Shown here: positions 1-64,000 of the stretch, piece after piece | Layout: the number at the start of each line of letters is the position of its first letter | Numbering within the stretch: the stretch's first letter is position 1 | Assembly: GCF_003264855.1 (NCBI RefSeq) | Contig: NZ_NFZS01000001.1 | Location: 806,001-870,000 of the forward strand | From: Dyella jiangningensis | GTDB lineage: Bacteria; Pseudomonadota; Gammaproteobacteria; Xanthomonadales; Rhodanobacteraceae | Direction of reading: 5' to 3' | Length of the DNA stretch: 64,000 nt | Translations under genes and position numbers: made by a program | The notes under the pieces: generated by a model | The model's database searches: none | What the model saw: only the letters and a program-made list of their open reading frames with translations | What the model was told of the DNA's origin: nothing

Positions 1-587
1 AGCGCGAAGCGCTTGATCAGCTGCTTGGTGAGGCTGCCGCGCGCGCCTTCGGCCAGCACGGTGACCTTGGCCTTGATGTCGATGCCCTGGGTGTAGCCCG
101 CCTTGTGCGAACCATCCTTCGCCACGCCCATGTCGCCGATGCGCACGCCGGCGACGGAACCGTCGTCGTTGTAGACATTGTCGGCGGCGGCGAAGCCCGG
201 GAACACGTCCACACCCAGCGCTTCGGCCTGCGGCGCCATCCAGGCGCACATGGCGCCGAGGGAGACGATGAAGTTGCCGTGGTTGTTCATGCCTGGCGGC
301 ACCGGCAGCTTGCGTTCGCCGGTCTTGGTGAGCAGCCAGAACTCGTCTTCGGTGGCCGGCACGCAGATCGGCGGTGGGTTGTCGCGCCAGCCGGGCAGCA
401 GTGCGTCCAGCGGCTGCGGTTCGATCACCGCGCCGGAAAGGATCTGGGCGCCGATGGTCGATGCCTTCTCGATCACGCACACGCTCACGTCCGGCTTGAG
501 CTGCTTGAGGCGAATGGCGAAGGAGAGGCCTGCGGGGCCTGCGCCGACGACGACGACGTCGTATTCCATCAATTCGCGGTCGCTCAT
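1..587 (-). CDS. Electron transfer flavoprotein-ubiquinone oxidoreductase, N-terminal part (cut by window edge)
   Basis: Membrane-associated FAD/[4Fe-4S] enzyme that passes electrons from ETF (fed by acyl-CoA dehydrogenases) to ubiquinone. About 195 residues are visible, reading out of the window at base 1, so the Fe-S and ubiquinone domains are not seen. The start ATG at 587 gives MSDRELMEYDVVVVGAG: a dinucleotide-binding GxGxxG near residues 11-20, followed by an ILSGAVIEP stretch typical of ETF-QO. The gene is divergent from the amidase at 756. It fits functionally with fadE elsewhere in the window. Identification is by family recognition; only the 3' end is missing. Confidence 0.9.
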   Translation of the reverse strand, partial: MSDRELMEYDVVVVGAGPAGLSFAIRLKQLKPDVSVCVIEKASTIGAQILSGAVIEPQPLDALLPGWRDNPPPICVPATEDEFWLLTKTGERKLPVPPGMNNHGNFIVSLGAMCAWMAPQAEALGVDVFPGFAAADNVYNDDGSVAGVRIGDMGVAKDGSHKAGYTQGIDIKAKVTVLAEGARGSLTKQLIKRFA

Positions 588-755
588 GGCGTAACTCCAA
601 CTGGCTGGTGCGGCACGATTCCGTTCCCCCACGTATGGAAACGGGCAAACCGGCATTGTCCGGGTTCGGGGCTTGCCGGGCAACGTGGGGCTGAATCTTG
701 CAAACCCTTCATCTCCGGTGGTGATAATCGACCGTGAGACCCAGGGAAGAAGAAC

Positions 756-2153
756 ATGAACCTGCAACCCCCGATCAATGATCTCGACCAGCGCCGGGCG
801 ACGATGTGTCAGCTGTTGCATTGGCTGGCGGTCGATCGGGTGCAGCCGCAGTCGTTGGCCGAGACCTACCTGGAGGCCATCGAGCGCCTCAACCCCGAGC
901 TCAACGCCTATGTCAGCCTGAGCTCGGCCATGCTGCAGGAGCAGGCGCTGGCGGCCCAGCATCGCCGCCGCGACGGCGTGATCGGGCGGCTCGACGGCAT
1001 TCCGATCGCGCTGAAGGACAACTTCGACGTGGCCGGTTGGCCGACCCGGGCCGGCCTGGCCGGTCGTCGGCAGGCGGTCGCCGATGACGCCCATGTGGTG
1101 TCGCGGCTGCGCGCCTCGGGCGCCGTGATCATCGGCAAGACCAATATGGACGAGGGCGCGCTGGGCGCGACCACCGACAATCCGCATTACGGTGCCACCC
1201 ACAATCCGCATCGCCATGGCTATACCGCGGGCGGTTCGTCGGGCGGCGCCGCTGCCGCCGTGGCGGCTGGCCTTGCGGTGGCCGCGGTGGGTTCGGATAG
1301 CCTGGGCTCCATCCGCATCCCCGCGAGCTATTGCGGCGTGTATGCGCTCAAGCCCACGCATGGTGAAATCTCGGCGCGCGGCATGGTGCCTGCGGCGCGG
1401 CGACTCGACACGGTCGGCCTCATCGCGCGCAGCGCCGATGACCTCACCGTGTTGCTGCAGGTCTTGGCCGGCTACGACGCCGACGATCCGCGCTCGCGCC
1501 GCCGTCGCGTGGCCTTGTCGCCGCCGGACTGGGAGCCGGGCCGTTTGCGCGCCGGTTTCCTGCCCGACCTCGCCGCGCTGGGCGTGCATCAGGACGTCAT
1601 TACCGTGTTCGAGGCGGCCTTGGCCAATTGGCCGCGTGAGCTGGGCGAACGTCGCACGGTGGATTTTTCCGATTGGGATTTTGCACGCACGCGTCGCGCC
1701 GGCTTCCTGCTGATGGAGGCGGAGATGCTGGGTACGTTCGCCGCGGATCTGGCCGATACCGAGGCGCGCGTGTCCGAGCACTTCCGCCGGTTGCTTGGCT
1801 ACGCGGCGGGCAAGAGCGCGGCCGACTATGCCTGCGCCGACCGCGTGCTCGACGCGGCCACGCTCAAGATGCGCCGCCTGTTTGCGCAGATCGACGTGCT
1901 GGTGTTGCCCACCACGCCGCAGGGTGCGTTCCCGCTTGATGGTCCCGTGCCCGATTCGCAGGCGGACCTGACCAGCTTCGCCAGTCTGGCCGGTTGCCCC
2001 GCGGTGAATATTCCGATGGGTTACCTGCCCGATGGCATGCCTGTGGGCCTGCAGCTGGTGGGCGCGCGTGGTTCGGACCTGCGCCTGCTCGAGCTTGCCT
2101 CCGTGTTGGCCGCCACCCTGGACGTCGAGCCGGCGTACCCAGCCATCCGTTGA
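756..2153 (+). CDS. Amidase signature family enzyme
   Basis: A 465-residue hydrolase of the amidase signature family (Ser-cisSer-Lys triad), which hydrolyses carboxylic amides. The Lys lies in IALKDNFDVAG near residue 86. The Gly/Ser-rich loop is GGSSGGAAAAVAAGLA. The nucleophile region reads GSDSLGSIRIPAS, where GTDTGGSIRIP is usual, so the nucleophilic Ser is kept while the preceding Gly is Leu. The start ATG has a purine-rich site (AGGGAAG) just upstream. It is followed after 13 bases by the AlkB-like gene and is probably co-transcribed with it. The substrate cannot be deduced. It stands alone with no gatB/gatC partner, so it is not the tRNA amidotransferase subunit GatA. Confidence 0.85.
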   Translation: MNLQPPINDLDQRRATMCQLLHWLAVDRVQPQSLAETYLEAIERLNPELNAYVSLSSAMLQEQALAAQHRRRDGVIGRLDGIPIALKDNFDVAGWPTRAGLAGRRQAVADDAHVVSRLRASGAVIIGKTNMDEGALGATTDNPHYGATHNPHRHGYTAGGSSGGAAAAVAAGLAVAAVGSDSLGSIRIPASYCGVYALKPTHGEISARGMVPAARRLDTVGLIARSADDLTVLLQVLAGYDADDPRSRRRRVALSPPDWEPGRLRAGFLPDLAALGVHQDVITVFEAALANWPRELGERRTVDFSDWDFARTRRAGFLLMEAEMLGTFAADLADTEARVSEHFRRLLGYAAGKSAADYACADRVLDAATLKMRRLFAQIDVLVLPTTPQGAFPLDGPVPDSQADLTSFASLAGCPAVNIPMGYLPDGMPVGLQLVGARGSDLRLLELASVLAATLDVEPAYPAIR

Positions 2154-2166
2154 TGCCGGTGATGGT

Positions 2167-2796
2167 GTGAGCTTGTTCGATCATGCATCGCCCACTGGCT
2201 GGCAGCCTTTGCCGTTGCCAGGCGCCGATCTCGCGTTATGGCCGCACTGGCTGGCGATGGAAGAAGCCGCCACGCTGCTTGCCGACCTGCAGGCCACGGT
2301 GCCGTGGGAAGTCCATCGCATCCGCATCCATGGCCGGGAGGTGGATTCGCCGCGCTTGAGTTGCTGGATCGGCGATCCTGACGCGACCTACGTGTATTCG
2401 CGCACGCGCTTCGTGCCGCGCCCGTGGCTGCCGTCGCTGGCGAATCTGCGAAGCCGCCTGGAGCAGGCGTGCGGTACCCGCTTCAATAGCGTGCTCGCCA
2501 ACCTGTATCGCGACGGACAGGACTCGATGGGGTGGCACAGCGACAACGAGCCCGAGCTGGGCAAACGTCCGGTGATCGCCTCGCTGAGCCTCGGCGCCGA
2601 GCGGCGGTTCCGGCTCAAGCCGAGGCAAGGCGGGACGCGTGGGGACATGCGCGTCATCACGCTCGGTCACGGCAGCCTGCTCCGGATGGCCGGCGACACG
2701 CAGCGGCACTATGTGCACGACTTGCCGAAGACGAACGCCGCCATCGGGCCACGCATCAACCTGACGTTCCGCTGGATCGATCCCTCGCCGCGTTGA
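2167..2796 (+). CDS. alkB: AlkB-family 2-oxoglutarate/Fe(II) dioxygenase (nucleic-acid demethylase)
   Basis: A 209-residue protein of the AlkB family, which oxidatively removes alkyl groups from damaged bases. The Fe(II) ligands are visible as WHSDNE (His-x-Asp, near residue 122) and a distal His in QRHYVHDL. The 2-oxoglutarate-binding Arg lies in the final RINLTFRW motif. The surrounding sequence is closer to the short ALKBH2-like bacterial form than to E. coli AlkB, so the symbol is approximate. The GTG at 2167 was chosen because the open frame upstream overlaps the amidase; starting there leaves a 13-base gap to the amidase stop. Confidence 0.85.
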   Translation: MSLFDHASPTGWQPLPLPGADLALWPHWLAMEEAATLLADLQATVPWEVHRIRIHGREVDSPRLSCWIGDPDATYVYSRTRFVPRPWLPSLANLRSRLEQACGTRFNSVLANLYRDGQDSMGWHSDNEPELGKRPVIASLSLGAERRFRLKPRQGGTRGDMRVITLGHGSLLRMAGDTQRHYVHDLPKTNAAIGPRINLTFRWIDPSPR

Positions 2797-2805
2797 ACGT
2801 CGATG

Positions 2806-3429
2806 TCACTCGGCGGGTGCTGCCGGCGATGCCAGCGATTGCTGCATCGTCCACGCCACCACCTGCGACGCCAGCGCATCGCTGGCCTGACCGAAAGCGG
2901 CGACCACCTGCGGTACGGACGTTCCACCCACGGGCTGCGTGATGTCGAAGCGTCGCGTCGCCACCACGCGCAAGCCGCTGTTCTGCACGAGCCGCGCGTC
3001 GTATCGGATCACCACCACCGGCGCATTGCCCTGGTATTCCGATTGGAAGGCACGCAGGTCGCCGGCCAGCGTGTAGCTCGCGGGCAGTCCATTGTCATCG
3101 CTGCTCACCGATGCCGCGCGGCCATCGTCACGGAAGGCATCGATCAGGCGGTTGCGCAGCAGCGTCGTGGCGGTGTCGCTCCAGCGTGCGCCCTTGTACA
3201 CGCTGACCAGGTCGCCTTGCGGCATCACGGCGATGCGCGAGCTGTCGATCATGCGCTCGGCCTGCGGCGTGTTGATGCGCAGCGACCAGTTCGCCGAAGC
3301 TGCCTGCGCGTGTGGCAGCGGTGTCGCGGGCAGGCGATAGATCTCAGGCGTTTCCGCCTTGGGCAGCACCGAACAGGCGCCCAGCGCAATGAGCGCCATG
3401 CAACTGGAAAGGCGGGCATACAACCTCAT
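2806..3429 (-). CDS. ABC transport auxiliary lipoprotein (PqiC/DUF330-like)
   Basis: A 207-residue lipoprotein. The N-terminus is a short signal peptide with a lipobox LGAC, so the mature protein should start at Cys near residue 19. The remainder resembles the PqiC-type auxiliary component that accompanies MCE transporters in the outer membrane. It is the last gene of a four-gene operon (permease, ATPase, MCE protein, lipoprotein); its ATG overlaps the stop of the MCE gene by four bases. The likely role is outer-membrane docking of the MCE protein bridge that moves lipids across the periplasm. Confidence 0.85.
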   Translation of the reverse strand: MRLYARLSSCMALIALGACSVLPKAETPEIYRLPATPLPHAQAASANWSLRINTPQAERMIDSSRIAVMPQGDLVSVYKGARWSDTATTLLRNRLIDAFRDDGRAASVSSDDNGLPASYTLAGDLRAFQSEYQGNAPVVVIRYDARLVQNSGLRVVATRRFDITQPVGGTSVPQVVAAFGQASDALASQVVAWTMQQSLASPAAPAE

Positions 3430-4364
3430 GGCACGAACTCCTTGCTGCGATCGCGGCCCAACAGGAAGCCGGTGGGGTTGTCGTCGAGCCGGCGCGCGAC
3501 GCCGCGCAACGAACCGGCGGCGTCGCGCAATTCGCGGATGGCGGGCGCCAGTTCGCTGAAGCCCTGCATGCCGCCATTGATCGAGGCGCGATTGTCGTTG
3601 ACCAGGCGGTCGATGTTGGCGGTGACGCGCTCCACCGAGGCGAGCGCATTCCTGGCGCTGTCGAGCGTGGCCTTGCCCTGGTTGTCGACCAGGCCGTTCG
3701 CGGACTGCACGAGCTTCTGCGTTTGCGCCAGGGTGTCGTTGGCCTGCCTGCTGGCCTCGGCGAGTTGCTTGAGCAGCGTGCGGATGTCGTCGCGCTGGTC
3801 GGCGATGGCGCCAGTGGCCTTGTCCAGGTGATCGAGCGTGCGGCCGATGCGGTCCATGTTCTCGGGCGACAGCAGGGTGCTGGCGCGCGCCACCACATCG
3901 TTGATGTTCATCACCAGGTCCTCGCCGTTGGCGAGGATGCGACTGAGCGGCGAAGGATCGGCCACGATCACCGGCAGTTCACCGTTCTTGCTTTCCAGTG
4001 GCGGGCTGCCGGGCGATCCGCCACTGAGCTGGATCACCGCCAGGCCCGTCACGCCCGTCAGCGCGAGCTTGGCGTGGGTGTCCTGACGCACGGGCGTGTC
4101 GCCGCCAAGGCGGATCCACGCCAGCACCTTGCGCGGGTCCTGCTTGTCGAGCTTGAGCTGGGTGACGTCGCCGACCTTGATGCCGTTGTATTGCACGGCG
4201 CTGCCTTGCGAGAGCCCGGTGACGGCTTCGTTGAACACCACCTGGTAATACGAAAACTGGCGGTCCGAACTCGATTTCGCCAGCCACAGGCCGAACAGCA
4301 AGGCGGCCACCACCACGATCATGGTGAACAGGCCGATCAGCACATGATGCGCGCGGGTTTCCAT
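3426..4364 (-). CDS. MCE-domain (MlaD-like) substrate-binding protein
   Basis: A 312-residue periplasmic protein anchored by one N-terminal transmembrane helix (about residues 8-29, VLIGLFTMIVVVAALLFGL). It is followed by one MCE domain (FNEAVTGLSQGSAVQYNGIK, about residues 44-115). A long, likely helical region with many Asn, Asp and Gln residues follows (about 140-300). A single MCE domain with a long helical tail is the architecture of oligomeric tunnel-forming lipid carriers. It sits between the ATPase gene (1-base gap) and the lipoprotein gene (ATGA overlap). The lipid moved is unknown; phospholipids are likely by family. Confidence 0.9.
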   Translation of the reverse strand: METRAHHVLIGLFTMIVVVAALLFGLWLAKSSSDRQFSYYQVVFNEAVTGLSQGSAVQYNGIKVGDVTQLKLDKQDPRKVLAWIRLGGDTPVRQDTHAKLALTGVTGLAVIQLSGGSPGSPPLESKNGELPVIVADPSPLSRILANGEDLVMNINDVVARASTLLSPENMDRIGRTLDHLDKATGAIADQRDDIRTLLKQLAEASRQANDTLAQTQKLVQSANGLVDNQGKATLDSARNALASVERVTANIDRLVNDNRASINGGMQGFSELAPAIRELRDAAGSLRGVARRLDDNPTGFLLGRDRSKEFVP

Positions 4365-4365
4365 A

Positions 4366-5181
4366 TCACTTCACCTCGGGCGATGGTTCGCGCTCATGCG
4401 CTTCTTCCGCAGCGCGGCCGCGCGGGCCGTGGAAATACGATTGCACCCAGGCGTCGTCGGTCTTGGCGACGTCGTCGAGCGGGCCAACCACCAGCACTTT
4501 CTTCTGCGACAGCACGGCCACGCGGTCGCAGATGGTGTAGAGCGTGTCCAGGTCGTGGGTGACGAGGAACACGGTGAGCCCCAGCGCGTTGCGCAGGGTA
4601 AGGATCAGCTGGTCGAACGCCGCGGCGCCGATCGGGTCGAGTCCCGCGGTGGGCTCGTCCAGAAAGAGGATCTCCGGATCAAGCGCGAGCGCACGCGCCA
4701 GCGCCGCACGCTTCACCATGCCGCCCGACAGTTCGGAGGGGTACTTCGTCTCCGTGCCCGCAGGCAGGCCGGCCAGGGCGAGCTTCACGCCGGCGAGCGC
4801 ATGCGCCTCCATTCGCGTGAGACCGGCGTGTTCGATCAGCGGCATCGCCACGTTTTCCACGATGTTGAGCGAGGAGAACAGGGCGCCGTTCTGGAACAGC
4901 ACACCGAAGCGACGCTCCACCTGTGAGCGCTGGTCGGGCGAAAGCCGGAGAAGATCCTGGCCGAACACGTGCACGCTTCCCGAGGTGGGGCGACGCAAGC
5001 CCACGATGCTGCGCAACAGCACCGACTTGCCAGTGCCCGAGCCGCCAACGACGCCGAGGATTTCGCCGCGGCGCACGTCGAGGTCCAGGTGTTCGTGCAC
5101 CGTCTGCGTACCGAAGCGGTTGACCAGGTCGCGTACCTGGATCACGTCGTCCTGCGGCTGCGGTTTGGTCATGGCGTTCAC
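4366..5181 (-). CDS. MlaF-like ABC transporter ATPase
   Basis: A 271-residue cytoplasmic ATPase that powers the MCE lipid transporter. Walker A is GGSGTGKS (near residue 46), the signature motif is LSGGM, Walker B plus D-loop is ILFLDEPTAGLD and the switch is VTHDLD. The start is GTG 5181, which overlaps the stop of the permease gene and has GGAG eight bases upstream; an ATG nine bases downstream is the alternative. The tail after the ATPase fold (HEREPSPEVK) is charged and probably disordered. Confidence 0.92.
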   Translation of the reverse strand: MNAMTKPQPQDDVIQVRDLVNRFGTQTVHEHLDLDVRRGEILGVVGGSGTGKSVLLRSIVGLRRPTSGSVHVFGQDLLRLSPDQRSQVERRFGVLFQNGALFSSLNIVENVAMPLIEHAGLTRMEAHALAGVKLALAGLPAGTETKYPSELSGGMVKRAALARALALDPEILFLDEPTAGLDPIGAAAFDQLILTLRNALGLTVFLVTHDLDTLYTICDRVAVLSQKKVLVVGPLDDVAKTDDAWVQSYFHGPRGRAAEEAHEREPSPEVK

Positions 5182-6323
5182 CAGCCCATCTCCATATAGA
5201 ACAAGGCCGCCAGCGCATCGAGCAGGATCACCACGAAGATCGACTGCACCACCGAGGAGGTGGTGTGTTCACCCACCGACTCGGCGCTGCCGCTGACCTT
5301 GAAACCTTCCAGGCAGCCGATCACCGCAATCAGGAAGGCGAACACCGGCGCCTTCGCCATGCCGACCAGGAAGTGCTGCACGCCGATGTCCGACTTCACC
5401 AGGTTGAGGAACATCACCGGCGGGATATCCAGCACCAGCGCGCACACCAGCCCGCCACCGACAAGGCCGGCGATCATCGCCAGGAAGGTGAGCATGGGCA
5501 GCGAGGCCAGCATGGCGAGTACGCGGGGCAGCACCAGCAGTTCCATCGGGTCCAGGCCCAGTGCGCGGATCGCGTCGATTTCCTCATTCGCCTTCATCGA
5601 GCCGATCTGCGCGGTGAAGGCACTGGCCGTGCGGCCGGCCATCAGGATGGCCGTCAGCAATACGCCGAACTCGCGCAGGAACGAGTAGGCGACCAGGTCC
5701 ACCGTATAGATGGTGGCGCCGAAATCCTTCAGCACCGTGGAGCCGAGGAAGGCCACGACCGCGCCCACCATGAAGGTGAGCAGGGCGACGATGGGCACGG
5801 CATCCAGCCCGATCTCCTCCACGTGCGCCACCAGCGAGGTCACCCGCCAGCGGCGCGGGCGCCACGCGGTGCGCGCGAAGGTTTCGAGGGTGAGGCCGAC
5901 GAAGCCCAGCAGGCGAACCTGCTGGCGATAGACCGTTTCCATCGCCGCGCCGATGCGCGCCAGCAATTCGATGAAGGTGTTTCCGCGCGTGCGCGGCTTC
6001 GGCTCGACATAGTCGGCCATGGCCTTGCCGACCGTCTGCAGCAGGGCACGCTGGGCGGCCGGCAACGTGGGATCGGCATGGGCCAGGTCGCCGAGACGTG
6101 CCGCACCCAGCAGGCCGGCGAGCAGCGAAGCGCCGGCGGTATCCAGCGAGCCCAGGCCGCTCAGGTCGATGGGCGTGGCCGTGTCCAACCGGCTTTTCAG
6201 CGCGGCGGTGTTGCGCTCCAGCGTCGCGTAATGTACCAGCGTCCAGTCACCTGCCACGCGCAGGGAAGGCGGCGAGGTGCTGGCATCGAGTTGTGCGCTT
6301 CCTGTCGCCATCGATGGGTTCAT
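5178..6323 (-). CDS. MlaE-like permease with fused N-terminal STAS domain
   Basis: A 381-residue inner-membrane permease of the MlaE/YrbE family. Residues about 20-110 resemble a STAS domain (IDLSGLGSLDTAGASLLAGL), the role played by the separate MlaB protein in E. coli; residues about 150-381 are the membrane-embedded MlaE core (AGRTASAFTAQIGSMK, EEIDAIRALGLDP). The fusion explains why no separate STAS gene is present. It is the first gene of the operon (order permease, ATPase, MCE, lipoprotein), with four-base overlaps at two of the three junctions. No promoter is evident beyond the 188 bases shared with cysD. Confidence 0.9.
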   Translation of the reverse strand: MNPSMATGSAQLDASTSPPSLRVAGDWTLVHYATLERNTAALKSRLDTATPIDLSGLGSLDTAGASLLAGLLGAARLGDLAHADPTLPAAQRALLQTVGKAMADYVEPKPRTRGNTFIELLARIGAAMETVYRQQVRLLGFVGLTLETFARTAWRPRRWRVTSLVAHVEEIGLDAVPIVALLTFMVGAVVAFLGSTVLKDFGATIYTVDLVAYSFLREFGVLLTAILMAGRTASAFTAQIGSMKANEEIDAIRALGLDPMELLVLPRVLAMLASLPMLTFLAMIAGLVGGGLVCALVLDIPPVMFLNLVKSDIGVQHFLVGMAKAPVFAFLIAVIGCLEGFKVSGSAESVGEHTTSSVVQSIFVVILLDALAALFYMEMGW

Positions 6324-6467
6324 GGGGCCGATGGTAGTGGAGTCTTGCGCAGGTCAGGTGACGAAACGACGGGATGGTTAACGCCGAGGACCCTGAAGCG
6401 TTTCCTCACAGGTAGCGACGCGGCTTCCTGTCCCGCTGGCCGTTTTCAGCTAGATTTAATGGAATCG

Positions 6468-6484
6468 GCACCCATCCTGGGTGC
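6468..6484 (+). promoter_or_regulatory. Stem-loop in the cysD leader
   Basis: A perfect 7-base stem (GCACCCA / TGGGTGC) with a 3-base loop, followed by TTT, ends 27 bases before the cysD ATG. The upstream sequence contains TAGATTTAAT (6451-6460), a plausible -10 region, so the hairpin would be near the 5' end of the transcript. It could influence translation or stability. No known riboswitch consensus was recognised. Confidence 0.35.
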
Positions 6485-6511
6485 TTTGCGGTCATTGATA
6501 GAAGAACACAC

Positions 6512-7414
6512 ATGTCCTTCCTGTCCCACCTGGACGCACTCGAAGCCGAGAGCATCCATATCTTCCGCGAGACGGCGGCCGCGTTCGGGCGCCCGGTGAT
6601 GCTCTATTCCATCGGCAAGGATTCCTCGGTCCTGCTGCACCTGCTGCGCAAGGCCTTTTATCCGGCGCGCCCGCCGATGCCGCTGCTGCACGTGGATACG
6701 ACCTGGAAGTTCCGCGAGATGATCGCCTTCCGCGACCAGGTGGCGGCCGAAGGAGACGTCGAGGTCCTGGTGCATATCAATGAGGAAGGCTTGCGCCAAG
6801 GCATCTCGCCGCTGACCCACGGCTCGGCCGTGCATACCGACGTGATGAAGACGGCGGGCCTTAAGCAGGCGCTGGACAAGTACGGCTTCGATGCGGCCAT
6901 CGGCGGCGCCCGTCGTGACGAGGAAAAGTCGCGCGCCAAGGAGCGCGTGTTCTCCTTCCGCAACGCGCAGCATCGCTGGGACCCCAAGCACCAGCGCCCG
7001 GAGCTGTGGCACACCTACAACACGCAGATCCACCAGGGCGAGAGCGTGCGCGTGTTCCCGCTGTCCAACTGGACCGAGATGGACGTGTGGCAGTACATCC
7101 GGCGCGAGGCCATCCCGGTGGTGCCGCTGTACTTCGCCAAGCCGCGTCCGGTGGTGGAGCGGGACGGTGCGCTGATCATGGTCGACGACGATCGCTTCAC
7201 CCTGCGCGAGGGCGAGGCGGTGCAGATGCGCGAGGTGCGCTTCCGCACGCTGGGCTGCTATCCGTTGACCGGCGCGGTGGAGTCCTCGGCCGATACCCTG
7301 GACAAGATCATCGACGAGATGGCGGCATCGCGCAGCTCCGAGCGCCAGGGCCGCATGATCGACCATGACGGCAGCGCCTCCATGGAGCGCAAGAAACAGG
7401 AGGGCTACTTCTGA
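6512..7414 (+). CDS. cysD: Sulfate adenylyltransferase subunit 2 (CysD)
   Basis: A 300-residue small catalytic subunit of ATP sulfurylase, which makes adenosine 5'-phosphosulfate from sulfate and ATP in assimilatory sulfate reduction. The PP-loop-type ATP site is [13 protein letters not shown] (near residue 32); the conserved [19 protein letters not shown] stretch lies near residues 130-150. The length is normal for the family. Its TGA overlaps the ATG of cysNC by one base, implying translational coupling of the two subunits. The CysB-regulated reductase genes (cysH, cysI, cysJ) are not in the window. Confidence 0.97.
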
Positions 7415-9303
7415 TGGCGACCCTGGACATCACACCCACCTCGCAAGCTTCCACCCAGCTGCTGCGTTTCATTACCTGCGGCAGCGTCGATGACGGCAAG
7501 AGCACCCTGCTGGGGCGCCTGCTGTACGACACCGGCATGGTGCCGGACGACCAGCTCGCCGCGCTGGCGCGCGACAGCCGCAAGCTGCATGCGGACACGC
7601 CCGATGCGCTGGATTTCTCCCTGCTCACCGACGGCCTCGACGCCGAGCGCCAGCAGGGCATCACCATCGACGTGGCCTACCGCTATTTCCATAGTGCGCG
7701 GCGCAGCTTCATCGTGGCCGACTGCCCTGGGCACGAGCAGTACACCCGCAACATGGCCACCGGCGCCTCCAACGCCGGGCTTGCCGTGGTGCTCATCGAT
7801 GCGCGCAAGGGCGTGCTGCCGCAGACACGCCGGCATACCTATATCTGCGCGCTGATGGGCATCCGCCAGGTCGTGGTCGCGGTGAACAAGATGGATCTGG
7901 TGGATTGGCGCGAGGACATCTACGCCGCCATCGCCCACGAGTACCGCGAGCTTGCCGCCCAGTTGGGCATCGCCCAGGTCCATTGCCTGCCCGCGGTGGC
8001 GCCCAGTGGCGACAACGTCGGGCGCCGCTCCGATCGCATGGGATGGTACGAGGGCCCCTGCCTGCTCGAACTGCTGGAGTCGGCCGATACCGCTCCCGCG
8101 CAAGGCACCGAGTTCCGCATGCCGGTGCAGTGGGTGAACCGCCCCGATGCTTCCTTCCGCGGCTACGCCGGCACTGTCTGTGGCGGCCGCGTCGCAGTCG
8201 GCGATGAGGTCGTGGTACAGCCGGCCATGCGCCGCGCGCGCATCGAGCGGATCGTGACCGCCGATGGTGATCTCCCGCATGCGTCCGAGGGTCAAGCGGT
8301 GACGCTGACGCTGGACCGTGAAATCGACGTGAGTCGCGGCGATGTCATCGCCGACGCCGCGCGCCCGGCACCCGTCGCCGACCAGTTCGCCGCGCACGTG
8401 CTGTGGATGGGCGATGAGCCCTTGCTGCCCAACCGCGCCTACTGGCTGAAGATCGGCACGCGCACGGTCAATGCGCGCGTCACCACCATCAAGCACAAGG
8501 TCGACGTCAACACGCAGGCCGAACTGGCCGCTCGCCGGCTGGAGCTCAACGAGGTCGGCTACTGCAATATCGACCTCGACCATGCCATCGCCTTCGAGTC
8601 CTACGCGGACAACCGCACGCTCGGCGGCTTCGTGCTGATCGACCGCCAGACCAACGCCACCGTCGGCTGCGGCATGCTGGACTTTGCCCTGCGCCGCGCC
8701 GCCAACGTGCACTGGCAGCACACCGACCTGGACAAGCAGGCCCGCAGCCTGAGCAAGGGCCAGCAGGCACGCTGCCTGTGGTTCACCGGCCTGTCGGGCG
8801 CGGGCAAGTCCACCATCGCCAACCTGGTCGAGCGCAGGCTGCACGCGCTGGGCTATCACACCTACATGCTGGACGGTGACAACCTGCGCCATGGCCTGAA
8901 CAAGGACCTGGGTTTCACCCCCGAGGCACGTGTCGAGAACGTGCGTCGCGTGGCCGAGGTGGCGCACCTGATGGTCGATGCCGGCCTGGTCGTGCTCGTC
9001 TGCGTGATCTCGCCTTTCCAGAGCGAGCGGCGTTTCGCGCGCGGCCGGTTCGACGAAGGCGAGTTCATCGAGGTGTTCGTCGACACCACGCTGGAGGAAT
9101 GCGAGCGGCGTGACCCCAAGGGGCTCTATCGCAAGGCGCGCGCCGGCGAGATCCTCAACTTCACCGGCATCGACTCTCCCTACGAGGCGCCGGAACAGGC
9201 CGAGCTGCACCTGCGTACCAGCGGATTGCGACCGGAGCAGCTGGCGGAGCAGGTGGTGGAGCAGTTGCTCCATGGCATGGGCGAAGACCGCCCGCACGCA
9301 TAA
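7414..9303 (+). CDS. cysNC: Bifunctional sulfate adenylyltransferase subunit 1 / APS kinase (CysNC)
   Basis: A 629-residue fusion of the GTPase subunit CysN and APS kinase CysC. The CysN part shows G1 [10 protein letters not shown] (near residue 24), G3 DCPGHEQ and G4 NKMD, followed by beta-barrel domains (about 230-430). The CysC part begins around residue 445 with P-loop GLSGAGKST and contains the kinase motif [15 protein letters not shown]. The enzyme uses GTP hydrolysis to drive APS formation with CysD and then phosphorylates APS to PAPS. The fusion is common in xanthomonads and some rhizobia. Translation is coupled to cysD by a TGATG junction. Confidence 0.97.
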
Positions 9304-9318
9304 GCAATACCGCACGCT

Positions 9319-9344
9319 GTCGCTCCGGCGCAGACCGGAACGAC
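9319..9344. repeat. Extragenic palindrome, family B (copy 1)
   Basis: An imperfect inverted repeat with arms GTCGcTCCGG and CCGGAaCGAC, 15 bases downstream of the cysNC stop. It is the same pattern as the copies at 21579, 41698 and 52356 (GTC-N2-CCGG ... CCGG-N2-GAC). It may double as a 3'-end stabiliser for cysDNC mRNA; there is no T-tract. Confidence 0.5.
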
Positions 9345-9435
9345 GGCCGGGTGGGTTCCTTGCCGCAACGACGCGCATGCTGCGCTGCACGAGTTCGCGA
9401 TACGCCCGCGCACGGCGCGTCGCACCGCACTCGGC

Positions 9436-9465
9436 TTGGAATGTATCCACGCCCCCGGCGATAAT
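9436..9465 (+). promoter_or_regulatory. Putative sigma-70 promoter of gcvT
   Basis: TTGGAA (9436-9441), 18-base spacer, GATAAT (9460-9465), giving a predicted start near 9472 and a leader of about 20 bases. There is no room for a glycine riboswitch and none was seen. Confidence 0.55.
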
Positions 9466-9491
9466 GTCGCTTTCCCCAGAGCTCGACTGCG

Positions 9492-10592
<1,101 letters not shown>

Positions 10593-10626
10593 CCTCGCCT
10601 TATTCCATGGCGACATGCATCCCATG

Positions 10627-10653
10627 TTGCCCAACGGGTGAAGCGGCTAGAAT
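10627..10653 (+). promoter_or_regulatory. Possible promoter of gcvH
   Basis: A good -10 (TAGAAT, 10648-10653) with a weak, closely spaced TTGCCC (15-base spacer) in the 103-base gap between gcvT and gcvH. It suggests that gcvH may be transcribed separately as well as by read-through. The short spacer makes this tentative. Confidence 0.35.
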
Positions 10654-10695
10654 TGCCGCTCCACCATCACCCGACATCAACGACTGGATCCGATC

Positions 10696-11091
10696 ATGAG
10701 CGAGATTCCCGGCGATCTGAAATTCCTCAAGTCCCACGAATGGGCTCGCGTCGAAGACGACGGCCTGGTTCGCGTGGGTATTTCCGACCATGCCCAAGGC
10801 CAGCTGGGCGACCTCGTCTACGTCGAGTTGCCGGAAATCGGTGCCGCCGTGCAGGCCGGCCATGGCGTGGCGGTGGTTGAGTCGGTCAAGGCCGCCTCGG
10901 ACATCTACTCCCCGGTGTCGGGCGAGATCGTTGCGGTCAACGAAGCCCTCAACGACAAGCCGGAAACCATCAATGAAGACGCCTTCGGCGACGGCTGGAT
11001 CTTTCTGGTCCGCGCCAGCGATCGTGCCGAATTGAACGAGCTGCTCGACGCCGACGCCTACGCGGAGCTGGTCGAAAACGAAGACCACTGA
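10696..11091 (+). CDS. gcvH: Glycine cleavage system H protein
   Basis: A 131-residue lipoyl carrier protein that shuttles the aminomethyl intermediate between P, T and L proteins. The lipoylated Lys lies in [14 protein letters not shown] (near residue 64). The start [16 protein letters not shown] is characteristic. It is followed 21 bases after its stop by a strong terminator, so the gcvT-gcvH unit ends here. Confidence 0.98.
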
Positions 11092-11112
11092 TCGCTGCTC
11101 GACGCTTCGCCC

Positions 11113-11146
11113 GACGCCGGCCGCCTCAAGCGGCCGGCGTCTTTTT
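11113..11146 (+). terminator. Rho-independent terminator of gcvH
   Basis: A perfect 12-base stem (GACGCCGGCCGC / GCGGCCGGCGTC), loop CTCAA, then TTTTT. Confidence 0.95.
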
Positions 11147-11655
11147 AGGTACCGACGTGCCGTGCATCACGTTCGATGCGCCGCGTGATCGATGCCGGAT
11201 GAGTTCGAAAATCGGCGTTTTGCATCTCGCCGTCCATGCCGATAGATGGCCAAGGCGAAAGTAGGCGATCGGGGCCGGGCGAACCTTCGCGCCACCCGTC
11301 CGGCGACCCCGGGTGTCGGTCGGGGCAGGGTCGGGCGGCATTCTGTCCCCTCCGGCCGAAGAAAAATTCAGTCGTGTTTTGTTCATCCAAAATGGGGGTG
11401 CGCAGAGGCGCGCATCGCGTGAGACAGTCGCTCCAGGATGAATGAGACAGTCGAACGCGTCCGATTGGCCGTATTTGACTTATATGCCTTTTTTTAAGTG
11501 GTTTTATGCATTCCAAGATAATCGGCGAACGTTTTCGTTTAGCGGTATGGACGTCTGATCAAAAATGCACCAAGACCCCCTCCAGGCCTTGCCGGGCGGG
11601 GGTTTGGACCCTCCTGGGGGTGGGTGAAACGGATCGATTTCATGTTTAAAATCAA
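11147..11655. other. Long non-coding, AT-rich leader before metJ-H1
   Basis: About 510 bases without a credible gene. It holds an 11-base direct repeat TGAGACAGTCG at 11420-11430 and 11443-11453; a run of T (11487-11495); a lone met-box-like GGACGTCT at 11549-11556; and a C/G-rich block at 11570-11621 in which ACCCCC (11575-11580) can pair with either GGGGGT at 11599-11604 or GGGGGT at 11616-11621, giving two mutually exclusive hairpins. The local base composition is clearly lower in GC than the flanking genes. A regulatory function is inferred only from these structures. Confidence 0.5.
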
Positions 11656-11684
11656 TTGACAGCTGAAATCTTCAGGAATAGCTT
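11656..11684 (+). promoter_or_regulatory. Putative promoter of metJ-H1
   Basis: A consensus -35 TTGACA (11656-11661), 17-base spacer, weak -10 TAGCTT (11679-11684); predicted start near 11691, about 22 bases before the ATG. Confidence 0.45.
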
Positions 11685-11712
11685 TCGCATCGGAACACGG
11701 AGAACGGGTGCC

Positions 11713-12270
11713 ATGGCAACATCGAAATTCATCAAACCTTATATCGAGCATGGAGAGAAAGCCGGCGCAGTACGCAAGATCACGGTGTCGATTCCATTGC
11801 ACGTGTTGAGGCCCCTATCTGACGAACGCACCCGGCGTCAGGTAAACAATCTTCGGCACGCCACCAATAGCGATCTGCTTGTGGAGGCGTTCCTGCATGC
11901 TTTTACTGGGCAACCACTGCCAACTGATGAGGAGCTGAGACGAACTATGGCCACTGCCAAGAAAGCCGCAAAGAAACCCGCCGCCAAGAAGGCGAGCAAG
12001 AAGACCGCTGTGAAGAAGGCCGCCGCGAAGAAGCCGGTTGCCCGTAAGCCGGCCGCCAAGAAGGCTGCCAAGAAGGTCGCCAAGAAGGCCGTTGCTAAGA
12101 AGCGCCCGGCTGCCGCCAAGAAGGCTGCCGTGAAGAAGGTTGCTACCAAGAAGGTGGCGAAGAAGGCCACTGCCAAGAAGCGCACCGTGAAGAAGGCCGC
12201 TGCTGCCAAGGTGGTCAAGGCCACCAAGGCTGCCAAGGCCCCCAAGGCGGCCAAGGCTGCCAAGAAGTAA
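11713..12270 (+). CDS. metJ: MetJ methionine repressor fused to a histone H1-like Lys/Ala tail
   Basis: A 185-residue protein with two parts. Residues 1-77 are Met[12 protein letters not shown] is the ribbon strand that reads [20 protein letters not shown] is the strongly conserved central part, and [16 protein letters not shown] covers the S-adenosylmethionine pocket. E. coli MetJ has 105 residues; its C-terminal helix (about residues 80-105) is missing here. It is replaced by about 107 residues made almost entirely of Lys, Ala, Val, Thr and Pro in AAKK-type repeats (about 40 Lys, very few acidic residues), like bacterial histone H1/Hc proteins. An in-frame ATG at 11947 (residue 79), with GAGGAG 12 bases upstream, sits exactly at the junction and would yield the tail alone ([15 protein letters not shown]). 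The ATG at 11713 was chosen because the MetJ homology begins there. MetJ represses met genes with SAM as corepressor; the tail probably gives non-specific DNA binding or compaction (inference). Confidence 0.9.
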
Positions 12271-12348
12271 GCTTCACCAATAACAGGCAACACCGACTTT
12301 TCTCCCCGCGGTGCCCAGCGCGGGGGGAGTCCTTCGAAAGAGCGATTC

Positions 12349-12368
12349 GTCCCGGCCCGTGCCGGGAC
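12349..12368 (+). terminator. Probable terminator stem-loop of metJ-H1
   Basis: A perfect 8-base stem GTCCCGGC / GCCGGGAC with loop CCGT, followed by GCTTCGTTTCC. The T-tract is interrupted, so termination efficiency is uncertain. Confidence 0.45.
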
Positions 12369-12531
12369 GCTTCGTTTCCGGGGTACGAAAAATTCCTAAC
12401 GTGTCGCCTGCCGGCGCCACCGCGATGCAGGTGGCGTGTGACGACTCTCCGAAGTGTGCGTGTGCGCCGCGAAGCTACGTGCGATTTGCCGTAGTGCTGC
12501 ATTGCGGTTACCTTTCGCACATCCGCGCCGC

Positions 12532-12551
12532 GGGAACCTGGGGAGGTTCCC
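12532..12551. repeat. Perfect inverted repeat upstream of the TonB-like gene
   Basis: GGGAACCT, loop GGGG, AGGTTCCC; it ends 58 bases before the next start codon. It could be an operator or an mRNA hairpin; nothing in the sequence decides. Confidence 0.4.
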
Positions 12552-12609
12552 GCTCCTGGATTCACAGGGGGAAAAAGCGCGGGTATCTGATGCCACTCGG
12601 TGAGAGATC

Positions 12610-13650
12610 ATGGATACCCGATACACACGTCATGCGCGCCGTCGTGCGCGTGGGGCCATTCGGCCCGCTGCCATCGCCATTGTTGCTGTCGTCGCCGTGC
12701 TTGCGGCAGCGTCGTGGTTCCTCATTATCAAGCCGCACCAGGAACTGATGGACACCGAAGCCGGTGGCCATCCGTCGACACCGGTGCAGGCCGGCACGGT
12801 GGCGCCGCCACCGCCGGCCAACGTGGGTGCGATGAGCATCAACCAGCTGCTCGCCGAGGCACGCAAGGCGGTGAATGAGCAGCGACTGCTCGCGCCTGCC
12901 GGCAACAATGCCTTCGAGTTCTACCTCAAGGTGCTGGAGAAGCAGCCAGGCAACCAGGTGGCGTCCGATGCGTTGCGCGAGACCTTCCCGGTCGGTGCCA
13001 GCGTGGCCGAACAGTCCATCAACCAGCGCGACTTCAATGACGCGCAGCGCCAGATCGACCTGCTGGCGAAGGCCGACCCGGCCAACTACACGCTGACCAT
13101 CCTTCGCTCCAAGCTCGATGCCCAGCGCAAGTTGCAGGATCGCGAGCAGCAGCAGGCGTCGGACAAGGAGAAGGCGGCACAGCTGGCGGCGCAGAAGGCG
13201 GCATCGGACAAGGCCGAGGCGGATCGCCAGGCGGCCGAAGCGCAGCAGCGCACCTTGGCCGAGCAGCAGCAGCGCGCGGCGCAGGCGCGCCTGGCGCAGC
13301 AGCAACAGCAGAGCGAGGCGCGCCAGCAGCAGGCGGCGGCCACCACGGCGGCAGCGAGCGACAGCGGTGCTGCCGGCGGCACGCACGGGCCGGTGCTGGT
13401 GCGCAACGTCAATCCGCGCTATCCCACGACGGCGGTGCGCGCCAACCAGGAAGGCTGGGTGGAGGTGACCTTCACCATCACGCCGGAAGGCAACGTGGAT
13501 GACGTCAAGGTGGTGGATGCCGAGCCGCGCCACGTGTTCGACCGCGCTGCCGTGGAAGCGGTGAGTCGCTGGAAGTACCAGCCGGCCACGCAGAACGGCA
13601 CGCCGATCGCGTCGCAGGACAAGCGCCGCATCGTGTTCAAGCTCAACTGA
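12610..13650 (+). CDS. TonB-like energy transducer with coiled-coil linker
   Basis: A 346-residue protein with a cytoplasmic Arg-rich N-terminus, one transmembrane helix (about residues 19-40), a periplasmic region with a TPR-like stretch (about 70-175), and a Gln/Ala/Lys-rich coiled coil (about 175-250, with runs such as AEQQQRAAQARLAQQQQQ). It ends in a TonB C-terminal domain (about 262-346: NPRYPTTAVRANQEGWVEVTFTI, VVDAEPRHVFDRAAVEAV, WKYQPA). TonB delivers proton-motive force to outer-membrane receptors. The usual Pro-rich spacer is replaced by the coiled coil. No exbB/exbD follow; a terminator does. It may serve one of the TonB-dependent receptors in this window, or be a cell-envelope protein that only borrows the domain. 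Confidence 0.8.
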   Translation: MDTRYTRHARRRARGAIRPAAIAIVAVVAVLAAASWFLIIKPHQELMDTEAGGHPSTPVQAGTVAPPPPANVGAMSINQLLAEARKAVNEQRLLAPAGNNAFEFYLKVLEKQPGNQVASDALRETFPVGASVAEQSINQRDFNDAQRQIDLLAKADPANYTLTILRSKLDAQRKLQDREQQQASDKEKAAQLAAQKAASDKAEADRQAAEAQQRTLAEQQQRAAQARLAQQQQQSEARQQQAAATTAAASDSGAAGGTHGPVLVRNVNPRYPTTAVRANQEGWVEVTFTITPEGNVDDVKVVDAEPRHVFDRAAVEAVSRWKYQPATQNGTPIASQDKRRIVFKLN

Positions 13651-13692
13651 CGGAAGGCGCCACGCTACGGCGTGGCCACCTGCAGGACCAGG

Positions 13693-13726
13693 GGCGCCGC
13701 GTGGAAGCACGCGGCGCCTTCTTCTT
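13693..13726 (+). terminator. Rho-independent terminator of the TonB-like gene
   Basis: An 11-base stem GGCGCCGCGTG / CACGCGGCGCC with loop GAAG, then TTCTTCTTG. It lies between convergent genes. Confidence 0.85.
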
Positions 13727-13740
13727 GCTCAAGTGTCGCG

Positions 13741-15075
13741 TCAATTCCCCGAGAGATCGTGGTCCGCCGGGAGATCGTGCTTGTGGCCGCGGCCGCTGGC
13801 GGCGGTTCTGCCCTTGCTGCGTGTCTTGCCCTTGGCGATGGCCGAGGTCTTCGGCGCGCTGCCTTCGATGCCGGCCCAATCCACGTGCGGAAGGCCGAGC
13901 AGTTCGTCGAACACCATCGGCATCAGGCCGGCGGGTGTCGGACCCGACGAGTTCCACATCGTCACCACGCCGATGCGGTACTTCGGCAGGAAGCCGATCA
14001 TGGTGCGGTAGCCCTCGACGGCGCCGGCGTGGAACACCATCGTCTCGCCTTCGTAGTCGAACACGCGCCAGCCGAGCGCATAGGACGCATCCGACAATCG
14101 CGCGCGACGCCAGGGTGAGGAGTGCAGTTCCACGGGCGTGGCGACTTCCGGTGTGTGCAGGGTGTCCAGCAGCTTGGCCGGCAGCACGTCCGGCCGGCCA
14201 CCCATCTGCGCGATCAGCCACTGCTCCATGTCGCGCAGGCTGGCGTTGACGCCGGCGGCGGGCGCCACGCGGTAATAGGCCTGCTTGGGTTCGAAGGGAA
14301 TCCATCCGTTGCTGGTCTGTCGATGCGGACGCGCCCAGCTCTTGCTCTCCTCCAGGCCTTCGCGGCCGTAGCTGGCCGTCTTCATGCCGAGAGGAAAGAA
14401 GATGCGCTTGTCGACCTGGCGGCTGAAGAAGTCGCCGGTCTGCGCATAGACGATGTCGCCGATCAGGCTGAAGGCGATGTTCTGGTAGCCGTAGCACTGG
14501 CCCACGTCGCAGGTGAGCGTGACCTCGTCGAGCTTGCGCGCGAGCTCCTCGTACGGGATGTTTTCCTCGAGCATGTTGTCGTAGGTGTTCTTCGGCAGAC
14601 CCAGCCGCTGGCCGAGGATGTCGCGCACGGTGGCCTGTTCGGCGGCGCTGTCGCTCTTGAGATGGAAGAACGGCAGCACTGCAGCGAGCTTGGTGTCCCA
14701 GCTCAGCTTGCCGTCGCCTACCAGCACGCCGGTCAGGGCGGTGGCGAACGCCTTGGAGAGCGAGGCAAGGCGAAATACCGTTTCCGGTGTGATCGGCTCG
14801 CGCGTGCTGGCGTTGGCGTAGCCGATGGTGTCCTCGAAGACGACCTTGTCGTCGACCACCACCGCGGTGGCGAGGCCGGCCACTTCATTGCGCTGGTCCA
14901 GGCGATCCAGCCACTGCTGGTAGGCGCTCAGCGCTTCCTTGAGGCGTTCGGGCGGCAGCGTCTGTGGGGTTGCCGCGGCAGAGTCGGCGGGGGGCGTGGC
15001 GGCGCGCACATGCAACGGGACGAAGGACAATCCCAGTGCCGCGACGACGACCAATGAAATCGTGCGAAACGTCAT
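13741..15075 (-). CDS. Periplasmic serine hydrolase, beta-lactamase class C / S12 family
   Basis: A 444-residue secreted enzyme of the penicillin-binding-protein fold. A signal peptide (MTFRTISLVVVAALGLSF, cleavage near HVRA-ATPP) starts at ATG 15075; an upstream GTG at 15108 would spoil the signal and lacks a ribosome site. The active-site motifs are SLSK (Ser-x-x-Lys), YQN (Tyr-x-Asn) and HAG in the position of the KTG motif. The C-terminal 50 residues are basic and low-complexity (GKTRSKGRTAASGRGHKH). The family includes esterases, D-aminopeptidases and AmpC; the HAG motif argues against a true beta-lactamase. It is convergent with the TonB-like gene. Confidence 0.85.
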   Translation of the reverse strand: MTFRTISLVVVAALGLSFVPLHVRAATPPADSAAATPQTLPPERLKEALSAYQQWLDRLDQRNEVAGLATAVVVDDKVVFEDTIGYANASTREPITPETVFRLASLSKAFATALTGVLVGDGKLSWDTKLAAVLPFFHLKSDSAAEQATVRDILGQRLGLPKNTYDNMLEENIPYEELARKLDEVTLTCDVGQCYGYQNIAFSLIGDIVYAQTGDFFSRQVDKRIFFPLGMKTASYGREGLEESKSWARPHRQTSNGWIPFEPKQAYYRVAPAAGVNASLRDMEQWLIAQMGGRPDVLPAKLLDTLHTPEVATPVELHSSPWRRARLSDASYALGWRVFDYEGETMVFHAGAVEGYRTMIGFLPKYRIGVVTMWNSSGPTPAGLMPMVFDELLGLPHVDWAGIEGSAPKTSAIAKGKTRSKGRTAASGRGHKHDLPADHDLSGN

Positions 15076-15261
15076 GTTGCCTGAACGTTGGCGGCGCCCG
15101 AGGGACACCGATGGAATGGAATCGGCACCGGACGCTGCCGGGCCAGTCGGATTGCGAGCCGGAATCCTTCCATGACGCCGCGCGAGAGTACCGCAGGAAT
15201 GGCTGAAAAGTCCCTGTCGCGGCGGTCGGGGAAGGCTTCCATTAAGACCGCGTGAGGAACG

Positions 15262-16839
15262 TCATGTTGCGCCCAGGATCAGCTCGCTCGCCCGTTCGGC
15301 CATCATGATCACCGGTGCATTGGTGTTGCCGCTCGGCAGGCTCGGCATCGCCGAGGCATCGACCACACGCAGTCCCTCGATGCCGCGCACGCGAAGTTCG
15401 CTGTCGAGCGGGGCGGCTGCGTCGTCGCCCATGCGGCAGGTGCCCGCGGGGTGATAAATCGTCTCGGCCTTGCGCCGGATGAAGTCGATGTACTCCGCAT
15501 CGGTCTGCAGCGCTCGTTCGGGAAAGACGGGCGCGCCGCGATAGGACGCGAAGGCCGGCTGCGAAAGGATTTCGCGCGACAGGCGGGCGGCCTCGACCAT
15601 GCGCTGCAGGTCGTGTCCCTCTGCATCGCCGAGGTAGTTCGCATGGATGGCGATCGGCTGCGCAGGATCCGCCGAACGCAGACGCAGTTGGCCACGGCTG
15701 CGTGGGTGCAAATAGCACGCGTGCACCGTATAGCCGTAGCCGGGCAGACGATGACGACCGTGGTCGTCCAGCTGCGCAGGCACGAAATGGAACTGGATGT
15801 CACAGCGCTCGTCCGTGGCCAGCCGGCTGCGCACGAAGCCGCCGGCTTCCGCCACGTTGGAACTGCCGGGACCATCGCGATGACGCAGGAATCGCCAGCC
15901 CGCCGCGAGCTCGTTGAGATGATCGTAGGAAACCTTCCGCGTGCTGCCGTCGAGCGTGCAGATGTCCAGGTGATCCTGCAGGTGCGCGCCGACGTCCGGC
16001 ACATCGGCCTGCACCACAACGCCATGCTCGCGCAGGTGATCCGCCGGCCCGATGCCGGAGAGCATCAGCAACTGCGGCGTATTGATGGCGCCGCCGGCGA
16101 GGATGACTTCGCCCGCTTCGAGGATCGCCGCATGACCCTGCAACTGCACGCCCACGGCGCGTCCATCGCGGATCACCACGCGGGCGACCGCCGCCTTGGT
16201 GCGCACTTCGAGATTCGGCCGTTGTCGTGCCGGCTGCAGGTAGGCCACCGCGGTCGAGCAGCGCCGGCCATCGCGCTGCGTGACCTGGTACAGGCCGAAG
16301 CCTTCCTGCCGCGCGCCGTTGAAGTCGTCGTTGCGCGGATGGCCGGCACTGACACCTGCGTCGATGAACGCCGCCGACAGTTCGTTGTGATGGCGCAGGT
16401 CGCTCACGCCAAGTGGCCCGCCTGCGCCGTGCAGTGCGCTGGCGCCGCGGGTGTTGTCTTCGCTATGGATGAACCAGGGAAGCACCTGTTCCCACGACCA
16501 GCGCGCATCGCCGGTGGCCTGCGCCCAGCGGTCGTAGTCGCCGGGCACGCCGCGCGCGTAGATCATCGCGTTGATGGCGCTGGAACCCCCCAGCGTCTTG
16601 CCGCGTGGCCACCACAGCCGTCGGTCATGCAGTTGCGGCTCGGGCTCGGTGTGGTAGTTCCAGTTGAAATGGCGGTTGTTGGCCAGGCGGGCGATGCCGG
16701 CAGGCATGTGGATCAGCGGATGCCAGTCGCTCGGTCCCGCCTCGAGCAGCAGTACGCGCTTGCCGCGATGGGCGCTCAAGCGGTTGGCCAGCACGCAGCC
16801 GGCCGAACCGGCACCCACGATGATGTAGTCGTACGTCAC
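15262..16839 (-). CDS. GMC-family FAD oxidoreductase (choline dehydrogenase-like)
   Basis: A 525-residue flavoenzyme that oxidises a primary alcohol. The FAD-binding motif is GAGSAGCVLANRL at the N-terminus; the GMC signature is GKTLGGSSAINAMIYARG; the catalytic His lies in YHPAGTCRMG and a second conserved site in NTNAPVIMMAERAS. The start is GTG 16839, preceded by AGGGGA at the right distance. It resembles BetA/AlkJ, but no betB or transporter of choline is adjacent, so the substrate is open. No signal peptide is present. Confidence 0.9.
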   Translation of the reverse strand: MTYDYIIVGAGSAGCVLANRLSAHRGKRVLLLEAGPSDWHPLIHMPAGIARLANNRHFNWNYHTEPEPQLHDRRLWWPRGKTLGGSSAINAMIYARGVPGDYDRWAQATGDARWSWEQVLPWFIHSEDNTRGASALHGAGGPLGVSDLRHHNELSAAFIDAGVSAGHPRNDDFNGARQEGFGLYQVTQRDGRRCSTAVAYLQPARQRPNLEVRTKAAVARVVIRDGRAVGVQLQGHAAILEAGEVILAGGAINTPQLLMLSGIGPADHLREHGVVVQADVPDVGAHLQDHLDICTLDGSTRKVSYDHLNELAAGWRFLRHRDGPGSSNVAEAGGFVRSRLATDERCDIQFHFVPAQLDDHGRHRLPGYGYTVHACYLHPRSRGQLRLRSADPAQPIAIHANYLGDAEGHDLQRMVEAARLSREILSQPAFASYRGAPVFPERALQTDAEYIDFIRRKAETIYHPAGTCRMGDDAAAPLDSELRVRGIEGLRVVDASAMPSLPSGNTNAPVIMMAERASELILGAT

Positions 16840-16900
16840 TTCGTCCCCTGCCCATGACTGTCACGACCGCATGCTAGTCTGATGCGGACCTTTGCTGGAA

Positions 16901-18223
16901 ATGCCGGTGAATACCACCCGACCTGCCACAGCGAACGAAGGCCTTGCATCGGTGCTTTCCACCGTGGCCTTCTTCTTCGTGATGATGGCCTACTACATCA
17001 TCCGGCCCGTGCGCGAACAACTCAGCGGCGCCGTCGGATCAAAAGAACTGCCCTTGTTCTACGGCATCACGTTCGTCGTGATGCTGCTGCTGACACCCGT
17101 GTTCGGTGCCATGGTGGCGCGTTTCCCGCGCAAGCGGCTGCTTGGCTGGAGCTACAGCTTCTTCGTGCTCTGCCTCGTCGCGTTCGTGCCGGCCTTCGTG
17201 CTGCAGGATCGCATCGGGGCGCGCGAGCTCGGCTCGGTGTTCTTCGTCTGGGTGAGCGTGTTCAACCTGTTCGTCGTCTCGCTGTTCTGGAGCCTCATGG
17301 CGGACATCTTCCAGAGCGAGCAGGCAAGGCGGGTCTTTCCCACCATCGCGCTTGGCGGCATGGCCGGTGCCGTCACCGGCCCGGGATTCGGCAAGCTGCT
17401 GGTCGGGTTGATCGGCGTGCCGGCTTTACTCGTGGTGTCGGCCATTGCCTTGCTCCTTGCGCTGGGCCTGCTGCTCACCTTGTCCACGCGCTACGACCAT
17501 TGCTCGCCCGGTGCGCACGACGAGGCGGTGGGCGGCTCGCTGTGGGCGGGCATCAAGGAGTCGTGGACGCGGCCATTCCTGCGTTACATGGCCGTGCTGA
17601 TGGTGCTGGGCGATGGCATCGGCACGCTGGCTTATGCGCTGATGGCCGATTACACGTACTCGCATTATCCCGATCGCGTCGCCCGTACCAATTTCTATTA
17701 CAACCTGGACTGGGCCACCAACATCCTGGGCGCGGTGCTGCAGCTCACGGTCACGCGCTGGCTGCTGGTGCGCAAGGGGGCAGGCTGGGGCCTGGTGGTG
17801 CCGGCACTGGTCAATCTCGCGCTGCTGCTGCTCGTGATGGTGCTGGGCATCGGCAATATCAGCGTGTTCGGATTCGCCGTGCCCATGCTCGCGATCATGA
17901 TGGCCGGTACCCGCGGCTTCGCCTATGGCATGACCAAGCCGGCTTCCGACGCGCTGTATACGCGCGTACCGCGCGAGACGCGTTACAAGGGCAAGAACTT
18001 CGTGGAGACCACCATCTGGCGTTTCGGTGACCTCGCGGTCACCACCGGCGTCAATTTGCTGGGATCGCTGGGTGTGGCGGTGGCCGGCATGGCCGGTATC
18101 GGCGCAGGCATTTCCGCGCTGGCCACGTGGGTGGCGGCACGCGCCGGCCGCTCGCCCGACCTGCTGCCGGAACAACAGGACGGGACGGCAGCGCCTCAGG
18201 CCGTGCGGACGGCCGGGGCATGA
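16901..18223 (+). CDS. Major-facilitator / ATP:ADP-translocase-like transporter
   Basis: About 440 residues with roughly a dozen hydrophobic segments. The first segment ends in YYIIRPVREQ, resembling the (L/I)RP(L/V)R(D/E) motif of the Tlc/Npt nucleotide transporters; DALYTRVPRETRYKGKNFVET in the last third is also typical of that group. Free-living bacteria carry such homologues, but the substrate is unknown. ATG 16901 and GTG 16907 are both possible starts; GGAA is better spaced for the GTG. It is convergent with the CBS gene (6-base gap). Confidence 0.75.
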   Translation: MPVNTTRPATANEGLASVLSTVAFFFVMMAYYIIRPVREQLSGAVGSKELPLFYGITFVVMLLLTPVFGAMVARFPRKRLLGWSYSFFVLCLVAFVPAFVLQDRIGARELGSVFFVWVSVFNLFVVSLFWSLMADIFQSEQARRVFPTIALGGMAGAVTGPGFGKLLVGLIGVPALLVVSAIALLLALGLLLTLSTRYDHCSPGAHDEAVGGSLWAGIKESWTRPFLRYMAVLMVLGDGIGTLAYALMADYTYSHYPDRVARTNFYYNLDWATNILGAVLQLTVTRWLLVRKGAGWGLVVPALVNLALLLLVMVLGIGNISVFGFAVPMLAIMMAGTRGFAYGMTKPASDALYTRVPRETRYKGKNFVETTIWRFGDLAVTTGVNLLGSLGVAVAGMAGIGAGISALATWVAARAGRSPDLLPEQQDGTAAPQAVRTAGA

Positions 18224-18229
18224 CCCCAC

Positions 18230-18658
18230 TCAGCTGGTGATGTAGCGCTGCAGTTGTTCGATCTGTTCGGCCTGCGCGTCGATGACTTCCTTCACCAGGT
18301 CGCCGATCGAAATGACGCCGACCACCGCGTCGCCGGCCACCACCGGCAGATGGCGAATACGACTGTCGGTACAAAGGCGCATGCAGTCGAACACGTCGGT
18401 GTCCGGCCCCACGGTAAGCGCGGGACTGCTCATGATTTCCGAGACGGCGGTCTGTGCGGAAGAGCGGCCCTGCAGGATGACCTTGCGCGCGTAGTCGCGC
18501 TCGGAAACGATGCCTACCAGCCGTTCGCCGCGCATCACCAGCAGGGCGCCGACGCGGCGCTCGGCCATGTGCTTGATCGCTTCGAGTACGGGCGCGTCCG
18601 GTGCGATGCTGTAGATGTCGGTGCCCTTGCCTTCCAGCAAATGCTTGACCTGGCGCAT
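18230..18658 (-). CDS. Tandem CBS-domain protein
   Basis: A 142-residue cytoplasmic protein made of two CBS domains (about 8-62 and 72-128), with LVGIVSERDYARKV and VVGVISIGDLVKEVI as domain ends. CBS pairs bind adenine nucleotides and act as energy sensors. The start ATG at 18658 has a strong GGGAGG site seven bases upstream; a longer in-frame extension was rejected. The C-terminal IDAQAEQIEQLQRYITS is helical. No partner enzyme is adjacent. Confidence 0.9.
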   Translation of the reverse strand: MRQVKHLLEGKGTDIYSIAPDAPVLEAIKHMAERRVGALLVMRGERLVGIVSERDYARKVILQGRSSAQTAVSEIMSSPALTVGPDTDVFDCMRLCTDSRIRHLPVVAGDAVVGVISIGDLVKEVIDAQAEQIEQLQRYITS

Positions 18659-18749
18659 GCTTGAACCTCCCAGGCGGCCGCGGACAGGCCGCATGGGAGG
18701 AGTCTAGCGCCGCATCGTCGGCGTGGTGTTGGGGGGATGTGAAGCGCAG

Positions 18750-19700
18750 CTAGAGCGGGCTGCGGATCTCCGCGCGAGGCCGGCGCCGTTCTTCGATGAA
18801 GTACAGCGGGCGCTGCTTGGCTTCCGCATAGTTGCGGCCCAGGTATTCGCCGATCACGCCCAGGGCCAGCAACTGCACGCCGCCCAGGAACAGGATCGCC
18901 ACCATCAGCGAGGGATAACCCTTCACGGGATCGCCATAAAGCGCGGCCTTGCCGAACACCCAGGTGCCATACAGGAAGGCCAGCACCGACGACAGCAGGC
19001 CGACCCAGGTCGCCAGCCGCAGCGGCGCCGTGGAGAACGACGTGATGCCTTCGATGGCCAACTGCATCAATCGCCAGTAGTTCCATTTGGTCCGCCCGGC
19101 CTGGCGCGGTTCGCGCAGGTAGTAGACCGCGGTCTGGCGGTAGCCTATCCAGGTGAACAGGCCCTTCATGAAACGCTGCCGCTCGCGCAGCTGGCGCAGC
19201 GCTTCGAGGGCCCGGCGCGAAAGCAGGCGGAAATCACCGGTATCGCGCGGCACGCTGGTGTCGGAGAGTCGCTCCATGCTGCGGTAGAACAGCGACGCCG
19301 TGAGACGCTTGAGGGCCGTTTCGCCTTCGCGGGCCGTGCGCGTCGCATAGACCACGTCGTAGCCCTCGCGCCAGCGTTCCACCAGCGAGGGAATCAACTC
19401 GGGCGGATCCTGCAGGTCGGCGTCGATCACCACGGCGGCATCGGCGTCGACATGGTCGAGGCCGGCGGTCAGCGCCGCTTCCTTGCCGAAGTTGCGCGAC
19501 AGCTTGATGGCGCCGGTGCGCGCGTCGCGGTGGACCACTCCTTCGATCAACGACCAGGTGTCGTCGCTGCTGCCGTCATCGACATACAGCACGCTGCAGT
19601 CCATCGGCAGGTCGTCGAGCACGCGATTGAGCCGGGCGTGGAACGCTTCCAGCACCGCGGCTTCGTTGTAGGCGGGCACGACGATGGTGAGGCGTGGCAT
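18750..19700 (-). CDS. Family 2 glycosyltransferase (GtrB / DPM-like), membrane-anchored
   Basis: A 316-residue glycosyltransferase that loads a sugar on a polyprenyl phosphate (family knowledge). The catalytic GT-A part has VVPAYNEAAVL at the N-terminus, VDDGSSDDT, and the metal-binding DAD in VIDADLQDPPE (near residue 90). Two C-terminal transmembrane helices (about 225-250 and 262-285) anchor it, as in GtrB. The acceptor and the sugar are unknown. There is no GtrA flippase next to it. Confidence 0.88.
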   Translation of the reverse strand: MPRLTIVVPAYNEAAVLEAFHARLNRVLDDLPMDCSVLYVDDGSSDDTWSLIEGVVHRDARTGAIKLSRNFGKEAALTAGLDHVDADAAVVIDADLQDPPELIPSLVERWREGYDVVYATRTAREGETALKRLTASLFYRSMERLSDTSVPRDTGDFRLLSRRALEALRQLRERQRFMKGLFTWIGYRQTAVYYLREPRQAGRTKWNYWRLMQLAIEGITSFSTAPLRLATWVGLLSSVLAFLYGTWVFGKAALYGDPVKGYPSLMVAILFLGGVQLLALGVIGEYLGRNYAEAKQRPLYFIEERRRPRAEIRSPL

Positions 19701-19762
19701 GTCGCTGCAATGATCCCGGAAGGTCGCCGCATGCTAGTGCAGGGCCCGCACGGGCGCGAGGG

Positions 19763-20503
19763 TCAGCGCCGGCGGGTTTCGCGGATGGCCTGGCGGCCTT
19801 CCAGGTATCCCGGACCGCCCAGCTGGCCCATCTGTTGCTGGATCCAGTTCGCGCGCCCCTGCACATAGGCGCTGGGGCGATCGGCATGAAAGCGGCGTGG
19901 GCTGGGCAGCACGGCCGCGAGCCGGGCCGCCTGCGCAGGACTCAGCCGCGACGGCGGTGTGCGGAAGTACGCATCGCTGGCCGCGCCCACGCCGTAGATG
20001 CCATCGCCCAGCTCGGCGATGTTCATGTACACCTCGAGGATGCGCTGCTTGGGCCAGGTCAGTTCGATCAGCACGGTGAAATACGCCTCCAGGCCCTTGC
20101 GGACAAAGCTGCGCCCATTCCAGAGGAACAGGTTCTTGGCGGTCTGCTGGCTGATCGTGCTGGCGCCGCGCAGGCGCCGCCCTTCGTCGGCGGCGTCCAT
20201 CGCATCCTGGATCGAATCGAAATCGAAACCATGGTGGAACGGAAACTTCTGATCCTCGCCCGCCACCATCGCCAGTGGCACGTATGGCGAGACCTGATTC
20301 CACGGCACCCAGCGATGGCGCACGTGGAAATCCTTCTCGCCATGCAGCAAGGCGCCAAGCTGGCGTTCCATCATGACCGCCGACGTCCATGGCGGCACGA
20401 AGCGCAGCACCAGCACCATCAGCAAGCTCAAGGCCAGCCAGGACAGCACGAGCAGGGCAAGCGGGCGGAGCAGGCGGACTAGCAGCGGGCGTCGTGAGGT
20501 CAT
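19763..20503 (-). CDS. mtgA: Monofunctional biosynthetic peptidoglycan transglycosylase
   Basis: A 246-residue GT51 enzyme polymerising lipid II into glycan strands. The N-terminal basic stretch and one membrane helix (about 10-35) are followed by the GT51 domain. VAGEDQKFPFHHGFD carries the catalytic Glu, and RGASTISQQTAKNLFLW and EVYMNIAELGDGIYGV are the other conserved motifs. The start ATG at 20503 was preferred over a longer open frame that runs into hslO. It is divergent from hslO across 121 bases that contain a TATACT-like -10 on the minus strand (20530-20535). Confidence 0.95.
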   Translation of the reverse strand: MTSRRPLLVRLLRPLALLVLSWLALSLLMVLVLRFVPPWTSAVMMERQLGALLHGEKDFHVRHRWVPWNQVSPYVPLAMVAGEDQKFPFHHGFDFDSIQDAMDAADEGRRLRGASTISQQTAKNLFLWNGRSFVRKGLEAYFTVLIELTWPKQRILEVYMNIAELGDGIYGVGAASDAYFRTPPSRLSPAQAARLAAVLPSPRRFHADRPSAYVQGRANWIQQQMGQLGGPGYLEGRQAIRETRRR

Positions 20504-20566
20504 GGCGGTGCATGGACGAAGGTCGCGGCAGTATAAAGGGCCATCCTTCCCCTGCCGCGCCTGCGA

Positions 20567-20597
20567 GTTGAGCCTGGCCAAACGTCCCCCATATAAC
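20567..20597 (+). promoter_or_regulatory. Heat-shock-like (sigma-32) promoter of hslO
   Basis: GTTGAGC (20567-20573) and CCCCATAT (20587-20594) are separated by 13 bases, close to the sigma-32 consensus (CTTGAA / CCCCAT-T). The same stretch also reads as a sigma-70 promoter, TTGAGC-18-TATAAC. This position suits the heat-shock protein encoded downstream. Confidence 0.55.
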
Positions 20598-20624
20598 GGC
20601 ATTGCCCTTGAGAGGTCCCGCGCT

Positions 20625-21524
20625 GTGGAAACCGTGCTTGTCGAAGATGTGTTGCATCGATTCATGCTCGAACGCGCCGGCGTGCGCGGCGTGCTGGTCC
20701 GCCTGGGCGCGGCCTGGCGCGAGGTCGCCGGCCGCTCGGCGTATCCGGCCGCCTTGCGCTCGGTACTGGGGCAGACGCTCGCCGCCAGCGCGCTGCTGAC
20801 CGGCAACATCAAGCTGGAAGGTGCGCTCTCGGTCGAACTGAAGAGCACCGGTCCGTTGCGCCTGCTGTTCGCCGAATGCACGGACCAGGGGCGCCTGCGC
20901 GGCCTGGCGCGCTGGAGCGATCCGCTGCCGGAGACGCTTGACCTGGCCGCGCTGCCCAACGCCATCATGGCCATCACCATCGGCCATGCCGAGCGCGGCC
21001 AGCGCTACCAGGGCCTGGTGGACCTGCAGCATCCGGATCTGGCGTCGGCCCTGGAAAATTACTTCAGCCAGTCCGAGCAGTTGCCGGCCCGCATTGTGTT
21101 GGCGGCCGATGGCGAGCACGCGGTCGGCCTGATGCTGCAGAAGCTGCCGGAGGAAGGCGGCATCGACGCCGTGCAGGACGAGGACGCGTGGACGCGCATT
21201 CAGCACCTCACGGCGACGCTGGGGCAGGAGGAGCTGCTGACCACCGCGCCGGAACAATTGTTGTATCGCCTCTATCACGAGGAATCGGTGCGCCTGTTCG
21301 AACCGCGCCCGCTGGCCTTCGGCTGCAGTTGCACGCGCGAGCGCGTGGAAGCGGTGTTGCGCTCGCTCGGTCGTGACGAAGTGGAAGCGGCGCTGGAAGC
21401 GCGTGAAGGGGAGATCGAAGTGATCTGCGAGTTCTGCGCCCAGCGCTATACGTTCGACCGCATCGATGCCGAACACCTGCTCAGCCCGAGCCCGCAGGCC
21501 AGCGCGCCGAGCACGGCGCAGTAA
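20625..21524 (+). CDS. hslO: Redox-regulated chaperone Hsp33
   Basis: A 299-residue holdase activated by oxidation plus unfolding. The C-terminal zinc switch is visible: GCSC near residues 233-236 and CEFC near 268-271. GTG 20625 is chosen as start because GAGAGG lies nine bases upstream and the preceding frame overlaps mtgA. The core contains TGNIKLEGALSVELKSTGPL. The Ser/Pro/Ala C-terminal tail is dispensable-looking. A strong bidirectional terminator follows. Confidence 0.96.
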   Translation: METVLVEDVLHRFMLERAGVRGVLVRLGAAWREVAGRSAYPAALRSVLGQTLAASALLTGNIKLEGALSVELKSTGPLRLLFAECTDQGRLRGLARWSDPLPETLDLAALPNAIMAITIGHAERGQRYQGLVDLQHPDLASALENYFSQSEQLPARIVLAADGEHAVGLMLQKLPEEGGIDAVQDEDAWTRIQHLTATLGQEELLTTAPEQLLYRLYHEESVRLFEPRPLAFGCSCTRERVEAVLRSLGRDEVEAALEAREGEIEVICEFCAQRYTFDRIDAEHLLSPSPQASAPSTAQ

Positions 21525-21543
21525 TCCAGGGATCGCTGTCTCG

Positions 21544-21574
21544 AAAAACGGGCCCATCAAGGGCCCGTTTTTTT
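21544..21574. terminator. Bidirectional terminator between hslO and the GGDEF-EAL gene
   Basis: AAAAACGGGCCC, loop ATCAA, GGGCCCGTTTTTTT: an 8-base G/C stem flanked by A- and T-tracts, so it can serve both convergent genes. Confidence 0.93.
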
Positions 21575-21578
21575 GCCT

Positions 21579-21604
21579 GTCATGCCGGCCTGTGCCGGAA
21601 TGAC
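21579..21604. repeat. Extragenic palindrome, family B (copy 2)
   Basis: GTCATGCCGGC, loop CTGT, GCCGGAATGAC, immediately after the hslO terminator. Confidence 0.6.
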
Positions 21605-21629
21605 GAAGAAGGCTGAGGCCGATCTTTGC

Positions 21630-24530
21630 TCAGGGCAAGGCGAAGTGATGCTCGCGCTGCAGCCACACCTCGGCCATCTTCGGCGTGGCGAACAGGAAGC
21701 CCTGCCCGAAACGGCAGCCGATGCGCAGCAGGGCCTGGCGCTGGTCCTCATCCTCGATGCCCTCGGCGATCACCTGCATCTGCAGCGAGTTGGCCAGCGC
21801 CTGGATCGCGCGCACCACCGCCGTACCGTGTCCGCCTTCGCGCGGCAGTTCGACGATGAAGGAGCGATCGATCTTCAGCGTCTCGATCGGATACTGGTGC
21901 AGATAGCTCAGCGACGAATAACCCGTGCCGAAGTCATCCAGCGCAATGCTGACGCCGTGCGAGCGCAGGTTGTCGAGGATGCGCTTCACCTGCATGGCGT
22001 TCTCGAGCAGCGCGCGCTCGGTCACTTCGATGCGCAGGCAGCGCGGCGGCAGGCGATGCGCCTGGATCAGGTCCAGCAGCTGGCGATCCAGATCGGCCGA
22101 GCGGAAATGCCGGCCGGAAACGTTGATGCTGACGAAGCCGTCGGGCCCCGCCAGCGCTTCGGCCTGGGCGCAGACCTGCTCGAAGATCTGCCAGTCGATG
22201 CTTTCCGCGCAGCCGCTTTCTTCCGCCACGGCGAGGAAATCCGCCGGCGTCAGCAGGCCGCGATCGGGATGGCGCCAGCGCAGCAGCGCTTCGTAGCCCA
22301 CCGTGCGGCCGGTCTGCAGCGCGACGATGGGTTGGTAGAACGGCACGAATTCGTTGCGGCTCAGCGCGCGGCGCAGGTCGCCTTCCATCTCCAGCAACGA
22401 CAGCGCCTCGCGGCGCAGGCGATCGTCGAACACGGCGGCGCGGTGGCGTCCTTCGTCCTTGGCGCGATACATCGCGGCGTCCGCGTCGCGCAGCAGTTCT
22501 TCCGGGCGCTGGTAATGCGGGCTGGGCAGGGCGATGCCGATCGACGCGGAAGTGAAGATCTCCTTCGCGCCGAGGCGGAACGGCGCCTGCAGCTCGTCGA
22601 TGATGCGTTCGGCGATCAGCAGGGCCATCTTCGGATCGGTAATGCCTTCGGCAAGCACGGCGAACTCGTCGCCGCCCAGGCGCGCCACCACGTCGCGCGT
22701 CTTCAGGCACGCGCGGATGCGGCCGCCTACCTGGAACAGCAGGTCGTCGCCGACCAGATGTCCGACCGAATCGTTGATGACCTTGAAGCGGTCGAGGTCG
22801 ATGAACAGCACGGCGAACAATTCCTGCGTGTCGCCGTGATAGCGCTGCAGGGCTTGCTCCAGGCGCTGCAGCAGCAGCGTGCGGTTGGGCAGGCCGGTCA
22901 GCGAGTCGTGCAGGGTTTCGTACTTGAGGCGACGCTCGACGCGTTCGCGCTCGGCGATCTGTTCGCGCAGGTCGCGGTTGGCCAATGCAAGCGCGCGCGT
23001 GCGTTCGGTGACGCGGCGCTCCAGGCTCGCATAGGCCTGCTTCAGCGATTCGGTGGTGTGCTTGCGCTGCAGCGCGTTCGCGACGTGGTAGCCCACGAAG
23101 GTGAGCAGTTCCTGGTCGCGCACGTCGTAGGTATGTTCGGGCGAGTAGCTCTGCACCGCCAGCACGCCCATCGCGCGGTCGCCCCAGATCAGCGGGACGC
23201 CAAGCCAGCAGACCGAGCGCGAACCACGATGGCTGACTTCGCCTTCGCGTTCGAGCCGGTCGAATTCCTCGGGATTGGCCAGCAGCGGCTTGCCATGGCG
23301 CAAGACATATTCGGTGACACCCCGTCCGTGGGCGCGGGGCACGCGCACCGTGTCGAACTCGTCGACGGAGTAGGGAAAGGTGAGCGTCTTCTGCTCTTCG
23401 TCCAGCAGCGCGATGTAGAAATTGCGCGCGTACAGCAGGCCACCGATCACGCGGTGTACCGCTGCGTAGAAGTTGTCCAGGCTCTCCGAGGCATTCGCCA
23501 GCTCGGCGATGCGGAACAGCGCGGCCTGCAGGCGCTCGCCTCGCTGGCGCTGCAGCACCTGCTGGCGCAGCACGCGGTTGGCTTCACGCAGGGCCGCGGT
23601 GCGACTGGAGACGCGCCGCTCCAGTTCTTCGTGCGCCTCGCGCCGTTCCAGCGCGGTCTGCACGTGCTTGGCCACGTAGCTCAGCAGTTCGCGATCGTGC
23701 TGGGTGTAATGCGTGTCCTCGCGATAGCTCTGCATCACGATGCCGCCCACCACGCGACCGTCGCGCAGCAATGGCACGCCTAGCCAGTGTTCGCAGACGG
23801 GGCCGACCTGGATGAAGCGACCCTTGAACTGCTCGGCCAGTTCGGCGAACGAGCCCATCACCGCCTGGCCGCACTGGAGCAGGTTCCAGGTCAGGCTGTG
23901 GCGCATTTCCTGGAGCGGCACCGTCTCGTCGGGCGAGGGCGGCTCCTTGTCCATGGTGTCCACGTAGTACGGAAAGCGCACCGCGTCGGTGGCCGGGTCG
24001 TACAACGCGATGTAGAAATTTTCCGCGTACATCAGGCTGCCGAGGATGGCGTGCAGCGAATGCATCATCTCGGTCATGTTGTGCTCGGCGCCGGCCTGGT
24101 CGGCGATGGCGTACAGCGCGCGCTGCAGGCGCTCGGCCAGCGCAAGGCGCGAGATGGCTTCGTACAGGCGGGACGTTTCGGCGAGCTGGCGCAGGCGCGT
24201 CGCCGCCAGACGGCCGATCCAGGCCATGTGGTCACGCTGGGCGTCGTAGGCGGCGGTGGCCGGCAGCTCAAGCACCAGCGAGCGCAGGGCCTGGGGATCT
24301 TCCGCCAGGTCCAGCTGGATCACCTCCTTGTCGAGGTGGACGGGATCGCCCAGCAGGCGCCAATGCAGGCGTCCCTCCACGCCCAGTTCCCCGAGCATGG
24401 CCTCGCAGATTTCCAGCACGCTGGCAGCATCCGCCGCGCGGAACAGGCGTTCCACGGCGGCATGCATGGCGGCGACACCTCTTTCTGCCGGCCATGGCAC
24501 GGGCGTTTTACTGGTCGGGGCCGAAGTCAT
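21630..24530 (-). CDS. GAF-GAF-GGDEF-EAL cyclic-di-GMP signalling protein
   Basis: A 966-residue cytoplasmic protein. Two GAF-like sensor domains (about residues 130-300 and 350-510) share duplicated features (YAENFYIALYD and YARNFYIALLD; HWLGVPLLRDGR and CWLGVPLIWGDR) and are each followed by a coiled coil. The GGDEF domain follows with an intact RLGGDEF near residue 618; the position of the inhibitory RxxD reads KTRD, so product inhibition may be absent. The EAL domain has intact EALLRW, NVSGRHF and DDFGTGYSSLSYL motifs. Both synthesis and hydrolysis of c-di-GMP are thus possible. ATG 24530 was preferred to an upstream alternative 49 codons earlier. Confidence 0.9.
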   Translation of the reverse strand: MTSAPTSKTPVPWPAERGVAAMHAAVERLFRAADAASVLEICEAMLGELGVEGRLHWRLLGDPVHLDKEVIQLDLAEDPQALRSLVLELPATAAYDAQRDHMAWIGRLAATRLRQLAETSRLYEAISRLALAERLQRALYAIADQAGAEHNMTEMMHSLHAILGSLMYAENFYIALYDPATDAVRFPYYVDTMDKEPPSPDETVPLQEMRHSLTWNLLQCGQAVMGSFAELAEQFKGRFIQVGPVCEHWLGVPLLRDGRVVGGIVMQSYREDTHYTQHDRELLSYVAKHVQTALERREAHEELERRVSSRTAALREANRVLRQQVLQRQRGERLQAALFRIAELANASESLDNFYAAVHRVIGGLLYARNFYIALLDEEQKTLTFPYSVDEFDTVRVPRAHGRGVTEYVLRHGKPLLANPEEFDRLEREGEVSHRGSRSVCWLGVPLIWGDRAMGVLAVQSYSPEHTYDVRDQELLTFVGYHVANALQRKHTTESLKQAYASLERRVTERTRALALANRDLREQIAERERVERRLKYETLHDSLTGLPNRTLLLQRLEQALQRYHGDTQELFAVLFIDLDRFKVINDSVGHLVGDDLLFQVGGRIRACLKTRDVVARLGGDEFAVLAEGITDPKMALLIAERIIDELQAPFRLGAKEIFTSASIGIALPSPHYQRPEELLRDADAAMYRAKDEGRHRAAVFDDRLRREALSLLEMEGDLRRALSRNEFVPFYQPIVALQTGRTVGYEALLRWRHPDRGLLTPADFLAVAEESGCAESIDWQIFEQVCAQAEALAGPDGFVSINVSGRHFRSADLDRQLLDLIQAHRLPPRCLRIEVTERALLENAMQVKRILDNLRSHGVSIALDDFGTGYSSLSYLHQYPIETLKIDRSFIVELPREGGHGTAVVRAIQALANSLQMQVIAEGIEDEDQRQALLRIGCRFGQGFLFATPKMAEVWLQREHHFALP

Positions 24531-24794
24531 CAGTCGCAGGCGAGTCCGCGCGTAGTCGACAGAAACGACTATATAGCGCCTCTGTTCAGCTTTGTCGCTG
24601 GCTGCGCTGCGTGTGGAACCAATTGCGCTCCAAAATGTCAAAAAAACGTGATCCGCCCCCAACCGGACGTGCTTCACAAAGCCAACATTTGGGTGTTAGT
24701 AAAAAGTAAAACGTGGTATCGTTACGGCGTGATCGTCTCTGGGAGGGGGCGACTTCCAGCCCGTTATCCAGGTGCCGCGGGAGTTATCGCGTAC

Positions 24795-25697
24795 ATGCGT
24801 CGTTTGATCTTGTCATTGCCATTGCTGTTCGTGCCGTTTGTTGCGGCAGGGCAGACTGCGGCCGGTGACTGGCGCGACAGTACGGCCAACCGCTTGATCG
24901 CACAGGATTCGTCCAACATGGGTTCCGTACCACTGTGGCGCGGCGCCAACGGGCAGTGGCTGGCGGTACAGAGCCGCAGCGAGACGCTGGCGGCCGCGCA
25001 GCAGGCCGGTGCGCCGCTGCAGTTCCGCGCGCTCGATGCCGGGACGGTGCAGTCCTCGGACGTGCAGTACGGCCTGGCGCCCAACCTGCAGGCGCACTTT
25101 GGCGTCAGCGAGCATGACTGGGCCAACAACCAGGCACCGCGCGTGGTCGGAAGCGAAGTGGGCGCCACGTACAGCCAGGGCCGTTACAGCCTGGGCCTGA
25201 GCGTCGGCACGGACACCGTGCCGGGCAATGCGAACCTGCCTCGCCTGCTTCCCGGCGCCACGCCCGGCGTGAACGGCCTGGCCGGTTTCGACAGCAGCAC
25301 CCAGCTCAACGCGCACGGCCGCCTGGCGCTGGACGCCAAGAGCGGCATCGACGTGGGCGCCAGCGTGGGCCGCGTGCGGTTGCTTCCGGGCAACCTGCTT
25401 GGCATCAATGCACTCGACCAGAAGGCGTTGAGCTTCGGCGTGGACAGCGGTCCGCTGAGCGGCAGCATCGTTGGCCGCACCATGCAGCCGCAGGCCGGTG
25501 TGCCGGGCGCGGGTTACAACCCGGATCGCCGCTGGAGCAGCATCGATCTCGGCGTCACCTGGCGGTTGCCGTGGCAGGGTCAATTGAGCATCGGCGCCCA
25601 GAACCTGTGGTCGTCCGGCAACAGCGTGAATACGCCGGCCGGACCGGAACCGGATCAGTCGCGCACGCCGTACGTGCAGTACCACCAGGATCTCTGA
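24795..25697 (+). CDS. Uncharacterised exported protein, possibly outer-membrane beta-barrel
   Basis: 300 residues. The signal peptide MRRLILSLPLLFVPFVAAG precedes a sequence rich in Gly, Ser, Asn and Gln with alternating hydrophobic residues (for example RYSLGLSVGTDTV, SIDLGVTWRLPW), suggestive of amphipathic beta-strands. The last residue is Leu, not the usual Phe/Trp of barrels. No enzyme motif was recognised. ATG 24795 was chosen because the signal peptide starts there. It is monocistronic, convergent with the DUF4097 gene across a terminator. Confidence 0.7.
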   Translation: MRRLILSLPLLFVPFVAAGQTAAGDWRDSTANRLIAQDSSNMGSVPLWRGANGQWLAVQSRSETLAAAQQAGAPLQFRALDAGTVQSSDVQYGLAPNLQAHFGVSEHDWANNQAPRVVGSEVGATYSQGRYSLGLSVGTDTVPGNANLPRLLPGATPGVNGLAGFDSSTQLNAHGRLALDAKSGIDVGASVGRVRLLPGNLLGINALDQKALSFGVDSGPLSGSIVGRTMQPQAGVPGAGYNPDRRWSSIDLGVTWRLPWQGQLSIGAQNLWSSGNSVNTPAGPEPDQSRTPYVQYHQDL

Positions 25698-25723
25698 TCG
25701 GCGCCAGCCATTCGGCGAATCGA

Positions 25724-25754
25724 CAAAAAAACGCCGGGCATTGCCCGGCGTTTT
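25724..25754. terminator. Bidirectional terminator
   Basis: AAAAAAACGCCGGGC, loop ATT, GCCCGGCGTTTT between two convergent genes. Confidence 0.92.
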
Positions 25755-25769
25755 CCGTTACGCGTCTGC

Positions 25770-26672
25770 TCAGTCCTGTCGACGGATACGCAGGTCGCCG
25801 CTGAAGGTTTCGATCTTCATCTTGGCGCTGCCCGAACCCGCGGTCGCCTGCAGTTCGCTGCCAGGGCCGTGTTCCACCTTCTGCACGGTGCCGAAGTCGC
25901 TGCGCAGGTCGCCGCTGAAGGTGTTGGCGTGGATCACCGCCGAGAGATTGGATGGCACCTGGACCTGCACGTCGCCGCTCATGCTGTCCACGTCGAAGGT
26001 GCCGTTGGGGGCGAGGCCGCCCGCGAGCTGCACATCGCCCGAGACGGTACTGAGGTTGAGCTTGCGCCATGGCCCGCCGCTGACGCGGATGCGGCCGGAG
26101 ACCGTCTGCAGTTCCGCGTCGCTGCCCACGTTGGGCGCAAGGATGTCGCCGCTCACGGTCTGCAGCGCCACGCGATCGGCATTGCCGGCGAGCTCGATGC
26201 TGCCGCTCACGCTGTCCACGTCTATGCTGGGCGAGCGTGCGTTCACGCGTGCCTTGCCGCTGACCGTGTTGGCCTTGATCTTGCCGCCCTCGATGCCGTC
26301 GATGCTGAGCGGCGCGCTCACCACGTCCACGTCGAGCGAGGCGCCCTTGGGCACGCGGATGTCGAGGGTGGTGGAGCCCATCGAGTTCTCGTTGTTCCAG
26401 TTGAACCAGCCGGACTTGCCCTGCGATTCGACACGGATCGTCATGCTGCTGTCGCTGCCTTCGATGGCGAGCGGCTTCGCGCCCTCGCCGAGTCGGCCGC
26501 CCACCTGCACCTGGTTTCGATCCCAGGCGGTGATGGTGACCGCGCCCTTCACGTTGCTGACGCTGATGCGCGCGTTGGGCGTTGCGTCGTGGCTGAGGTT
26601 GATGGGCGTATCGGCCAGGGCTTGGCCGATCGACAGGCTGAGCAGGAGTGGAAGGATGCGTGCGGTTTTCAT
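25770..26672 (-). CDS. DUF4097-family secreted beta-helix protein
   Basis: 300 residues. The signal peptide MKTARILPLLLSLSIGQALA precedes a repetitive domain with recurring strands ending in SGD or SGK/SGR (TVSGKARV, SVSGSIEL, TVSGDILA, TVSGRIRV, TVSGDVQL, SMSGDVQV, TFSGDLRS, TFSGDLRI), the pattern of the DUF4097 beta-helix fold. It is the third gene of an operon with an ECF sigma factor and a membrane protein, the common context of this family. It probably acts in the envelope; its biochemical function is not known. ATG 26672 has GGAG at a good distance. Confidence 0.85.
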   Translation of the reverse strand: MKTARILPLLLSLSIGQALADTPINLSHDATPNARISVSNVKGAVTITAWDRNQVQVGGRLGEGAKPLAIEGSDSSMTIRVESQGKSGWFNWNNENSMGSTTLDIRVPKGASLDVDVVSAPLSIDGIEGGKIKANTVSGKARVNARSPSIDVDSVSGSIELAGNADRVALQTVSGDILAPNVGSDAELQTVSGRIRVSGGPWRKLNLSTVSGDVQLAGGLAPNGTFDVDSMSGDVQVQVPSNLSAVIHANTFSGDLRSDFGTVQKVEHGPGSELQATAGSGSAKMKIETFSGDLRIRRQD

Positions 26673-26691
26673 GGTGAAGGCTCCGCTGGAC

Positions 26692-27138
26692 TCAACCAGC
26701 CTGGTGTTCCAACTGTCGCAGCTGCGACTGTTGTTTTTGCATGCGATATAGCAGGCGCTGCAGTGCGGGTGAATGGGGTGCCTGTTCCATGGCCTGGCGC
26801 AGTTCCATGCTGGCGGCGTCGAACTCCACGGCGGCGCCTGCGAGGCGTGGATCGGACGGACGCCACCGCTCGAGATCCGGCGCGACCGAAGCTGCCGCCG
26901 TGGCGAGCGGACGATCGCGCAGATGCACCGCGAGGCTACCGGCGAACACCGACAGACCTGCGAAGCTGGCAGCCAGCAGCCAGCCTTGCGCACGTTGCGC
27001 GGTGCTGCGGCGAGGCGCTTCGGGCGCCTTCGAGGTGGCGTCATCCAGCGCGGCATCGATCGCCGGCCACAGGTCGTGGCGTGGCGATACCGGTTCGCGC
27101 AATGCGCGGGTCTGGCGGAGCCATTCGAATTCGTTCAT
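26692..27138 (-). CDS. Probable anti-sigma factor (membrane protein)
   Basis: 148 residues: an N-terminal cytoplasmic segment (MNEFEWLRQTRALREPVSP), one membrane helix (about 51-70, GWLLAASFAGLSVFAGSLAV) and a C-terminal helical region (YRMQKQQSQLRQLEHQ). It overlaps the sigma-factor gene by four bases. Position and topology suggest an anti-sigma factor, but there is no zinc-binding HxxxCxxC motif, so this rests on context. Confidence 0.65.
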   Translation of the reverse strand: MNEFEWLRQTRALREPVSPRHDLWPAIDAALDDATSKAPEAPRRSTAQRAQGWLLAASFAGLSVFAGSLAVHLRDRPLATAAASVAPDLERWRPSDPRLAGAAVEFDAASMELRQAMEQAPHSPALQRLLYRMQKQQSQLRQLEHQAG

Positions 27139-27716
27139 GCGCTTTCTCCCAATACTTTTCGCAGCAGGCCACGCGCGCGATGCAACTGCGCTTTCGACGA
27201 GCCCACCGCCATCCCCAGCTCGACGCCGATGTCCTCGTGGCGCCAGCCTTCGATGTCGTGCAATACCAGTACTGCTCGTGCCCGTGGCGGCAGTTTGCCG
27301 ATGGCACGCTCCAGTTCTTCGCGTTCGGCTGCGCAGAACGGCGTTTCGCCGCGATCCGGCAGGTCGTCCTCGGCCATCATGCTCACCGGATCGGCGCCGC
27401 GCGCCCTGATGTCCATCAGCGCGACGTTGACTGCCAGCCGGTAGAGCCAGGTGCCGAACGAGCTTTCATGGCGAAACCCGGAAAGCTTCTGCCAGGCGCG
27501 CACGAACGCATCCTGCGTGAGGTCTTCCGCACGGGCATGGTCGAAGCCGGCGAGGCGATAGACCGCGCCGTACACGCGATCGACGTGCAGCCGGTACAGC
27601 CGATGGAAGGCCTGCCTGTCGCCGGCGGCAGCCGCGCGGACGTCGTCCGTGTCTGTAGGCTCCGCGGCGGGCGCTGGCGTCATCAAGGTATCGGTGGCTG
27701 GGCAGGCTGCGGTCAT
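27135..27716 (-). CDS. ECF-type RNA polymerase sigma factor
   Basis: 193 residues. Region 2 (HRLYRLHVDRVYGAVYRL ... AEDLTQDAFVRAWQKLSGF) and region 4 (LPPRARAVLVLHDIEGWRHEDI ... GSSKAQLHRARGLLRKVL) are complete. The N-terminal 25 residues (Ala/Pro/Thr-rich) may be overestimated; an ATG at codon 12 is an alternative start. It heads the operon with the putative anti-sigma gene and the DUF4097 gene and is likely autoregulated (inference). Confidence 0.92.
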   Translation of the reverse strand: MTAACPATDTLMTPAPAAEPTDTDDVRAAAAGDRQAFHRLYRLHVDRVYGAVYRLAGFDHARAEDLTQDAFVRAWQKLSGFRHESSFGTWLYRLAVNVALMDIRARGADPVSMMAEDDLPDRGETPFCAAEREELERAIGKLPPRARAVLVLHDIEGWRHEDIGVELGMAVGSSKAQLHRARGLLRKVLGESA

Positions 27717-27772
27717 CTTGCCAGCTTGGATGCGGGCAGGCGCGGAAGGGTTTAGAGCCGGCGGAGACGACG

Positions 27773-27840
27773 GTGGGAGCGCACCCTGTGTACGACGGCC
27801 ACGTTGCGGTGTGCCCGTCGCGCACAGGGTGCGCTCCCAC
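27773..27840. repeat. Extragenic palindromic doublet, family A (copy 1)
   Basis: Two 18-base arms, GTGGGAGCGCACCCTGTG and its exact reverse complement, separated by 32 bases, in the gap between the sigma-factor gene and pckG. Other copies are at 43416 and 49322. Confidence 0.85.
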
Positions 27841-27893
27841 AGAAGAGCATGCTCCCCGAAGGGAATGCGCCGGCCGCCCGGGCCGGCGTGCGC

Positions 27894-29654
27894 TTACGCG
27901 GCCTCGGCGGTCTTCAGGGCCTTGGCGATGCGTTGCTGTTCGGCGCGCAGTTGGTCCGGCAGGCGATCGCCGAAGCTGTGCAGGTATTCGCCGATGGCTG
28001 CGAGTTCGTCGCTCCAGCCGACGTGGTCGACGTCGAGCAGGGCGTCGACGGTGCGGCGATCCAGGGCGAGGCCGTCCAGCTTCAGTTCGCCGTCCGAGGG
28101 CACGGTGCCGATCGGCGTCTGGCGGCCCTTGGCGCGGCCTTCGACGCGGTCGATCATCCATTCGAGCACGCGCAGGTTGTCGCCGTAGCCGGGCCACAGG
28201 AAGCGGCCATCCTCACCCTTGCGGAACCAGTTCACGTGGAAGATCTTCGGCAGCTTCGCGCCCGGCTTGTCGAACGACAGCCAGTGACGGAAGTAGTCGC
28301 CGTAGTGGTAGCCGGCGAACGGCTTCATCGCCATCGAATCGCGACGCAGCACGCCCACCGCACCGGTGGCGGCGGCGGTGGTTTCCGAACCCATGGCCGC
28401 GCCGACCAGCACGCCGTGCGCCCAGTCACGCGCCTCGAATACCAGCGGCACCAGCGAGGGGCGGCGGCCGCCGAAGACGATCGCGCTGATCGGCACGCCC
28501 TGCGAATCTTCCGCGCGCGGCGACCACGTCGGGCACTGCCTGGCACTCACGGTAAAGCGCGAGTTGGGATGCGCGGCGGGGCCGTTGGCCGGATCGTACG
28601 GACGACCCTGCCAGTCGGTGACCGGCTTGCCCGGCAGGCCTTCCCACCAGGGCTGGTTGTCGGCGGTGACGGCGACGTTGGTGAAGATGGTGTCGCGCGC
28701 GATGGTCGTCAGCGCGTTCGGATTGGTCGCGTCGCTGGTGCCCGGGGCAACGCCGAAATAGCCCGCTTCCGGATTGATCGCGTATAGACGTCCATCCGCG
28801 CCGGGGCGCATCCAGCAGATGTCGTCGCCCACGGTCCACACCTTCCAGCCGTCCTTGCGGTAGCCCTCCGGCGGAATGAGCATGGCGAGGTTGGTCTTGC
28901 CGCAGGCCGAGGGAAACGCGGCGGCGATGTAGTGCGTTTCGCCCTTGGGATTCTCGATGCCGACGATCAGCATGTGCTCGGCCAGCCAGCCTTCGGACTT
29001 GGCCTGGAAGCTGGCGATGCGCAGCGCGTGGCACTTCTTGCCCAGCAGCGCGTTGCCGCCGTAGCCGGAGCCGTACGACTTGATGGTCAGTTCTTCCGGG
29101 AAGTGCATGATGAAACGGCGCTCCGGATCGAGCTCACCGGTGGAATGCAGGCCCTTCACGAACGTGCCTTCGCGCTCGATGCGCGCCTGCGCGGCGGCGC
29201 CCATGCGGGTCATGGTGCGCATGTTGGCCACCACGTACGGGCTGTCGGTGATTTCCACGCCGCAACGGGCCAGCGGGGAATCGATCGGGCCCATGCAATA
29301 AGGGATCACGTACATCGTGCGGCCTTCCATGCTGCCTTCGAACAGCGCGTCCATCTTGGCGTGCGCGTCGGCCGGGGCCATCCAGTGGTTGTTCGGGCCG
29401 GCGTCCTGTTCGTCCTTGGTGCAGACGAAGGTGAGGTGTTCGACGCGGGCCACGTCGGAGGGGCTTGAGCGGTGCAGGTAGCAGCCCGGGTGGGTTTCCT
29501 GATTGAGCTCGATCAAGTCGCCGGTCTGCAGCATCTGCTGCACGAGCTGGCGGTATTCAGCGTCCGAGCCGTCGCACCAGTGGATCTTCGCGGGGCGGGT
29601 CAGGGCCGCCACTTCGTCAACCCAGCGTTGCAGCGATTCCAGCTTGCTCGACAT
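27894..29654 (-). CDS. pckG: Phosphoenolpyruvate carboxykinase (GTP)
   Basis: A 586-residue GTP-dependent PEPCK converting oxaloacetate and GTP to PEP in gluconeogenesis. The kinase-1 P-loop AFPSACGKTNLAML lies near residue 245; the substrate loop YGSGYGGNALLGKKC and the guanine-region FGGRRPSLVPLVFEARDW are typical of the GTP class. ATG 29654 has TGAGGA five bases upstream; an ATG four codons earlier lacks this spacing. It is monocistronic. Confidence 0.97.
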   Translation of the reverse strand: MSSKLESLQRWVDEVAALTRPAKIHWCDGSDAEYRQLVQQMLQTGDLIELNQETHPGCYLHRSSPSDVARVEHLTFVCTKDEQDAGPNNHWMAPADAHAKMDALFEGSMEGRTMYVIPYCMGPIDSPLARCGVEITDSPYVVANMRTMTRMGAAAQARIEREGTFVKGLHSTGELDPERRFIMHFPEELTIKSYGSGYGGNALLGKKCHALRIASFQAKSEGWLAEHMLIVGIENPKGETHYIAAAFPSACGKTNLAMLIPPEGYRKDGWKVWTVGDDICWMRPGADGRLYAINPEAGYFGVAPGTSDATNPNALTTIARDTIFTNVAVTADNQPWWEGLPGKPVTDWQGRPYDPANGPAAHPNSRFTVSARQCPTWSPRAEDSQGVPISAIVFGGRRPSLVPLVFEARDWAHGVLVGAAMGSETTAAATGAVGVLRRDSMAMKPFAGYHYGDYFRHWLSFDKPGAKLPKIFHVNWFRKGEDGRFLWPGYGDNLRVLEWMIDRVEGRAKGRQTPIGTVPSDGELKLDGLALDRRTVDALLDVDHVGWSDELAAIGEYLHSFGDRLPDQLRAEQQRIAKALKTAEAA

Positions 29655-29835
29655 CACGTTCCTCACTCTGGTCTTAAGCCAAAAAAGAGCAGAAACGCTA
29701 ACTTACGAACACTGGCATCGCAAGCTGTAACGCAGCAAAAGGCAACTGGGCGCACCATAAATCGCTGCCCGGGCGAGCAGTTAGAAGCCTCGTTGCAGAC
29801 CACTTTGCGGCCTTTGCTACCAGTGGGCGGACGCC

Positions 29836-29865
29836 ATAAAAAAACGCCGCCCAAGGGCGGCGTTT
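29836..29865 (-). terminator. Terminator of the TetR gene
   Basis: On the minus strand, ACGCCGCCC, loop TT, GGGCGGCGTTTTTTTATGG directly downstream of the TetR stop. The plus-strand reading has only TTT. Confidence 0.88.
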
Positions 29866-29889
29866 CATGTCAGCGGACACCGACCCAGC

Positions 29890-30468
29890 TCAGTTCGGCG
29901 TGAGCGTCCGGATCATGTGCTCAACGTAGGCGTCGAACTCCTCGTGGCTGATCCGCGGCAGGCCCAGCGTGAAGTTGAGCTGCAGGAAGCCCACGTAGGC
30001 GGCATAGGTCAGGCGGGCGCGGTTGAGCGCCTCGACCGGCTCGAGCCCGGCTTCCTTGTAGATGTTGGTGAGGAACTCCATGCGGCGCTGCGAGACGCGG
30101 GCCATCACCGGCACCACCTGCGGATGGTCCAACGCCTTCAGCAGGGCGGCATACACGCGGTGGGGCGCCAGCTCGTGCGCCACGCGGCGGAACAGTTCCG
30201 GCAGGCGCGCGCGCGGATCGGGCATGGCCTCGATCTGCGAGATGACTTCCCGCTCGCCGTACTGCTCCCAGCGTTCCAATGCGGCCTGAAGCAGGGCTTC
30301 GCGGGTGCGGAAGTGCCAGTAGAAGCTGCCCTTGGTCACGCCGAGCTGGCGGGCCAGGGCTTCCACGGCGAGGGCATTGACGCCCTGGTCGGCGATCAGC
30401 TTGAGGGCCGCATCTTCCCAATCTTCGGCGGAAAGACGGGTACGTTCAGGTTTGGCGCTTGCATTCAT
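29890..30468 (-). CDS. TetR-family transcriptional regulator
   Basis: 192 residues. The N-terminal helix-turn-helix (about residues 14-60) contains NALAVEALARQLGVTKGSFYWHFRTREALL. The C-terminal ligand domain is unlike well-known family members. It is divergent from an alpha/beta hydrolase gene that is followed by fadE and a hotdog-fold gene, which suggests an acyl-CoA or fatty-acid ligand. A shared sequence at both start regions (GTATG-TAACG) may be its operator. Confidence 0.92.
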   Translation of the reverse strand: MNASAKPERTRLSAEDWEDAALKLIADQGVNALAVEALARQLGVTKGSFYWHFRTREALLQAALERWEQYGEREVISQIEAMPDPRARLPELFRRVAHELAPHRVYAALLKALDHPQVVPVMARVSQRRMEFLTNIYKEAGLEPVEALNRARLTYAAYVGFLQLNFTLGLPRISHEEFDAYVEHMIRTLTPN

Positions 30469-30484
30469 GCCCGTATGTTAACGC
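30464..30484. promoter_or_regulatory. Putative TetR operator at its own start
   Basis: The stretch around the tetR start codon reads TTCATGCCCGTATGTTAACG. It shares CATGC, GTATG and TAACG with the palindrome at 30577-30594 and its flank. Confidence 0.4.
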
Positions 30485-30553
30485 AGTCGGGGACCTTGCA
30501 CGGCGCCCGGCGGGTGACATCGTTGAACCGGGAGACGGCTGCGGCGGCGCATA

Positions 30554-30583
30554 TTGACGTGGCGGTTTGCCGCAATCCATACT
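30554..30583 (+). promoter_or_regulatory. Putative promoter of the hydrolase gene
   Basis: TTGACG (30554-30559), 18-base spacer, CATACT (30578-30583); the predicted start near 30590 coincides with ATG 30591, so the mRNA may be leaderless. Confidence 0.45.
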
Positions 30584-30594
30584 CATGCGTATGG
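30577..30594. promoter_or_regulatory. Putative TetR operator palindrome
   Basis: CCATACTCATGCGTATGG: 16 of 18 positions are symmetric. It covers the -10 and the predicted transcription start of the hydrolase gene, an ideal position for repression. Confidence 0.55.
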
Positions 30595-31481
30595 TAACGA
30601 CACCCATCGAAGAGACCGTGACGCGGATGGCCTCGATTGACGGCCTGGAGCTGTCGGTCGAGGTCCGCCATCCCTCGGGAACCCCCACGCTGCTGTTCGC
30701 CCACGGCTTCGGCCAGACCCGTGGCGCCTGGCGTGGCGCCTCGGCCGCCCTGGCGGAGCAGGGATATCGCTGCGTCAGCTTCGACGCGCGCGGCCACGGC
30801 GAGAGCAGCTGGCTGCCGGGCGGCGAGTACCACATGGAACAGTTCGTCGGCGACCTGCGCCTGCTGGCGCATGCCGAGTTGCGCAAGCCGATCCTGGTCG
30901 GTGCGTCCATGGGCGGCCTGCTGGGGCTGATGCTGGCCGGCGAGATCGACCCGCAGGCGTTCCGGGCGCTGGTCCTGGTGGATATCACGCCACGCTGGGA
31001 AACCGCCGGCGTCGAACGCATCCTAGCCTTCATGCAGGCCCATCCCGATGGGTTCGCCAGCTATGCCGAGGCGGCCGAGGAAATCGCCCGCTACCTGCCG
31101 CATCGCGCCGGCCGCAAATCCGAAGACCAGCTTCGTCCCTTGCTGCGCGAAGGCAGCGATGGCCGGTTGCGGTGGCATTGGGATCCTGCGTTGCTGGGCG
31201 GCCAGCTGATCCACGAAAGCGAACGCTACCAGCCGCGCCTGATGGCCGCGGCGGCGAAGGTGCGCGTGCCGCTGCTGCTGCTCTCGGGCGGACGCAGCGA
31301 CGTGGTGTCGCGCGATACCGTCGATGAATTCCTGAAGCTGGTGCCGCATGCCGAGCACGTGGAACTGCCACGCGCGACACATATGGTGGCCGGCGACGCC
31401 AACGATGCCTTCACCCGCGAAATCGCACGTTTCGTGGGCGAGCTTTCCCGTACCGACCGCAGCGATGCGTTGACTGCGTGA
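30591..31481 (+). CDS. Alpha/beta hydrolase
   Basis: About 296 residues of the alpha/beta-hydrolase fold. The nucleophile elbow is GASMGG (Ser, near residue 104), with the oxyanion region FAHGFGQTRGAW and the catalytic His in RATHMVAGDAN near the C-terminus. The start is uncertain: ATG 30585, 30591 and 30627 are in frame; 30591 fits a leaderless transcript and 30627 gives a clean MASIDGLELSV start. The gene is followed by fadE after 43 bases. Likely an esterase or thioesterase in fatty-acid metabolism, from context. Confidence 0.85.
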   Translation: MVTTPIEETVTRMASIDGLELSVEVRHPSGTPTLLFAHGFGQTRGAWRGASAALAEQGYRCVSFDARGHGESSWLPGGEYHMEQFVGDLRLLAHAELRKPILVGASMGGLLGLMLAGEIDPQAFRALVLVDITPRWETAGVERILAFMQAHPDGFASYAEAAEEIARYLPHRAGRKSEDQLRPLLREGSDGRLRWHWDPALLGGQLIHESERYQPRLMAAAAKVRVPLLLLSGGRSDVVSRDTVDEFLKLVPHAEHVELPRATHMVAGDANDAFTREIARFVGELSRTDRSDALTA

Positions 31482-31524
31482 TTCCCCCGAACAACCAAGT
31501 CGTCATCCGTAACGAGGTGTTGTG

Positions 31525-33996
31525 ATGTCCGTGATCCTGACCCTGCTGGCGGCGCTGATTGCCACCGGCGCCTGTGCCTACCACCGCAGCAGCCTGCGTA
31601 CGTGGGCGATCGTGACGGTGGTGGCCACCGTCGTGGTCGGTGCGCTCACCGGCGCGCCGTGGACTACCTTCGTCCTGCTGGTGATCGAGCTCGGCATCGC
31701 CGTGCCGCTGCTGATGAAGACCTTCCGCCGCAAGCAGATCACCGCGCCGCTGCTGAAGATGTTCGCCAAGGTGACGCCGAAGCTGTCGGAAACCGAGCAG
31801 ACCGCGCTGGAAGCGGGCACCGTCGGCTTCGAAGGCGAACTGTTCTCCGGCAAGCCCGACTGGCACGAGCTGCTCAAGCAGCCCAAGCCCGAGCTGAGCG
31901 TGGAGGAGCAGGCGTTCATGGATGGTCCGGTCGAAGAGCTGTGCGGCATGATCGACGACTGGCAGATCACGCACGAGCTGGCCGATCTTCCGCCGGAAGT
32001 CTGGGCCTTCATCAAGAAGCACAAGTTCTTCGGCATGATCATCCCGAAGCAGTACGGCGGCCTGGGCTTCTCGGCGCTGGCGCATTCGGCGGTGCTGCAG
32101 AAGCTGGCGACCATGTCGGCGACGGTGGCCTCCACCGTCGCGGTGCCGAACTCGCTGGGTCCGGCGGAACTGCTGCTGCACTACGGCAGCGACGAGCAGA
32201 AGAACCATTACCTGCCGCGCCTGGCGGTGGGCGAGGAAATCCCCTGCTTCGCGCTCACCGGTCCGTACGCCGGCTCCGACGCTACGTCGATCACCGACTT
32301 CGGCATCGTCTGCAAGCAGGTAGTGGATGGCGTCGAGACGCTGGGCATGAAGCTCACCTTCGACAAGCGCTACATCACGCTGGCGCCGATCGCCACGGTG
32401 GTGGGCCTTGCCTTCCGCCTGTATGACCCGGAGAAGCTGCTGGGCGACAAGGAAGACTTGGGGATAACGCTGGCGCTGTTGCCGCGCAGCACGCCAGGCC
32501 TGGAAATCGGGCGCCGCCACTTCCCGCTCAATATCCCGTTCCAGAACGGTCCGCTGCACGGCAAGGACGTGTTCGTGCCGCTGTCGACGCTGATCGGCGG
32601 CCCGCACATGGCCGGCCATGGCTGGCGCATGCTGGTGGAATGCCTCTCGGTGGGTCGCGCGATCTCGCTGCCGTCCAATGCGACGGGCGGCGTGCGCGCT
32701 GCCGTGGCGGCCACGGGTGCGTATGCGCGGATGCGCAAGCAGTTCGGTCTTTCCATCGCCCGTTTCGAAGGCGTTGAAGAAGCGCTGGCGCGCATCGGCG
32801 GCCTGACCTACGCCACGGCTGCGCTGTCGCGCGCCACGGCGGCGGCGGTAGATCGCGGCGAGAAGCCGGCGGTGCCGTCGGCGATCGCCAAATACCACGC
32901 GACCGAATGGGGTCGCGTGATCGCCGGTGATGCGTTGGACGTGCATGGTGGCAAGGGCGTGCAGCTCGGCCCGAAGAACTACGCGGGCCGCGCATGGCAG
33001 GGCGTGCCGATCGCCATCACGGTGGAAGGCGCGAACATCATGACGCGCAGCCTGATGATCTTCGGGCAGGGCGCCATCCGTTGCCATCCCTACGTGCTGA
33101 AGGAAATGCAGGCACTGTCGATCGCCGATTACGGCGACCGCCTGCGCACGTTCGACCGCGCGCTGTTCGGCCATATCGGCTTCGGCATTTCCAACGCGGT
33201 GCGCAGCTTCACGCTGGGCATCACCGGTTCGCGCATCGGAGACACCGCGGGCGATGCGTACACGCGCCGCTACTACCGCAAGCTCAACCGCTACTCGGCG
33301 GCGCTGGCGCTGTGCGCCGACACCTTCATGGGCGTGCTGGGCGGCAAGCTGAAGTTCAAGGAAAAGCTCTCCGCGCGTCTGGGCGACGTGCTGAGCTACC
33401 TGTACATCGCCAGTGCGATGCTCAAGCGCTACGAGGACACCGGCCGTCCAGAAGCGGATCGTCCGCTGCTGGCCTGGGCGTTCCACGAGTGCATGTGGCG
33501 CACGCAGATGGCACTGGATGGGGCGATCCGCAACTTCCCGGTGAAGCCGGTGGCGTGGCTGCTGCGTGCGCTGGTGTTCCCGTTCGGTCGCCGCGAAGTG
33601 CCACCGTCGGATCGCCTGGGCCGTCGCGTGGCCGCGATCATCACGGCACCGGGCGAGGCGCGCGATCGCCTCACCGAATGGGTGTATCTCGCGCCGACCG
33701 CGAACAACACCATTGGCCGCATGAACGCATTGCTGCCCGACGTGATCGCGGCCGAGCCGGTCGAGCGCAAGTTCGGCAAGGCGCAGAAGGCGGGCCAGTT
33801 CAAGTCGCACGATTACAACGGCCAACTCGCCGAGGCGCTGCAGGCCGGCGTGATCACCGCGCCCGAACACGACCTGTTGAAGCGCGTGCGCGATGGCGTG
33901 GCTGAGTTCATCGCGGTGGACGATTTCGATCCGGCGGAATTGCGCTCGGCCGTGACGCGCGCCGATCGCAACAAGAAGCTGGCCGACGCGGCCTGA
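31525..33996 (+). CDS. fadE: Acyl-CoA dehydrogenase FadE (long membrane-associated type)
   Basis: 823 residues, the long FadE form with two N-terminal hydrophobic helices (about 3-20 and 28-65). The flavin dehydrogenase core (about 110-560) has CFALTGPYAGSDATS and VECLSVGRAISLPSNATGG, followed by a C-terminal extension of about 230 residues typical of the E. coli-type enzyme. It catalyses the first step of beta-oxidation and passes electrons to ETF, hence to ETF-QO encoded at the start of the window. ATG 31525 has GAGGTG upstream. It probably forms an operon with the hydrolase and the DUF4442 gene. Confidence 0.96.
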   Translation: MSVILTLLAALIATGACAYHRSSLRTWAIVTVVATVVVGALTGAPWTTFVLLVIELGIAVPLLMKTFRRKQITAPLLKMFAKVTPKLSETEQTALEAGTVGFEGELFSGKPDWHELLKQPKPELSVEEQAFMDGPVEELCGMIDDWQITHELADLPPEVWAFIKKHKFFGMIIPKQYGGLGFSALAHSAVLQKLATMSATVASTVAVPNSLGPAELLLHYGSDEQKNHYLPRLAVGEEIPCFALTGPYAGSDATSITDFGIVCKQVVDGVETLGMKLTFDKRYITLAPIATVVGLAFRLYDPEKLLGDKEDLGITLALLPRSTPGLEIGRRHFPLNIPFQNGPLHGKDVFVPLSTLIGGPHMAGHGWRMLVECLSVGRAISLPSNATGGVRAAVAATGAYARMRKQFGLSIARFEGVEEALARIGGLTYATAALSRATAAAVDRGEKPAVPSAIAKYHATEWGRVIAGDALDVHGGKGVQLGPKNYAGRAWQGVPIAITVEGANIMTRSLMIFGQGAIRCHPYVLKEMQALSIADYGDRLRTFDRALFGHIGFGISNAVRSFTLGITGSRIGDTAGDAYTRRYYRKLNRYSAALALCADTFMGVLGGKLKFKEKLSARLGDVLSYLYIASAMLKRYEDTGRPEADRPLLAWAFHECMWRTQMALDGAIRNFPVKPVAWLLRALVFPFGRREVPPSDRLGRRVAAIITAPGEARDRLTEWVYLAPTANNTIGRMNALLPDVIAAEPVERKFGKAQKAGQFKSHDYNGQLAEALQAGVITAPEHDLLKRVRDGVAEFIAVDDFDPAELRSAVTRADRNKKLADAA

Positions 33997-34016
33997 TTCC
34001 CATCGTCGTACGACCA

Positions 34017-34038
34017 GGGCGGAGCAAGGGCTCCGCCC
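34017..34038 (+). other. Intercistronic stem-loop
   Basis: A perfect 9-base stem GGGCGGAGC / GCTCCGCCC with loop AAGG and no T-tract, between fadE and the DUF4442 gene; probably an mRNA-stability or attenuating hairpin. Confidence 0.5.
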
Positions 34039-34054
34039 GCGCGGGAGGTTTGCC

Positions 34055-34525
34055 ATGAGTCAGGCGTTGTCGCTGTATCGTCGGCTGGTGACGTTGCCGG
34101 GCGGACGCTGGTTGTACGGCCGCCTGATCTGCTTCAAGGCACCGTACTTCGCCACCATCGCGCCGCGTTTCGTGGCGCTGGAGCCAGGGCGCTGCGCGGT
34201 GGACATCCGCGATCGCCGCCGCGTGCACAACCACATCGGCACGGTGCACGCGATTGCGCTGTGCAACGCCGCGGAACTCACCGCCGGCATGATGACCGAT
34301 GTCACCATTCCGTCGCGCATGCGTTGGATTCCCAGGAGCATGGCGGTGGAATACCTGGCCAAGGCGAAGGGCACGCTGCGTGCGGAAGCGACGCCGGTAT
34401 CCGCCGCCGCCGAAGCGACCAGCGGCTATGCGTGGCCCGTCAACGTCAGCGTGCGCAACGCGGCTAGCGAAGAAGTGTTCCGTGCACGCATCGACATGTG
34501 GGTGTCGCCGCGCAAGGACGCCTGA
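34055..34525 (+). CDS. DUF4442 hotdog-fold protein (putative thioesterase)
   Basis: 156 residues of the DUF4442 branch of the hotdog superfamily, which contains acyl-CoA thioesterases and dehydratases. The core helix segment is HNHIGTVHAIALCNAAELTA, where the small-residue turn and an Asn replace the catalytic residues known in better-studied thioesterases. GGGAGG precedes the ATG. Its position after fadE suggests hydrolysis of an acyl-CoA intermediate; the substrate is not known. Confidence 0.8.
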   Translation: MSQALSLYRRLVTLPGGRWLYGRLICFKAPYFATIAPRFVALEPGRCAVDIRDRRRVHNHIGTVHAIALCNAAELTAGMMTDVTIPSRMRWIPRSMAVEYLAKAKGTLRAEATPVSAAAEATSGYAWPVNVSVRNAASEEVFRARIDMWVSPRKDA

Positions 34526-34528
34526 TCG

Positions 34529-35524
34529 TCAGGAGGCCAGCACGCAGCGGTTCTTGCCCGCGTCCTTGGCCTGGTAGAGCGCGCGGTCGGCGCACTGGAT
34601 CAGTTCTTCGTCGCCTTGCGTGCTTCCTTGCCACAGCGCCACGCCGATGCTGGCGCTCACGTTGGCCACGAACGGGCCGTGGCGTCCTTCCAGCGGATAA
34701 GGTCGGGCGAGCAGCGCGCACAGCTCTTCGCAGCGCCTGACCAGCGAGGACGCACCATCGATGTCCTCCAGGATCACCGCGAATTCGTCGCCGCCCAGCC
34801 GCGCCACCGTATCGTTGGCACGTACTTCGCCGCTGAGTCGATGGGCGATGGCCTGCAGCAGGGCATCGCCGGCAGGGTGGCCGTGGTTGTCGTTCACGCC
34901 CTTGAAGCCATCGATGTCGAGCAGGGCCAGGCCGAACTGCGTCAGGTGGTGCGGTGCGCGTTGCATGGCCGTGGTCAGGCGGTCGTGGAACAGCGTACGG
35001 TTGGGCAGGCCGGTAAGCGTGTCGTGCGTGGCCTGGTGCAGGATGTGCTCCTCGATGCGCATGCGCTCGCCGATTTCCCAATTGAGCTGGTCGTTGCGCT
35101 CTTCCAGCTCTTCCAGCGTCGCCTTCAGTGCCGCGCGCGCGCGGTACAGTTCGAGGAAGACGCGCACCTTGGACTGCAGGATCATGTCGTTGATGGGCTT
35201 GGCGATGTAATCCACCGCGCCGAAGTGGTAGCCGCGCACGCGATTGATGTCATCGGCATAGGCCGCCGTGACGAAGATGATCGGCGTGTCTCGCAGCCGC
35301 TCGTCTTCGCCGATCAGGAATGCCACCTCGAAGCCGTCCATCTCGGGCATGTTCACGTCGAGCAGGATCAGCGCGAACTCGTGGTCCAGGCACAACGCCA
35401 GCGCTTCATTGCCGCTGCCGGCCTCGAACAGCTGCGCACCGCTGTCGGCCAACAGGTGGCGCATGGCGACCAGGTTGGCCGGTGTGTCGTCGACGACGAG
35501 GATCTTGGGAGCATGCATGTTCAT
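34529..35524 (-). CDS. Response regulator with GGDEF output domain (diguanylate cyclase)
   Basis: 331 residues. The REC domain (about 5-120) has KILVVDDTPANL, the phosphoacceptor Asp in LLDVNMPEMDG and the conserved Lys in YIAKPI. After a coiled coil (RAALKATLEELEERND) comes a GGDEF domain with intact RLGGDEFAV near residue 250; the residues before it read RANDT, consistent with an I-site RxxD. It makes c-di-GMP when phosphorylated (family inference). The ATG overlaps the cheB stop (ATGA). It is the output end of a four-gene signalling operon. Confidence 0.93.
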   Translation of the reverse strand: MNMHAPKILVVDDTPANLVAMRHLLADSGAQLFEAGSGNEALALCLDHEFALILLDVNMPEMDGFEVAFLIGEDERLRDTPIIFVTAAYADDINRVRGYHFGAVDYIAKPINDMILQSKVRVFLELYRARAALKATLEELEERNDQLNWEIGERMRIEEHILHQATHDTLTGLPNRTLFHDRLTTAMQRAPHHLTQFGLALLDIDGFKGVNDNHGHPAGDALLQAIAHRLSGEVRANDTVARLGGDEFAVILEDIDGASSLVRRCEELCALLARPYPLEGRHGPFVANVSASIGVALWQGSTQGDEELIQCADRALYQAKDAGKNRCVLAS

Positions 35525-36090
35525 GGCAGGCATAAACGGTTGAGCAGCGGTGCGATGGCCGCCAGGGGAGCACAGTAGTCGGCGCCGGCGATTTCCAGCG
35601 CCGCCATGGGCATGGCCGCCGCCTCGGCGTCGGCAGGGTCCTGCACGATGGCGAGGCCACCGTTGCTGCGCACGCATGCGAGTCCGTGGGCGCCGTCGCT
35701 GTTGGCGCCGGTAAGCACCACGCCGATCAGGGCGTCGCGGTAGGCCTCGGCCGCCGAATCGAACAGCACGTCGATCGAGGGGCGGGCGTAGCTCACGCGT
35801 TCATCGACCGACAGCGCGAAGCGCCGGGTGGCTTCCACCAGCAGGTGGTAGCCGCTGGGCGCGACATGGATGACGCCGCCCTCCAGCGGTGCGCGTTCGC
35901 TTGCCTCGACCACGGGCAACGTGGCGTGCTGCGCAAGGAGTTCACACATCAGCTCCACTGTCGACGAACCGGTGTGGCAGCATACGACGATGGCCTGTTC
36001 CAGATTGGGCAGCAGGGCGGAAAAAAGCGTCTCCAGCGCGGTCAGGCCACCCGCCGAACAGCCGATGACGATGGCCTGCGGTGCGGCCAT
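35521..36090 (-). CDS. cheB: Stand-alone CheB methylesterase domain
   Basis: 189 residues containing only the catalytic domain; the usual N-terminal receiver is absent. The Ser nucleophile is in GCSAGG, His in CCHTGSS, Asp in TGANSDGAHG. It should demethylate or deamidate glutamates of a receptor-like target. No chemoreceptor gene is present in the cluster, so the target may be the long helical linker of the neighbouring hybrid kinase (inference). ATG 36090 lies one base after the cheR stop. Confidence 0.9.
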   Translation of the reverse strand: MAAPQAIVIGCSAGGLTALETLFSALLPNLEQAIVVCCHTGSSTVELMCELLAQHATLPVVEASERAPLEGGVIHVAPSGYHLLVEATRRFALSVDERVSYARPSIDVLFDSAAEAYRDALIGVVLTGANSDGAHGLACVRSNGGLAIVQDPADAEAAAMPMAALEIAGADYCAPLAAIAPLLNRLCLP

Positions 36091-36091
36091 G

Positions 36092-36957
36092 TCAGCCCGT
36101 ACCCGGGTTGCGCGAGCCGAGGCGATAAATGCGCAGGGCCGCATTGACGGCGGAGAAATCGGTCGCGGAGGGCGCGAAGTCCAGGCTCTCGCGCGTGCCC
36201 AGGCACAGGAAGCCGCCGCGCACGAGGCTGTCGCGGAACAGCGCGAGGGTGCGATCCTGCAGCGGATCGGAGAAATAGATCAGCACGTTCCTGCACAGCA
36301 CCAGGTGGGCTTCGCAGAACACTTCATCGGTGACCAGGTTGTGGTTGGCGAAGATCACGTGGCGACGCAGCCGCTGGTCGAGCTTGATCAGTTCGTAGCG
36401 CGCGCTGTAGTAGTCGGCCAGCGACTGGCTGCCGCCGGCGGCCAGGTAATGGCGCGACCACAGCTGCGCCTCCTTCGCCGGATAGATGCCTTCCTGCGCA
36501 TGGTGCAGCGCGTTCTCGTTGAAATCGGTCGCGTAGATCTGGGCGCGCTCGTACAGGCCGGCCTCTTCCAGCAGGATGGCCAGCGAATACACCTCCTGCC
36601 CGTGCGCGCAGCCGGCCTGCCAGATGTTGATCTGCGGATAGGAGGCGAGCACGGGAAACACCTGTTCGCGCAGGGCGCGGAACACGTCGGGATCGCGGAA
36701 CATCTCCGATACCGGCACCGACAGGCCTTCCAATGCGATGGCGAGAAACGCCGGTTCGTGCAGCAGGCGCGCCGTGAGTTCGCTCACGGTGCCCGTCTGC
36801 TGTGATTGCACCAGCTGCAGGATGCGCCGCTTGAGCGACGCGGGCGCGTACTGGCTGAAGTCGTAACCATGCCGCAGCTTGAGCGCGCGCACGAACAGCT
36901 CGACCTCGATATCCAGGAGGTCGGCATCCGCGAGCGGCGCCTGGTGGGCCGGCCCGT

Positions 36958-36961
<4 letters not shown>
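36092..36961 (-). CDS. cheR: CheR-type protein-glutamate methyltransferase
   Basis: 289 residues. An N-terminal all-helical domain (about 15-85) is followed by the SAM-dependent methyltransferase fold with GCAHGQEVYSLAILL (cofactor loop), ATDFNENALHHA and CRNVLIYF (the CheR signature). The gene overlaps the hybrid-kinase stop (ATGA) and is followed one base later by cheB, so methylation and demethylation are produced together with the kinase. No CheW or chemoreceptor is nearby. Confidence 0.93.
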
Positions 36962-40626
<3,665 letters not shown>

Positions 40627-40698
40627 CGTGACCTGTGTCGTGCTGGCCGGGCGGTGGCGCTGAGGGTAGTCACACGTTTGTGAAGGCGAGCATAGCCG

Positions 40699-41616
40699 TC
40701 AGGGCGTGACGGGGCCGCGTCGACGCCACGCGGGCGGCACGATCGTGCCGCGGCGTAGCGCGATGACCAACAGCAACGCCGAGCAGCATGAGCAGATGAG
40801 CAACGCCACCACGGAGGCCTCCGCGCCGAACTCCCCGCCGGTCAGCCAGTCGGGGCCGCTGCGGCTGGAGCTGAGCCAACCCTGGGCGCTGGTGCCGGAT
40901 ACCGGAATGCCGAACACGGTGCCCTGCATGATGTTCCACGCCGCGTGCAAACCGATACACGGCCACAGTGAACGGGTGACGTGATAAAGCAGGGCAAGCA
41001 GCACGCCGGCTTCAATGGCGATGGCCAGGGAGCTCCACAGCGTGGCGCCCGGATTGAAGATATGCGCCGCGCCGAAGAACAGCGCGGAAATGGCCAGTGC
41101 CCACCACGTGCCCAGGCCTTCCTCGACGATGCGGAACAGCACGCCGCGCGTGATGATTTCCTCGCCGATGCCGGCCGACAACCCGACGGTCAGCACGGCT
41201 GGCAGCCAATCCACGCCGGGGTTCATGCCGGTCACGTGGTAACTGCCCGCCAGCCACAGCATCAGCACCACCGTGCTGAACAGCGCGGCGCCCAGCAACA
41301 GGCCTGCCGGTCCCAGCATGGCCAGGTCGCGGAGGGCGAATTCCCGCAGGGGCCGTCGCTCTACGGCCTTCACCAGGATGACGTAACTGACCACGGTGGA
41401 GAGCAGTTGCACGAAGAGGTTGCCCCACGCGTGTGTCAGGCGGGAGGTGCCGGGGCCGAAGAAGCCCAATGCGGCTGCTGCGGTCGAGCTCAGCTTGAAC
41501 AGGATGAGAAACAGCGCAATGAAAAAGACGATACGCGCGATGGGCGAGAACACCATCCAGCGTTGCCATGGCGTGGCGGTAACCGGCGTGGTGAAGGCGA
41601 TCTGGCTGGCTGACAT
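40699..41616 (-). CDS. CPBP-family intramembrane metalloprotease (CAAX-like)
   Basis: 305 residues with about eight hydrophobic helices. Family motifs: GEEIITRGVLF (the EExxxR zinc/catalytic motif), FGAAHIFNP (second His) and LHAAWNI. Members of the bacterial CPBP group include protease-like proteins of unknown target. ATG 41616 has AGGGAG upstream; a longer frame was rejected. It is monocistronic. Confidence 0.88.
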   Translation of the reverse strand: MSASQIAFTTPVTATPWQRWMVFSPIARIVFFIALFLILFKLSSTAAAALGFFGPGTSRLTHAWGNLFVQLLSTVVSYVILVKAVERRPLREFALRDLAMLGPAGLLLGAALFSTVVLMLWLAGSYHVTGMNPGVDWLPAVLTVGLSAGIGEEIITRGVLFRIVEEGLGTWWALAISALFFGAAHIFNPGATLWSSLAIAIEAGVLLALLYHVTRSLWPCIGLHAAWNIMQGTVFGIPVSGTSAQGWLSSSRSGPDWLTGGEFGAEASVVALLICSCCSALLLVIALRRGTIVPPAWRRRGPVTP

Positions 41617-41690
41617 GCGGTTGGGCTCCCTGTGACAGCGGGAGGTTACCAGTTCGAGTTGCCGGATCTGGGCGGGTGCCCGCAAGAACG

Positions 41691-41729
41691 ATGCATCGTC
41701 ATCCCGGTGCAAGCCGGGTGACGATGCAT
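41691..41729. repeat. Extragenic palindrome, family B (copy 3, extended)
   Basis: Arms of about 16 bases (ATGCATCGTCA-CCCGG and CCGGG-TGACGATGCAT, one bulge). It lies immediately downstream of prfC and upstream of the CPBP gene on the same strand, so it may also end or stabilise the prfC transcript. Confidence 0.65.
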
Positions 41730-41742
41730 GCGGCCAGTACGC

Positions 41743-43344
41743 TTACAGGTCGACCGACGTCGCGTGCTCGCGGGTGGCCGAAAAACGCACGGCCGGCGAG
41801 CGCTCTTGAGCCAGTTGCAGGTTCACGCGCGAGGGGGCGAGATAGACCAGTTCGCCCGCCGCATCGATGGCGAGGTTGTTGGCGTTCTTCTCGCGGAATT
41901 CCTCGAGCTTCTTGGCGTCGTCGCAGTGGATCCAGCGCGCGGTCGCCACGGTGACCGGCTCGAAGGTGGCATCCACGCCGTATTCGTCCTTGAGGCGATA
42001 GGCCACCACGTCGAACTGCAGCACGCCCACCGCGCCCAGGATGAGGTCATTGCTCATCAGCGGGCGGAAGAACTGCGTGGCGCCTTCCTCGGACAGCTGG
42101 GCCAGGCCCTTCTGCAGCGCCTTCATCTTCAGCGGATCGCGCAGGCGCGCGCGGCGGAACAGTTCCGGCGCGAAGTTGGGGATGCCGGTGAAGCTGACCA
42201 TCTCGCCTTCGGTGAAGGTGTCGCCGATGCCGATGGTGCCGTGGTTGTGCAGGCCGATCACGTCGCCGGGATAGGCGTTCTCCACGATTTCGCGGTCGCT
42301 GGCCATGAAGGTGAGCGCGTTGGCGATGCGCACCTCCTTGCCGGTGCGCGTCTGCATCATCTTCATGCCGGCGCTGTAGGTGCCCGAGCAGACGCGCATG
42401 AAGGCGATGCGGTCGCGGTGCGCCGGGTCCATGTTGGCCTGGATCTTGAACACGAAGCCCGTGAGGTCGCCTTCGTCCGGCTTCACTTCGCGCGAGAGCG
42501 TGGCGCGCGAACGCGGCGAGGGCGCGTGTTCGACGAAGAAGTCCAGCAGCAGCTGCACGCCGAAGTTGTTCACCGCCGAGCCGAAGAACACCGGGGTGAG
42601 CTTGCCGGCCAGGTACTGTTCGACATCGAACGGATGCGAGGCGCCCTGCACCAGCTCCAGCTCGTCGCGCAGCTCGGCCAGCGCCTCGGCGCCAATCGCC
42701 GCTTCCAGGCCCGGGGCATCGAGGCCCTTGAAGATGGTCGAATCCTGGCGCGTGAAATTCTTGCCCTGCTCGAATACATGCACCTCGTCGAGCAGCAGGT
42801 GGTACACGCCCTTCAGGCGCTTGCCCATGCCGATCGGCCAGGTCAGCGGCGCGCAGGCGATGCCCAGCACCGATTCCACTTCGTCCAGCAGCTCGATCGG
42901 CGAGCGGCCCTCGCGGTCGAGCTTGTTGATGAAGGTCATGATCGGCGTGTCGCGCAGGCGGCACACCTCCATCAGCTTGATGGTGCGTTCCTCCACGCCC
43001 TTGGCGCAGTCGATCACCATCAGCGCCGAGTCCACCGCGGTGAGCACGCGGTAGGTGTCCTCGGAGAAGTCCGCGTGGCCCGGGGTGTCCAGCAGGTTGA
43101 CGATGCGACCCTCGTAGGGGAACTGCATCACCGAGGAGGTCACCGAGATGCCGCGCTCCTTTTCCAGCGCCATCCAGTCTGAAGTGGCGTGGCGGGCGGC
43201 CTTGCGGCCCTTCACCGAGCCGGCCATCTGGATCGCGCCGCCGAACAGCAGCAGCTTTTCGGTCAGCGTGGTCTTGCCCGCGTCAGGGTGGCTGACGATG
43301 GCGAAGGTACGGCGGCGGCGGGTTTCGGTGAGATGGGTAGACAT
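41743..43344 (-). CDS. prfC: Peptide chain release factor 3
   Basis: A 533-residue translational GTPase that removes RF1/RF2 from the ribosome. G1 [15 protein letters not shown]3 [14 protein letters not shown] and G4 NKLDREG are intact; the length matches the family. The C-terminus resembles RF3 domain III ([18 protein letters not shown]). Monocistronic, followed by a palindrome. Confidence 0.98.
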
Positions 43345-43415
43345 GGCGGTTTCTGGGCTCGCGAACCGGCCATTGTACCAAGGGCGGAGGAGGGGTGCGG
43401 GCAGCCTGAGCCCTT

Positions 43416-43531
43416 GTAGGAGCGCACCCAGTGCGCGATGGCCTTACCGGGCGGTAGCGCGCGAGGGTTTGGCGAAGACCTGCCACTGAGAGTGAGCGTG
43501 GTTCGCGGTCGCGCACTGGGTGCGCTCCTAC
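43416..43531. repeat. Extragenic palindromic doublet, family A (copy 2)
   Basis: Arms of 21 bases, GTAGGAGCGCACCCAGTG plus CGC, and the exact reverse complement, separated by about 74 bases, between prfC and the M24 peptidase gene. The spacer has no other recognised element. Confidence 0.85.
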
Positions 43532-43551
43532 AGCGGGTGGGCTTCGTCGGC

Positions 43552-44214
43552 TCAGGCCGTCAGCAAGTCCTCATAAAACGCCCCATACGGCTCGGTCGGA
43601 TGGGCGATCTGTATCTCCAGGATCCACAGCCCGCTGGAAGGCCGTTCCCCGAGCTCGCCCAGGTCGCCCGCCTTGTGCACCGCATGCGGGAAATCGCTGA
43701 CGCGGTGGCCCTTGATCTCATGGTTGAGCCGCCAGCCGATCGCCTCGGCCTGCCGCTCGGCAAAGGCGTACAGCGCCTCGCCGCTGAGGCCGCGGGAGCG
43801 CCAGGCGTCGGCGACGAGATGGAACAGCTGGCGCGCCGCCTCGGCGCAGGCCTGCTGCTGCGGAGCGTGGCCGGTCACGAAGGTGTCGCCCGCGTCGCCC
43901 TCGTGCCCCGAGAACACCAGGCCGAGGTCGATGAAGTAGATGTCGTTCTCGCCGAGTCGCACGCCGGGCTCGGAGCGCTCGCGGTAGGTCTTGGTCGTGT
44001 TTGGCCCGATGCGGATGATCACCGGGTGCCACAGGCGCTCCATGCCGAGCTTCTGGAACACCTCCAGCGCCATGGCCTTGGCCTCGTCCTCGCTGATGCC
44101 TGGCTGCATGCGCGCGCGGATGCCCTGCAGCGCGGCCCAGGTGCGTTCACGGGCGTGCTGCATCAGTTGCGGATCGAAGCGGTCGCCGACCGCTTCCTGG
44201 CGAGGATGGCTCAT
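43552..44214 (-). CDS. M24-family metallopeptidase (aminopeptidase-P/methionine-aminopeptidase fold)
   Basis: 220 residues of the pita-bread fold. Metal ligands appear in FIDLGLVF and GDAGDTFV (two Asp), the HEIKGHRVSDFPHAVH region (His) and WILEIQIAH (Glu). Members of this short group often lack an N-terminal domain and their peptides are unknown. ATG 44214 was preferred over a start eight codons upstream. It is followed upstream by the DUF1304 gene after a 37-base gap. Confidence 0.8.
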   Translation of the reverse strand: MSHPRQEAVGDRFDPQLMQHARERTWAALQGIRARMQPGISEDEAKAMALEVFQKLGMERLWHPVIIRIGPNTTKTYRERSEPGVRLGENDIYFIDLGLVFSGHEGDAGDTFVTGHAPQQQACAEAARQLFHLVADAWRSRGLSGEALYAFAERQAEAIGWRLNHEIKGHRVSDFPHAVHKAGDLGELGERPSSGLWILEIQIAHPTEPYGAFYEDLLTA

Positions 44215-44251
44215 GTTTGCGGGGTCCGTCGGAGGCACGCGAAGGCGCCGG

Positions 44252-44608
44252 TCAGGCCAGCAGCATCAGCACGATGCCGATGAAGGCCGGAAGCGCCTGG
44301 ATCCACAACACCTTGCGCGTGGCGGTCAGCCCGCCGAACACGCCGGCAACCAGGATGCAGCCCAGGAAGAACAGGATCACCGGGCGTCCGCTGGCGCCCA
44401 GCCACAGGCCCCACAGCAGGCCGGCAGCCAGGAAGCCGTTGTAGAGGCCCTGGTTGGCCGCGAGCACTTTCGACTGCTGCGCGAATTCCTCGCTGAGACC
44501 GAACGCGCGCCGGCCCGACGGTCGGGTCCACAGGAACATCTCCAGCACCAGGAACCACAGGTGCAGCAGGGCGATGAAGGCGACGACGAGCAAGGCGAGC
44601 AGGGACAT
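44252..44608 (-). CDS. DUF1304 membrane protein
   Basis: 118 residues with four predicted transmembrane segments. It begins MSLLALLVVAFIALLHLWF and has the conserved LEMFLWTRPSGRRAFG and NQGLYNGFLAAGLLWGL of the DUF1304 family. Function unknown. ATG 44608 was chosen because the family's N-terminus begins there. Confidence 0.85.
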   Translation of the reverse strand: MSLLALLVVAFIALLHLWFLVLEMFLWTRPSGRRAFGLSEEFAQQSKVLAANQGLYNGFLAAGLLWGLWLGASGRPVILFFLGCILVAGVFGGLTATRKVLWIQALPAFIGIVLMLLA

Positions 44609-44820
44609 GGGTTCGAAAGTGGCTGAACGAGGCGCGAAGTGTTGCAGTCCCCGGCGGGCCCGGCAAACCCCGGCGCTAACACTTCCGGCCAATGGCTCGG
44701 CCCGCGGGTGCGGCGTAGGTTCGTCAAGCTGGGTCCGGAGGGAGTCGCGCCCAAGGACAGTGACGTCGCGCCTGCGGCAAGGGCATTACCCGGCCAATCC
44801 AACTCCGGGGAGTCATCACC

Positions 44821-45612
44821 ATGAACAAGCCACTGTGCGCGGGCCTGTGCCTGCTGTTGCTGTATCCGGTCGGGGCGATGGCCGAAGGGCCGTTCGACGG
44901 TACCTGGAAGGTCGACATGAGCAAGGTGCAGATGCCCAGGAAGCCCGACGTGCTGGTGCTCAAGGACGGCATGTACGAGTGCAAGACCTGCGTGCCGCCG
45001 GTCAGCATCAAGGCCGACGGGCAGGACCATCCGGTGGCCGGCCACCCGTACTTCGACGTCATGGCCGTGCAGGTGGTGGATGCCCACACCGTGAAGGAGA
45101 CCGACAAGAAGGGCGGCAAGGTGGTCGCCACCTCGACCACCACCGTGGCGCCCGACGGCAAGCATGCGCACGTCGAATTCAGCGACAGCAGCAATTCGAA
45201 CGGCGCGCCGGTCACCGGCAGCGCGGAACTGAAGCGGGTGGCGGCGGGCCCGGCGGGTTCGCATGCGCTGTCGGGCTCGTGGATCACGGCAAGCATGGGT
45301 GACATGTCCGACAACGCCACCGCGATTACCTACAAGGAAGAGGCCGGCATGTTGAGCATGAGTGCGCCGACGGGGCAGTCGTACGAGGCGAAGATGGATG
45401 GCACCGAGGCGCCGTACAAGGGCGACCCCGGCATCAACGCCGTCACGGTGAAGAAGACCGGCAAGCATTCCATGGTCGAGACCGACAAGCGCGACGGCAA
45501 GGTGGTCGCGGTGCTCACCTCCACCGTGTCCGCCGATGGCAAGACCATGCATGTGCTGTTCGACGACAAGCTGCGCGATCGCACGATGAGCTTCGAGGCC
45601 GTCAAGCAGTGA
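44821..45612 (+). CDS. Secreted protein with internally duplicated beta-rich domain
   Basis: 263 residues; signal peptide ending near AMA-EGP. The protein contains two related halves: VKETDKKGGKVVATSTTTV followed by APDGKHAHVEF, and MVETDKRDGKVVAVLTSTV followed by SADGKTMHVLF. The N-terminal DGTWKVDMSKVQMPRKPDV and a CKTC pair are notable. No known enzyme motif. GGGGAG precedes the ATG. The metX regulatory region begins about 100 bases downstream. Confidence 0.75.
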   Translation: MNKPLCAGLCLLLLYPVGAMAEGPFDGTWKVDMSKVQMPRKPDVLVLKDGMYECKTCVPPVSIKADGQDHPVAGHPYFDVMAVQVVDAHTVKETDKKGGKVVATSTTTVAPDGKHAHVEFSDSSNSNGAPVTGSAELKRVAAGPAGSHALSGSWITASMGDMSDNATAITYKEEAGMLSMSAPTGQSYEAKMDGTEAPYKGDPGINAVTVKKTGKHSMVETDKRDGKVVAVLTSTVSADGKTMHVLFDDKLRDRTMSFEAVKQ

Positions 45613-45709
45613 CGCGATGCCGCGCCAGGGCCATCCAGGGCCTTGGCGCCGCAAGGTTTCACGCGAAACCGACGATTTGCATCACATAAGTGTCGATGGC
45701 TAGGTGCAT

Positions 45710-45725
45710 AGACGTTTAGACGTCT
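45710..45725. promoter_or_regulatory. Tandem MetJ operator (two met boxes) upstream of metX
   Basis: AGACGTTT followed directly by AGACGTCT: 7/8 and 8/8 matches to the met box AGACGTCT. Two adjacent boxes are the minimal MetJ operator. The pair ends one base before the -35 element of the metX promoter. A flanking 8-mer on the left matches at 4/8 only. Confidence 0.85.
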
Positions 45726-45726
45726 A

Positions 45727-45756
45727 TTGACACGCGGCAACGCCTGCCGGTAGATT
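45727..45756 (+). promoter_or_regulatory. Promoter of the metX-metB-hom operon
   Basis: Consensus -35 TTGACA (45727-45732), 18-base spacer, -10 TAGATT (45751-45756); start predicted near 45762, just before the riboswitch. Confidence 0.8.
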
Positions 45757-45764
45757 CTCCTTCA

Positions 45765-45875
45765 CTCATCGAGACCGGCTGAGGGACAGGCCCTTTGAAG
45801 CCGGGGCAACCTGCGGAACCTTCCGCAACGGTGCCAATTCCTGCGGCGGCGCTACGGCGCCAGCCGCGAGATGAG
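45765..45875 (+). promoter_or_regulatory. SAM-I (S-box) riboswitch aptamer
   Basis: All four helices are visible. P1: CTCATC 45765-45770 with GATGAG 45870-45875. P2: CCGGCT 45775-45780 with AGCCGG 45799-45804. P3: TGCGGA/TCCGCA around 45812-45827. P4: GCGGCGGCGC (45843-45852) with GCGCC and GCCGC (45857-45867, one bulged A). The conserved core GAGGGA, GGCCC, TTGAAGCC, GGCAACC and GGTGCCAATTCC is present. It binds S-adenosylmethionine and lies in the metX leader. Confidence 0.9.
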
Positions 45876-45919
45876 GGCAGAACCGCACCGCCCGCGCATC
45901 CGCCGGCCGTGCGTCGGCT

Positions 45920-45957
45920 CTCCTCTCCGGTCCGCAGGTCGATGCCACGACCGGAGA
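45920..45957 (+). promoter_or_regulatory. Riboswitch expression platform sequestering the metX ribosome site
   Basis: TCTCCGGTC (45924-45932) is exactly complementary to GACCGGAGA (45949-45957), which contains the metX GGAG ribosome site. CTCCTCTC (45920-45927), overlapping the first arm, can instead pair (7/8) with GAGATGAG (45868-45875), the 3' strand of P1. With SAM bound, P1 forms and the ribosome site is closed; without SAM, the antisequestor opens it. This is therefore a translational switch. Confidence 0.8.
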
Positions 45958-45965
45958 AGATCGAG

Positions 45966-46994
45966 ATGTCCAGCCAGCCGCAACCCGTCTCGCCCGCTGT
46001 GTCCGACTCTGTCGCGGCCGCCGGCGCCATGCGGCCGGACCTCACCACCCAGCGCAGCGCCCGCCGCGTCACGCTCACCCCCAAGTACGGCAGCACGCCG
46101 CGCGAAGTGGACGTGCGCTACCTGTGGTGCGGCGCGCCGGATGCGCCCACCGTCATCGTGCAGGGCGGCATCTCGGCCACCCGTGACGTGGTGGCGCTGG
46201 ACAGCGAGAGCGCGGCGGGCTGGTGGCAGGACCAGGTGGGCGCAGGCCGCCCCGTCGACCTCGATCGCTGCCGCGTGCTGTCGATCGACTGGATCACCCC
46301 GGCCGACTTCGGCGACGTGCAGGCCGTATCCAGCGAGGACCAGGCCGACGCGCTGGCCGCGCTGGTCGACGCGCTGGGCATCGGCCGCGTGCATGCCTTC
46401 ATCGGGTCTTCCTACGGCGCCATGGCCGCGTTGGCGTTTGCCGCGCGCCATCCGTATGCGCTGGGTCGCCTGGTGCTGCTGGCGGGCGCCCATCGCCCGC
46501 ACCCGTTGGCCACGGCGCAGCGCTCCGTGCAGCGCGGCATCGTGCGCCTGGGCCAGGATTGCGGCCAGCCCGAGCAGGCGCTGGCGCTCGCTCGCCAGCT
46601 GGCGATGACCACCTACCGCGGCAGCGAGGAGTTCGCCAAGCGCTTTGCCGCCGCGCCGGAATTCCGCGAAGGCCGCTTCCATTTCCCGGTTGAGGACTAC
46701 CTGGAACACGCCGGTCGCCGCTTCGTCGAGCGCTTCGACGTGGAGCGCTTCCTCGCGCTGTCCGAATCCATCGACCTGCATGACGTGCAGCCCGAGCAGA
46801 TCGCCGCGCCGTCCACGCTGATCGGCTTCCCGTCCGATCGCCTGGTGCCGCTGGCCGACCTGTGCGAGCTGCAGCGCCGCCTGCATGGTCCGGCCACGCT
46901 CGAAGTGGTCGAGTCGCCCTACGGCCACGACGCCTTCCTCAAGGAAACCGACCGCCTCGCGCCGCTGCTGCGCGAAGCACTGGCCGGCTGTTGA
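45966..46994 (+). CDS. metX: Homoserine O-acyltransferase (MetX family)
   Basis: 342 residues, alpha/beta-hydrolase fold. The nucleophile is Ser in GSSYGAMAALAF, with Asp in FPSDRLVP and His in GHDAFLKE. It acylates homoserine as the first committed step of methionine synthesis; in this order the donor is probably succinyl-CoA rather than acetyl-CoA (family knowledge, not visible here). ATG 45966 is preceded by GGAGAAG and follows the SAM-I leader. The 30-residue Ser/Pro/Ala N-terminus is variable. Followed after 37 bases by metB and then hom. Confidence 0.93.
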   Translation: MSSQPQPVSPAVSDSVAAAGAMRPDLTTQRSARRVTLTPKYGSTPREVDVRYLWCGAPDAPTVIVQGGISATRDVVALDSESAAGWWQDQVGAGRPVDLDRCRVLSIDWITPADFGDVQAVSSEDQADALAALVDALGIGRVHAFIGSSYGAMAALAFAARHPYALGRLVLLAGAHRPHPLATAQRSVQRGIVRLGQDCGQPEQALALARQLAMTTYRGSEEFAKRFAAAPEFREGRFHFPVEDYLEHAGRRFVERFDVERFLALSESIDLHDVQPEQIAAPSTLIGFPSDRLVPLADLCELQRRLHGPATLEVVESPYGHDAFLKETDRLAPLLREALAGC

Positions 46995-47031
46995 CCCCAT
47001 ACCGCATACGCATCACGCACGGAGATTCACC

Positions 47032-48222
47032 ATGAGCGACACCCCCGCCCCCTGTACCCGCGCCGTGCGCGCCGGCATCGAATCGGACACCCAGCACGGC
47101 GCCGTGGTGCCGCCGCTGCACCTGTCCACCAACTACGCGTTCGACGGCTTCGGCAACAAGCGTGCGTATGACTACTCGCGCAGCGGCAACCCCACGCGCG
47201 ATCTGCTGGGGGAAGCGCTCGCCGAGCTGGAGCAGGGCGCCGGCGCGGTCGTGACGGCCAGCGGCATGGCCGCGGTGGCGCTGGCGCTGGAGCTGGTGCC
47301 GGCCGGTTCGCTGGTGCTGGCCGCGCATGACTGCTACGGCGGCACCTGGCGCCTGCTCGACGCATGGGCGAAGAAGGGCCGCTTCCAGGTGCGTTTCGTC
47401 GATCTCACCAACAGCCATGCGCTGGCCGATGGCCTCGCGTTGAAGCCGTCGCTGGTGTGGGTGGAAACGCCGTCCAACCCGCTGCTGCGCATCACCGATA
47501 TCCGCCACGTGGCGCAGGCCGCGCACGCCGCCGGTGCACTGCTGGTGGTGGACAACACTTTCCTCTCGCCGGCGCTGCAGCAGCCGCTCACGCTGGGCGC
47601 CGACGTGGTGGTGCATTCGACCACCAAGTACATCAACGGCCACAGCGACGTGGTGGGCGGCGCCGTGGTGGCGCGTGACCCGGCCGTGGCCGACCAGCTG
47701 AAGTGGTGGGGCAACTGCAATGGCCTCACCGGTGCGCCGTTCGACAGCTTCCTCACCCTGCGCGGCCTTCGCACGCTGAGCGTGCGCCTGCGCCAGCACC
47801 AGGAGAACGCGGTGCGCATCGCCGAACGTCTGGACGGCCATGCGGCCGTACGCAAGGTCTACTATCCGGGCCTGGAAAGCCACGCCGGCCACGCGCTCGC
47901 CGCGCGCCAGCAGCTGGGCTTCGGCGCGATGCTGAGCTTCGAGATCGAAGGCGACGTGCCGCATATCGAAGCCTTCGTCGATGGCCTGCGCTACTTCTCG
48001 CTGGCCGAATCGCTGGGTGGCGTGGAAAGCCTGGTGGCGCATCCGGCCACCATGACCCATGCGTCGATGGCGCCGGAGGCCCGTCGCGCGGCTGGCATTG
48101 CCGACAGCCTGCTGCGCCTGTCGGTGGGCATCGAGGATGGCGACGACCTGCTGCGTGATCTCGATGCAGCGCTGTCGCGCGCGCTGGCCGTGGGTGAAGG
48201 CAAACGCCGGGTGAGCGCATGA
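47032..48222 (+). CDS. metB: Cystathionine gamma-synthase
   Basis: 396 residues, PLP enzyme of the Cys/Met metabolism family. The PLP Lys lies in HSTTKYINGHSD; SGMAAVALALELV, YSRSGNPTRD and ETPSNPLLRITDI are typical. It condenses O-acylhomoserine with cysteine. ATG 47032 has GGAG upstream; a longer frame overlaps metX. Its end overlaps hom by four bases. The position between metX and hom supports MetB over MetC or a gamma-lyase. Confidence 0.95.
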   Translation: MSDTPAPCTRAVRAGIESDTQHGAVVPPLHLSTNYAFDGFGNKRAYDYSRSGNPTRDLLGEALAELEQGAGAVVTASGMAAVALALELVPAGSLVLAAHDCYGGTWRLLDAWAKKGRFQVRFVDLTNSHALADGLALKPSLVWVETPSNPLLRITDIRHVAQAAHAAGALLVVDNTFLSPALQQPLTLGADVVVHSTTKYINGHSDVVGGAVVARDPAVADQLKWWGNCNGLTGAPFDSFLTLRGLRTLSVRLRQHQENAVRIAERLDGHAAVRKVYYPGLESHAGHALAARQQLGFGAMLSFEIEGDVPHIEAFVDGLRYFSLAESLGGVESLVAHPATMTHASMAPEARRAAGIADSLLRLSVGIEDGDDLLRDLDAALSRALAVGEGKRRVSA

Positions 48223-49304
48223 GCGCGGTGCTGGCGGCGGAGGCTGCAATCGCACCGAAACCGCAGGCGTCCTCGTCCATCGCCGCGGTGCTGCTCGGCA
48301 CCGGCGTGGTCGGCGGCGCCTTTCTCAAGTTGCTCAATACACCGGCGGCATCGTCGATCCGCCTGGTGGGCGCGGCCAATTCGCGCCGTCAGCAGACGCA
48401 GGCCGAACTGCTGGCCGACCGCGCATTGCGCGAGAAGCTGAAGAGCCATGGCGACGTGCGTGACGATGCGGCGTTGTTGTCCGCGCTGGACGCGAACGAT
48501 GCGGCAGTGAAAGTCATCATCGACGCGACCGCCTGCGGCACGCTCGCTTCGCGGCACTCGGAATGGCTGGCGCGTGGCTACCACGTGGTGACCGCAAACA
48601 AGTCCCTTGCCGGGGGCGATCTCCCGGGTTGGCGTGCGCTGCAGGCAGCGCTGGCGCAGGGCGGCCGCTACGGCGATTCGGCGACGGTGGGTGCCGGCCT
48701 GCCGGTGATCTCCACGCTGCGCCGCCTGCGTCATTGCGGCGACGCGCTGCTCACGCTGGAAGGCGTGTTCTCCGGCTCGCTCTCGTACCTGTTCAACCAG
48801 TACGACGGAAGCCAGCCGTTTTCGGCGTTGCTGCGTCGTGCACGCGAACTGGGATATACCGAGCCCGATCCGCGTTCCGATCTCTCGGGCGAGGACGTCG
48901 CGCGCAAGCTGCTGATACTCGCGCGCTGCGCGGGTTTCGCACTGCGTCCCGACGAAGTGGAAGTGGAAAGCCTGGTGCCGGAAAGCCTGCGTGGCGTGGA
49001 TGTGGAAACCTTCCTCGCGCGCCTGGAAGAATTGGACGAGCCGCTGGCGGCCCGTCATGCCGAAGCAAAAGCGCGCGGCGGCGCATTGCGCTTCCTCGCG
49101 CGCCTCAACCAGCGCGGCCGTGCCCGCGTGGGCCTGGTGGAGGTACCGGCCAACCATCCGGCCACGCGCCTCTACGGCACCGACAACCAGTTCGCCCTCA
49201 GCACCACGCGCTACAACACGCAGCCGCTGGTGATCCAGGGGCCCGGTGCGGGGCCGGAGGTAACAGCACAGGCGTTGCTGGGGGATGTGCTCGCGCTGGC
49301 GTGA
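48219..49304 (+). CDS. hom: Homoserine dehydrogenase without ACT domain
   Basis: 361 residues. The NAD(P)-binding motif GTGVVGGAFLKLL lies near residue 28; the catalytic domain has NKSLAGG, GAGLPVISTLRRL, FSGSLSYLFNQYDG and YTEPDPRSDLSGEDVARKL. Homoserine dehydrogenases with feedback control carry an ACT domain; this one ends after the catalytic domain, so it is probably not inhibited by threonine (inference). Overlaps metB by four bases and ends the operon. Confidence 0.95.
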   Translation: MSAVLAAEAAIAPKPQASSSIAAVLLGTGVVGGAFLKLLNTPAASSIRLVGAANSRRQQTQAELLADRALREKLKSHGDVRDDAALLSALDANDAAVKVIIDATACGTLASRHSEWLARGYHVVTANKSLAGGDLPGWRALQAALAQGGRYGDSATVGAGLPVISTLRRLRHCGDALLTLEGVFSGSLSYLFNQYDGSQPFSALLRRARELGYTEPDPRSDLSGEDVARKLLILARCAGFALRPDEVEVESLVPESLRGVDVETFLARLEELDEPLAARHAEAKARGGALRFLARLNQRGRARVGLVEVPANHPATRLYGTDNQFALSTTRYNTQPLVIQGPGAGPEVTAQALLGDVLALA

Positions 49305-49321
49305 GCGTAGCGCGGCTTGAA

Positions 49322-49387
49322 TCGCGCACTGGGTGCGCTCCTACAGAAGATCTGCGTCGTTGTTGTGGGAGCGCACCTTATGCGCGA
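49322..49387. repeat. Extragenic palindromic doublet, family A (copy 3)
   Basis: TCGCGCACTGGGTGCGCTCC plus TAC on the left and a diverged partner GTGGGAGCGCACCTTATGCG plus CGA on the right, 20 bases apart, after hom. Confidence 0.8.
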
Positions 49388-49404
49388 CTACCTCATCGCC
49401 CAAT

Positions 49405-49438
49405 AAAAAACGCGCGGCTCACACCGCGCGTCTTTTTC
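49405..49438. terminator. Bidirectional terminator after hom
   Basis: AAAAAA, CGCGCGG, loop CTCACA, CCGCGCG, TCTTTTT; convergent genes on both sides. Confidence 0.88.
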
Positions 49439-49458
49439 TTTCCCGAAGGGCCGTGCGA

Positions 49459-51066
49459 TCAGTCGTGCACGTGCGGATTCGCTTCCGCCTCTTCCACCGA
49501 CGGCGTGCGCCAGCCGGACTTCACGCCCCACACGTAGAACACCAGGCCGATGATGGCGACCACGGCGAGGTCCACGCCGTAGCTCAGGTAGCCCTGGCCA
49601 CCGAATTCGGCGCTGCCCAGCCACGACACCAGGGCCAAGGCGGGAAGGTAGAAGATCAACCACCAGGCGCCCTTGAGCTGGCGACCGAAGTCGTGCCAGT
49701 TCGCCCTGAGCTGGTAGAACAGGTACACCGGCAGCGCGACCACCATCAGCAGGATGATCTCGCCGGTCAGCGGCCAGCGCGCCCAGTACAGCAGCTCCGT
49801 CGCCATGATGAAGGCGACGCCCGCGAGGATCGGCAGGCCCGGGATGCGCAGCGGACGATGCAGGTTCGGCGCGGTGCGGCGCAGCGTCATCGCACTTACC
49901 GGACCGGTGAGATAGGAGATGATCGTGGCTACCGAGATCACCGCAGCCAGCGTTCCCCAACCGCGGAACTTGAACAGGAACAGGTAGGAAACGGCTAGGT
50001 TGAACCACATCGCCGGACGCGGCACGCCCCACTTCGGGTGGATGCGGCCGAGGATCTTCGGCATCGTGCCGTTGCGCTCCATGCCGTAGATCATGCGGGC
50101 GGTGGTGGCCGTGTAGGTCATGCCGGTGCCGCTGGGGCTGATGAAGGCATCGACGTACAGCAGCATCGCCAGCCAGTGCAGGTTGACGATGATGGCGAGT
50201 TCGGCGAACGGCGAGCGGAAGTCGATGCCGTGCCAGCCGGCCTTGGCCAGCATCTCCGGCGGCACCGCGCCGAGGTAGGCCACCTGCAGGATCACGTAGA
50301 CGACGGTGGCGAGCAGGATCGAGCCGATCACCGCGAACGGAATGCTCTTGCCCGGGTTATGCGCCTCGCCGGCGAGGTTCACCGGACTCTGGAAGCCGTT
50401 GAAGCTGAATACGATGCCCGCGGTGGCCACGGCGGTGAGTACGGCGGCGAAATCGATCGCGTGCGCATCGCCGTGCACGCCGACCGAGAAGTTCTCGGTG
50501 TGGAAGCCGCTGGCGATCAAGGCGAGGCCGGTGGCGGCCGGCACCACCAGCTTGAACACGGTGATGGCGGTGTTGGAGCGGGCGAACAGCTTCACGCTCC
50601 AGAAGTTCAGCAGGAAATAGATCAGCACCAGCACGGCCGCGATCATCAGGCCGGGCTCGGTGAGCTCGCCGTGACCGTCGGCCATGTGCACGTAGAGGTT
50701 CTGCGCCCACTGCCACGGCCACGAGGCCATGTACTGCACCGAGGCTTCCGCTTCCATCGGGATCACCGAGACGATGGCGATCCAGTTCGCCCATGCGCTG
50801 ATGAAGCCCACCAGCGAGCCGTGCGAGTAGCGCGCGTAGCGCACCATGCCGCCCGACTCGGGGAACATGGCACCGAGTTCGGCGTAGGTCAGCGCGATGG
50901 TCATGATGATCGCCGCGCCGAGCACCCACGCCCAGACGGCGCCGGGGCCGGCCAGACCGGCGGCGCGCCAGGCGCCGAACAGCCAGCCTGAGCCGATGAT
51001 CGACCCCAGGCCGGTAAGCATGAGGGCGAACGGACCGACATCGCGCCGGATCGAGGAATGAGACAT
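49459..51066 (-). CDS. Amino acid-polyamine-organocation (APC) permease
   Basis: 535 residues with about 13-14 hydrophobic helices. The start DVGPFALMLTGLGSIIGSGWLFG is the APC substrate-binding helix 1, and YAELGAMFPESGGMVRYAR and FSFNGFQSPVNLAGEAHNPGK are conserved. Likely an amino-acid importer or exchanger; the substrate is not readable. Monocistronic, ending toward the hom terminator. The 248 bases to the Sel1 gene contain the divergent promoters. Confidence 0.88.
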   Translation of the reverse strand: MSHSSIRRDVGPFALMLTGLGSIIGSGWLFGAWRAAGLAGPGAVWAWVLGAAIIMTIALTYAELGAMFPESGGMVRYARYSHGSLVGFISAWANWIAIVSVIPMEAEASVQYMASWPWQWAQNLYVHMADGHGELTEPGLMIAAVLVLIYFLLNFWSVKLFARSNTAITVFKLVVPAATGLALIASGFHTENFSVGVHGDAHAIDFAAVLTAVATAGIVFSFNGFQSPVNLAGEAHNPGKSIPFAVIGSILLATVVYVILQVAYLGAVPPEMLAKAGWHGIDFRSPFAELAIIVNLHWLAMLLYVDAFISPSGTGMTYTATTARMIYGMERNGTMPKILGRIHPKWGVPRPAMWFNLAVSYLFLFKFRGWGTLAAVISVATIISYLTGPVSAMTLRRTAPNLHRPLRIPGLPILAGVAFIMATELLYWARWPLTGEIILLMVVALPVYLFYQLRANWHDFGRQLKGAWWLIFYLPALALVSWLGSAEFGGQGYLSYGVDLAVVAIIGLVFYVWGVKSGWRTPSVEEAEANPHVHD

Positions 51067-51258
51067 GCAGGTCCCCAGGTCAGTGGATCAACGAGCCGCC
51101 ACCTGGGCGACACAAGGCCGGGATGATGACAGACCGGTCCGGCGCCTGTCAGCCCGTCAGGAGTCATGAGTCGTGGCGCAGCGCAGCAGGCAGGTCATTG
51201 AATCGACGAATGAAACGGTACGGCGGCGCACGGTCGAGCCCTTCCGGCGACACGCAAA

Positions 51259-51287
51259 TTGGCCGCGATCGGCAGGCCCGCTAGTAT
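51259..51287 (+). promoter_or_regulatory. Putative promoter of the Sel1-repeat gene
   Basis: TTGGCC (51259-51264), 17-base spacer, TAGTAT (51282-51287); predicted start near 51294, about 22 bases before the ATG. Confidence 0.5.
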
Positions 51288-51315
51288 CAGGGTTCTCCAT
51301 GAAGGAGGGCGCTCC

Positions 51316-52323
51316 ATGATCCGCGTGACGTGGCTGGTGGCGATGGTGGCGGTGGCCGCACTCTCGATGCCCGCGACGGCGGTTTCCGGCGATGCGGCGG
51401 GCGAGGCGTTGCAGAAACGCGCCGAGGCCGGCGACGCGAAGGCTCAGATCGAGCTGGGCCGTGCGCTGGAAGAGGACGGCGCGCCTGCGGACAAGGCGGC
51501 CAGCACGGCGTGGTACCGGAAGGCGGCGATGGCCGGGAGTGCGGATGGCGCTTGGCGCCTCGGCTTCGCCCTCATGGCGGGCACCGGCACCGCACGCGAT
51601 GTTCCTGCTGGCCTCGAATGGCTGCGGCAGAGCGTGAACATCAGCCAGGACGCCGACCACATGGCCGCGCTGGCCATGTTGCTGGCCACGACCGGTGGTG
51701 ATCAGAAGGAAGCCATGCAATGGGCGCAGATGGCAGCGGACAAGGGCTCGCCCAAGGGCTTCGAGGTGCTGGGCATGGCGAGGCTCTCGGGAAAGTGGGG
51801 TCTGCCCAAGGACCCTGCGCTGGCCGAGAAGCTATTCACGACGGCGGCGCAGAAGGGTGACGTCAATACCCAGGTCGCCCTCGGCAAGCTGTACTTCTCC
51901 GATGCGTTCGGACGAGAGGACTCCACGTCCGGTGTCCATTGGCTGCAGGCTGCCGCCGATGCGGGCAGTGCTGAGGCCGCTGGCTTCCTCGGCTACTTGT
52001 TCATCACCGGCAAGGAGGGTGTGCCAGTGGACGCGGCACGCGGCGTGGCGCTGGCGCGCAAGGCCATGGCGGGCAACGCCATGGAAGGACATTACGCGAT
52101 GGGCGTGGCGTACGTAACAGGTGTCGGCGTGGCGGAGAACCTGGCGGAAGGCTGGTACCAGATTTCGATCGCACAGCGCATGGACAGCCAGCAGGGGCTG
52201 GCCAGCGCGGGCGGTTATCTCGCCAAGGCGGCGGCCAAGCTCACCCCGGCGCAGCTGGCGCAATTGAAGGCGCGGGTGGATGCCGACGCTGCGAAGCTGC
52301 CCGCGGCACCGCCGGGTCCGTAA
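51316..52323 (+). CDS. Secreted Sel1-like (TPR-related) repeat protein
   Basis: 335 residues with a signal peptide (MIRVTWLVAMVAVAALSMPATA). Most of the rest is Sel1-like repeats of about 36 residues (AGDAKAQIELGRALEEDG, AGSADGAWRLGFALMAGTG, KGSPKGFEVLGMARLSG, KGDVNTQVALGKLYFSD, AGSAEAAGFLGYLFITG, AMEGHYAMGVAYVTGVG). A protein-protein scaffold, probably periplasmic; partner unknown. AAGGAGG precedes the ATG. Confidence 0.9.
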   Translation: MIRVTWLVAMVAVAALSMPATAVSGDAAGEALQKRAEAGDAKAQIELGRALEEDGAPADKAASTAWYRKAAMAGSADGAWRLGFALMAGTGTARDVPAGLEWLRQSVNISQDADHMAALAMLLATTGGDQKEAMQWAQMAADKGSPKGFEVLGMARLSGKWGLPKDPALAEKLFTTAAQKGDVNTQVALGKLYFSDAFGREDSTSGVHWLQAAADAGSAEAAGFLGYLFITGKEGVPVDAARGVALARKAMAGNAMEGHYAMGVAYVTGVGVAENLAEGWYQISIAQRMDSQQGLASAGGYLAKAAAKLTPAQLAQLKARVDADAAKLPAAPPGP

Positions 52324-52355
52324 ATGGACCCTGTGCAGAAGAGATCGCCGATATC

Positions 52356-52380
52356 GCATTCCGGCCATGGCCGGGATGAC
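52356..52380. repeat. Extragenic palindrome, family B (copy 4)
   Basis: CATTCCGGCC and GGCCGGGATG around a 2-base centre, in the gap between the Sel1 gene and sdaA. Confidence 0.5.
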
Positions 52381-52434
52381 GTCGGGAACAAACGGCGGGA
52401 AAGAGCCCGGGCTGGCGGGTAATCCGCCAGCGCA

Positions 52435-53816
52435 TCAGCACTCGATGACGTTCACCGCCAGACCGCCGCGCGACGTTTCCTTGTACTTATCCTTCATGTC
52501 GCGGCCGGTGTCGCGCATGGTGGCGATCACCTTGTCGAGAGAGACGCGGTGCTTGCCGTCGCTCTTGAGCGCCATGCGGCTGGCGTTGATGGCCTTCACC
52601 GAGCCCATCGCGTTGCGCTCGATGCAGGGAATCTGCACCAGGCCGCCGACCGGATCGCAGGTGAGGCCGAGGTTGTGTTCCATGCCGATCTCGGCGGCGT
52701 TCTCCACCTGCAGCGCGTGCCGCCGAGCACGGCGGCGAGGCCGCCGGCGGCCATCGAACAGGCCACGCCCACTTCGCCCTGGCAGCCCACTTCGGCGCCG
52801 GAGATCGAGGCGTTTTCCTTGTAGAGGATGCCGATCGCGCCCGCCGTGAGCAGGAAGTCGATGATGCCGTTCTCGTCCGACTTGGGGCAGAAGCGGTGGT
52901 AGTAGTGCAGCACCGCCGGCATGATGCCGGCCGCGCCGTTGGTCGGCGCGGTGACGACGCGGCCGCCCGCCGCGTTTTCCTCGTTCACGGCGATCGCGTA
53001 GAGGTTGACCCAGTCGAGGATGGTCAGCGGGTCCTTCAGCGAGGCCTCCGGCTGGTCACGCAAATCCGCGGCCATGGCCGGCGCGCGGCGCGCCACCTTG
53101 AGGCCGCCCGGCAGCACGCCCGGCGAACGCAGGCCGCGGTTCACGCAATCCTGCATGGCTTTCCAGATGGTGAGCAGGCCGCTGCGAACTTCCGCTTCGC
53201 TGCGCCATACCTTCTCGTTCTCCATCATCAGCTGCGCGATGGAGAGGTTGTGCCTGTGGCACAGCTCCAGCATCTGGTCGCCGGTGGAAAACGGATAGGG
53301 CAGCTCGGTGGTGTCGGCCACGATGCGGTCTTCGGCCGCCTCGTCGTGGTTGACCACGAAGCCGCCGCCGACCGAGTAGTAATCGCGCGTGGCCAGCTCG
53401 TGGCCCTCGGCGTCATAGGCGGAGAAGCGCATGCCGTTGGTGTGGAACGGCAGCTTCTGGCGCTTGTTGAAGACCAGGTCGCGCTTTTCCTCGAAGTCGA
53501 TCTCGTGCTTGCCCAGCACGCGCAGGCGATGCGTGGTGCGGATGCGCGAGAGCGTCTCCGGAATCTGGTCGGGATCGACCGTGTCCGGATGCGCGCCTTC
53601 AAAACCCAACAGCACGGCCTTGTCGGTGCCGTGGCCGCGACCGGTCATGGCCAGCGAGCCGTACAGTTCGGCGCGCACGCGCGTCACGCGATCGAGCACG
53701 CCTTTTTCTTCCAGCCAGCGCTCGGCAAAGCGCGCCGCGGCGCGCATGGGGCCGACGGTGTGCGAGGAGGAGGGGCCAATGCCGATCTTGAACAGGTCAA
53801 ATACGCTGACAGCCAT
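52435..53816 (-). pseudogene. sdaA: L-serine dehydratase, disrupted by a one-base frameshift
   Basis: A single-chain [4Fe-4S] L-serine ammonia-lyase (serine to pyruvate plus ammonia), about 460 residues if the frame is restored. Residues 1 to about 365 read from ATG 53816 ([20 protein letters not shown] through [10 protein letters not shown]); the next codons are nonsense ([10 protein letters not shown]), while the following frame continues the family sequence ([14 protein letters not shown]) to the stop at 52435. A single base is missing near 52716 (expected GGCACGGCGCTG, found GGCACGCGCTG on the coding strand). Cluster and active-site residues [27 protein letters not shown] and the C-terminal Cys (VNVIEC) are all retained, so it is either a recent mutation or a sequencing error. 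No slippery sequence for programmed shifting was seen. Confidence 0.9.
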
Positions 53817-54063
53817 GGAAAACACGCGGAGTGGGCGGGGAGAACCGCACATTCTACGCGGCCTGCCAACGGATGTTTGCCGCGCCGCAGCGATGTCATC
53901 GGTGCGCATGCGTATGGTTCGGCGTGCTTGCGTTGCTGAACGGCGCGTGCGCGTTCCATCGGTGCCTCGCATTCGCCTGCATGACGCAACGGCAGTGCGC
54001 GACCCAAGTCGTTTCGGACGTCCATATCGCGTGCTGCGCGTCGCCGGCGCCACGCAGCGTTAA
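53817..54063. other. Non-coding gap upstream of the receptor operon
   Basis: About 250 bases between the divergent sdaA and receptor genes. Apart from the operator-like block at 54064-54096 nothing recognisable was found. Confidence 0.5.
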
Positions 54064-54096
54064 GGTATACAAATACCATTGACACAAAAATGGTAT
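54064..54096. promoter_or_regulatory. Operator-like inverted repeats before the receptor operon
   Basis: GGTAT-N4-ATACC (54064-54077) and ATACCATT-N8-AATGGTAT (54073-54080 / 54089-54096) overlap; GGTATAC occurs twice (54064, 54092). A -35 TTGACA (54079-54084) lies between the arms. This region is markedly AT-rich. The probable ligand is the RpiR-type regulator encoded at the end of the cluster. Confidence 0.6.
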
Positions 54097-54146
54097 ACTG
54101 ATAACACTGTAGGGGCGAGTACCTGACTCTCCGGGGGGAGAACGTG

Positions 54147-56474
54147 ATGGAACTTCGTCGTACGCAGTTCAGCCGTCGCTGTATCTGTTCGGCCATCGCC
54201 GCCGTGTTGATGGGCCCGCTCTGTGCCATGGCGCTGCCCGATGCCGGCATGCCCGTGGCAGCCGCAAGTACCGACGCGGCAGGCGGCGATGCCGCCGCGC
54301 AGGCCGGATCGGATGCGGCGCAAGCTTCATCGACATCGGCCGCCGAGGCATCGGCCCGACAACTGGGCACCGTCATCGTCACCGCCAACAAGCGCAGCGA
54401 GCGCCTGCAGGACGTGCCGATGGGCGTTTCGGTGATGGCAGGGCCGCAGCTGGAGCGCCAGAACGCGACCAGCTTCGCCGATTACGCCACGCAGATTCCC
54501 GGCCTCAATACCATCTCCACCGGCCAGGGCCAGACGCAGCTGGTGCTTCGTGGCATCACGTCCGGCAGCGGGCAGCCCAATGCAGCCGTCGGCACGTATG
54601 TCGATGATGCGCCGTATGGATCGAGCACCGTTTACGCGCTCGGCAGCCTGCTTACGCCGGACATCGATCCGTACGACCTGCAGCGCATCGAAGTGCTGCG
54701 TGGGCCGCAGGGCACGCTGTACGGTTCGAACACGCTTGGCGGCCTGGTGAAGTTCGTCACCACGCCACCGGATACCACGCAGGCCAGTGGCCGCATCGGC
54801 GTGGATACCAGCGGCGTCGACAACGGCGGCACGGGTTTCGGTGCGCACGCGACGGTGAACATCCCGCTGGCCAATACGCTCGCGCTGCGCGTCAACGCGT
54901 ATGACCGCACGGATCCGGGCTACATCGACAACGTCACCACCGGGAAAACCGAGGTCAACGAGGCCAAGGTATCCGGCGCGCGTGCGCAGGTGCTGTGGAC
55001 GCCGAGCGACAAGGTTTCGGTGCGGTTCGCGGCGCTGGCGCAGAACCTGAGCAGTGATGGCCTCGCCAACGGTGGCGTGGATATCGATCCGGACACGCTC
55101 AAGCCGATCTATGGCGACAACAAGCAGGCGAGGGCGGCGAGCACGGGCGAACTCAAGCTCAAGTACCGCCTTTACGACCTGACGGTGAACGCGGATTTCG
55201 ACTGGGCCAAGCTGGTATCCACCACGAGTTACGGCACGGTGCGGCTCAACGAAAACACCGACGTCACCAACGCCTACGGTCCGATCCTCAATCCGGCGTT
55301 CGGGCTGGATACCGGCGGTTATTCCATCCACCAGCCGGTGTCGATGAACAAGGTCACGCAGGAACTGCGCCTGCAATCACCCGAGCAACAACTGCTCGAG
55401 TGGCGCGTCGGCCTGTTCTACACGCACGAGCGCAGTACCGACAGCCAGAGCGTGCTGAGCTTCGATGCCAACACGGGCGCGCCGATCGCGCTGCCGACGT
55501 TGGCCGACCTGGCGATCGGTCCGGCGGTGTTTACCGAATGGGCCGGCTATGGCGACGTCACCTGGCACGCCACGTCCAACCTCAGCGTGCTGGTCGGTGC
55601 GCGTTACAGCTTCGACAAGACGACCTACAAGCAAACCGGTACGGGCATCCTCACCGGCGACAGCAATTTTTCCACGAACGGCACCGACCATCCGGTCACC
55701 TATCTGTTCAACCCGAGCTACAAGTTCAGCGACGACCTGATGGCGTACCTGCGCGTTGCTTCGGGCTTCCGTCCGGGTGGCCCGAACGTGGGCGTGCCGC
55801 CGGGACTCGGCGCGCCGCAGACCTTCGATGCGGACAAGCTGGTGAGCTACGAGCTGGGCCTGAAGTCGCTGATGCTCGACAAGCGCATGAGCATCGACGT
55901 CGACGTGTTCTACATCGATTGGAGCAAGATCCAGCTGGCCGAAACCGCGGGCGGCTTCAGCTTCCTCGGCAACGGCGGCAAGGCGAGCAGCAAGGGCCTG
56001 GAAGCCAACTGGCGCTTCACGCCGGTGGCGGGCTTCACGGTATGGGCGAACGCCACCTACACCAAGGCGGAACTCTCCGCCGACACGCCGCCCGGCGGCC
56101 TGTACGGCTACAACGGCGATCGCCTGCCGTACGTGCCGAAGTGGAACGCGAACCTCGGCGCCGACTACAACTTCCCGTTGGGCTCGGGCTGGTCGGGCTT
56201 CGTGGGCGGCAACGTCAGCTACGTCGGTTCGCGCAAGTCGGACTTCAACACCGTGCCGGCACCGCAGTTCACGTTGCCCAGCTTCACCAGCGTGGATGTG
56301 CACCTTGGCGCCAACGTCGACAAGTGGACCTTCTCGCTCTACGCCAAGAACCTCGGCAACAAGCACGGCATCACCGCCATGAGCAGCGAGACGCTGGACC
56401 CCATCGCGAGCCCCTTCCAGGCCACCTACCAGACGCCGCGCACCATCGGCGTGTCGGCGAGCGTCGAGCTTTGA
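54147..56474 (+). CDS. TonB-dependent outer-membrane receptor
   Basis: 775 residues. A long signal region (to about 45) and a Ala-rich segment are followed by a TonB-box-like TVIVTA, a plug (QDVPMGVSVM, LVLRGITSG, YVDDAPYGS, IEVLRGPQGTLYG) and a beta-barrel ending in TPRTIGVSASVEL. It belongs to the broad group of xanthomonad receptors that import sugars, peptides or other nutrients rather than siderophores. ATG 54147 follows a GGGGGGAG ribosome site. First gene of the locus, with the S12 peptidase gene 31 bases downstream. Confidence 0.92.
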   Translation: MELRRTQFSRRCICSAIAAVLMGPLCAMALPDAGMPVAAASTDAAGGDAAAQAGSDAAQASSTSAAEASARQLGTVIVTANKRSERLQDVPMGVSVMAGPQLERQNATSFADYATQIPGLNTISTGQGQTQLVLRGITSGSGQPNAAVGTYVDDAPYGSSTVYALGSLLTPDIDPYDLQRIEVLRGPQGTLYGSNTLGGLVKFVTTPPDTTQASGRIGVDTSGVDNGGTGFGAHATVNIPLANTLALRVNAYDRTDPGYIDNVTTGKTEVNEAKVSGARAQVLWTPSDKVSVRFAALAQNLSSDGLANGGVDIDPDTLKPIYGDNKQARAASTGELKLKYRLYDLTVNADFDWAKLVSTTSYGTVRLNENTDVTNAYGPILNPAFGLDTGGYSIHQPVSMNKVTQELRLQSPEQQLLEWRVGLFYTHERSTDSQSVLSFDANTGAPIALPTLADLAIGPAVFTEWAGYGDVTWHATSNLSVLVGARYSFDKTTYKQTGTGILTGDSNFSTNGTDHPVTYLFNPSYKFSDDLMAYLRVASGFRPGGPNVGVPPGLGAPQTFDADKLVSYELGLKSLMLDKRMSIDVDVFYIDWSKIQLAETAGGFSFLGNGGKASSKGLEANWRFTPVAGFTVWANATYTKAELSADTPPGGLYGYNGDRLPYVPKWNANLGADYNFPLGSGWSGFVGGNVSYVGSRKSDFNTVPAPQFTLPSFTSVDVHLGANVDKWTFSLYAKNLGNKHGITAMSSETLDPIASPFQATYQTPRTIGVSASVEL

Positions 56475-56505
56475 GCCATTCCCCGCATCCAACTTGGAGC
56501 GTTCC

Positions 56506-58500
56506 ATGAAGCACCTAGTCAAACGGTTGGTTGCGCTGGCTGCCTGCGCAACGGCGACACTGAGCTTCGCTCAGGTGCCGACCGTGCCACCGGCGCAGCC
56601 GGCACAGGCAATGCCGGCCGCGCCGGCCAGCCAGGACACATCCGCGCACGCGCTGACCAACGAAGATCTCTCCACGTTCTTCGATGGCCTCGTGCCATTC
56701 GCCATCCAGCGCGGTGATATCGCCGGCGGCGTGATCACCGTGGTGAAGGACGGCAACGTGCTGTTCTCGCGCGGCTACGGCTACGCCGACCTCAAGACGC
56801 GTCAGCCGGTCTCGCCGGAAACCACGCTGTTCCGCCCGGGCTCCACGTCCAAGCTGTTCACGTGGACGGCGGTGATGCAGATGGTCGAGCAGGGCAAGGT
56901 CGACCTGGATCACGACGTCAACGACTACATCGACTTCAAGATCCCGCCGTACGAAGGCAAGCCGATCACCCTGCGCAACCTCATGACGCACACCGCGGGC
57001 TTCGAGGAAGTGGCGCGCGACCTGCTGCCGGCCACGTCGGACGAAGTGAACATCGAGCGCTACCTCAAGAGCCACCTGCCGGCGCGCATCTTTCCGCCGG
57101 GCGAAACGGTGGCGTATTCCAATTACGGTTGCGGCCTGGCCGGCTACATCGTGCAGCGCGTATCCGGCGAACGCTTCGAGGATTACGTGCAGAAGCACAT
57201 CCTGCAGCCGCTCAACATGACGCACTCGTCGTTCGACCAGCCGCTGCCTTCGGCGCTCGCGCCGCTGATGTCGAAGGGCTACAAGACCGCGTCCGATGGC
57301 GTGGCGCAGCCGTTCGAATGGGTGGATCCGGCACCGGCCGGCGCGCTCAGCTCGTCGGGCACCGACATGGCGCAGTTCATGATCGCCCAGCTTCAGAACG
57401 GCCGTTACGGCGACACGCGCATCCTCAAGGAAGACACCGCCAAGCTGATGCACTCGCAGCAATACACCGCGTCGAAGGGCATGGTGGGATTCGACCTGGG
57501 CTTCTACCAGGAAGACCGCAATGGCCTGCGCATCATCGGCCATGGCGGCGACACCGAAGTGTTCCACAGCGACCTGCATCTGCTGCTGGACAAGGATGTT
57601 GGCATCTTCATGTCGTTCAACAGCCTCGGCAGTGAAGTGGGCGGCGCACACACGATTCGTGGCGCGATCTTCTACGCGTTCCTGGACCGCTACTTCCCGC
57701 ATCCGTTGCAGGATCAGCCGGCCATCGCATCCGCCAAGGCCGATGCCGCGCGCGTGGCGGGCTGGTACGAGTCGAGCCGCGTCAACCTGAGTGCGCTGCG
57801 TCCGTTCAACCTGCTCGGCCAGATGCAGGTCAACGCGATGCCGGACGGCACGCTGACCATCGCCGCGCTGAGCGACTACGCCGGCAAGCCGCTGCATTGG
57901 CGGGAAGTGAGCCCGCTGCACTACGTCGAAGAGAACGGCCAGCGCAAGCTGGACTTCATCGCCGACGCCAACGGCAACATCAAGTACTGGGCGACGGACC
58001 ATATCTCGCCGGTATTCGTGTTCAACCGCGTGCCGGCGGCGAAGAGCATGGGTTCGGTGAGCCTGTGGGCCAGTCTCTCGCTGGTCGTGGTGCTGGGCGC
58101 GCTGCTGTTCTGGTGGCTGGGTGCGTGGATGCGCCGTCATTACCACCGCTCGTTCGAGATCACCCACGAGCTTCGCCGCAGCCGCCTGTGGTCGCGCGTC
58201 GGTGCATTGCTGCTGTTCGCCGACGTGCTGGGTTGGGTGCTGATGATCGTCGCGATCTCGGCCGACGAAAACCTGCTTCTGCGTGGTTCGGCGACGCCTT
58301 GGTTCTATCTGTTGTACGTGCTGGGTGCGGTATCCCTGGTGGGTGCGCTGGCCGTGCTGTTCCACACCGTGCGCAACTGGCAGTTGGCGAGGCGCAGCCT
58401 GTGGGTGCGTGTGGGCGAAACCTTGCTTGGCCTCGCGGCCTTGTACCTGGCGTGGTTCATCCTGGCGTTCGGGATGGTCAGCTTCAACGTGCGTTTCTAA
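56506..58500 (+). CDS. Membrane-anchored S12-family serine peptidase (ClbP-like layout)
   Basis: 664 residues. Signal peptide to about residue 23 (TATLSFAQVP), then a periplasmic serine-hydrolase domain with STSK (Ser 113, Lys 116), YSN (near 204) and HGG (near 346). A beta-rich segment (about 420-510) and four C-terminal transmembrane helices (about 519-542, 566-589, 600-625, 638-662) follow. A periplasmic S12 domain with C-terminal membrane helices is the layout of the D-aminopeptidase ClbP of colibactin synthesis. Placed with a dipeptide epimerase and a peptide transporter, it probably trims D-amino-acid-containing peptides (inference). Confidence 0.85.
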   Translation: MKHLVKRLVALAACATATLSFAQVPTVPPAQPAQAMPAAPASQDTSAHALTNEDLSTFFDGLVPFAIQRGDIAGGVITVVKDGNVLFSRGYGYADLKTRQPVSPETTLFRPGSTSKLFTWTAVMQMVEQGKVDLDHDVNDYIDFKIPPYEGKPITLRNLMTHTAGFEEVARDLLPATSDEVNIERYLKSHLPARIFPPGETVAYSNYGCGLAGYIVQRVSGERFEDYVQKHILQPLNMTHSSFDQPLPSALAPLMSKGYKTASDGVAQPFEWVDPAPAGALSSSGTDMAQFMIAQLQNGRYGDTRILKEDTAKLMHSQQYTASKGMVGFDLGFYQEDRNGLRIIGHGGDTEVFHSDLHLLLDKDVGIFMSFNSLGSEVGGAHTIRGAIFYAFLDRYFPHPLQDQPAIASAKADAARVAGWYESSRVNLSALRPFNLLGQMQVNAMPDGTLTIAALSDYAGKPLHWREVSPLHYVEENGQRKLDFIADANGNIKYWATDHISPVFVFNRVPAAKSMGSVSLWASLSLVVVLGALLFWWLGAWMRRHYHRSFEITHELRRSRLWSRVGALLLFADVLGWVLMIVAISADENLLLRGSATPWFYLLYVLGAVSLVGALAVLFHTVRNWQLARRSLWVRVGETLLGLAALYLAWFILAFGMVSFNVRF

Positions 58501-58515
58501 GGCGGGAGGTCGTCG

Positions 58516-59538
58516 ATGACAACGCACGGTATCAAGCGGGTGAAGCTGACGGCGTCGATCGAGCGGGTCGAAATGACCGCGCCGTTCCGCATCACCGGTT
58601 ACGTCTTCACCCACAACGAAATGCTGGTGGTGCGGCTGGAAAGCGAAGGCCACGTGGGGCACGGCGAGGCGCTCGGCGTGTACTACCACCAGGACACGCC
58701 GCCTTCGATGCTGCGGCAGGTCGAGGCATTGCGCGACATCATCGAGGGCGGCATCACGCGGCAGCAGCTGTTGACGCTGCTGCCGCCTGGTGGCGCGCGC
58801 AATGCGCTTGACTGCGCATTGTGGGATCTCGAAGCCAAGCAGCAAGGCAAGCCGGTGTGGCAGCTGGCCGGGCTGAACCCGCCCGAGCCGCTGCTGACCA
58901 CGTTCACCGTGGGCGCCGACGAGCCCGAGGCGATGGCCGAGCGCGCGAGCAGCTACACGCAGGCACGCGCGCTCAAGCTCAAGCTGACGGACGACGATCG
59001 CAATGCGGATCGCGTGCGTGCGGTGCGCGCGGTCCGTCCGGACGCGTGGCTGATGGTGGACGCGAACCAGGGCTTCACGCCGGAAACCCTCGCGTCGCTG
59101 TTGCCTGCGCTGGTGGAAAGCCGCGTGGCCGTGGTCGAGCAGCCGTTTCCGGTGGGCAAGGAAGCATGGCTGGACGACGTCGACAGCCCCATTCCGCTCG
59201 CGGCCGACGAAAGCGTGCAGGACCATCGCGATCTCGAAAAACTGGTCGGCCGTGTCAACGTCATCAACATCAAGCTCGACAAGTGCGGCGGTCTCACCGA
59301 GGCGCTGATCCTCGCAAGGCGCGCGCAGGAGCTGGGCTTCAAATTGATGGTGGGCAACATGGGTGGCACGTCGTGGTCGATGGGGCCGGGCTTCGTGGTC
59401 GGCGCCTTGTGCATGGTGGTCGACCTCGATGGGCCACTGTTCCTGGTGTCGGACCGCGAGCCTGCGGTGCGTTACGAAGACGGGCGCATCTGGTGCCCGG
59501 AAGAAGTCTGGGGCGGCGCCATCGCCGTCGATGCGTAA
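58516..59538 (+). CDS. Enolase-superfamily dipeptide epimerase (L-Ala-D/L-Glu-type)
   Basis: 340 residues of the muconate-lactonising-enzyme subgroup. Catalytic Lys pair in LKLKLTDDD (KxK); metal ligands in LMVDANQGF (Asp), VVEQPFP (Glu) and LAADESVQD (Asp); second base Lys in VINIKLDKCGGLTEA. This residue set is that of dipeptide epimerases acting on L-Ala-D-Glu or related peptides. Racemases of N-acyl-amino acids are a close alternative; exact substrate not readable. The gene is 15 bases downstream of the peptidase gene. Confidence 0.88.
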   Translation: MTTHGIKRVKLTASIERVEMTAPFRITGYVFTHNEMLVVRLESEGHVGHGEALGVYYHQDTPPSMLRQVEALRDIIEGGITRQQLLTLLPPGGARNALDCALWDLEAKQQGKPVWQLAGLNPPEPLLTTFTVGADEPEAMAERASSYTQARALKLKLTDDDRNADRVRAVRAVRPDAWLMVDANQGFTPETLASLLPALVESRVAVVEQPFPVGKEAWLDDVDSPIPLAADESVQDHRDLEKLVGRVNVINIKLDKCGGLTEALILARRAQELGFKLMVGNMGGTSWSMGPGFVVGALCMVVDLDGPLFLVSDREPAVRYEDGRIWCPEEVWGGAIAVDA

Positions 59539-59553
59539 GCCGGCAGGGGAGTG

Positions 59554-60885
59554 ATGTCGCGCATGTCCGAAGCGGAAGTTCCGGCACGGGAAAGCAACTG
59601 GTTCGGCCATCCGGCCGGCCTCAGCATCCTGTTTCTCACCGAGATGTGGGAGATGTTTTCCTTCTTCGGCATGCGCGCGTTGCTGGTCTACTACATGACC
59701 ATGCACCTGAGGATCGGCCAGGAGCATGCGTCGCTGATCTATGGCGTGTACGCTGCCTTCGTGTACTTCACGCCGGTCTTTGGCGGCATCGTCGCGGACC
59801 GCTGGCTGGGCAAGCGCAACTCGGTCGTCATCGGCGGCGCCACCATGGCGCTGGGCCATTTCATGATGGCGTCCGAGCCGTTGTTCTATCCGGCGCTGGC
59901 GACGATCGCGCTCGGCAACGGATTGTTCCTGCCCAGCCTCGCCAGCCAGATCGAGGGCCTCTACCGGCACGACGATCCGCGTGCCGGCAACGCCTACAAC
60001 ATCTATTACATCGGCATCAATCTCGGCGCGTTCCTGGCACCGCTGGTGTGCGGCACGCTGGGCGAAGCGTTCGGCTGGCATTGGGGCTTTACCGCGGCCG
60101 GCCTCGGCATGCTGCTGTCGCTGGTGATCTATCTGGGCGGCAGTCGCTACCTGCCGCCGGAGCCTGTGCGAAGCGAGGCGGCCATTCGTACGCGGCATCC
60201 GGTGGATCGCGCGGTGATGCAGCGCTTTGGTTTCCTCATCACCGTGGCGGCGATCGTCGTGGTGTTTCGCGGCGCCTACGAACAGGTGGGCAATACCATC
60301 GCGCTGTGGGCAAGCGAAGGCGTCGATCGCCAGGTGACGGCGGGCTGGAGCATTCCAATGACGTGGTTCCAGTCGCTGGATTCGCTGGTAGTGTTCACCG
60401 CGACGCCGCTGCTGGTGATCCGCTGGGCGCGCCTGGCCAAGCGCGGTATCGAAACGCCATGGCTGAAGAAGATGGCGTTTGGCGCGGCGGTGGTGGGCGC
60501 GTCCTACCTGATTCTCGCTGCCGTCGCCGCCTGGTCGGAGGTGCACGGCACGCGCGCCAGCTGGGTATGGCTGCTGGGCTGGTTCATCATGATGACGCTG
60601 GGCGAGCTGTACATCCTGCCGATCGGCCTGGGCCTGTTCGGCCGCATGGCGCCGGAAGGGTTTCGCGCGACCAGCATCGCCACCTGGTTCTTCGCCGGCT
60701 TCTTCGGCAACCTCCTGGCCGGTGCGCTGGGCACGCTCTGGAGCAGCCTGACGCATGGCTGGTTCTTCGTGCTGATCGGCCTGGTGGCAGGGCTGGCGGC
60801 GGCGCTTTTGTATATCCTAGGCCTGCGCCTGGGCCACGTTGAAACACGCGAGGACGCGAGCGCAGCCATGGTGCTTTCCCGATAA
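59554..60885 (+). CDS. POT (PTR2)-family proton-coupled peptide transporter
   Basis: 443 residues with 12-14 hydrophobic helices. FLTEMWEMFSFFGMRALL is a variant of the POT ExxERF motif: the first Glu remains, but the E-R-F triad reads E-M-F. YNIYYIGINLGAFLAPLVCG is the POT signature. Imports di- or tripeptides. ATG 59554 is placed after GGGGA. The Arg-to-Met change in the proton-coupling motif is unusual. It is followed 10 bases later by the regulator gene. Confidence 0.88.
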   Translation: MSRMSEAEVPARESNWFGHPAGLSILFLTEMWEMFSFFGMRALLVYYMTMHLRIGQEHASLIYGVYAAFVYFTPVFGGIVADRWLGKRNSVVIGGATMALGHFMMASEPLFYPALATIALGNGLFLPSLASQIEGLYRHDDPRAGNAYNIYYIGINLGAFLAPLVCGTLGEAFGWHWGFTAAGLGMLLSLVIYLGGSRYLPPEPVRSEAAIRTRHPVDRAVMQRFGFLITVAAIVVVFRGAYEQVGNTIALWASEGVDRQVTAGWSIPMTWFQSLDSLVVFTATPLLVIRWARLAKRGIETPWLKKMAFGAAVVGASYLILAAVAAWSEVHGTRASWVWLLGWFIMMTLGELYILPIGLGLFGRMAPEGFRATSIATWFFAGFFGNLLAGALGTLWSSLTHGWFFVLIGLVAGLAAALLYILGLRLGHVETREDASAAMVLSR

Positions 60886-60895
60886 GCAGGCGGCA

Positions 60896-61807
60896 ATGAC
60901 CAAGGATCTCCAACAAAAGCTCAAGGACCGCTGGGAAACGTTCACGGCGTCCGAACAGAAGATCGCCAGCTACCTGCTGCAGAACATGCGCGACGTACCG
61001 TTCGAAACGGCCGCCTCGTTGAGCAAGCGCGTCGGCGTCAGCCAGATGACGGTGGGGCGCTTCTTCCGCAGCCTCGGCTACGAAGGCGTCAACGATCTCA
61101 AGGAAGAGCTGCGCACCGACACGTCATGGCGCCACCTCTACAAGGACGTGGAGAAATCGCGCGATGCCGATCCGCTGGCCGGGCATCTCCATGCCGAGAT
61201 CCGTGCGCTGACCAGCACGCATGCGCTCGCGGGCACGAAGGAATGGAAGTCGGTGGTGAAGCTGCTGACCTCCGCCGACCGCGTGACGGTGTCGAGCTTC
61301 CATCACGGTACCTTCCTAGGCCTGGGCTTTGCCGCGATGCTGCAGCAGGTGCGTCCGCACGTCTCGTTCAACTCGGGCATCGATGGCGCGTATGCCGACA
61401 TGCTGCTCGATTCCACGCGCAACAGCTGCGTGGTGCTGATCGACATGCGCCGTTACTTCCGTCAATTCCGCACGCTGGCGGAGGAAGTGGTGGAGCGCGG
61501 CATCCCGCTGGTGCTCATCACCGACACCGAGTGCTACTGGGCCCGCGAGCTGACCCCGAACGTACTGATGATCCAGGCCGATCGCGCGTGGCACAGCTTC
61601 AGCGCGTACACGAGCCTGTTCAGCCTGCTGACCACGGCGATGGTGCAGGAGCAGGGTGACGTGATGGATCGCATCACCGAGATCAACCGTCTTCGCCAAC
61701 ACTTCGCCGGCTACCTGGAACGCGACAACACCGATGTCGACAAGAAGGGCGCGACGGCGAACGGTCGGCGCAAGGGCACGCGGCCTTCATCGAAGTCCAC
61801 CAAGTAG
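60896..61807 (+). CDS. RpiR/MurR-family transcriptional regulator
   Basis: 303 residues. The N-terminal helix-turn-helix (about 12-80) contains ASYLLQNMRDVPFETAASL and LSKRVGVSQMTVGRFFRSLGY. A SIS-like domain follows (VTVSSFHHGTFLGLGFAAML, CVVLIDMRRYFRQ, GIPLVLITDTE); SIS domains bind phosphosugars, but a MurNAc-6-P-type signature was not verified. The C-terminus is basic (KKGATANGRRKGTRP). Last gene of the locus and probably its regulator. ATG 60896 was chosen over a longer frame lacking a ribosome site. Confidence 0.92.
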   Translation: MTKDLQQKLKDRWETFTASEQKIASYLLQNMRDVPFETAASLSKRVGVSQMTVGRFFRSLGYEGVNDLKEELRTDTSWRHLYKDVEKSRDADPLAGHLHAEIRALTSTHALAGTKEWKSVVKLLTSADRVTVSSFHHGTFLGLGFAAMLQQVRPHVSFNSGIDGAYADMLLDSTRNSCVVLIDMRRYFRQFRTLAEEVVERGIPLVLITDTECYWARELTPNVLMIQADRAWHSFSAYTSLFSLLTTAMVQEQGDVMDRITEINRLRQHFAGYLERDNTDVDKKGATANGRRKGTRPSSKSTK

Positions 61808-61816
61808 GGCCGCGCC

Positions 61817-61841
61817 AGGCGGGAAGCCCCGCCTCCCGCCT
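61817..61841. terminator. Possible terminator between rpiR-like gene and siderophore receptor
   Basis: AGGCGGGA / TCCCGCCT stem of 8 bases with a 9-base loop between convergent genes; no T-tract. Confidence 0.4.
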
Positions 61842-61855
61842 TGCGTACGGCACGC

Positions 61856-64000
61856 TCAGAAGCGGTAGCGCACGTTCAACATGTAATTGCGCGGTGCCGA
61901 GTAGAAGCCCTGCGACCAGTAGAGGCTTGTGATGACCTTCCGGTCGGTGACGTTGTCGATGTTGAACGTCGCGCTCCAGTGCGGGTTGAAGTCGTAGCCG
62001 GCCATGAGGCCAATCACCGCGTAGGAGCCCTGGGTCGTGTAGATCTCGCTGCCATCGAGCGCGACGTCCTGCTGGTCGCGGTAGATGCGGTCCTGCCAGC
62101 GCAGCGTTGCGCCCACGCGAAGGCCTTCGAGTGCCGGCACGCGATAGACCGTGGACAGGCGGAAGGTCCGCCGCGGTACGTAGGTGCGCACATTGGCGCC
62201 ATCCGGATCGCGCAGTCCGAGCTGCGTGTAGCCGCCGCTCAACTGCCAGTGGTCGGTGAGCTGTCCGCTCACGTCGAATTCGAAGCCCTTCGCGGTGGCG
62301 TCGATGCCGGTGTAGTAGTCCTGGTTGGTCGCAAGATTGTGGCCCGCATACTCGGCGAGGCCATCCTGACGCGTGCGGAACAGCGCAAACGTGGCGTTGA
62401 GGCGCCCTTCGTACCACTCGCCCTTGATGCCCGCTTCCAGGTTGGCGCCCGTCACCGGATCGAGCACCTTGTTGTTGACGTCGGTCTGCGTCTGCGGGTT
62501 GAACAGCTTGGCGTAGCTCACGTACAGCGAGTAGTTCTTCGACAGGTCGTACACGGCGCCAACGAACGGCGTGGTTTCCGTCTTGCGATAGTTGCTTGGC
62601 GTGCCGTAGTTCACGCCGGTTTCCTCGACGTGGACGAGGCTGGCGCCGGTGATTAGCGTCAGCGGATCGGCAAGGCTCCAGCGCGCGGTGGCGTAGAGAC
62701 TCTTGCGCTTGATGTGGAAATCACCGTTGCCGTAGTAGGCATCGAACGGAGGCATCGGATAGTTGCCGGTCCACTCGCCCAACGGCGGCAGCGGCGTGCC
62801 GATGCCTACGCCGTAGCCGGAGAGCTGGTGCACGTCATCCTTCGCCCAGTTCGCGCCGACCACCAGTTCATGGCGACGCCCCGCGAGATCGAACGGGCCG
62901 GTGGCGTAGAGGTCCGCCACGTATTGCTTCTCGGTGCTGTCGTAGGCGGACGGATAGGAGAACAGCCCGAGCCCCGTCTGCGCATCCGGTGTGCCGTAGA
63001 CGTAGAACAGGTTGCTGTCCTCGGTGACGCGGCGATAGTTGAGCGCGGCCTTCAGGCGCCACTCGCTGCCCAGCTCCTGCGTGAGTTCGACGAAGCTGCG
63101 CGTATCGGCGATGTTCCAGTGCGACCAGTCGGCGGAAGTGCTGGTAGAGCGGTCGTAGTCGGTGGCGGTGCCGTCCGTGTTGTACAGCGGCAGCGCGCCC
63201 CACATGCCGCCGTGGGTCTTGTTCTTCTGGTAGGTGACGCCCGCCGTGAGCAGCGTGCTGCTGGTGAGGTCCGCATCGACGATGCCGGAGATCACCTGCT
63301 TGCGCAGGTTGTAGCGGTCCAGGTAGCTGTCGGTGTCCTGGTCGGCGGCCACGAGACGGCCACGCACGCTGTGTGACTCGTTCAACGGTCCGGAGAGGTC
63401 GACGTCGAGGCGCCGGTTGTCCCAGCTGCCCACGGTCACGCCGACGTCGCCCTGGAAATCCGCCGTGGGACGCTTGCGCACGAAGTTGATGGTCGCCGAC
63501 GGATTGCCGGTGAAGGAGAGCAGGCCGTTCGCGCCGCGCAGCACTTCCACGCGTTCGTAGACGGCGGTATCGATATCGCCTTGCTGGTTGCCATCGGCGA
63601 ACGGCAGGCCCACGCCATCCATGAGGAAGTTGGTGACGTCGAAGCCGCGCGCGCTGTAGTAGGTGCGATCGGTTTCCACGCGCTCGACGTTGACGCCGGT
63701 GGTGTTGTCCAGCACGGCGTTGATGTTGTTGAGGCCAAAGTCGTCCATCTGCTGGCGTGTCACCACGCTCATCGATTGCGGCGTCTCGCGCATCGACAGC
63801 GAGAGGCGTGTGGCGCTGTCCGTGGCCTTGGTGGTGTAGGAGTCGCCATCGCCCGTGACGGTGGCGGTGGCCTGCACGCCTTCGAGATTCTTCACCTTGG
63901 CGGCATCGGGCGCGTCGGGGGCATCCCCGGCCTGGGACAAGGGAGCGGCGAGCGCGAAAGCGAGTGCGACGGCACGGCAGCGCAGGGGATGGCGTCGCGT
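61856..64000 (-). CDS. TonB-dependent siderophore receptor (N-terminus cut by window edge)
   Basis: At least 714 residues are readable; translation continues past base 64000, where the signal peptide (RAVALAFALAAPLSQAG, just inside the window) begins, so only the first codons are missing. The plug starts with KVKNLEGVQATATV and has ETPQSMSVVTRQQMDDFG, YYSARGFDVTNFLMDGV and VEVLRGANGLLS, typical of FpvA/FhuE-type ferric-siderophore receptors. The barrel ends RNYMLNVRYRF with the C-terminal Phe of outer-membrane barrels. No signalling extension is visible. Confidence 0.92.
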   Translation of the reverse strand, partial: TRRHPLRCRAVALAFALAAPLSQAGDAPDAPDAAKVKNLEGVQATATVTGDGDSYTTKATDSATRLSLSMRETPQSMSVVTRQQMDDFGLNNINAVLDNTTGVNVERVETDRTYYSARGFDVTNFLMDGVGLPFADGNQQGDIDTAVYERVEVLRGANGLLSFTGNPSATINFVRKRPTADFQGDVGVTVGSWDNRRLDVDLSGPLNESHSVRGRLVAADQDTDSYLDRYNLRKQVISGIVDADLTSSTLLTAGVTYQKNKTHGGMWGALPLYNTDGTATDYDRSTSTSADWSHWNIADTRSFVELTQELGSEWRLKAALNYRRVTEDSNLFYVYGTPDAQTGLGLFSYPSAYDSTEKQYVADLYATGPFDLAGRRHELVVGANWAKDDVHQLSGYGVGIGTPLPPLGEWTGNYPMPPFDAYYGNGDFHIKRKSLYATARWSLADPLTLITGASLVHVEETGVNYGTPSNYRKTETTPFVGAVYDLSKNYSLYVSYAKLFNPQTQTDVNNKVLDPVTGANLEAGIKGEWYEGRLNATFALFRTRQDGLAEYAGHNLATNQDYYTGIDATAKGFEFDVSGQLTDHWQLSGGYTQLGLRDPDGANVRTYVPRRTFRLSTVYRVPALEGLRVGATLRWQDRIYRDQQDVALDGSEIYTTQGSYAVIGLMAGYDFNPHWSATFNIDNVTDRKVITSLYWSQGFYSAPRNYMLNVRYRF

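Follow-up and report, generated by a model that had tools for sequence, protein, structure and literature searches.

Sequence comparison of a family of soil bacteria, the Rhodanobacteraceae, shows the methionine-sensing repressor MetJ running directly into a predicted histone-like DNA-packing protein. The window, a stretch of 64,000 nucleotides from Dyella jiangningensis, carries one such locus (Table 1). The reading we favor, with a probability of roughly 0.78, is that a histone H1-like gene was captured by metJ and that the locus makes a fusion as well as a nested free protein. In the ancestor of the family, metJ would have captured a stand-alone H1-like Lys/Ala gene together with its own leader and 3' stem-loop (a gene that lies beside gcvH in family f3 of the same order), and the MetJ frame would now read across the former leader and on into the Lys/Ala protein. 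The leader would still be under purifying selection as an RNA or ribosome signal, and for this reason the locus would make two products. The first would be a MetJ-tail fusion acting as a SAM-responsive repressor of the met operon, on top of a SAM-I riboswitch; the positive charge of its tail probably increases nonspecific affinity for DNA. The second would be a free, 107-aa Lys/Ala DNA-binding protein translated from the internal ATG at 11947.

Table 1. Features of the metJ and met operon loci, in window coordinates
Feature	Position	Strand	Evidence or remarks
Weak met-box pair AGCGGTATGGACGTCT, 12 of 16, ~170 nt before metJ	11541..11556	+	Possible autoregulation
Promoter-like TTGACA-N17-TAGCTT, ~57 nt before metJ	11656..11684	+	Sequence
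metJ-H1 fused ORF	11713..12270	+	185 aa, 19.8 kDa; no internal stop
MetJ core, residues 1-78	11713..11946	+	Pfam, NCBIfam, and PDB matches; alignment of 25; C-terminal part of E. coli MetJ absent
Overprinted leader, codons A63 to M79	11899..11949	+	Frozen synonymous sites A63-R77; ACTGGGCA at 11905-11912; Shine-Dalgarno GAGGAG at 11929-11934
Nested histone H1-like Lys/Ala ORF	11947..12270	+	Own start, 107 aa, 10.9 kDa; conservation of ATG and GAGGAG, strongest in-frame Shine-Dalgarno, stand-alone relatives
Conserved 3' stem-loop; GCCCAG in its loop, 12313-12318	12300..12329	+	Covariation, models R1 and R2, fold of -21.5 kcal/mol
Terminator-like hairpin GTCCCGGC/GCCGGGAC, then GCTTCGTTT	12349..12377	+	Sequence and fold
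Tandem met boxes, 1 mismatch in 16	45710..45725	+	Predicted MetJ operator of met operon
SAM-I riboswitch of met operon	45763..45877	+	Rfam RF00162, 88.6 bits
met operon: metX 45966-46994, metB 47032-48222, homoserine dehydrogenase 48219-49304	45966..49304	+	NCBIfam, ORFs; starts chosen by us

A MetJ core continues into a Lys/Ala tail across the family

The N-terminal part of the fused protein, which the preliminary description of this DNA had called MetJ-like, scores well above the cutoffs of the Pfam MetJ model (PF01340; 124.6 bits, cutoff 25) and of NCBIfam NF003622 (129.8 bits, cutoff 110), and PDB entry 1cma matches residues 4 to 83 (E = 7.5e-32). All three matches stop at residues 82 to 85, from which point the Lys/Ala tail takes over. 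Counted from residue 79, which is itself an in-frame ATG (11947-11949), to residue 185, the tail has 107 aa comprising 41 K, 3 R, 40 A, and no D or E, in agreement with the earlier statement that the C-terminal helix of MetJ is replaced by about 107 residues with around 40 lysines. The positions that we take to be those of the MetJ DNA-contacting strand and SAM pocket are retained among 25 aligned sequences, including L105, L106, and L116: K22, T24, R42, E58, A59, and H62 are invariant, and F64 is almost invariant. An AlphaFold2 monomer of the core alone gave a poor model (mean pLDDT, 51.4).

We take the family to be the Rhodanobacteraceae on the basis of the named loci, which within L041-L104 include Dyella, Frateuria, Luteibacter, Rhodanobacter, Oleiagrimonas, Mizugakiibacter, Tahibacter, Dokdonella, and MAGs. 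A MetJ core was found in 227 of its 233 genomes and in all 26 genera; this count refers to the core, and the tail was verified on 99 loci. These are the complete ones among 107 distinct family loci fetched, the other 8 being cut by contig ends. The preliminary description had proposed a check of whether the fusion is conserved, and in all 99 loci the reading frame does pass uninterrupted from the core to a tail rich in lysine (20% K or more). Tail length ranged from 37 to 311 aa and lysine content from 26 to 46%.

The codons at the end of the core are frozen and lead into a putative start site

Within the core, synonymous sites are conserved unevenly. Across 61 thinned family sequences, synonymous identity was 0.83 in the 15 codons A63-R77 versus 0.49 in the other 57 core codons examined, and none of 100,000 random 15-codon sets was as conserved. 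The same codons showed no rise in nine thinned metJ sequences from enterics, Vibrio, and Pseudoalteromonas (0.53 versus 0.58). Third-position GC was 0.37 in the frozen codons versus 0.69 in the rest of the core, and the commonest form of the frozen block is ACTGGGCAACCACTGCCAACTGAYGAGGAGCTRAGA. The conserved block reaches ~24 nt upstream of the Shine-Dalgarno sequence, as far as ACTGGGCA.

The internal ATG and GAGGAG are kept in 98 of the 99 complete family loci and ACTGGGCA in 97, and the ATG is kept even where one leader codon is deleted. When all in-frame start-like codons are compared, that of metJ itself among them, the strongest Shine-Dalgarno sequence belongs to the internal ATG in 49 of 50 thinned loci, with a spacing that is long in the window (12 nt). 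The remaining thinned locus, L023 (genome G025), has no such site; it is the sole complete family locus to have lost, all together, ACTGGGCA, GAGGAG, the ATG (GTG instead), and GCCCAG, a motif of the 3' stem-loop described below. Its Lys/Ala tail is retained, and thus the internal start is dispensable there.

A 31-base leader pattern, searched with up to 3 mismatches, was found in 51 of 250 genomes of the order, all of them from the family and with one site apiece. It was found neither in G025, among the 52 family genomes sampled, nor in any of the 198 other genomes, although the pattern cannot reach the diverged leaders of sister families. A repeat of the search on G025, G047, and G056 found no site.

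A conserved stem-loop follows the fused ORF

Ten of the 11 base pairs of the stem-loop show changes on both sides (46 sequences), while the invariance of the loop in these alignments is by construction, since hairpins were picked by GCCCAG. Counting the motif irrespective of structure, we find GCCCAG no farther than 330 nt from the stop at 98 of the 99 complete family loci. Covariance model R2 missed G025 and G077 among the 52 family genomes sampled; G077 (L161) has the motif. A hairpin comparable to the terminator-like one of the window stands downstream of the stem-loop at many family loci. When positions 11090-12620 were compared with Rfam, there were three weak matches and none at gathering score at the leader or stem-loop. 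Anti-hemB was rejected as an identity for the stem-loop (22.7 bits, gathering score 49.5).

The motif CTGGGC, which lies upstream of the Shine-Dalgarno sequence, is the exact reverse complement of GCCCAG. The predicted leader/loop duplex has an energy of -16.7 kcal/mol, and 5 of 1,000 shuffled leaders did as well. A seventh base pair could form in 12 of the 18 genus types, which is not significant (P = 0.31); the six core bases hardly vary, and L104 combines a CCGGGC leader with an unchanged loop, an uncompensated mismatch. Because both motifs hardly vary, compensation cannot be demonstrated. The joint loss of ACTGGGCA, the Shine-Dalgarno sequence, the ATG, and GCCCAG in L023 fits a linked function, as a single case. 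We give the proposed RNA pairing between the leader and the 3' loop an even chance. It would resemble the Staphylococcus aureus icaR mRNA, in which, according to the available text, a short 3' UTR motif is complementary to a 5' region of the same mRNA (PMC3868564); here, in contrast, the 3' motif lies in a hairpin loop, its partner is upstream of the Shine-Dalgarno sequence instead of on it, and the pairing is a prediction.

The tail resembles a stand-alone gene of sister families

The covariance model of the 3' stem-loop, trained on GCCCAG hairpins, also matched families f3 and f2, and we used it to locate sister loci. In families f2, f3, and f6, the stem-loop stands after a stand-alone Lys/Ala gene. 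We fetched 47 sister loci, left L194 out of the count, and tested 46, of which 35, from 12 genera, have a stand-alone Lys/Ala ORF. The 11 without a Lys-rich ORF (L191, L221, and L225-L233, L191 and L221 being the same place) are mostly weak hairpin matches. Each of the 35 ORFs has GAGGA close to its start and a CTGGGC no more than 80 nt upstream, compared with 163 of 6,277 background windows. Since these loci were found through a GCCCAG-trained search, only the leader side (CTGGGC in 35 of 35) is independent there, and we assume that CTGGGC lies within the sister transcripts. The leader takes the form CTGGGC...GAGGA(G)...ATG, with ACTGACGAGGAG in most. The loci in these three further families at which a GCCCAG stem-loop follows an H1-like gene are L188-L190, L192-L193, L195-L220, L222-L224, and L234; at many f2 loci the stem-loop continues into a terminator-like T-run.

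Gene neighborhoods were also compared. In family f3, gcvH lies upstream of the stand-alone gene on the same strand in all three loci, with gcvT in two, and five of six loci checked in the fused family likewise have a same-strand gcvH upstream of metJ. It was not found at two f2 loci (L192 and L193) searched with ~1 kb of upstream flank. Given the likeness of the sister leaders and the gcvH neighborhood, the MetJ residues PTDEELRR read as a translated old leader. The codons for FTGQ in MetJ can read TTTACTGGGCAA, a sequence much like TTTCACTGGGCAAC of the f3 leader, and recombination at such a microhomology may have joined the two genes. MetJ was not found in six searched genomes of families f3 and f2, and the direction of change would have been from stand-alone to fused. 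On these comparisons, the tail is best read as the descendant of an older stand-alone gene. That metJ captured an H1-like gene and that the leader is frozen is strongly supported and in our judgment close to certain.

The core has predicted operators at the met operon

Genome-wide, tandem met boxes with at most one mismatch occur at one site, 45710-45725; four sites have at most two mismatches. The single best site lies ~50 nt before the SAM-I riboswitch, beside TTGACA. In the 200 nt upstream of SAM-I, the best 16-mer matches at 13 to 16 of 16 positions at all 21 family loci examined (that of the window and those of 20 of the 36 other family genomes searched), compared with 7 to 10 of 16 elsewhere, in 16 loci from the 14 non-family genomes having SAM-I. 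SAM-I was found in 51 of 61 relatives. The presence of met boxes and SAM-I together amounts to predicted dual control of the met operon, and of all the loci compared, only those of the family with the fused MetJ have the boxes. With met boxes ahead of the met operon, the core looks like a working MetJ and is very probably a met repressor that depends on SAM; the fusion would then repress the met operon.

All 49 thinned loci for which this flank is available have a TTGACA no more than 90 nt upstream of the core start of metJ. Many family loci have a met-box-like pair ~165 to 190 nt before the metJ start, which is often better than shuffled sequences and elsewhere not; autoregulation of metJ through the weak pair in the window is possible.

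E. coli MetJ is a 104-residue protein. The fused protein is like it (PF01340; PDB 1cma) over residues 4 to 83, including the KITVSIP strand, and in having AGACGTCT-type met boxes before met genes. It differs in lacking the C-terminal part, in place of which it has the Lys/Ala tail, and in a regulon that looks small and is layered on the SAM-I riboswitch. By its core and operators, then, the predicted product is a MetJ variant and not a canonical MetJ.

MetJ is sparse elsewhere in the order

In 24 other genomes of the order, MetJ was found in two, both from family f12. The f12 MetJ (L121 and L122) ends at about residue 79 with no tail, and its stop overlaps another reading frame. Each of the two genomes has 16 tandem met-box matches with at most two mismatches, some of them overlapping, against 0 and 3 for a reversed-pattern control; a SAM-I riboswitch was found in neither. 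A tail-less, 79-aa MetJ in genomes so rich in met boxes indicates that the core alone can probably do the job of MetJ. Whether this protein is the prefusion form was not settled by a 70-column tree of 16 rows. A class-wide sample had MetJ in 3 of 274 genomes, including that of the window, and the searched f2 genomes yielded no MetJ. Of the enteric, Vibrio, and Pseudoalteromonas loci (L105-L120), 15 of 16, those with the end printed, have a normal MetJ end.

The available texts of earlier reports give differing accounts of the order. One states that metJ is missing in Xanthomonas campestris 8004 (PMC6230763), and another that control of the MetR/MetJ type appears conserved in Xanthomonas too (PMC7270179). 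A proteobacterial survey lists MetJ in six other groups and, for Xanthomonadales, represented by four genomes, SamR and no MetJ; the text available does not name Rhodanobacter (PMC4239095). No description of a MetJ/histone H1-like fusion was found in the open-access literature searched, as far as its texts were accessible.

Possible roles of the tail and the nested frame

The preliminary description had put a SAM-dependent repressor and a DNA-compacting tail in one chain. As to the chain, it was right: the fusion is real and family-wide, and the met boxes make a SAM-dependent core very probable. Its treatment of the tail as an added domain only has to be given up, because the tail corresponds to an old gene with its leader, ribosome-binding site, start codon, and 3' motif conserved. 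These four elements point to a second, free Lys/Ala product, and we consider use of the internal start at 11947 quite likely. One stretch of DNA would thus probably make two proteins, the MetJ-tail fusion and a free histone-like protein.

A single protein, in which the tail mainly boosts MetJ through operator affinity, DNA bridging, or coupling of SAM to the nucleoid, seems to us rather unlikely. The open frame in 99 of 99 loci does imply that the fusion itself is kept, and in L023 the tail outlived the loss of the leader. There are also precedents. Mycobacterial HupB has a DNA-binding domain followed by a C-terminal PAKK/KAAK domain, as in H1/H5 histones, that is needed for nucleoid association; it has an HU core, however, instead of a metabolite-dependent repressor, and the abstract reports no nested gene (PMC5676037). 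In Porphyromonas gingivalis, the Fur-family regulator PgFur has a lysine-rich C terminus that is important in vivo, where mutants without it were affected, but the text available describes removal of a short region (4 or 13 residues) and no captured gene, and the truncated PgFur still bound its promoter (PMC6613475). Further, a booster role leaves the frozen leader and the 3' stem-loop unexplained, and a tail-less, 79-aa MetJ exists in the met-box-rich f12 genomes. For some role of the tail in MetJ binding, we regard the odds as roughly balanced, and coupling of SAM status to nucleoid structure through the fusion is possible.

We consider it improbable that only the fusion is made, with the internal ATG unused and the frozen nucleotides kept for another purpose, for example promoter activity, protein binding to the DNA, or contact of the RNA with the 3' stem-loop. 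Conservation as far as ACTGGGCA does exceed the needs of a ribosome site, and L023 has the tail without the element. Nevertheless, the frozen block resembles the stand-alone leader, with the Shine-Dalgarno sequence and ATG in the same place, and the internal Shine-Dalgarno sequence is the strongest in frame in nearly all thinned loci. It is more improbable still that the fused polypeptide is incidental or is cut apart, the cell using the MetJ core and the Lys/Ala protein as separate molecules, with the junction processed or the fusion a minor product: core and tail are each found alone in relatives, but no stop intervenes in 99 of 99 loci, even though one substitution or frameshift would split them. 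Lastly, an assembly or sequencing artifact at the junction, for which no supporting point was found, has a negligible probability and is excluded by the uninterrupted frame at every one of the 99 complete distinct loci, which come from many genomes; this disposes of both outcomes that the preliminary description had named as fatal to the fusion, a frameshift or join at 11944-11950 and homologues that are always two separate proteins.

If both the fusion and the nested protein are made, the C-terminal codons of MetJ might have two further roles, one as the leader from which a nested nucleoid protein is translated and the other as a partner of the 3' stem-loop in a long-range RNA contact. One mRNA, possibly itself under met-box control, would then determine methionine repression and also how much of a chromatin-like protein is made, so that DNA packing would be firmly wired to SAM level throughout the family. 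We offer this extended scheme tentatively, as a possibility on the unlikely side.

At nearly every family locus, we have a clear case of a 5' leader that became protein coding and is yet still selected as a leader. A textbook repressor gains a new architecture, in an order for which the four-genome survey, in its available text, listed no MetJ (PMC4239095), and the coupling of a SAM-dependent repressor to a histone-like protein becomes testable. The leader and stem-loop of the stand-alone gene form an RNA element of three families of the order, of which the window copy has no Rfam match at gathering score.

The tail shares its Lys/Ala repeat composition with HC2-type, histone H1-like proteins, and the sister relatives share the leader and stem-loop. 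Unlike these proteins, it is nested in and fused to metJ, and it scores below the HC2 model cutoffs (PF07382, 24.8 of 40 bits; NF038053, 17.7 of 80 bits); thus, "H1-like" here denotes compositional likeness and not family membership. Genes named "Histone H1" are listed for Xanthomonas campestris in the accessible part of PMC8578834. The genome of the window encodes a second Lys/Arg/Ala-rich protein (L141, G000:C4:437488-438039; 243-aa frame, 68.8 bits to HC2), so the nested ORF is not its sole H1-like protein. Lys/Ala-rich stretches also occur within frames of ~820 to 890 codons (G000:C6:194622-194846 and comparable places in other genomes), which we guess to be DNA topoisomerase I tails.
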